IMG/VR virus record: IMGVR_UViG_3300024999_000364
Location: 1 to 25,242 of that record
Reading direction: 5' to 3' (one strand)
Origin: a virus
DNA: 25,242 nucleotides
The position numbers and the translations under genes were made by a program. The notes below the pieces were generated by a model. The model was not told where the DNA came from. It was given only the letters and a program-made list of their open reading frames with translations, and searched no databases. This document shows positions 1 to 25,242 of the stretch, piece after piece; position 1 is the first letter of the stretch, and each line of letters begins with the position of its first letter.

Positions 1-54
1 CCTTATCTACACACATGCCTTAAATTTTGAAAATCCCTGGAGGTTTTCCGTTTT

Positions 55-381
55 ATGTCGAAAAGTGAAGAGTACGCGAAAGAACTGGCGAAGTTGACTG
101 AGATATTCAAAGATGTAGAGGACTCCCGAAGAAAACTCGTCGAAGGACTTATCGAAGACGCAGCGTTCCTTAAAGCCGAAAACTTCATCCTAAAACAACA
201 AATCACGGAGACCGGCATGATGAAGATTCACCCCCGGCATCCAGGGATCCAAAAGCCGATCGAGACGGCGAAGCAGTATTTAAAGAACATAAACAGCTAT
301 TCCGTGGTCATAAAGACACTGAATGGAGTGTTGATGAAGAATATTATCGAGGATGATGATGATTTGGATGAGTTCGAGTAA
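55..381 (+). CDS. Phage terminase small subunit, P27-like (108 aa)
   Basis: Probable DNA-recognition subunit of the packaging motor, which binds the phage genome and hands it to the large terminase. The call rests on size, on the helical charged N-terminus (residues 1-50) followed by a short basic stretch with HPRHPG near residues 61-66, and on an acidic tail (EDDDDLDEFE). This is the layout I associate with short P27-family small terminases of Firmicute phages. A ribosome site (TGGAGGT, about bases 39-45) precedes the ATG. It opens the packaging module, one small gene before the large subunit. Nothing recognisable lies in the 54 bases upstream except this site. Family membership is recalled, not searched. 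Confidence 0.7.
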   Translation: MSKSEEYAKELAKLTEIFKDVEDSRRKLVEGLIEDAAFLKAENFILKQQITETGMMKIHPRHPGIQKPIETAKQYLKNINSYSVVIKTLNGVLMKNIIEDDDDLDEFE

Positions 382-396
382 GACGGAGGGAACAGA

Positions 397-684
397 ATGA
401 AGAATTTAATCCACAGACGAGGTAGGTTTAGGATAACCAGGCAATTGATCCGCGAAGGAAAAAGCGAAGAGATACTTAAGATATTCTCAAATTTAGTAAT
501 AATCAGAGCAGAATACATGCTTATGCGTGATGAAATTGAATACGAGGCATTATCCCCGTTGTTCAGAGAGCTGAAAACAGGGGAAATTGAGCCTAAGTAT
601 GAGATTATTGTTCATAACGTATTTAACGGCTTTGGCGAGCTAGTTGATATTATGATTGAGGCAAGAGAAATTCAAAGTGAGTGA
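397..684 (+). CDS. Hypothetical protein between the two terminase genes (95 aa)
   Basis: I do not recognise this protein. It has a basic N-terminus (HRRGRFRITRQLIREGK) and then a mostly helical, acidic body, with no cysteine motif and no membrane segment. A good ribosome site (GACGGAGGG) lies just before the ATG, and the gene sits 15 bases after the small terminase and 7 before the large one, so it is surely co-translated with packaging genes. A role as packaging accessory or DNA-binding factor would fit the position and the basic start, but that is inference only. Confidence 0.7.
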   Translation: MKNLIHRRGRFRITRQLIREGKSEEILKIFSNLVIIRAEYMLMRDEIEYEALSPLFRELKTGEIEPKYEIIVHNVFNGFGELVDIMIEAREIQSE

Positions 685-691
685 TGGGTAA

Positions 692-2434
692 ATGTTTAAC
701 GCACTCAGCGACACAATAAACGGCACCCACTCCTCCCTCCTTGAGTACATCGGCAAATGTAAAAGCGGCGAGATAATAATCGGCCACGAGCTCATGCAAA
801 CGTTGGATATCCTACTCTCTCATTTCAGTGATCAGACAATAAAAGTAGAATTCGAGGATGCCCATAAGCGAATCAAGTTCGTTGAAACCAAATGCAAGCA
901 CTTCGAAGCTCCCTTTGCAGGGAAACCATTCATACTCATGCTCTTCCAGAAAGCATTTATCGAGGCAATATATATTTTTAAGATCTATGATGAGGAAATC
1001 GGCAGACACGTTCGTCTTTATCAAGATGTTTTATTCCTAGTCGCCAGAAAAAATGGAAAAACTCCTCTGATCTCAGCACTTTGTCTCGCTGAGTTTTTTT
1101 GTGGAGAGATGGGGACAAGGATATTATGTTCAAGTAATGATTACGAGCAAGCGGACCTTATGTTCCAAGCGATTAACTGTATGCGCGAAGAAAGTAAATC
1201 TCTCTCGAATGTTACCCGTAGCAATATTAAAGGGATTTTCTTCGGCAATCCCAAAAAACAAAAGAAGACGGGTAAGTTCAGCTACAAAAACAAAGGTCAA
1301 ATAAAAAAAATCTCAGCCAAGACTGGAGCCAAGGAAGGTAAGAATATTAAGGTTGGCGCCGTCGATGAAGTCCACGAGTTAAAAGACAATACTTCAACGA
1401 TGCCAATCAGGCAAGCGCTCTCCACTCAGGATGAGCCCTTATATTACGAGCTTACCACCGAAGGAGTTGTGAATGACGGGTACCTAGACGAACGATTAAA
1501 AGAAGCTCGTCAGGTCCTATCCGGTGAACTCGAACGTCCTCGCTGGTTGATCTGGCTTTACACTCAGGACAGCGAAACGGAAATATGGCAAAGCGAAAAG
1601 TCCTGGGCAAAAAGCAACCCCGGCGGCGGGGTAATTAAAAAATGGAGCTTTCTTCGCAAGATGATCGCCGAAGCTCAGACCAGTAAGAAGATGCGCGTCT
1701 TTGTTTTGTCAAAGGATTTCAACGAGAAGCAAAATAACGCAACCGCATGGCTTACTCCGGATGATATCAACAACCCTGAAACATTTGACATCGAGGATTT
1801 CAGAAACTGCTTTGCAATTGGAGCCGTAGACTTATCCAAGACCGGAGACTTAACTAACGCAAGGGCTTTGTTGATGAAGCCTGGAAGCAGTAAAAAATAC
1901 ATGTTGCAGAAATATTTCATTCCTCAGTCGAAGCTTGAAAACATGTCAAAGGAAGAGCGCAAGAAATACGAACAATGGGTAAGAGAAGATCGCGTTGTAA
2001 TATCTGATGGCAATGAAAATGATTTCAGGCACGTAACGGCATGGTTTGTTAATCTCTACAAGGAATACGGGATACGGTTTTTCAAGGTCGGCTATGACAA
2101 ATGGTCCGCTGTTTACTGGGTTAAGGAAATGGAATCCTACGGTTTTGATTGTCAGCGCGTGTCTCAAGAATTCGGAAGCATGTCTCAACCGATGAGTCTT
2201 GTGGAAGCAGATCTAAAAAGCAAGCTGATCAATTACAACGATGATCCAATCGATAAAATGTGCCTTGAAAATACGGCTATGGATATGAATTCTAAGGCTG
2301 ATATCAGGCCGATTAAAGTTCAGGGCAAAGACGACAACAAGATTGACGGAGCCGTGACTATGATCATTGCTTATAGGATCTATATTGATAACAGGACAGA
2401 GTTCTTGGAGCTCGTTAAGAGGACTGCAGCTTAA
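692..2434 (+). CDS. terL: Phage terminase large subunit (580 aa)
   Basis: ATP-driven packaging motor and headful or cos nuclease. The N-terminal ATPase carries a Walker A-type loop ARKNGKT (residues 118-124) and a Walker B strand ending VDEVHE (224-229). The C-terminal RNase H-like nuclease shows the expected acidic residues in GAVDLSKTGD (Asp380), GYDKW (Asp469) and KIDGAV (Asp552). Length is normal for Terminase_1-type subunits of siphoviruses. The ribosome site before the ATG is weak (GTGATGGG), so translation may depend on coupling to the gene 7 bases upstream. The portal gene follows after 28 bases. Both active sites look intact. Confidence 0.95.
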   Translation: MFNALSDTINGTHSSLLEYIGKCKSGEIIIGHELMQTLDILLSHFSDQTIKVEFEDAHKRIKFVETKCKHFEAPFAGKPFILMLFQKAFIEAIYIFKIYDEEIGRHVRLYQDVLFLVARKNGKTPLISALCLAEFFCGEMGTRILCSSNDYEQADLMFQAINCMREESKSLSNVTRSNIKGIFFGNPKKQKKTGKFSYKNKGQIKKISAKTGAKEGKNIKVGAVDEVHELKDNTSTMPIRQALSTQDEPLYYELTTEGVVNDGYLDERLKEARQVLSGELERPRWLIWLYTQDSETEIWQSEKSWAKSNPGGGVIKKWSFLRKMIAEAQTSKKMRVFVLSKDFNEKQNNATAWLTPDDINNPETFDIEDFRNCFAIGAVDLSKTGDLTNARALLMKPGSSKKYMLQKYFIPQSKLENMSKEERKKYEQWVREDRVVISDGNENDFRHVTAWFVNLYKEYGIRFFKVGYDKWSAVYWVKEMESYGFDCQRVSQEFGSMSQPMSLVEADLKSKLINYNDDPIDKMCLENTAMDMNSKADIRPIKVQGKDDNKIDGAVTMIIAYRIYIDNRTEFLELVKRTAA

Positions 2435-2462
2435 TTAAATTCCTGAAGGTGGTGATAAACTA

Positions 2463-3920
2463 GTGGCCTTTGCAGATTTTATCAAAAACATGTTTAGCTC
2501 AAAAGAAAAACAACGTCAAATGCAGTACGCAAAATTCCTCGACGGTAACCTGGCGATCTTCTCGCAATTTGGACAGTCAATTTATGCCTCTGATGTTGTG
2601 CAAAACTGCATCGACGTAATTGCAACCGAGATAAGCAAACTCATGCCAAGGCATATTCGAACCGATAAAAACGGAATGCAGACAACCGTCAACAGCAGCC
2701 TAAACAGGCTGTTTAAATTTGCCCCAAATGAGCTGATGACGACAAAAGACTTTCTCGAGAAGATTATTTGGCTATTGGAGTTGAATTGTAACGCATTCAT
2801 TTATCCAGTCTATGAGACAATTACGGATAATCGCGGCACCTATATAAACTACACCGCGTTCTATCCACTGGACCCGAGGCGCGTCGATTTTGTCCAAGAC
2901 TCAACCGGAAAGTTATTTGTGGACCTGCATTTCGAGAGCGGTGACAACTTCATGCTGGCCTACTCGGACGTCATCCACCTTCGGAAGAAGTTTTCAATTA
3001 ACTCCATCATGGGCGGAGGTAGAAACGGTCAGCCAGATAATGCCGCACTGCTGAAAGTCCTTGAGATTAACGACACAGTCTTACAAGGGATAGGCAAGGC
3101 GGTCAAGACAAGCCTCTCAATACGTGGAATCATCAAGATCGCAACTATGCTTGATGACGAGAAGCAGCAGGCGGAGAGAGACAAATTTGAGGCCAAGATG
3201 GCAAGTGGTGTAGCCGGAATACTTCCACTGGATTTAAAGAGCGACTACACGCCGATAACCGTTGACCCAAAGCTTATCGATAAAGACACGATGGAATTCC
3301 TCGAAAACAAGGTCCTGAACTACATAGGTGTTCCTGCATGCATCTTGAGCGGAGACTTCACGGATGAGCAATACCAGGCGTGGTATGAAAAGAAGCTTGA
3401 GCCTATCCTTATAAGTCTTTGTCAGGCGTTTTCGAAGTGTCTGTTCACGCAGCGCGAGCTTGATGTTGGTAATGAGATGGTCTTTTATCAAAGAGACATG
3501 ATGTACTTAAGCACAAGGTCAAAACTTAGCCTGCTGAAAACAGCAGGCGAGCAGGGGCTCTTGCAGGATAACCAGAAACTAGCACTACTTGGCTATCCTC
3601 CGGTACCTGGTGGGGAGAGAATTACTCAGAGCCTTAATTATGTGGACAAGTCTCTTATAAACGAGTACCAAATGGGAAGGGCTGGAGCACCAGGCGCAGG
3701 CGCGCAGGATGGCGCGCTAGCTGGCGAAGGAGAGGTAGAAGCGATAGCCGAGGATGTCGCAGGCAAGTCGTTGAATGGTGCGCAAACACAATCACTACTG
3801 GCCGTAATGGAGCAGTACGTTGATGGGAAATTAACCCTTGGGCAGGCCGTTAATATTATTGCTATATCAATCGGCGTCACCAAAGCACAGGCAAAAGAGA
3901 TTATAGAGGGATTGGAATAA
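2463..3920 (+). CDS. Phage portal protein, HK97 type (485 aa)
   Basis: Dodecameric portal ring through which DNA enters and leaves the head. The N-terminus (VVQNCIDVIATEISKLMPRH, about residues 45-64) and the stem region around residues 190-300 are typical of the HK97-type portal family. The C-terminal part contains an Ala/Gly-rich linker (GAPGAGAQDGALAGEG) and a short helical tail. The start is GTG, set by a strong AAGGTGGTGA site upstream. It lies directly between large terminase and prohead protease, the canonical order. The length, somewhat above the family's common 400-450 residues, is explained by the tail after the linker. Confidence 0.92.
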   Translation: MAFADFIKNMFSSKEKQRQMQYAKFLDGNLAIFSQFGQSIYASDVVQNCIDVIATEISKLMPRHIRTDKNGMQTTVNSSLNRLFKFAPNELMTTKDFLEKIIWLLELNCNAFIYPVYETITDNRGTYINYTAFYPLDPRRVDFVQDSTGKLFVDLHFESGDNFMLAYSDVIHLRKKFSINSIMGGGRNGQPDNAALLKVLEINDTVLQGIGKAVKTSLSIRGIIKIATMLDDEKQQAERDKFEAKMASGVAGILPLDLKSDYTPITVDPKLIDKDTMEFLENKVLNYIGVPACILSGDFTDEQYQAWYEKKLEPILISLCQAFSKCLFTQRELDVGNEMVFYQRDMMYLSTRSKLSLLKTAGEQGLLQDNQKLALLGYPPVPGGERITQSLNYVDKSLINEYQMGRAGAPGAGAQDGALAGEGEVEAIAEDVAGKSLNGAQTQSLLAVMEQYVDGKLTLGQAVNIIAISIGVTKAQAKEIIEGLE

Positions 3921-3934
3921 GGGGGGATTAAGCA

Positions 3935-4624
3935 ATGGCTAAAGGCAAGCCAGAACAAAGGGATGAGGGACTAAATAGATACTTTGAAGTTCAAGAATTC
4001 AGAGCCATTGAACCAAGCGAGAGTGAACCTGGTGCAATTATAGAGGGATTTGTAATACCCTACGAAGTGGAAACAAACGTTGGGAACTGGTTCTCTGAAG
4101 TTATAAAACGTGGAGCACTCGATGGAGCGGACTTAAAGGACGTTCCTTTTTTTATTCACCATAAAGGCCAAGCCATTCCACTGGCAAGAAGTAGAAATAA
4201 TAATGCAAATTCAACGATGCAGCTTATCGTTGATGATAGAGGGTTAAGCTTTAGAGCTAAACTTGATGTCGATAACAACGCAGAGGCAAGAGCCCTATAC
4301 TCCGCCATTAAAAGACAAGATGTTAGTGGAATGAGTTTTTCCTTCACGATCAAAGAGGAAAAATGGCTCAACCTTGACAGCAATTTGCCAACAAGGGAGA
4401 TCCATAAGTTCAAAAAGATCTATGAAATATCGGCGTTATGGTCCCCTCAATACGAGGAGACTAATATAATGGCAGCCCGTGACGAAACACTGGATAGTGT
4501 GGATAAGGCGGCATTGGAGAATGCCAGGTCTAAGTTGGATAACTCAAAAAGCGGGCAAGAACTGGAACTTCGTAAACACCAGGAAGCAATAATCCGAGAA
4601 TTAAATTTAGGGGGTATAAGATAA
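3935..4624 (+). CDS. Prohead protease, HK97 family (229 aa)
   Basis: Serine protease (S78 type) that matures the capsid by removing the delta domain of the major capsid protein and degrading itself. The catalytic serine is in SGMSFSF (Ser134), and the histidine is one of the pair in FIHHKGQ (His75/His76, His76 better placed). The N-terminal EGFVIPYEVE and GWFSEVI-like strands match the family fold. About 90 residues beyond the protease core form a charged helical tail, which may aid assembly as in scaffolding fusions. The stop codon overlaps the capsid gene start (TAATG), so the two are translationally coupled, in keeping with the need for balanced amounts. Confidence 0.9.
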   Translation: MAKGKPEQRDEGLNRYFEVQEFRAIEPSESEPGAIIEGFVIPYEVETNVGNWFSEVIKRGALDGADLKDVPFFIHHKGQAIPLARSRNNNANSTMQLIVDDRGLSFRAKLDVDNNAEARALYSAIKRQDVSGMSFSFTIKEEKWLNLDSNLPTREIHKFKKIYEISALWSPQYEETNIMAARDETLDSVDKAALENARSKLDNSKSGQELELRKHQEAIIRELNLGGIR

Positions 4625-5889
4625 TGACAATCGAAGAAATGATTAAAAACCTTGAGGCACGAAAAGTGGCATTACCAGAGGCAATTCGTAGCGCAAAAAC
4701 AACTGAAGAAGTAGATGCCTTTGCTGCCGAAGGAAAAATGATTGACGCTCAGCTCTTGGCGCTAAGGGAAGCAGTTAACACACAACCTGCCACTGATCCT
4801 CAATTCAGAGGAGAACCACACGGTACAGATCCAGCACAACGTAGCGCTCCAACCGGAGGCATTAACCCCTTGGCTACCTACGGCGTACCGAATCAGGCAA
4901 TTCCTGCAGCTCGCACCGCAGAACCTGAAGATAAATACTCTACTCTCGAATACCGCACAGCCTTCATGAAGTTTGCGAAGACCGGGGAGATCACGCCTGA
5001 GCTTCGTGCTGACGCCATGACCACAACTACAGATGTTTCTGCAGTAATCCCCAGCACAATCCTCAATGAAGTAATCCGGAAAGTCACTGAGTATGGACAG
5101 ATTTTCAATCGTGTTCGCAAGCTCAATATCAAAGGCGGCGTAACAGTTCCAATCCTCTCCCTCAAGCCGACCGCAACATGGATTGGAGAGGCTGCAACCT
5201 CAGACAAGAAAAAAGTTACAGCCAATACGAATATCTCCTTCAGCTACTACGGTCTGGAGTGCAAGGTATCCACCTCTCTCTTGTCTGACACCGTAACACT
5301 CACTGGCTTTGAAACTACGATCACTGACCTCATCGTAGAGGCCATGGTGCAGGGAATGGATCTCGCGATTATCTCTGGCGATGGTAACGGAAAAGCACTT
5401 GGTATCACTGTTGATCCACGAGTACCAGCTGCACAAGTCGTAACAATTGCATCTGGAGATTTCACCGCATGGGACGCATGGAAAAAGAAGATCTTCGCCA
5501 AAATGCCTCTGAAATATAAAGCCGGAGCCGCTTTCATTATGGCCTCTGGAACGTTTGAGGGTTACGTTGATGGCATGGTGGACGCTAACGGTCAACCAAT
5601 CGGACGGATTAACTACGGTATCACTGATGGAGCCCAAGAACGGTTCGGCGGCAAAGAAGTAATCTTAGTTGAAGACGATGTGGTTGCAAACTACGATGAT
5701 GCTGCTGTCGGTGCTGTCGTGGCTGTATACTGCAACCTCAAAAACTACGGATTAAACACCAATATGCAAATGACCATGTACCGCTACCTCGATCACGACA
5801 CCAATGAGTGGATCGACAAAGCGATCATGATCGTCGACGGCAAGCTCATTGACCCTAATGGCGTTGTTATCATCAAGAAGGGCGCCTGA
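4624..5889 (+). CDS. Major capsid protein, HK97 fold (421 aa)
   Basis: Main shell protein of the head. Residues 1-55 are a charged helical delta domain (TIEEMIKNLEARKVALPEAI and on) that should act as internal scaffold. A Pro/Gly-rich linker follows to about residue 100, the likely maturation cleavage zone. The mature part begins near KYSTLEYRTAFMKFAKTGE and includes STILNEVIRKV and the VPIL strand typical of HK97-fold capsids. A ribosome site AGGGGG precedes the ATG, which overlaps the protease stop. No separate scaffold gene is seen, as expected with a delta domain. The exact cleavage residue cannot be read from sequence alone. Confidence 0.95.
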   Translation: MTIEEMIKNLEARKVALPEAIRSAKTTEEVDAFAAEGKMIDAQLLALREAVNTQPATDPQFRGEPHGTDPAQRSAPTGGINPLATYGVPNQAIPAARTAEPEDKYSTLEYRTAFMKFAKTGEITPELRADAMTTTTDVSAVIPSTILNEVIRKVTEYGQIFNRVRKLNIKGGVTVPILSLKPTATWIGEAATSDKKKVTANTNISFSYYGLECKVSTSLLSDTVTLTGFETTITDLIVEAMVQGMDLAIISGDGNGKALGITVDPRVPAAQVVTIASGDFTAWDAWKKKIFAKMPLKYKAGAAFIMASGTFEGYVDGMVDANGQPIGRINYGITDGAQERFGGKEVILVEDDVVANYDDAAVGAVVAVYCNLKNYGLNTNMQMTMYRYLDHDTNEWIDKAIMIVDGKLIDPNGVVIIKKGA

Positions 5890-5935
5890 TAATCCACAAT
5901 GAGAAACCGATAATTAAACGAGGATGTGTTATTAG

Positions 5936-6202
5936 ATGACCGATGCTGAGCTTTTGACCGAATGCAAAAAAGGACTCAATATCCAGGTCGAAAGCTCGGC
6001 CTTCGATGGAGTCCTTACACAAAAACTTCTGGCAGTAAAGTCATTCATGAAGCGGGCTGGGGTATCCGATGAGATGATGCTTGATGACCTGGCAGTTGGA
6101 GTCATTGTCATGGGTGTCGCCGATTTGTGGAATGTAGGAGGCGGGGAGATTAAGTTCTCCCCAGCCTTTAATACTTTGCTCAGCCAATTAGCAATGGGTT
6201 AA
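5936..6202 (+). CDS. Head-tail connector (gp6-like adaptor), 88 aa
   Basis: Small helical adaptor expected to form a ring under the portal. The pattern of LLAVKSFMKRAGVS, a hydrophobic VGVIVMGVADLWN helix, and a final FSPAFNTLLSQL segment is that of the short gp6-like connector family (about 90-110 residues). It directly follows the capsid gene, the usual place. The ribosome site is ACGAGGA about nine bases before the ATG. Assignment rests on this pattern and position. Confidence 0.75.
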   Translation: MTDAELLTECKKGLNIQVESSAFDGVLTQKLLAVKSFMKRAGVSDEMMLDDLAVGVIVMGVADLWNVGGGEIKFSPAFNTLLSQLAMG

Positions 6203-6225
6203 ATTATTTAATTGGAGGTTATACG

Positions 6226-6810
6226 ATGAGATCATTTGATCCTAAAGGACAGGTTATTAAAAATGATGCAGGAATAACGTTAGACCGCGCTTTCTTAGCT
6301 CATATGAGTTGGTCCACCACTCAGGCAGTTGCGGCTAGTGACACCGGAGTACATGCGGCGGTGGCCTTAACTGCCGAAGCCCAAGCGGTCACGACTGTAA
6401 TCACGAATCCAGTGGTACCGCGAAGTATTCGAATCAAAGGGAATGCTGCGGGGATAGCTGGTAATGTTGTTATTACCGGAACAAACTACGTTGGCGCTGC
6501 TATCACAGAGACTATCGCATTAAATGGAGCTACTGCCGTTGAAGGAACGAAAGCATTTAAGACAGTCACAAAAATTGATCTGCCCATAGAAACTCATGCT
6601 GGAACCGACACCGTAAGCGTTGGCTGGGGAGACAAACTTGGTTTACCCTATAAGCTCGCTCACAATACCGTCTTGGCGGCATACCACGACAACACAAAGG
6701 AAGCGACAGCCGCCACTGTGGCAGTATCCGCAACAGCACTCGAGTCAAACACGGTCGACCTTAACACAGCACTTAATGGTAAGGTTGTCGACGTCTACCT
6801 GATGGTGTGA
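6226..6810 (+). CDS. Putative head decoration or head-fibre-like protein (194 aa)
   Basis: A beta-rich, Ala/Thr/Val-rich protein without membrane or cysteine motifs. It contains GNVVITGTNYVG and later GWGDKLGLP, NTVLAAY and VDLNTALNG, motifs I recall from uncharacterised virion proteins encoded beside capsid genes. High alanine and threonine, acidic balance and location between connector and head-closure genes fit a capsid-surface (decoration) protein. A ribosome site TTGGAGGT precedes the ATG. Alternatives are a second minor tail-tube component or an unknown neck factor. The function is inferred from composition and place only. Confidence 0.55.
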   Translation: MRSFDPKGQVIKNDAGITLDRAFLAHMSWSTTQAVAASDTGVHAAVALTAEAQAVTTVITNPVVPRSIRIKGNAAGIAGNVVITGTNYVGAAITETIALNGATAVEGTKAFKTVTKIDLPIETHAGTDTVSVGWGDKLGLPYKLAHNTVLAAYHDNTKEATAATVAVSATALESNTVDLNTALNGKVVDVYLMV

Positions 6811-6823
6811 TGAGGTGGTTTAA

Positions 6824-7129
6824 ATGGGCAGGCAAGATCAAGCTGTTTATTTGATTAGCTCCACAGTCGTTCCGGATAACCTCGGTAACCAGATTAAGGT
6901 ACCCGCGGAACGTCTAGTCTTCGGCGAAGAACTCTCGGTAGGATCCGGTGAATTCTACAATGCTGCAGTCGCTGGTCTTCGTCCTGAAAAGCGATTCGAA
7001 ATATACACGCGTGAATACCAAGGTGAAGAAAAACTGAAGCACAACGCCGTTACCTACCGTATCATCCGTACAGAAGGACGCGGAGAAAAGATCCGCCTGA
7101 GCTGTGAAAGGGTGGCTGCCGATGGCTAA
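6824..7129 (+). CDS. Head closure / head-tail joining protein (101 aa)
   Basis: Short beta-barrel type neck protein that seals the head after packaging. ERLVFGEELSVGSGEFYNAA and the later HNAVTYRIIRTEGRGEKIRLSCE follow the pattern of the SPP1 gp16 / phage head-tail-joining family, whose usual size is 100-115 residues. A ribosome site GAGGTGG lies before the ATG. The last 8 bases overlap the start of the next gene, giving translational coupling to the gp10-like protein. Confidence 0.75.
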   Translation: MGRQDQAVYLISSTVVPDNLGNQIKVPAERLVFGEELSVGSGEFYNAAVAGLRPEKRFEIYTREYQGEEKLKHNAVTYRIIRTEGRGEKIRLSCERVAADG

Positions 7130-7511
7130 TGGTATCCGAATCGATCAACTGGGTGACGCAATCGCAAGTGCAGTCAGGGAATACACGGAAGATGTGTCTG
7201 CAGCGATCGCAAGAAAAACAGATGAAGTAGCGCAGACAATGCTTGTAGAGATTGCTCAGGCTGCCCCTTTTCGCAATGGTAACTATGCGAGGGCCTTAAT
7301 TATTTCGTCAAAAGACGAGTACGGAAAAACTAGGCGTATTATCTGGAATAAGAAATACTACAACCTAGTCCATTTACTCGAATTCGGTCACGCCTTGCGC
7401 GGTGGAGGAAGAGCTCGGGCCTTCCCGCATTTCTTCCCTGCGTATATGCGGAATAAACAGGAACTACCGGATCACATTCGAAGGATCATCGAACGAGGTG
7501 GAGATGTGTAA
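7122..7511 (+). CDS. HK97 gp10-like neck / tail-completion protein (129 aa)
   Basis: Minor neck protein of the gp10 family (HK97_gp10_put). Typical features are an N-terminal helix, APFRNGNYARAL near residue 50, then YNLVHLLEFGHALRGGGRARAFPHFFPA, a signature that gives the family its LEFGH core, and a helical end. An in-frame GTG 18 bases upstream is possible, but I chose the ATG because GAAAGGGTGG lies at the right spacing before it. It overlaps the head-closure gene by 8 bases. Confidence 0.85.
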   Translation: MANGIRIDQLGDAIASAVREYTEDVSAAIARKTDEVAQTMLVEIAQAAPFRNGNYARALIISSKDEYGKTRRIIWNKKYYNLVHLLEFGHALRGGGRARAFPHFFPAYMRNKQELPDHIRRIIERGGDV

Positions 7512-7513
7512 GT

Positions 7514-7792
7514 ATGTTTTGGAAGAAATGGTTCAAAAAGAAAAGGCCAGCAGGAAGCTTAACGTTCGGCGTTAAAATAACCGAATGCAAAAAGTGTGAT
7601 AAGTTCAATAAGGGGACTGAACTTTATAATCTATTTGACTGGCAATATAAAGGTGTCATGGGATATGACAAAGAAACCAACGAGATTCTGTTAGCCGAGG
7701 AACAACTTATGCGTATTATCCAAATGGTAAATCCAGCACAACTCCCACGCAAAATCAGACTAGTTAGTCAAGAAGAGATTTGGAAACGGTAG
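7514..7792 (+). CDS. Hypothetical protein in the neck module (92 aa)
   Basis: Not recognised. It starts with a very basic, aromatic segment (MFWKKWFKKKRP), has a single CKKC pair near residue 25, and ends in a charged helix. It starts 2 bases after the gp10-like stop, with GAGGTGGAGA upstream, and lies in the same tight operon. One CxxC alone is not enough to claim a zinc site. Its place between gp10-like and tail-terminator genes is often empty in related modules, so it may be a lineage-specific addition. Confidence 0.7.
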   Translation: MFWKKWFKKKRPAGSLTFGVKITECKKCDKFNKGTELYNLFDWQYKGVMGYDKETNEILLAEEQLMRIIQMVNPAQLPRKIRLVSQEEIWKR

Positions 7793-7804
7793 GAGGGTGG
7801 ATGT

Positions 7805-8140
7805 ATGACGCAACCCGAATTATTAGCAACACTCGAAAGCCTCGGTATGCCAGTGGCCTACAGCGAGTTCGTATCCACCCTTGAGAATCCTGCTCCGCCT
7901 CCTCCGTTTATCACGTATCAATTCGCCAACGACGATGATTTCAAGGCTGACAATCAAAACTATGTTGAGATTAGTAGTTTTAATATCGAGCTCTACACGA
8001 ACAAAAAAGATCCAGTCAGCGAGAAATTAGTCCAGGATAAACTCAAGGAACTACGCTTACCTTATTCAAAGTCCGAAACATGGATCGACTCAGAAAAAAT
8101 GTTCCAAGTAGTCTATACAATACAACTAATAGGAGGTTAA
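7805..8140 (+). CDS. Tail terminator / tail-completion protein (111 aa)
   Basis: Likely the ring that ends tail-tube growth and binds the neck. The short sequence has a Pro-rich turn (ENPAPPPPFITYQF) after an N-terminal helix, then FNIELYTNKKDP and a C-terminal VVYTIQLIGG strand. This is the pattern I associate with Firmicute tail-completion proteins placed immediately before the major tail protein. Ribosome site GTAGGAGGGTGG is strong. The gene ends 3 bases before the major tail gene. Confidence 0.7.
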   Translation: MTQPELLATLESLGMPVAYSEFVSTLENPAPPPPFITYQFANDDDFKADNQNYVEISSFNIELYTNKKDPVSEKLVQDKLKELRLPYSKSETWIDSEKMFQVVYTIQLIGG

Positions 8141-8143
8141 CGC

Positions 8144-9037
8144 ATGAACAAAGTTACGTACGGTCTTGAAGATGTTCATATCGCATTCAAAGGCGTAGCT
8201 CAAGTTGAATCTATCGAGGTTACAGCCGGATGTTCTACTGATGGCGAGATAACCGTGACGGTAACATCGGCGGCAGTTACTGGCTCACCCTTGGGTGTTA
8301 AAGTTGCGCTAGCAGCAGAGTCCCACGCAACAGCAACTCAGGTTGCAAGTGCGGTTTGTAATACACTGAACAACAACGCCGCCATCAGCGAGGACTTTGT
8401 GGCAAGCAACGTAGGTGGAGTAATTAAATTAACAGCAAAAGTCGTCGCGGCTAACGATGCTACACTAGCAATTGCTTTCACTCCAGGAGCAACAGGCGTA
8501 ACCGTCGGGGCATCAACTGCAGTTGCGGCAGGAGCAACCGGCTGGGGTGTACCAACTGCAATTCCAGGAGCGGTAAGATTTACACCAACAGCACAAGGCC
8601 AAGAATCAACATTCTACGCAGACAACGGCCCGTACTTCGTTGTTACTGCCAATAATGGTTACACTGCCGAGTTGGAAATGGCCCTTGTGCCCGATTCAGT
8701 GCTGGTCGAAATGCTTGGATGGGAAATTGACTCTAACGGAATGATGGTCGAGATTGCATCAGGCGTGCCTAAACGGTTTGCACTGCTTGGGCAGGTTGAG
8801 GGAGACGATAAGAATCGGCGTTTCGTTTACTACGATTGCCAAGCGTCCAGACCAGCTAAAGAGGAGAAAACCAAAGGCGAAACAATCGAGCCTAACACCG
8901 ATGTTTTAAATCTAACCATATTCCCAATTGAAATCGGCGGCAAGGATATCCCGAAAGGTGTCATGGAATTATCGGCAACAAATACTGCAGCTTATAACGC
9001 ATTCTTCGATGCTGTATATGTCCCAGTATTTGCATAA
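8144..9037 (+). CDS. Major tail (tube) protein with an inserted beta domain (297 aa)
   Basis: Subunit of the tail tube. The ends fit the phi13-type major tail family: MNKVTYGLEDVHIAFKG at the start, then GWGVPTAIPGAVRFTPTAQG, TFYADNGPYF, TAELEMALVPD and a later FVYYDCQASRP. Between residues about 21 and 133 an Ala/Val/Thr-rich segment (begins VESIEVTAGC, contains ITVTVTSAAVTGSPLGVKVA and NDATLAIAF) interrupts the N-terminal strand. It explains the length of 297 against roughly 190 for the usual family member. The segment reads as an Ig-like or similar beta-sandwich that would project from the tube. Ribosome site AGGAGGT precedes the ATG. Confidence 0.85.
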   Translation: MNKVTYGLEDVHIAFKGVAQVESIEVTAGCSTDGEITVTVTSAAVTGSPLGVKVALAAESHATATQVASAVCNTLNNNAAISEDFVASNVGGVIKLTAKVVAANDATLAIAFTPGATGVTVGASTAVAAGATGWGVPTAIPGAVRFTPTAQGQESTFYADNGPYFVVTANNGYTAELEMALVPDSVLVEMLGWEIDSNGMMVEIASGVPKRFALLGQVEGDDKNRRFVYYDCQASRPAKEEKTKGETIEPNTDVLNLTIFPIEIGGKDIPKGVMELSATNTAAYNAFFDAVYVPVFA

Positions 9038-9047
9038 GGAGGACCAC

Positions 9048-9464
9048 ATGAAAGAGCTTAATATCGGTGAACAGAAAGTACGGGTCAGGGCAACACCTCT
9101 GGCCCTCTTGTATTACAAGCAGGAGTTTAAGTCCGATCTTATTGGTGACCTTACGAAGTTAGCGGCTATAAAGAAAAGTGTTGTCGAGCAACCGAAAGAT
9201 CAATCGGAAGGTAAAGACAAAGATTCGGAAGATAAAGATAAGGATTACGTCGATATCTCCAAGCTTGATACCGTGGCGCTTCTGCAGTTAATCTGGGCTA
9301 TGGCCAAAGCAGATGCTCACCCCGAAAAATTCCCAAGCTTTATTGAGTGGCTTTCAAGCCTCGATGGATTCGATTTCTCGGATAGCGCACTTCTTACCGC
9401 GGCTCTGGAGGAAGCCGCTGACGGCTTTTTTCGTCGAGGAAAGCAACAACAAATCAAAAAGTGA
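9048..9464 (+). CDS. Tail assembly chaperone, gpG-like (138 aa)
   Basis: Cytoplasmic chaperone that coats the tape measure until tube subunits replace it. The start is fixed by AAGGAGG just before the ATG; the frame is open further upstream, inside the tail-tube gene. Residues 7-47 form the conserved beta-helix start, residues 48-68 are a charged low-complexity linker (KDQSEGKDKDSEDKDKD), and residues 70-130 are the helical core with LLQLIWAMAKAD. The 3' end overlaps a second open frame that should be reached by frameshifting, as in the lambda G/GT pair. It lies directly between tail tube and tape measure, the diagnostic place. Confidence 0.85.
   Translation: MKELNIGEQKVRVRATPLALLYYKQEFKSDLIGDLTKLAAIKKSVVEQPKDQSEGKDKDSEDKDKDYVDISKLDTVALLQLIWAMAKADAHPEKFPSFIEWLSSLDGFDFSDSALLTAALEEAADGFFRRGKQQQIKK
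9426..9432 (+). other. Predicted ribosomal slippage site, TTTTTTC
   Basis: In the chaperone frame the site reads GGC TTT TTT CGT. A +1 slip lets tRNA-Phe move from TTT to TTC, a perfect match, and continue with GTC GAG. A -2 slip on the same T run gives the same new frame with one extra Phe. A -1 slip is excluded here, because that frame meets a stop about 50 bases on (TAG near 9482). Location is inferred; the direction of slip cannot be settled from sequence. Confidence 0.55.
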
Positions 9465-9657
9465 TCGAAATCCGGAAAGATTAGATTTGGAATTGATTTC
9501 TATAGGTAAGCGTACAGGTTTGTCGTTCGAAGAAATGAACGAGTTTAGGGTAAGGGATTTACTTGCATACGCTAGGGTGTTCACTGGAGCTGGAAAAGAA
9601 GATGATAAACCACGTAAGGCATCCCAAAAAGATATTAATACATTCTACAGTAGTTAA
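9430..9657 (+). CDS. gpT-like extension of the tail chaperone, reached by frameshift
   Basis: An open frame one base ahead of the chaperone frame, without its own ribosome site. The coding part after the shift reads VEESNNKS, then LDLELISIGKRTGLSFEEM and RVRDLLAYARVFTGAG. This is a plausible folded helical domain of the kind found in the T part of G/GT chaperones. Joined at the run of six T, the long product would be about 202 residues (203 for a -2 shift). The long form should be the minor one and bridge the tape measure and tail tube proteins. The frame ends immediately before a hairpin and then the tape measure gene. Confidence 0.75.
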   Translation, partial: FVEESNNKSKSDRNPERLDLELISIGKRTGLSFEEMNEFRVRDLLAYARVFTGAGKEDDKPRKASQKDINTFYSS

Positions 9658-9681
9658 AGAGAGGGATTAATAACCCTCTCT
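9658..9681 (+). other. Hairpin directly after the chaperone stop codon
   Basis: AGAGAGGG (9658-9665) pairs perfectly over 8 bp with CCCTCTCT (9674-9681) around the loop ATTAATAA. There is no T run after it, so a full rho-independent terminator is unlikely. It may protect or process the mRNA, or reduce tape measure expression relative to the chaperone. It fills most of the 93 bases between the chaperone stop and the tape measure start. Confidence 0.6.
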
Positions 9682-9750
9682 CTACTTGATGATTAGGCAT
9701 AAGCAAAGCATCCTCTCGAAAGGGTGTTTTTCTTACGTCTAAATGGGGAG

Positions 9751-12240
9751 GTGAACATCATCGCAGGAGAAACCATCAAGGGAATCTCAGTCGTTATCGG
9801 GAGTGATACAACCGGCCTAACGTCAGCATTGTCCGATGTTAATAAGGCGAGCCGCGGTATTCAATCCGAGCTTAAACAAGTCGAAAGGCTACTACGTCTA
9901 GACCCGTCTAACGTGGAACTTGTTGCTCAACAACAACAACTCTTAACCGATGCAGTAGCAAACACTAGCGAAAAGCTCAACAGGCTACGAGCGGCACAGG
10001 AACAGGTCAACGAGCAATTTGCAAGAGGCGAGATTAGCGCGGGACAATACCGGGCGTTTCAGCGCGAGATAGCCGCCACCGAACAACAACTAAGTCGATT
10101 CGAGAGTCAATTATCTGGTACCGCCAACGAACTAAACAACCTTGGGGATGCTGCAGAGAATAACGCGGACAAGCTCAAGGACATCGGCGACAAGGTAAAA
10201 GGCGCTGGCGAGAAGATGTCGATGGCTATTACCGCACCGATTGCGGCGGCTGGTGGGTTAATGCTGAAGGGCGCTATTGACGCCGAGAACGCACAGAACA
10301 AACTCCAGGCATCGCTAGGAATTACAGCCGATGCAGCTGCCGATCTTGAGGCTGTAGCCCAAGCGGTTTGGGTCAATGGGTTTGGTGAAAATATTGAAGA
10401 AGCAAATGCCTCCATTACCACAGTGAGAAAAAACATGGGCGAATTCGCAGAAGATGAAATGCAAAAGGTCACAGAAGGTGCCTTGACCATCGCTGATATC
10501 TTTGAGCAAGATGTAAATGACGTAACTGTCGCCGCAGGTGTGGCTATGAAAAACTTCGGACTTGAGGGTCAAGATGCCCTTGATCTAATCACCGTAGGAT
10601 TTCAAAAAGGCGGGGATTACTCAGGCGAGTTGCTCGATTCATTTAGAGAATACGCGCCTCAGTTTGCAAGCATGGGAATTTCTGCCGATCAGGCTATGGG
10701 TATTCTTATAGCAGGTGCCGAGGCAGGGGCATGGAACCTCGATAAAGTCGGGGACTCGATGAAAGAGTTTAATATACGTGCGCAGGATGGCAGCAAGGCA
10801 ACAGCTGAAGGATTTGCCGCCATTGGCCTAGATGCTGAAAAAATGGGCGAATCCATAGCTAAGGGCGGAGAAGACGGCCAGAAAGCATTCGTGGCCACAG
10901 TGTCTGCCCTTGCGGCAATGAAGAACCCGATGGAGCAGAACATTGCAGGGACAGCCTTATTCGGCACACAATGGGAGGATGTTCGATCCAAGGTTATCGT
11001 GGCCATGGCTGACGGCATAAAGGGTATCGGAGACTTTAAGGGAGCGACCGACGAAGCGACTGCAGCCATGTATGACAACAACCCAGGACTTGCAATAACT
11101 AAAGCTATGCGCGAACTACAACTGGCTATCGGCCCGGCATTGCTACCGCTTGCTGATATCATCCAAAACACCATAGTCCCCGCGGTAAAAAGCATGGCTG
11201 AAGGATTTAATAACTTATCTCCCGCAGGACAAAAAACAGCCCTAGCCATTGCTGGGATTGCGGCCGCGACTGGGCCGTTATTAATTGTGCTCGGATCAAT
11301 GTCTATGGCGATAGGTTCATTAACCGGGTTGTTCAACGGGCTAAGCCTTTCGATATTCAGGACTATAGCAGCTAAAGTTACGGATGCAGCACAAACAATG
11401 GCATTGATCGGGTTGTACATTAAGGATGCAATTGTTAAGGGTGCAAGTACGGCAGCCACGGTGGCTATGACAGTAGCAACCACTACATGGAATGCTATTG
11501 CAACAATAGCCACTACTGTGACAACTGCATTAGGCGCAGCTATTGCCTTTTTAACATCTCCTATAGGAATTGCCGTAATAGCAATTGCGGCCCTAATTGC
11601 CGCCGGTGTTGCGCTGTACAAAAACTGGGATGAAGTAAAAGCCTTTGGTGTAAAGCTAAAGGATGCGCTCGTAAATACCTTTAACTCTATGGCAGCCGGA
11701 GTATCGAGCATTATTACTAAGGTCAAAGAAAGCATCGTGAATGGAATTACAGCTGCTCTTGATTGGATAGTTAGCCTACCAGATACGGTGTATGGATACG
11801 GCACAGATATTATTCGAGGGTTAATTAACGGCATCAAGTCAATGGCGGGAGAGGTTGCCCGTGTGGTTTCCGGCATAGTGGACGGAATAAAAAGCCGGAT
11901 AAAATCCGCCTTAAAAATATCGTCGCCATCAAAAGTCATGATGGAAATCGGGGAATTCACCGGTGAAGGGTTTATTGAGGGCATGAAAAATACTATTGCA
12001 GGGATATCAAACCAGGCTGAAAAGTTGGCCAACGCCGCCATACCAGATGTCTCGTCAATTACAAAAGGATTAAGCAACGCCAGTCCTTTAGGAAATTTTA
12101 CCGGATCAGGGACGGTATTAAACGTTAACGTTAGCAATCAGGGAACGCTCGTCGGCTCAAACGGCATGAATGAATTTGCCAACATCATGAGTCGAAAGAT
12201 TGCGGGGAGTTTTGGCCTTGGGACTGGCGGTGATTTCTAG
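9751..12240 (+). CDS. Tail tape measure protein (about 829 aa)
   Basis: Sets tail length and helps eject DNA. The first 130 or so residues (GLTSALSDVNKASRGIQSEL and on) are coiled coil. A TP901-type core follows, and two hydrophobic stretches (around TALAIAGIAAATGPLLIVLG and the region ending IAVIAIAALIAAGVALY) may enter the host membrane. The C-terminus carries KISSPSKVMMEIGEFTGEG, a common tape measure end motif. The family ruler of about 0.15 nm per residue implies a tail near 125 nm. The start is uncertain. GTG 9751 is given, another GTG lies at 9724, but the only well-placed ribosome site (GGGGAGGTG) points to an ATC codon at 9760. Confidence 0.92.
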   Translation: MNIIAGETIKGISVVIGSDTTGLTSALSDVNKASRGIQSELKQVERLLRLDPSNVELVAQQQQLLTDAVANTSEKLNRLRAAQEQVNEQFARGEISAGQYRAFQREIAATEQQLSRFESQLSGTANELNNLGDAAENNADKLKDIGDKVKGAGEKMSMAITAPIAAAGGLMLKGAIDAENAQNKLQASLGITADAAADLEAVAQAVWVNGFGENIEEANASITTVRKNMGEFAEDEMQKVTEGALTIADIFEQDVNDVTVAAGVAMKNFGLEGQDALDLITVGFQKGGDYSGELLDSFREYAPQFASMGISADQAMGILIAGAEAGAWNLDKVGDSMKEFNIRAQDGSKATAEGFAAIGLDAEKMGESIAKGGEDGQKAFVATVSALAAMKNPMEQNIAGTALFGTQWEDVRSKVIVAMADGIKGIGDFKGATDEATAAMYDNNPGLAITKAMRELQLAIGPALLPLADIIQNTIVPAVKSMAEGFNNLSPAGQKTALAIAGIAAATGPLLIVLGSMSMAIGSLTGLFNGLSLSIFRTIAAKVTDAAQTMALIGLYIKDAIVKGASTAATVAMTVATTTWNAIATIATTVTTALGAAIAFLTSPIGIAVIAIAALIAAGVALYKNWDEVKAFGVKLKDALVNTFNSMAAGVSSIITKVKESIVNGITAALDWIVSLPDTVYGYGTDIIRGLINGIKSMAGEVARVVSGIVDGIKSRIKSALKISSPSKVMMEIGEFTGEGFIEGMKNTIAGISNQAEKLANAAIPDVSSITKGLSNASPLGNFTGSGTVLNVNVSNQGTLVGSNGMNEFANIMSRKIAGSFGLGTGGDF

Positions 12241-13652
12241 TGGGTACAGTCATCAAGATTACGCCACCAGGAGGAGCGCAGCAAGAAGTATTTGCCTACC
12301 AAACGTGCCAGACAAAGCTATCCGCAACGGATCGCGCAGGGTCATTTAGTCTAGAGCTTCCGGCGCCTGATAATTCGCTTATCGACGCTTTCCCTGTCGG
12401 ATCAGACGTGCAAATCACGCAAGATGAGAATTTATTTCGTGGTTGGGTCGTTAAACCACCAAAAGCCCTGGACGGAACTGTCAGAACGCTAAGCCTAGAA
12501 GGATCTACGTACACAGCCAGAACGCAAAAGATTATCGTCACAGAGAGTTACACAAATACAGCAATTAGTGACATTGTGATCGACTTATTCACCAAATACG
12601 TTCCCTGGGCAACGAGAACTAACATCCAACCATGCGCGAAGACGATAACAATCCGCTTTGGTGACGATTACTTATGGGATGCCATGGAGCAACTTTGTCA
12701 GATTGCCGCCTATGAATGGTATATCGATGAGGAGTTGGATGTTAATTTCTTCGGCGGATCAGAGCGGATAAACCCAATCACACTAAGCCAGGCAAGTCGG
12801 AACTTCAGAAAAGGGACCGCAAATCTTAGCCCTGATGCCAGTAAGCTTGTGAATAAGTTGTGGGTAAAGGGAGGTAAGGCAACATCCGATCCGTACACAC
12901 AAGCCATAACTGTAAGCGCAGAAACGCCGATACAACTTTACTATACTCCAAGGGCGCCAGATGGAGAAAGTGTGGCGGTGCTGATCGGCGGAGTGCCAAA
13001 AACAGTTGGAATTCAAAACCTAGATAAGGCAGAAACCAAGGATTTCCTCCTGAACGTAAGTGAAAAACTACTCATACCTGACCTTTGTACATCGGGTACC
13101 GGATCAATCACTTATCGTTATGAGTATCCGATCAAATTACTACTTGAAGATCAGGAGTCTCAAGCAAAATACGGCCTATTTGAAGATGTCCTGAAGGTGA
13201 ACACAAATGACAAGGTGCTGGCCTATGATCAAGGACTTGACTACCTTGCCAAATACGCAAATCCCGTAATTACCGGAAGTATCGAGCCAGCATATGGAGT
13301 GTATCGACCTGGCGAACTCGTTAAAGTAGAGATTCCAGGACTCAATGTAAATGAATATTTGCAAATAAAAGAAGTCACCTACGAGTCGGTGACGGGCATG
13401 GGAATTGTTAATCGATCGCTCCAACTGGTAAGCAGGGAGCGTGATGCGGTGAGCATCTTAAAGGACCTTAATAAGCGCCTAGCTAAACTGGAGAAAACCT
13501 TATATAACGACAACGAAGGACCGGTTGAGAAGTATGTTTATTTTGCGGACAGCATTGTGACTCCGGAGTTTGTTGACGATGGGCTTACTTGGTCATTACA
13601 TCAATACCATATTTGTGGCCAAACGATGTGCAGTGCGGGGGTGATTATGTGA
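12240..13652 (+). CDS. Baseplate hub / late-control-D-like tail protein (470 aa)
   Basis: Likely central hub at the tail tip. The N-terminal 110 residues (DRAGSFSLELP, GSDVQITQDENLFRGWV) and the middle region (LWDAMEQLCQIAAYEWYIDE) match the general pattern of XkdQ/gpD-like hub proteins. A helical segment (DLNKRLAKLEKTL) and a short tail lie at the end. The GTG start overlaps the tape measure stop by one base, with GGCGGTGA upstream. No separate distal-tail (Dit) gene lies between tape measure and this gene, so the hub may attach directly to the tube. The product could also be called Tal-like; I cannot separate these without structure. Confidence 0.65.
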   Translation: MGTVIKITPPGGAQQEVFAYQTCQTKLSATDRAGSFSLELPAPDNSLIDAFPVGSDVQITQDENLFRGWVVKPPKALDGTVRTLSLEGSTYTARTQKIIVTESYTNTAISDIVIDLFTKYVPWATRTNIQPCAKTITIRFGDDYLWDAMEQLCQIAAYEWYIDEELDVNFFGGSERINPITLSQASRNFRKGTANLSPDASKLVNKLWVKGGKATSDPYTQAITVSAETPIQLYYTPRAPDGESVAVLIGGVPKTVGIQNLDKAETKDFLLNVSEKLLIPDLCTSGTGSITYRYEYPIKLLLEDQESQAKYGLFEDVLKVNTNDKVLAYDQGLDYLAKYANPVITGSIEPAYGVYRPGELVKVEIPGLNVNEYLQIKEVTYESVTGMGIVNRSLQLVSRERDAVSILKDLNKRLAKLEKTLYNDNEGPVEKYVYFADSIVTPEFVDDGLTWSLHQYHICGQTMCSAGVIM

Positions 13653-13984
13653 GCGTTACATCGGCGGCGAAAGCTTTGGCCCTCAGTACGGTAATTGCGG
13701 CAACAATGGATTCCATCACGGTAATATCGCTCAAGACAGCATCGGGTGAAATCTTCAGAAAGATCCCAACTGAGACAGAAGTTATATCTACCCAAAAGAG
13801 AAAGTTTACCTTTTGGATAAGCGATACCGAAGGCAATGGCGACATAATCGGCTTATCCCTGTATGGCGATGGGGCCACTACGACACTGGGCACAGGAATG
13901 GAAATGGTGACTCATGCAGTGGTTATAAGGAAGGATTACCAGAACAGCCTAGAGGTTGTTTGGACAGTGGAGGTGACACAGTAA
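13649..13984 (+). CDS. Small baseplate-associated protein of unknown function (111 aa)
   Basis: Not recognised. Beta-rich, with a hydrophobic Ala-rich start (SVTSAAKALALSTVIAATM) and no cysteines. The frame is open from further upstream, but GTG 13649 is the better start. It follows GGGGGTGAT at good spacing and overlaps the hub gene stop in a GTGA arrangement. The gene lies between hub and fibre in a continuous operon, so a baseplate or fibre-attachment role is likely by position. The C-terminal IRKDYQNSLEVVWTVEVTQ reads as beta strands. Confidence 0.7.
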   Translation: MSVTSAAKALALSTVIAATMDSITVISLKTASGEIFRKIPTETEVISTQKRKFTFWISDTEGNGDIIGLSLYGDGATTTLGTGMEMVTHAVVIRKDYQNSLEVVWTVEVTQ

Positions 13985-13985
13985 A

Positions 13986-15170
13986 ATGGCTTATATTAAA
14001 ACTGAATGGGTTGACGGCGAGAATAAATATTCAATAACTGATCAAGCTGGAAATATCATCCCTGGGTTTGAGAATATCAAACTGCTTTATACTGGTACTG
14101 GGGGAACTCCGCTAAGTCAGGAAAAGATGAATAAGATTGAGCAGGGGATAAAGGGCGTAGAGGCAAGCATCGAAAATATAGCATACGACTTGTATCTCAT
14201 GTGGTTGCAGGAGTATTATTCAACTTCCCTCTACGACGATGCTGATACATTAGGCGACACAAGGGCTATCATAGTAAATGGCTTTTCATCTGTGACGGAG
14301 TATAATGCAACACTAACTGACGCAAAAGTGGTGACAGGTAGTACTCTTTCAGAGCGCGTAACGTGTACGTCTCCAGACTGGACAATCGAAAGCACTACTA
14401 CTGCATTAAACTTTAATACAACTATGGCAATGACAGACACTTTTGATTGGACTAATCCACAATATGCAGCAGGTGCAATCAATCCTGAAACTTATGCAGT
14501 ATCAACGATGGATTCATCCGGGACTGAATATGGAACCATCAGGTTTGATTTGGGGTCAATCAAGACGATAGAGCATTTTGAGATATATGTATCTGCTGAT
14601 GGTGACGACTTCTCTTACGAGTATATAAAAGATGCAAAGTTTTCGACAGACGGTTCAACTTACACTACAGCGGGAATGTCGGACAAAGTAAGCTCGTATC
14701 AATCATCTGAGAATTGGCATAGAGTAAGCTGGGCCGCTCCAACACCCGTTAGATATGTAGTGCTACAAATAGCCACGTATCAAGGTGGAGCAGGAAGTTC
14801 GACTCATCGCGTTTATGATTCAAGGGGCTTGTCTAGGACTGACATCTTCGTACCGCGAACTCTAGTGTCTGCCGAAAAATCTCTAACCTTCAGCCCTTCT
14901 AGTATAGTGGGATACTTTTCAGACAACGTACCAGACGGAACAGACATAGACTATTTTGTATCCACTGACGGTGGGGTAAACTGGACCCAAGGCGTAGAAG
15001 TTGATAGCTGGCCAGACCCTAAAGTGGCAACGTGCATAGAGCGAAAAATTAATTTTGCGAATCTGCCAGTAGGGACTCAGTTAGTAATAAAGGCAGAGCT
15101 AACACCTACCACTGGAATGAGTGGCGTAACACCTGCGATATCAAGATACGGACTATTTATCTATGAGTAA
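13986..15170 (+). CDS. Tail fibre / baseplate protein with discoidin-like domain (394 aa)
   Basis: The N-terminus (TEWVDGENKYSI, then GTPLSQEKMNKIEQGIKGVE at about residues 40-59) is the attachment motif common in Firmicute tail fibres. Residues about 130-290 read as a jelly-roll of the F5/8 type C (discoidin) kind: YGTIRFDLGSIKTIEHFEIY, then VSSYQSSENWHRVSW and PVRYVVLQIATY. Such domains bind surface sugars. A final beta domain ends at YGLFIYE. It probably takes part in adsorption, next to two further surface genes downstream. The start has little ribosome site, so coupling to the upstream gene (one base away) is likely. Confidence 0.7.
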   Translation: MAYIKTEWVDGENKYSITDQAGNIIPGFENIKLLYTGTGGTPLSQEKMNKIEQGIKGVEASIENIAYDLYLMWLQEYYSTSLYDDADTLGDTRAIIVNGFSSVTEYNATLTDAKVVTGSTLSERVTCTSPDWTIESTTTALNFNTTMAMTDTFDWTNPQYAAGAINPETYAVSTMDSSGTEYGTIRFDLGSIKTIEHFEIYVSADGDDFSYEYIKDAKFSTDGSTYTTAGMSDKVSSYQSSENWHRVSWAAPTPVRYVVLQIATYQGGAGSSTHRVYDSRGLSRTDIFVPRTLVSAEKSLTFSPSSIVGYFSDNVPDGTDIDYFVSTDGGVNWTQGVEVDSWPDPKVATCIERKINFANLPVGTQLVIKAELTPTTGMSGVTPAISRYGLFIYE

Positions 15171-15185
15171 AGGGGGCCACAGTTA

Positions 15186-15374
15186 ATGCCAAAGTTTAAG
15201 GAAAAGGACGGAGTTCTCTATGTCGAGAAAACAGATGATGAAGTGAACGCTGAAATTCTAGGTCAACAACTCGTCGAAAAAGACATCCAAGTCCTAGAAT
15301 TGCAACGCGACAACCAAGCACTAGGCCAGCAAATCGTTGGCATTGATTTACGATTACTAATGGGAGGGATATGA
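15186..15374 (+). CDS. Small coiled-coil tail-region protein (62 aa)
   Basis: A short, highly charged protein with a strong heptad pattern over residues 24-50 (LGQQLVEKDIQVLELQRDNQ), so probably a coiled-coil oligomer. Ribosome site AAAGGGGG is 8-10 bases before the ATG. It sits immediately before an XkdX-type gene, where small fibre-associated proteins are usual. No family is recognised. Confidence 0.7.
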   Translation: MPKFKEKDGVLYVEKTDDEVNAEILGQQLVEKDIQVLELQRDNQALGQQIVGIDLRLLMGGI

Positions 15375-15375
15375 G

Positions 15376-15513
15376 TTGACAGACTTCGAGCGCGTAAACT
15401 TCTACTACACAAAAAAATGGGCCACAAAAGAGCAAGTCGGCATGTATTGTTTTTACAATGTGATTACGGCGGCAGAATACGAGCTAATCACGGGAGATGT
15501 CTACAGCGCCTAA
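15376..15513 (+). CDS. xkdX: XkdX family tail protein (45 aa, TTG start)
   Basis: Very short protein of the XkdX family found at the end of Firmicute tail operons, function unknown. The pattern FERVNFYYTKKWATKEQVG followed by VITAAEYELITGD is characteristic. The start is TTG, one base after the previous stop and preceded by GGGAGGG. The stop codon lies inside the loop of a terminator-like hairpin. Confidence 0.85.
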   Translation: MTDFERVNFYYTKKWATKEQVGMYCFYNVITAAEYELITGDVYSA

Positions 15514-15530
15514 AGGGCGTTATTTTATTT
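15505..15530 (+). terminator. Probable rho-independent terminator after the XkdX gene
   Basis: AGCGCC (15505-15510) pairs with GGCGTT (15516-15521), six pairs including one G-U, around the loop TAAAG that holds the stop codon. It is followed by the T-rich ATTTTATTT. The stem is short, so termination may be partial, which would still let the fibre genes downstream be read. Confidence 0.5.
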
Positions 15531-15549
15531 TAGGGAGGAAATTTTTGCA

Positions 15550-16179
15550 GTGGATACTTCTGATGTTCGCCTAAGAAAGTGTTCGGTATGTGGTGAAGAG
15601 AAGCCTGCATCACCGGAATATTTTAGGAGAGATTCAAGCAAAAAAGATGGACTAGTATCCCAATGCAAAACATGCCGGAACCGGAAAGAAAAACAATATA
15701 GAGATATGCCTAAAAACAAAGAAAGGATAAAAAGTCACACAATAAAAAGGGATTCGCGATATTTACATTATCAAGAAGAATACCGAAAAGCACACAAAGA
15801 TTATTTTAAGAAATACTTCAGAACTCATAAAGACAAAATGAATATCTATTTATCAAAGCGGATGGCCATGAAGAAAAAGCTTCAGGCCTCTTTAACTTTT
15901 GAGCAATGGGAGAATGCAAAAGAATACTTCCTCAATAAATGTGCTTATTGCGGGAAAGAAAAACCGTTAGCGCAAGAACATTTTATTCCGGTTTCAAAAG
16001 GGGGAGAGTATTCACATAACAATATTGTTCCTGCGTGTAAAACTTGCAATTCAAGCAAGCGCGATCATGATTTCTTTAAATGGTATCCGAATTTTAAGTA
16101 TTACTCAAAACCACGAGAGCGAGAAATCTTAAATTATCTTGGATATAAAAAAGGAATTCAGCAATTATCGCTTTTATAA
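15550..16179 (+). CDS. HNH homing endonuclease, free-standing (209 aa)
   Basis: Site-specific DNA endonuclease of the HNH type, a selfish intruder in the tail operon. An N-terminal zinc finger has Cys11, Cys14, Cys39 and Cys42 and is followed by a very basic helical region (residues 43-112), probably for DNA contact. The C-terminal HNH module has CAYCGKEKP (Cys131, Cys134), EHFIPVSKGG (His144), HNNIVPACKTCNSSK (Asn157/Asn158, Cys163, Cys166, Asn167). All catalytic and zinc residues appear intact. The GTG start follows GGGAGG. The gene is clearly more AT-rich than the structural genes upstream and is bracketed by terminator-like hairpins, both signs of transfer. Confidence 0.88.
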   Translation: MDTSDVRLRKCSVCGEEKPASPEYFRRDSSKKDGLVSQCKTCRNRKEKQYRDMPKNKERIKSHTIKRDSRYLHYQEEYRKAHKDYFKKYFRTHKDKMNIYLSKRMAMKKKLQASLTFEQWENAKEYFLNKCAYCGKEKPLAQEHFIPVSKGGEYSHNNIVPACKTCNSSKRDHDFFKWYPNFKYYSKPREREILNYLGYKKGIQQLSLL

Positions 16180-16196
16180 TTTGGATTGATACCTCC

Positions 16197-16219
16197 ACCG
16201 CATTTTAGCGGTTATTTTT
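16197..16219 (+). terminator. Probable rho-independent terminator after the HNH gene
   Basis: ACCGC (16197-16201) and GCGGT (16208-16212) form five perfect pairs around ATTTTA, followed by TATTTTTT. It should end or weaken transcripts from the endonuclease. It stands just before the ribosome site of the next virion gene. Confidence 0.55.
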
Positions 16220-16241
16220 TATGAGAGGAAGGGGTGCTAAC

Positions 16242-16646
16242 ATGGCAAACTTACTAAAACACTTAATCAGAGATGTCGCCGGTATCGTCGTCCCGCAATA
16301 TCTCAAGGAAGATGAGTCAGATTTTGAGGCTGTGAAGGGGAAAGATGGGGCGCTGAACGTAAATGCTTACGTTGTTGGGAGTTTAGCGAACGTTTCTAAT
16401 GTGCTAAATGTGACTACGGCAGGAACAAGAGTACAACTTCCAGATATACCTTGTCGAGAAGTAACATTAATTGCTAAACGCACAGTTACTGGATACATTT
16501 ACGCAGGAGATAGTTTAGTTAGTAATCTTAGATACGGAGTTGAACTTGCTTCTAAGGAGGCTTTTACCTTTGCGGTGGCAAACGCTAATCAAGTGTGGAT
16601 TGATTCCTCAGTAAGTGGGGAGGGGATTTCTTATGTCGCAATCTAG
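16242..16646 (+). CDS. Putative tail-tip / virion surface protein (134 aa)
   Basis: No named family. After a helical start (MANLLKHLIRDVAGIVVPQY) the protein is mainly beta, with LPDIPCREVTLIAKRTVTGY and a Val/Ala-rich end (VWIDSSVSGEGISYVAI). I recall similar sequences from phage surface or fibre genes but cannot name the fold. An ATG 21 bases upstream is possible; I chose 16242 because GAGGAAGGGG lies before it. It overlaps the next gene by 14 bases, so the two are coupled and probably form one structure. Confidence 0.65.
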   Translation: MANLLKHLIRDVAGIVVPQYLKEDESDFEAVKGKDGALNVNAYVVGSLANVSNVLNVTTAGTRVQLPDIPCREVTLIAKRTVTGYIYAGDSLVSNLRYGVELASKEAFTFAVANANQVWIDSSVSGEGISYVAI

Positions 16647-17991
16647 ATTCGATGCTAGTGGAGGAACTAAGCAAGAACTTAATGTGTATAAGGCAGAAAC
16701 TACGACACAAATGACTGATCTATTTACTCAAAAGGGTAATAACGATATTTATTTACAAAGTGGCAGAGTGTCATCAAAAGCAATCTACAACGTAGGTGGT
16801 CATATTTTTGTTGTTACCCGTAAACCACATGGTAAAGGATATATTAGATTTAGGTTAAGAAGTGGTTTAACTACAACGACAGAATCACTTGGAGGAGCAC
16901 AGGAATTATTAAGGGTTGTAGAGGTTTTTAATGTCCCAGATTGTTTTAGCTTAAAACTGAATGAAGTATCTAACAATGACGGTGCAAAATGGGCTACCCT
17001 AACAAATGCTTTAATGAGTGGTATAACAGTACCATATAGGCGTAACTCCGTTGGTTCAGCTATAGGAGATTGGATAGAATATAGTGTTGTTGTCCCTGCT
17101 GGTATCTATTCAATTCAAGCGTTGCTGTATTTAACGAGTGGCGGTAGTGATAGTATCACGATTAGCATAGACGGAGTTGATGAGGTAACTGGTGTAACGT
17201 GCAAAGAGGCCACAAGCCAATTTGGTAGGATTGATATACCAATCACGCCAGGCACACATACACTCAGATTCACCTCTGTTAACGCAGGGTTTGTCTCGAT
17301 TGCAGGAGTCAATGTTGTTGACTTAAAGGATTACAAGGATGGGTTTAACTTTGATAATATCGTAACACTACATGAGGGTGCAACGAATGAATATATCACA
17401 AACGGTGGTTCGTGTGATTATGCTATGTTTGATTCTGATTTACAGAAATGGTGTGGAAGTTATCACGGAGGAGAAACTCAAGATAGAGTTTTACATCTTA
17501 TAGATGGGGTAAGTGTCCCAATGGGTGTTGGTGACGCTTATATAGGCAACGCTTTTGAGTTAGAGCAGGACACAAATATTAACGATAAAATTAATGCTTT
17601 TTCTCGTAACATTTTTAAGCAAGATGGTTCAAGGGAGTTTGAGGTTAGCTTTGTTGGGAATATAAATTTAACAACTTTGTATGTAAACATGACAACAACT
17701 AAGGACACTTACGATACTGTTTTATATCCAAAAAGAATTAATACAGATGCGAATGGGACGTACTATTTACCTAGAAATTGTAATTATGTTGTGCAAAGGA
17801 ATGATGTAAATAACCAAAAGGTTATAACGGTTTTAAATAATAATATCTTACCAATTACTGATTTGGACAACGCAGTTAAGGTGCAAACCACACAAGGATT
17901 CTACAATAAGGTGTATAAAGCTAACATCGAATCACTTGTCCCTGTTAATTTTACAGAGGGTAATTTTAGGGTTACGCACATCTTTGAGTAG
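16633..17991 (+). CDS. Putative receptor-binding / tail-tip protein with beta-sandwich domain (452 aa)
   Basis: Large beta-rich protein, likely at the end of the tail. Residues about 140-220 (AIGDWIEYSVVVPAGIYSI, ITISIDGVDEVTGV, RIDIPITPGTHTLRF) form a recognisable carbohydrate-binding-like beta sandwich. The rest, with SCDYAMFDSDLQKWCGSYHG and many short Asn/Thr strands, is not assigned. Start chosen at ATG 16633, after GGGGAGGGG. The gene is notably richer in A and T than the head genes, consistent with a host-range cassette exchanged between phages. Last gene of the plus-strand tail operon; no strong plus-strand terminator follows. Confidence 0.6.
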   Translation: MSQSRFDASGGTKQELNVYKAETTTQMTDLFTQKGNNDIYLQSGRVSSKAIYNVGGHIFVVTRKPHGKGYIRFRLRSGLTTTTESLGGAQELLRVVEVFNVPDCFSLKLNEVSNNDGAKWATLTNALMSGITVPYRRNSVGSAIGDWIEYSVVVPAGIYSIQALLYLTSGGSDSITISIDGVDEVTGVTCKEATSQFGRIDIPITPGTHTLRFTSVNAGFVSIAGVNVVDLKDYKDGFNFDNIVTLHEGATNEYITNGGSCDYAMFDSDLQKWCGSYHGGETQDRVLHLIDGVSVPMGVGDAYIGNAFELEQDTNINDKINAFSRNIFKQDGSREFEVSFVGNINLTTLYVNMTTTKDTYDTVLYPKRINTDANGTYYLPRNCNYVVQRNDVNNQKVITVLNNNILPITDLDNAVKVQTTQGFYNKVYKANIESLVPVNFTEGNFRVTHIFE

Positions 17992-18031
17992 TTTAAACCT
18001 TCGCTAAAGATACAAACGTATTTGACCCAAC

Positions 18032-18056
18032 AAAAAAGCCCCCAATCAAGGGGACT
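18032..18056 (-). terminator. Rho-independent terminator of the recombinase operon
   Basis: Read on the minus strand: AGTCCCC, loop TTGATT, GGGGGCT (seven pairs, one G-U) followed by six T. It lies 5 bases after the recombinase stop codon. On the plus strand no T run follows, so late transcripts from the tail genes are not expected to stop here. Confidence 0.85.
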
Positions 18057-18061
18057 CCGCA

Positions 18062-18940
18062 TCAGTTTACCAAAAACTTATCATACATCCTTGCCATCTC
18101 AGAACCGTTAATATTTGTGTACCTGCGAGTAGTCTCAGTGCTATGGTGGCCTAGTAACCGAGCAATAAAATCGATATCCGCCCCCTGCTCATACATCCCT
18201 GTTGCAAAGGTGTGACGGAGCATGTGGGGAGTTACTTTATCCTTTATCCCTGCCTTCTTAGCCTGATCCTTGATCTGCATCTCGATTGACCGGATCGTCA
18301 AGCGTTCGCCGTACTTATTGACGAGCAGTGCAGGGTTATCATCTTTCCGCGTGTTAAGATAGCTGATAATGCAAAATTTCGCAATCGGTCCGAAAAAGAC
18401 GAGTCGCTCCTTATTTCCCTTGCCGGTAACTCTTATCTGGCGATTGGTCATGATCAAATCATCACGGTTGAGTTTTACGAGTTCGCCAATTCGCATGCCT
18501 GACGATACGAGCAACTCCATGATAGCTTGATTGCGAGGTGATTTTGGATGCCATCGTAACAGTTCAACATCCTCGTGGCTCAAATTACGCGGTAACATAT
18601 CTGGCTCCCTTGGCGCCTTGATCTTACGCATAGGATTTTTCTCAAGATACTCCTCCTCAACCAACCACGTAAAATATGCCTTGAGGGTTGATATCTTGCG
18701 GTTGATACTGCGTTGGGCCATCTCGTTGAATTGGGTTAAGTAGCTACGCAAGTCGTTTGTCGTAGCATCGACGGATGGCTTGTCCAAGTATTTTGCAAAC
18801 TTTCTTAGCTCCATTCTGTATTGATCCAGTGTTCCATCAGCTAAGCCCTCTAGCTTTCTTGCAACTAAAAATTCCTGAACATATCTCATCTCTCTATCGC
18901 TCCTCTTTCTAGGACCGGAGCATCGTGGTATAATGTCCAT
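18062..18940 (-). CDS. Tyrosine recombinase / integrase, XerD-like (292 aa)
   Basis: Site-specific recombinase. An N-terminal core-binding domain (residues 18-105, YVQEFLVARKLEGLADGTLD) precedes the catalytic domain with Arg150 in SGMRIGE, Lys174 in GKGNKERL, His239 and Arg242 in PHMLRHTFAT, His265 in LLGHHS and Tyr274 in RRYTNIN, so it is intact. The size and compact fold resemble XerC/D more than lambda-type integrases. Two starts are possible: ATG 18940, whose CGGAG site lies inside hairpins, and ATG 18889, with AGGAG upstream and matching the domain start better. It may integrate the phage or resolve dimers of a plasmid form. It is the third gene of a minus-strand operon lying across the late region. 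Confidence 0.92.
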   Translation of the reverse strand: MDIIPRCSGPRKRSDREMRYVQEFLVARKLEGLADGTLDQYRMELRKFAKYLDKPSVDATTNDLRSYLTQFNEMAQRSINRKISTLKAYFTWLVEEEYLEKNPMRKIKAPREPDMLPRNLSHEDVELLRWHPKSPRNQAIMELLVSSGMRIGELVKLNRDDLIMTNRQIRVTGKGNKERLVFFGPIAKFCIISYLNTRKDDNPALLVNKYGERLTIRSIEMQIKDQAKKAGIKDKVTPHMLRHTFATGMYEQGADIDFIARLLGHHSTETTRRYTNINGSEMARMYDKFLVN

Positions 18941-18997
18941 GACACTCCGGTGTCGCGTTAAGCACTCGTTCGGCCGGCAAGCTATGGACGGGTGCTT
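18926..18997 (+). ncRNA. Candidate antisense RNA over the recombinase start site
   Basis: On the plus strand an extended -10 box TGGTATAAT (18926-18934) would start RNA near 18941. The RNA would open with GACAC-TCCG-GTGTC (18941-18954), a five-pair stem capped by a UNCG-type tetraloop. A second stem follows, AAGCACTCGT (18960-18969) with ACGGGTGCTT (18988-18997), ten pairs including one G-U. The corresponding pair on the minus-strand RNA would be A-C, so the plus strand is the better folded one. The RNA would be complementary to the ribosome site of the recombinase. No clear T-run terminator is seen; the 3' end is undefined. Inference from sequence only. Confidence 0.35.
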
Positions 18998-19200
18998 TCC
19001 TGTTCGTATTTTGACATTCTTTCATTCAGCCACTTTGCAGATTGTTCGTAGGCACTAGCCCTTCCTTCATGCCATCCGTTCATATTTCCTGTAGCATTTC
19101 GCTTGGAGACTTCGGCACATTCGGCGATAAAATCAACATCATCCTTGATTCCGCTTAAGATTTCGACGAGTTGATCTTTGGTTAGGTTTTCAAATATCAT
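18982..19200 (-). CDS. Small hypothetical protein in the recombinase operon (72 aa)
   Basis: Not recognised. Acidic, helical protein without membrane segments: an N-terminal TKDQLVEILSGIKDDVDFIA helix, then GWHEGRASAYEQSAKWLNER. A very strong ribosome site AAAGGAGGAGC precedes the ATG. A small GC-rich hairpin (GCCGG and CCGGC, 19217-19234) stands just upstream of that site. The last codons lie within the second stem of the candidate antisense RNA. It could be an excision or regulatory factor by position, but nothing in the sequence proves it. Confidence 0.65.
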   Translation of the reverse strand: MIFENLTKDQLVEILSGIKDDVDFIAECAEVSKRNATGNMNGWHEGRASAYEQSAKWLNERMSKYEQESTRP

Positions 19201-19250
19201 GTTTGCTCCTCCTTTCGCCGGTATTGGCCCCGGCTGGCGTTTGGGTTGAG

Positions 19251-19445
19251 TTAGTTAACCAAGCATTTTGCGTATTCATATCCGTGCATGTAAGCATCAA
19301 ATAAAGTATTTATATATCCATCGGTATACCACACGCCTTTTATTCCTGACTTATCTCTTTCCACATTGTGTCCATAGGTTATTTCTTTCACATTTTTCTC
19401 GAATTGCGTCATTAGATCGCAGAATTCTTTGTCACCTTTTCGCAT
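19251..19445 (-). CDS. Small hypothetical protein, first gene of the recombinase operon (64 aa)
   Basis: Not recognised. Helical and charged, with GYINTLFDAYMHGYEYAKCL near its end. The ribosome site GAGGGGG is followed by an A-rich spacer and ATG. Its promoter (TTGATT, 17 bases, TATAAT on the minus strand) lies about 35 bases upstream and carries a repeated operator. It is followed by the 72-residue gene and the recombinase, apparently on one transcript. Confidence 0.65.
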   Translation of the reverse strand: MRKGDKEFCDLMTQFEKNVKEITYGHNVERDKSGIKGVWYTDGYINTLFDAYMHGYEYAKCLVN

Positions 19446-19477
19446 TTTCTTTTCCCCCTCAAATTTGATCTTAAGTT

Positions 19478-19542
19478 ATTATACCATAGCGTTAGTACAT
19501 AATCAACACTTTTTACACTAGCATTAGTACATTTTTTATGGT
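19478..19542. promoter_or_regulatory. Divergent promoters with a duplicated 14-bp operator
   Basis: Minus-strand promoter: -35 TTGATT (19501-19506), 17-base spacer, -10 TATAAT within TGGTATAAT (19478-19486). Plus-strand promoter: -35 TTTACA (19512-19517), a long 19-base spacer, -10 TATGGT (19537-19542), the weaker of the two. A repeated site, TAGCGTTAGTACAT (19487-19500) and TAGCATTAGTACAT (19519-19532), differs at one base and lies in the same orientation, one copy in each spacer, 32 bases apart. Bound repressor would block both promoters. The ribbon-helix-helix protein encoded next door is the obvious candidate to bind it. Confidence 0.65.
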
Positions 19543-19564
19543 ATGCTTAATCCGAGGTGATAGT

Positions 19565-19753
19565 GTGCCAACTGCGAGGACTAGGGCGAATAGGAAGTAT
19601 AATGAGAAAGCATATGATAGAGTTCCGCTTACGGTTCCAAAGGGTCAAAAGGAAATAATCAAGGCTTTTGCCGAAAGTGAAGGATTGAGCGTTAATGCTT
19701 TTATCAATTCGGCCATACAGGAAAAAATGAACAAAAAAGACGCTGAAGCATAA
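19565..19753 (+). CDS. Ribbon-helix-helix (Arc-type) DNA-binding protein (62 aa)
   Basis: Small repressor-like protein. A basic N-terminus (TARTRANRKYNEK) leads into the beta strand YDRVPLTVPKG and two helices (KEIIKAFAESEG, SVNAFINSAIQEKM), the Arc/MetJ-like fold that binds DNA as a dimer of dimers. The GTG start follows CGAGGTGAT; an ATG 27 bases upstream overlaps the -10 box and is rejected. Likely represses its own promoter and the recombinase operon through the duplicated operator. Its stop codon is inside the loop of a hairpin. An antitoxin role is possible but no toxin partner is evident. Confidence 0.8.
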   Translation: MPTARTRANRKYNEKAYDRVPLTVPKGQKEIIKAFAESEGLSVNAFINSAIQEKMNKKDAEA

Positions 19754-19796
19754 GCCTTGGCGTCTTTCCTTTACCGTCCATCGAGGCGGTCTTTTT
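19736..19796 (+). terminator. Hairpin and rho-independent terminator after the RHH gene
   Basis: Two stems in tandem. AAAGACGC (19736-19743) pairs with GCGTCTTT (19760-19767) around a 16-base loop containing the stop codon. ACCGTC (19773-19778) pairs with GGCGGT (19785-19790), one G-U, around CATCGA, and is followed by CTTTTT. The second is a convincing terminator. It separates the repressor gene from the lysis genes. Confidence 0.8.
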
Positions 19797-19799
19797 ATG

Positions 19800-19887
19800 C
19801 CCCAAATCTAAGCCCGAAAAGCGGAGGGGTGACCGCGAAGTAGGGGCGCTGGGGCTCCAATGGGTAGCAACGAAAGGATGGTAATGT
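19800..19887 (+). other. G-rich, possibly structured leader of the lysis operon
   Basis: No gene. Four G runs (19826-19829, 19843-19846, 19851-19854, 19862-19864) could form a G-quadruplex; alternatively GCGG and CCGC (19821-19824, 19832-19835), AGCCC and GGGCT, and GGAG and CTCC could pair. I compared it from memory with c-di-AMP, THF, cobalamin and c-di-GMP riboswitch cores and found no match. No clear promoter is visible in it. The holin ribosome site AAAGGATGG is at its end. Confidence 0.35.
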
Positions 19888-20292
19888 ATGAATACTAAAG
19901 AATTTAGTTTCAATACCCTCATTGCAGGTGCAGGAACAATCACAAGCGCATGGTTAGGAGGTTGGGACAAGGCACTGAACGTGCTCGTAGTGATGATGGT
20001 CCTTGACTATGCTATAGGATGCCTCGGGGCCGTAAAGCTGGCAAAGCTCAACAGTGAAGTGATGTTCTGGGGAGGCATACGCAAGATATCCATCCTCACA
20101 GTCGTTGCGCTGGCTGTGCTCTTTGATCAGATGCTAGGCAATCCTGACCCGATTCTTCGCACACTTGCTATTTACTTTTATGCGGCCCGGGAAGGTGTGA
20201 GCGTGACAGAAAACTTAGGCATACTTGGCGTGCCATTGCCTCCTGGAATCGCTCGGGTGCTTGAGCAGTTGCAGGATAAAGGCGGTAAGTGA
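19888..20292 (+). CDS. Phage holin (134 aa)
   Basis: Membrane pore former that times lysis. Three hydrophobic segments are visible (about residues 10-25, 28-48 around LNVLVVMMVLDYAIGCLGAV, and 66-85 around ISILTVVALAVLFD), with a conserved GGIRKISI and a C-terminal charged tail. This fits the toxin-secretion/phage-lysis holin family of Firmicute phages (about 130-145 residues). The ATG is preceded by AAAGGATGG. The stop overlaps the endolysin start in TGATG, so both lysis proteins are coupled. Confidence 0.88.
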   Translation: MNTKEFSFNTLIAGAGTITSAWLGGWDKALNVLVVMMVLDYAIGCLGAVKLAKLNSEVMFWGGIRKISILTVVALAVLFDQMLGNPDPILRTLAIYFYAAREGVSVTENLGILGVPLPPGIARVLEQLQDKGGK

Positions 20293-21848
20293 TGCTCAAG
20301 GAAAACGATGAACCAAGGAGAGATTCTAACTTAAACATCTGGCATAATGCAGGTTATACGGGTAAGGGCGTAAATATCCTCGTCTGTGATTTCAACGGCA
20401 AGATTTATGACCACATGAAGGACTATGCTGTGTTGATCGACCCTGAAGGAGTTATGACGAAAGAGGCTAGGCATAACACATTTGTAGCTCAAGTTGTTCA
20501 TGAGGCGGCTCCTGATGCTACTGTCTATGTAACTCCTTGGACCCACTCATCCAAGGAAATAACCGATTGGCTTAGAGAGAATCCCAAGCTTATTGATATT
20601 GCAGGGGCAAGTTTAACAACTCCTGTGACGGATGATTTCAACATATTTAAGGAACTTGATATTCCGTTTACTGCATCAAGTGGAAATGATTCTGATAAGG
20701 GTAAAAACGGAGTCAACTTCCCTGCTAATCTGGATTGGAATATCGCTGTAGGGGCTTATAACTGGAAAGATAAAGGCGTTAATAGCAACGATGTTACCGG
20801 TTATTCAAACGGTGGCGAAGACTTGGATTGCGTTTCCTTAACTAACATCTATGTCCAGAATGAAGACGGAACATATATTCACCCATACTCAGGAACAAGT
20901 ACATCTCGACCATGGCTAGATGGAAAAATGGGCTGCTACATCCAATGGCGAAAAGAGCATGGTTTACCTAGATTAACTCAAGCTATGGCGAAGAAGTTCG
21001 TTCGCGAAAACTGCATCGACATTAAAGCAAAAGGTTTTGACTACGATTCTGGTCATGGCCTTTTTTGTTTGCCGCCAACAATCCCCGAAATACCAAAGGA
21101 GGAAGATATGTCTGCTCCATACCAACGTACAACACAAGCGATCGTTATTCATCACATGGGCGATAAATTACCTCCGGATGTCTCGATCCTCAAACGATGG
21201 AATCCATACAACTACGATTATCCAGAGTATGATTTCGGCATCGAGGCAGACGGAACGATCCGGATCGGTAGGCCGTTGACTATCCAGGGGGCGCACACAA
21301 CGAGCGATAAGCCGCCTTATTCGCAGTGGGGGCACCAGTGGTGGAATCGTAATACTATCAGCATCGGCTTAGCTGGAGACTTCACTCTGTACCCTATGCC
21401 AAGGGAGCAGTTTAACGCTCTGGTTAGCCTTGTGAAGAGTTTAATGACTAAGTATAGGCTAACACTCGATGAAGTCTATCCACACGGTCAGGTGACGTAT
21501 ACGGATTGCCCGGGGTGCACTTATAGTAAGGTTCCTGCACTCACAAAGGGTAAATGGTCCTACGATGAATTCGAGCGGGCAGTAAGCAAGGAGGAAGATG
21601 ATGTGCTGGATGTAGCGATTTTGTTATACAGCAAGGATGATTATTGGGCCGGGGCTGATGTAGCTGATCGGAACGGCAATTGTGCGATCTTTGTGCGACC
21701 TGCTGATAAGTCAGCGCCGAAGGATGCGATGAGTGCAAAGAAGTTGATCGTTGTTGGTGGGCCGACAGTGGGGCATGCGAACGAGGTGTTATTGTCGGGG
21801 AATGATAGATATGATACGGCGGCTGCTGTGGGGAAGTACTTAGGGTAG
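20292..21848 (+). CDS. Endolysin: S8 protease, zinc amidase and CWB2 domains (518 aa)
   Basis: Cell-wall-degrading enzyme with three domains. Residues 1-260 form a subtilisin-type domain with Asp33 (VCDFNG), His61 (RHNTFVAQVV), oxyanion Asn132 (SSGND) and Ser203 (SGTSTSRP), all intact. Residues about 280-430 are an N-acetylmuramoyl-L-alanine amidase of the PGRP/Amidase_2 type, zinc ligands His287 or 288 (VIHHM), His398 (YPHGQ) and Cys406 (TDCPG). Residues 438-518 resemble a CWB2 wall-binding repeat (LIVVGGPTVGH, SGNDRYDTAAAV). No signal peptide, as expected with a holin. ATG 20292 overlaps the holin stop; GTG 20289 is an alternative. Each linker holds a strong ribosome site, at 21095-21102 (before ATG 21108) and 21588-21594 (before GTG 21603), both in frame. 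Confidence 0.9.
   Translation: MLKENDEPRRDSNLNIWHNAGYTGKGVNILVCDFNGKIYDHMKDYAVLIDPEGVMTKEARHNTFVAQVVHEAAPDATVYVTPWTHSSKEITDWLRENPKLIDIAGASLTTPVTDDFNIFKELDIPFTASSGNDSDKGKNGVNFPANLDWNIAVGAYNWKDKGVNSNDVTGYSNGGEDLDCVSLTNIYVQNEDGTYIHPYSGTSTSRPWLDGKMGCYIQWRKEHGLPRLTQAMAKKFVRENCIDIKAKGFDYDSGHGLFCLPPTIPEIPKEEDMSAPYQRTTQAIVIHHMGDKLPPDVSILKRWNPYNYDYPEYDFGIEADGTIRIGRPLTIQGAHTTSDKPPYSQWGHQWWNRNTISIGLAGDFTLYPMPREQFNALVSLVKSLMTKYRLTLDEVYPHGQVTYTDCPGCTYSKVPALTKGKWSYDEFERAVSKEEDDVLDVAILLYSKDDYWAGADVADRNGNCAIFVRPADKSAPKDAMSAKKLIVVGGPTVGHANEVLLSGNDRYDTAAAVGKYLG
21095..21110 (+). promoter_or_regulatory. Internal ribosome site and ATG inside the endolysin gene
   Basis: AAAGGAGG, five bases, then ATG (21108) in the lysin frame. 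It would make an amidase plus CWB2 protein of 246 residues starting MSAPYQRTTQ, exactly at the linker between protease and amidase domains. Confidence 0.55.
21588..21605 (+). promoter_or_regulatory. Second internal ribosome site and GTG inside the endolysin gene
   Basis: AAGGAGG, eight bases, then GTG (21603) in the lysin frame. It would give an 81-residue wall-binding domain on its own (M/VLDVAILLYSKDD). Two out-of-frame ATG codons nearby compete with it. Confidence 0.4.
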
Positions 21849-21939
21849 ATACTCGACAGTGTCGGCGGTAGCTGCAATTATTGCAACATTGATGAATCGG
21901 GACGCTCAACAGATCATTTTGTTGGAGTCAACAATATGA
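21844..21939 (+). other. Possible CWB2 continuation in the next reading frame
   Basis: Directly across the endolysin stop, the +1 frame is open for about 31 codons: GRYSTVSAVAAIIATLM, then NRDAQQIILLEST. The pattern RY-T--AVA then DA--IILLES resembles the next CWB2 half-repeat. There is no ribosome site or start. Either a recent frameshift truncated the lysin, or translation slips at GGG TAG, or the similarity is chance. Confidence 0.3.
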
Positions 21940-22060
21940 TACAATGCAAAAAAAAGACCATTTGGGATAATACCCAGCGGCATGGCTGTGACGAACTAAT
22001 AACTCGGTCCAGCCCTTCATAACAAAAAGCCCTCGGCCTTAATTGGTCGGGGGCTTTTTT
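21937..22060 (+). ncRNA. Candidate small RNA, promoter to terminator without a gene
   Basis: An extended -10 box TGATACAAT (21937-21945), preceded by the palindrome TTGTTG-GAGT-CAACAA (21919-21934) over its -35 zone, should start RNA near 21952. The RNA of about 109 nt would hold the stem TGGG/CCCA (21963-21966, 21973-21976), a larger stem with GGCTG (21984-21988) and CAGCC (22010-22014) extended by GAC/GTC and GA/TC, and then the strong terminator. No open frame of note is inside. It may only be a lysis-operon tail, but the promoter argues for a separate transcript. Confidence 0.4.
22024..22060. terminator. Strong bidirectional rho-independent terminator
   Basis: AAAAAGCCCTCGGCC (22024-22038) pairs with GGTCGGGGGCTTTTT (22045-22059), 15 pairs with two G-U, around TTAATT. 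T runs follow on both strands. It separates the plus-strand late genes from the minus-strand cluster that converges on it. Confidence 0.92.
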
Positions 22061-22082
22061 GTGCGTTCTGGTACCCAGCGAT

Positions 22083-22349
22083 CTACGCATTCACTTGAGA
22101 CCTTTGCGTTTTATCATGCTTCCATGAATTATCGCAATCACTGCATTTAAGAGTCTTTTTTATAAAAGGTAATGTAACTATCATTGCGATGCCGACAATA
22201 GCTAACGCGATGCCGAGAGGTGGAAAGAGTAGAATAAACCATATCGAAAAACTTATTAGACCCAAGCCAACGAGGAATGTTTTTGCCTTACTACCAATTT
22301 GTTTCACCTTTTTAGAGCCACATCGAGGACAGGGTTCCCATTCAATCAT
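22083..22349 (-). CDS. Zinc-ribbon membrane protein (88 aa)
   Basis: An N-terminal CPRCG (residues 7-11) and a later CSDC (about 69-72) form a split zinc ribbon. Between them a long hydrophobic hairpin (FLVGLGLISFSIWFILLFPP and GIALAIVGIAMIVTLPFI) gives two membrane helices. The zinc ribbon should be in the cytosol. Ribosome site AAAGGAG stands before the ATG. It is the last gene of the minus-strand cluster, after a 256-base spacer, and may be separately transcribed. Function unknown. Confidence 0.8.
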   Translation of the reverse strand: MIEWEPCPRCGSKKVKQIGSKAKTFLVGLGLISFSIWFILLFPPLGIALAIVGIAMIVTLPFIKKTLKCSDCDNSWKHDKTQRSQVNA

Positions 22350-22439
22350 AATAAAACAACTCCTTTTTGCTGAAATTCTTCACGGTACATGGTTTTCCTG
22401 CTTTTCGACAGGATAAATCGTTTTGCGACTATCGGGAGA

Positions 22440-22487
22440 TTGGTCGTTGACTTGGTCGCTTGCTTGATCGTTTACATGGTCGCCAAT
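22440..22487. repeat. Iteron-like tandem repeats, four units of 12 bp
   Basis: TTGGTCGTTGAC, TTGGTCGCTTGC, TTGATCGTTTAC and ATGGTCGCCAAT stand head to tail with a 12-base period, core TGGTCG. The last unit also forms an inverted repeat with CGACCA (TGGTCG, six bases, CGACCA). A minus-strand open frame across it starts with TTG and has no ribosome site, so I treat the region as non-coding. Such arrays are typical of plasmid origins or operators, and a replication-relaxation gene lies nearby. The role is inferred. Confidence 0.5.
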
Positions 22488-22535
22488 ACGACCAATGTAC
22501 AAGCTAAAAACCGCATAAATCAAGTAAAAATTCCA

Positions 22536-22605
22536 GGAAAGAGAGGGTAAGGGAGGGGGATGATTAAGGATTGTCAAGGACAAGCAGGGGAGGGATGGGG
22601 GAGAT
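22536..22605. other. Polypurine G-rich tract beside the iteron-like repeats
   Basis: Plus-strand runs GGG (22546), GGG (22552), GGGGG (22556), GGGG (22588), GGG (22593) and GGGGG (22598) lie within 60 bases just after the M23 stop codon on the other strand. This could form a G-quadruplex or a polypurine structure. No gene is supported in the 256 bases between the M23 and zinc-ribbon genes. Confidence 0.4.
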
Positions 22606-23190
22606 TTAATTCAAGTAGGGGAAAGGATCAACGCAAGTACCATTTTTCCTTATCTCGAAATGCAAGTGCGGTCCGCTTGATCTCCCAGTGCTCCCACAGC
22701 TCCCTATTTTGCCCCCTGCAAGCACAGGCCATCCGATCTTTACACTTAGCCCACTCAGATGAGCGTAGACCGTTTGTATCCCCTTTCCGTGGTCGATGAT
22801 AATCATATTACCGTAGATGTCGCTCCAACCCACATACGAGACATCACCTTCCCTAGCTGAGCTTATCACAGTTCCCTCCGGAGCTCCAATGTCGATTCCG
22901 TGATGCAGCTCCCCTTTGTATCCCTGAGTTAGTTGCCCCTTCATGGGCATCTCCCAATCGCCTTGGCCAATACCTGCGACTCTGTCGGCTGTGTTTTGGA
23001 GTGAGTCAACACGGGCTGACCATCGCTCGATTACCAGGGTTAGATCCTGCATCGTGGTTAGTAGCCCCAACATAACAGCTACCATGATAATCAAATTGGC
23101 TAATTGCTTGCGTTCGAACCCGATTAATATTACATAACCAACGAACGAGATAACCCCGATGAGTATGAGATCGGCAATCCACTTTGCCAT
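22606..23190 (-). CDS. Membrane-anchored M23 metallopeptidase (194 aa)
   Basis: Peptidoglycan endopeptidase of the lysostaphin/LytM type. Two N-terminal membrane helices (about residues 7-24 and 31-46) and a short coiled linker anchor it. The peptidase has HHGIDIGAPEGT (zinc ligands His96 and Asp100), YAHLS (His144) and PHLHFEI (His175, His177), so it should be active. It probably opens the wall locally for a transfer apparatus, as VirB1-like enzymes do, or acts in wall remodelling. The gene starts three bases after the small membrane gene, with a weak ribosome site, so it depends on coupling. Confidence 0.85.
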   Translation of the reverse strand: MAKWIADLILIGVISFVGYVILIGFERKQLANLIIMVAVMLGLLTTMQDLTLVIERWSARVDSLQNTADRVAGIGQGDWEMPMKGQLTQGYKGELHHGIDIGAPEGTVISSAREGDVSYVGWSDIYGNMIIIDHGKGIQTVYAHLSGLSVKIGWPVLAGGKIGSCGSTGRSSGPHLHFEIRKNGTCVDPFPYLN

Positions 23191-23193
23191 GGC

Positions 23194-23430
23194 TCACAGT
23201 TTCCCGACTGTGAAGTCAAAGAATTTTACAAGCAATTGCCATGCGACTTTGACCACACAAAGGATTGCGACGATCGTTGTTGCTGTTTTGATCATACCTG
23301 AGATATGGCCCTTGCCAACTGCAGTAGTGATCATTTCAGCCAACCAAGATCCGACACCGAGCATAACCAAGATCAAGATCACAAACCCTGGGGAACTAGG
23401 CCCGAAGGCCGCGCCTGCTGCTTGCACCAT
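23194..23430 (-). CDS. Small membrane protein, VirB2/TrbC-like layout (78 aa)
   Basis: Two hydrophobic helices (FVILILVMLGVGSWLAEM and TTIVAILCVVKVAWQLLV) separated by a short glycine-rich loop, with Ala-rich start. This is the layout of pilin-like or TrbC/VirB2-like subunits of conjugation systems, though sequence alone is too short for proof. Ribosome site AAGGAGGAATG is strong. It overlaps the replication-relaxation gene by 35 bases and is followed by the M23 gene. Confidence 0.65.
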   Translation of the reverse strand: MVQAAGAAFGPSSPGFVILILVMLGVGSWLAEMITTAVGKGHISGMIKTATTIVAILCVVKVAWQLLVKFFDFTVGKL

Positions 23431-24073
23431 TTATACATTCCTCCTTAATTTGACTTAGGCTAAATACTTGGAACTCTAGGTTATTTACGTTTGTCTTAGC
23501 GATCCTTTTCTTTAGAGACTCAATCTTGCCGGTGGTTACAACTCGGATAATCGGGAACCGTTTCGAGAGCGGAACCCACCACATTTTCAGGTATTCTCCT
23601 GAGGAATAAAATTCGTTGTAGCGTTTCACCTTTTCGCCGAAATCATGACCCGATTCTGCGATGTCGAACTCGGCATAAAAGAATGAAAACGAATCCTTCC
23701 AGATGTTTTTTACGCATATGAGTGCATCGGGTCGAAGGGTTTTATGTGTTACCTCACGCTCAAAGCTGTGCAGTCGTATCGTTTCAGTAAGCCCAGAGCA
23801 TGCCCATACATATATCCAACTAACCCCCAGAACGTGCTCTAATTGCCCGGGCTTTTTACTAATGTAATAGTAGTATGGTTGGTCAATCGATATCCTCTCG
23901 CGCCTTATTTTGCCGCTATCAGTGAGTTTTTTAAGTCTACGCTGAACTATCCTGAGGCAGGTGTCGCGGAATAGGAGTAGCTTGATTTGGTCCGTATCGA
24001 GTGCGCCCTGTGACTCCAAGAGCCTAAAGAGATCCTTATCTCGGCGGGAGCATTTTTTGTGGTGGTTTAACAA
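23396..24073 (-). CDS. Replication-relaxation family protein (225 aa)
   Basis: A plasmid-associated protein of the Rep-relaxation type. Residues about 10-70 form a winged helix (DKDLFRLLESQGALDTDQIK, then RLKKLTDSGKIRRER). The second half has RPDALICV (114-121) and FYAEFDIAESGHDFGEKV (132-149), which reads as a PD-(D/E)xK nuclease-like core. Start TTG 24073, supported by GAGGTGAT upstream; it overlaps the FtsK gene by 38 bases. The pair FtsK plus replication-relaxation is a known neighbourhood on Gram-positive plasmids and integrative elements. Its biochemical role is not established. Confidence 0.75.
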   Translation of the reverse strand: MLNHHKKCSRRDKDLFRLLESQGALDTDQIKLLLFRDTCLRIVQRRLKKLTDSGKIRRERISIDQPYYYYISKKPGQLEHVLGVSWIYVWACSGLTETIRLHSFEREVTHKTLRPDALICVKNIWKDSFSFFYAEFDIAESGHDFGEKVKRYNEFYSSGEYLKMWWVPLSKRFPIIRVVTTGKIESLKKRIAKTNVNNLEFQVFSLSQIKEECINGASSRRGLRA

Positions 24074-25160
24074 AGTTCATCACCTCGCATTTATCAATAT
24101 CCCTTAGTAGTTGTCGCGCCTTTTTAATCGGCAGATACATCCCTTGTGTCTCCAGCTCTGTGTCCCACTGATAAATTCCCCGACCTGGGATAGATGGAAT
24201 TAGTGCCGCATTCTCGTTATCGAGGAGCATTCTTGAGTTGATACCATCCCGAACATGAAAGCACATTGTTCCGGAGAACATCGCCTTGCTATCTCCGAAT
24301 GCTTTCATCATCGTGCTGGATGGTCGTTGGGTGGCGCACACTACGCATATCCCCGCTGCTCTGCCAAGTCTCAGGATGCGATTTAAAGCAGTCTGGCAAT
24401 CCTCGTCGTGCATTTCTGCAAGTTCGTCGATTACTACGACCAGATAGGACATTTCGTGTCCTTGCTCAAGATAATCTTGGATCTTTACGCATCCGGCAGA
24501 CTCCAAAGTATTGAGCCTTTTGTCGAGATTGTTATTGATAGCGCCGAATACTTCAAGGGCCTCCTCCTGTTTAGTTACGAGTAAAACATGCTCTTTGAGG
24601 TACGAGTATTCAAGCCGTTTGAAATCAAAGACAACAGTCCGGATATCGGTTTTTTTATTAAGCAATAACCCCATGATTAGCCCGTGGATGAAATTTGACT
24701 TCCCAGCTCCCGGATGACCGGCAATGATCAGATTCGGCATATCTGCAAGATCCTTAATAACTTCACCGACTGCCGAGTGCCCGAAATGGATCGGGAGATA
24801 GCCCTTGTACTGATTAGGATCGAAGGAGTAAGGATACTCGCGTTTGATCTCTGTCGTGGAAGCTTGCATCGTGATAACCTTTCCTCTCTTTTCGACCTGG
24901 ACCGTGCCGCCCATCGCATCGGCGAAGAGTTGTTCTTTGGCTTTAAATTCCTTGTATCCAAGTCCAGGACCGAGGGAGAGGATAAACTTATAGGCTTCGC
25001 CAGTTATCTTGATCTTCTTCGTGATTTTAGGTTTCGGGTCCTTAGGCCAGATTGCATCGATAACATCCTGCACGGCTGCGTGGGCATCGTTACCTTTGCG
25101 ATGGAGCCAGTGCCGCTTTAATTGATCACGGACTTCCTCAATTACATTTTGCTTTGTCAT
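24036..25160 (-). CDS. FtsK/SpoIIIE-type DNA translocase ATPase, no membrane part (374 aa)
   Basis: Hexameric DNA-pumping ATPase. Walker A GHPGAGKS (148-155), Walker B VVVIDE (241-246), and ATQRPS (276-281) all match the FtsK/HerA family. The N-terminal 100 residues are charged and soluble; no membrane helix is seen, unlike cellular FtsK. This fits a coupling or transfer ATPase of a plasmid or ICE. ATG 25160 is chosen, since AAGGAGGCGG lies before it; a longer frame to 25181 is open but lacks a site. First complete gene of the minus-strand operon in the window. Confidence 0.9.
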   Translation of the reverse strand: MTKQNVIEEVRDQLKRHWLHRKGNDAHAAVQDVIDAIWPKDPKPKITKKIKITGEAYKFILSLGPGLGYKEFKAKEQLFADAMGGTVQVEKRGKVITMQASTTEIKREYPYSFDPNQYKGYLPIHFGHSAVGEVIKDLADMPNLIIAGHPGAGKSNFIHGLIMGLLLNKKTDIRTVVFDFKRLEYSYLKEHVLLVTKQEEALEVFGAINNNLDKRLNTLESAGCVKIQDYLEQGHEMSYLVVVIDELAEMHDEDCQTALNRILRLGRAAGICVVCATQRPSSTMMKAFGDSKAMFSGTMCFHVRDGINSRMLLDNENAALIPSIPGRGIYQWDTELETQGMYLPIKKARQLLRDIDKCEVMNFVKPPQKMLPPR

Positions 25161-25171
25161 AGTCCGCCTCC

Positions 25172-25242
25172 TTATACCCAACTACTCCGCGCCTTGAATC
25201 TGTAAGTCCAAACCAATCCCTCAAGGCCATGCGGATAATAAC
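25172..25242 (-). other. Possible 3' end of a further upstream gene, cut by the window edge
   Basis: On the minus strand two frames are open to the edge. One ends at TAA (25172-25174), eight bases before the FtsK ATG and just before its ribosome site, a normal operon junction. The other runs on and ends at 25136-25138, inside the FtsK start. Too little sequence is present to choose or to name a product. Confidence 0.2.

Follow-up and report, generated by a model that had tools for sequence, protein, structure and literature searches.

Antisense control has so far been described mainly for insertion-sequence transposases and for plasmid replication. Among the transposase systems, the antisense RNAs of IS10, IS30 and IS200 are presented in the discussion of an article on ISPpu9 as inhibitors that lower the translation or stability of the transposase mRNA (PMC8450116). 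The sections of the same article drawn on here describe Asr9, the antisense RNA of ISPpu9, as pairing with the transposase leader and appearing to activate it (PMC8450116). The locus described below carries what looks like a comparable arrangement in front of a tyrosine recombinase gene.

Genomic context and the recombinase start

The window, meaning the whole stretch of DNA analysed (25,242 nt; uncultivated virus record IMGVR_UViG_3300024999_000364), runs from plus-strand tail genes through a minus-strand block to plus-strand holin and amidase genes. The following features were placed in and around the minus-strand block:

18035..18058, minus strand: intrinsic terminator 3' of the recombinase
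18062..18889, minus strand: tyrosine recombinase, 275 aa, start placed at ATG 18889
18900..18905, minus strand: recombinase ribosome site, GAGGAG
18914..18951, minus strand: predicted leader hairpin h2 of the recombinase mRNA (GGAGUGUC..GCUCC)
18917..18921, minus strand: anti-ribosome-site GCUCC
18926..18934, plus strand: extended -10 promoter element, TGGTATAAT, of the predicted antisense RNA, assigned from sequence conservation
18941..18999, plus strand: predicted antisense RNA of ~59 nt, its 5' end placed from the -10 and its 3' end from the stem and a short T-rich tail
18941..18954, plus strand: hairpin 1, GACACTCCGGTGTC (GACAC-UCCG-GUGUC, with a UCCG loop of the UNCG type); 124 of 125 pair cells standard on this strand
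18960..18997, plus strand: hairpin 2 (P1), a 10-pair stem with arms AAGCACTCGT (18960-18969) and ACGGGTGCTT (18988-18997), an internal loop and a short inner stem; probable weak terminator
18982..19200, minus strand: small upstream ORF, 72 aa, whose STRP-stop end falls inside P1
19217..19234, minus strand: element A, a GCCGG..CCGGC hairpin directly 5' of the small ORF ribosome site, kept in relatives
19251-19445, minus strand: second small ORF of the block
19478..19506, minus strand: promoter-like site of the sense operon, TTGATT-17-TATAAT with TG

The sense-operon promoter is overlain by two 22-nt direct repeats (19479-19500 and 19511-19532, 32 nt apart), which are possible operators. In the recombinase relative L155, element A lies directly before the recombinase, where others carry the antisense element. 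Further along the window, the lysis enzyme (20289-21848) joins a subtilase-like part to an Amidase_2 domain, and a similar enzyme occurs in L156, a prophage of D. nitroreducens.

An earlier note on this DNA, made from the sequence alone, had placed the recombinase start at ATG 18940. The start is most likely ATG 18889, with AGAGGAG upstream, for two reasons. A single additional base in L001, the closest relative, shifts the counterpart of ATG 18940 out of frame. In 5 of the 17 leaders examined from the second subfamily (L008, L009, L139, L144 and L160), an in-frame stop occurs no more than six codons ahead of the conserved N-terminus, so that the leader is not coding there. The companion proposal that ACCGGAG serves as the ribosome site is likewise not supported, GAGGAG at 18900..18905 taking this place instead. 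The ATG is replaced by ACG (L008, L009, L015 and L160) or ATA (L139) in 5 of 17 second-subfamily recombinases, four of which have an in-frame stop just upstream; judging from the sequences, these would represent either unusual start codons or silenced genes.

Control of the recombinase by RNA had also been thought to suit a lysogeny switch, which is doubtful because the gene lies between tail and lysis genes and, in the Desulfosporosinus prophage and in the record of the closest relative, is not the sole integrase-family gene. L156 encodes a second tyrosine integrase (7683-8639) and an S24/HTH repressor (6759-7340) apart from the recombinase of the element, and the record of the closest relative (G003) holds two PF00589 genes. 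In the window and in L019, from D. nitroreducens 59.4F, the recombinase adjoins tail-type genes at their convergent end; in L034 this position is taken by the element alone. It is probably an accessory, tail-gene-linked enzyme and not the main lysogeny integrase.

A conserved TCTTTARCGAAGGYTWAA follows just after the recombinase stop (window 17993-18010, L001 6901 and L022 10959), precisely at the border of the block in common with L001, and is a possible recombination site. A 14-nt pair (16382-16395 and 17995-18008), one of many similar pairs listed, is no more than a lead for an invertible tail segment. Downstream of the element in the record of L014 (G006:C1:22075-26047), one strand carries a run of four to five tyrosine recombinase genes or gene pieces.

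Distribution of the element

Relatives were gathered by pattern scans, covariance models of the sense strand (R1) and the plus strand (R2), genome searches and searches for recombinase relatives. The element was found in 26 distinct sequences (24 in alignment A7, the distant relative L037, and L160) from viral contigs and from Desulfosporosinus and its relatives; in most cases a tyrosine recombinase, belonging to either of two subfamilies, follows closely. It occurs at one place per record in the records examined with R1, ruling out a gene-cassette or integron-like array, and the best model match falls on the strand opposite the downstream gene. The copy in L001, another viral contig, extends over block 17993-19238 at 88.7% identity, and its retrieved flanks have no further DNA match to the window.

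Two Desulfosporosinus genomes were among the four matches of the pattern scan, the other two (L020 and L021) being judged chance. Genome-wide searches matched 5 of 45 genomes of the family, 6 of 82 of the class and 2 of 398 of the phylum (one of these judged chance), as well as 2 of the 9 searched in the family to which G090 belongs (again with one judged chance). At a looser cut-off, 9 of 40 family genomes matched, of which four were chance or unclear and one (L045) degenerate. All counts leave aside L045, which resembles a degenerate element preceding what remains of a recombinase, the weak model matches L039, L041 and L046-L049, judged chance or unclear, and a second weak match in the window (21963-22065; 18.3 bits).

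The element also occurs away from recombinases: L006 (identical with L007) and L034 keep the promoter and both hairpins without a downstream recombinase, and in L037 the element precedes an IrrE-like peptidase gene. These cases, together with a P1 loop sequence that is strongly conserved though non-coding, would fit a plus-strand RNA whose main target is either the small ORF or, in trans, other mRNAs of phage or host, the overlap with the leader being secondary. This reading is unlikely, given that recombinase coding sequence, intact or broken, follows immediately in 23 of the 25 elements made up of A7 and L160, and that a leader switch is predicted across 22 sequences (see below). Conversely, recombinase relatives without the element exist (L145-L148, L154 and L155; L150 is cut at a contig edge), so the element is not obligatory. 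The ORFs upstream of the element differ, yet they end in STRP-stop or GTRP-stop in 14 distinct loci and in others, though not in L151, L052 and L035.

In L006, a diversity-generating retroelement (L006:11545-13498) lies beside the RNA element. It includes a reverse transcriptase gene (RVT_1, PF00078; 11865-12884, minus strand) and a 119-nt repeat pair (at 13005 and 13148) in which 21 of 23 differences fall at adenines of one copy, a mark of such retroelements. In the more tentative reading given at the end, its presence at the same spot would make the locus a possible site of host-range diversification whose rate is set by an RNA.

A conserved putative promoter and predicted fold on the plus strand

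In the window, TGGTATAAT is one of two occurrences of TGNTATAAT, which is no rarer than chance alone (shuffle mean 1.04), and the case for a promoter therefore rests on the relatives. A -10 was found in all 25 sequences compared (promoter, pair-cell and switch counts exclude L160, which was found last), reading TATAAT in 18 and TACAAT in seven. The extended form TGnTATAAT is present in 17, while the eight sequences without TGn (the seven with TACAAT, and L037 with TATAAT) all carry TTG at -35 with a 17-nt spacer, that of L037 being taken from the printed sequence where the script gave a tie at spacer 16. A -35 TTG occurs in only one of the 17 sequences with TGn (L011, spacer 16). From this distribution, the antisense promoter looks to be under selection, with the -35 TTG compensating for a missing extended -10, and the TACAAT sequences, several of which are mutually close, perhaps represent three or four independent lineages. 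Hairpin 1 sits 6 to 12 nt past the -10 in the 25 sequences, and the RNA would thus begin at or just before it. The conservation of promoter and stems supports the original proposal of a plus-strand RNA that starts near 18941 and carries two hairpins, and the positions first given for the promoter, the hairpin and the stem were verified, as was CTCCGGT on the minus strand at 18914-18920.

Several lines of evidence agree with the earlier view that the plus strand is the one that folds. The plus-strand fold of window positions 18941-18999 reaches -27.4 kcal/mol (z -4.05), a value equalled by none of 200 shuffles, compared with -16.6 kcal/mol (z -0.93) on the minus strand; across five sequences tested, z was about -4 on the plus strand in four and -2.3 in L052, and ranged from -0.3 to -2.9 on the minus strand. 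In hairpin 1, the 125 pair cells of 25 sequences comprise 101 Watson-Crick pairs, 23 G.U pairs on the plus strand and one G.U pair on the minus strand, and the loop, UCCG in 22 sequences and UUCG in three, varies only at the N of UNCG. The P1 cells of 23 of the 25 sequences comprise 205 Watson-Crick pairs, with 24 G.U on the plus strand and one on the minus strand; because many sequences share descent, the cell counts for both stems overstate independence, and L037, which was aligned once and is absent from A4 and A7, was entered into the comparison by hand. A single P1 position accounts for 21 of the 24 plus-strand G.U pairs (U.G in 21 of 23, U-A in 2 of 23, and C-G in L037), and the one U.G pair between the arms in the window becomes C.A on the opposite strand. 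L052 has two additional U.G pairs on the plus strand, and L037 has a different, fully paired P1 stem.

Covariation, which had been named as a check, gave a mixed outcome: stems and promoter are conserved and the G.U pairs are valid only on the plus strand, whereas the column-shuffle expectation was not exceeded (94.4% of cells paired in 16 sequences versus a shuffled mean of 95.0%), because most changes are transitions that are compatible with pairing in any combination. In these alignments it is the strand bias of G.U pairs that is the informative signal. Taken together, what lifts the observation above chance is that 26 distinct relatives keep the putative promoter, the loop and the stems. 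As in a cis-encoded antisense RNA, the predicted promoter lies on the strand opposite the leader, and the predicted fold on that strand is conserved.

A strict terminator scan found none at P1, and the tail that follows is T-rich but broken; L037 carries TTTTATTTT there. The window has no match in Rfam 15 at the gathering cut-off. Further Rfam comparisons gave only sub-threshold matches, for instance twister-P1 with 15.3 bits against a cut-off of 67.2. A sense-strand riboswitch was set aside as the main reading, as hairpin 1 and P1 pair better on the plus strand; h2 and the ribosome-site helix stay on the minus strand.

Convergent promoter-like sites within one operon (19478-19506 on the minus strand and 18926-18934 on the plus strand) might instead point to transcriptional interference, in which the antisense promoter cuts sense transcription by collision and the RNA is a by-product. 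This is improbable, as conserved hairpins, plus-only G.U pairs and UNCG loops require a reason at the level of RNA. The same strand-biased pairs argue against the idea that the element is DNA on which the recombinase acts, as an att, dif-like or inversion site, an idea that draws on the 15-nt imperfect inverted repeat with an 8-nt centre at ~18914-18951, upstream of the tyrosine recombinase. Such a site is highly improbable here: the element is common to two divergent recombinase subfamilies, it lies at one place per record with no second copy or partner site, and the conserved sequence at 17993-18010, at the other end of the gene, is a better candidate.

A predicted switch in the recombinase leader

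Three mRNA helices compete in the recombinase leader, namely hairpin 1, h2 (GGAGYGY with RYGCUCC) and a helix of GCUCC with the ribosome site, and the apical loop of h2 is the complement of the antisense -10. In the favoured model, the plus-strand promoter would give rise to a short, stable, two-hairpin antisense RNA whose sequence is the complement of the recombinase mRNA leader and of the final codons of the preceding small ORF. In the free mRNA, the 5' arm GGAGUGUC would pair with GCUCC to form h2, and GGAG of the ribosome site would tend to be open. The bound antisense RNA, whose 5' end coincides with the edge of the arm, would occupy exactly the 5' arm of h2, the freed GCUCC would pair with the ribosome site, and recombinase translation would fall. 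The pairing of ACCGGAG with CTCCGGT on the minus strand, described earlier as hiding the start, does exist; its predicted role is to compete against the helix in which the true ribosome site is concealed.

When the antisense footprint was blocked in silico, the mean predicted openness of GGAG fell from 0.47 (free) to 0.044 (bound) across 22 sequences (all 24 of A7 except L006 and L034, where the recombinase is missing), with a drop of more than 0.05 in 20 of the 22. With the middle shuffled, openness was 0.40 in the free and 0.41 in the bound state, and shuffling the upstream arm lowered the free value to 0.12. For the window, only a small decrease is predicted, from 0.31 to 0.24. Matching changes on both sides (UUUUGCUCC with GGAGCAAAA) lengthen the ribosome-site helix of L052. 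The drop in openness, the shuffle controls and these matching changes therefore favour repression. The opposite sign, with binding activating the recombinase, has a precedent of the same layout in print, in the part of the ISPpu9 article used here (PMC8450116), and the ribosome site is predicted to be closed even when free in L012, L035 and L052. Activation is quite improbable, since a predicted gain in openness on binding never exceeded 0.05 in any of the 22 sequences.

The element thus reads best as a two-strand RNA control device in which the antisense RNA is made, binds the leader and represses translation of the recombinase, a model that we regard, as a whole, as reasonably probable. The computations establish the conservation of the element and its promoter, the folding strand, the recombinase start and a switch predicted in the relatives. 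That the RNA is produced, that it binds and that the effect is repressive are all steps that we infer, and confidence is higher for the predicted existence of the antisense RNA than for the complete statement.

Comparison with known systems

In a wider and more tentative reading, which is possible though not the likeliest outcome, the element would represent a new, portable family of RNA riboregulators that has moved among small-gene cassettes with no relation to one another and between two subfamilies of recombinase, at the end of the tail genes in phages of Desulfosporosinus and relatives, with an antisense promoter placed in the apical loop of a sense switch hairpin, and that sets how often a tail-linked recombinase acts. 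Independently of this wider reading, a conserved antisense RNA and overlapping leader switch at phage tyrosine recombinases would, if true, bring antisense control to the temperate phages of strict anaerobes, add an RNA family that Rfam lacks and provide a directly testable way for phages to keep a recombinase rare. No paper on the element was found in a literature search of open-licence publications.

The proposed switch resembles the replication attenuators of pT181 and pIP501, in which an antisense RNA flips mutually exclusive leader helices, although these act on rep genes and classically via transcription termination. The element is also similar to lambda OOP and P22 sar, short phage RNAs encoded opposite a regulatory gene, whose targets are cII and the antirepressor and not a recombinase leader. 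Compared with IS10, IS30 and IS200, whose targets, as summarised in the ISPpu9 article, are insertion-sequence transposases, the predicted target here is a phage tyrosine recombinase, and the element has no Rfam match. The closest likeness, one of description only, is to Asr9 of ISPpu9, where the sections of the article considered here likewise describe a stable antisense RNA with complementarity to a mobile-element enzyme's leader, and a leader whose folding hides the ribosome site (PMC8450116). In contrast to the present locus, that system involves another enzyme and host, Asr9 is reported there as activating, and a second RNA, Ssr9, counters Asr9 (PMC8450116).
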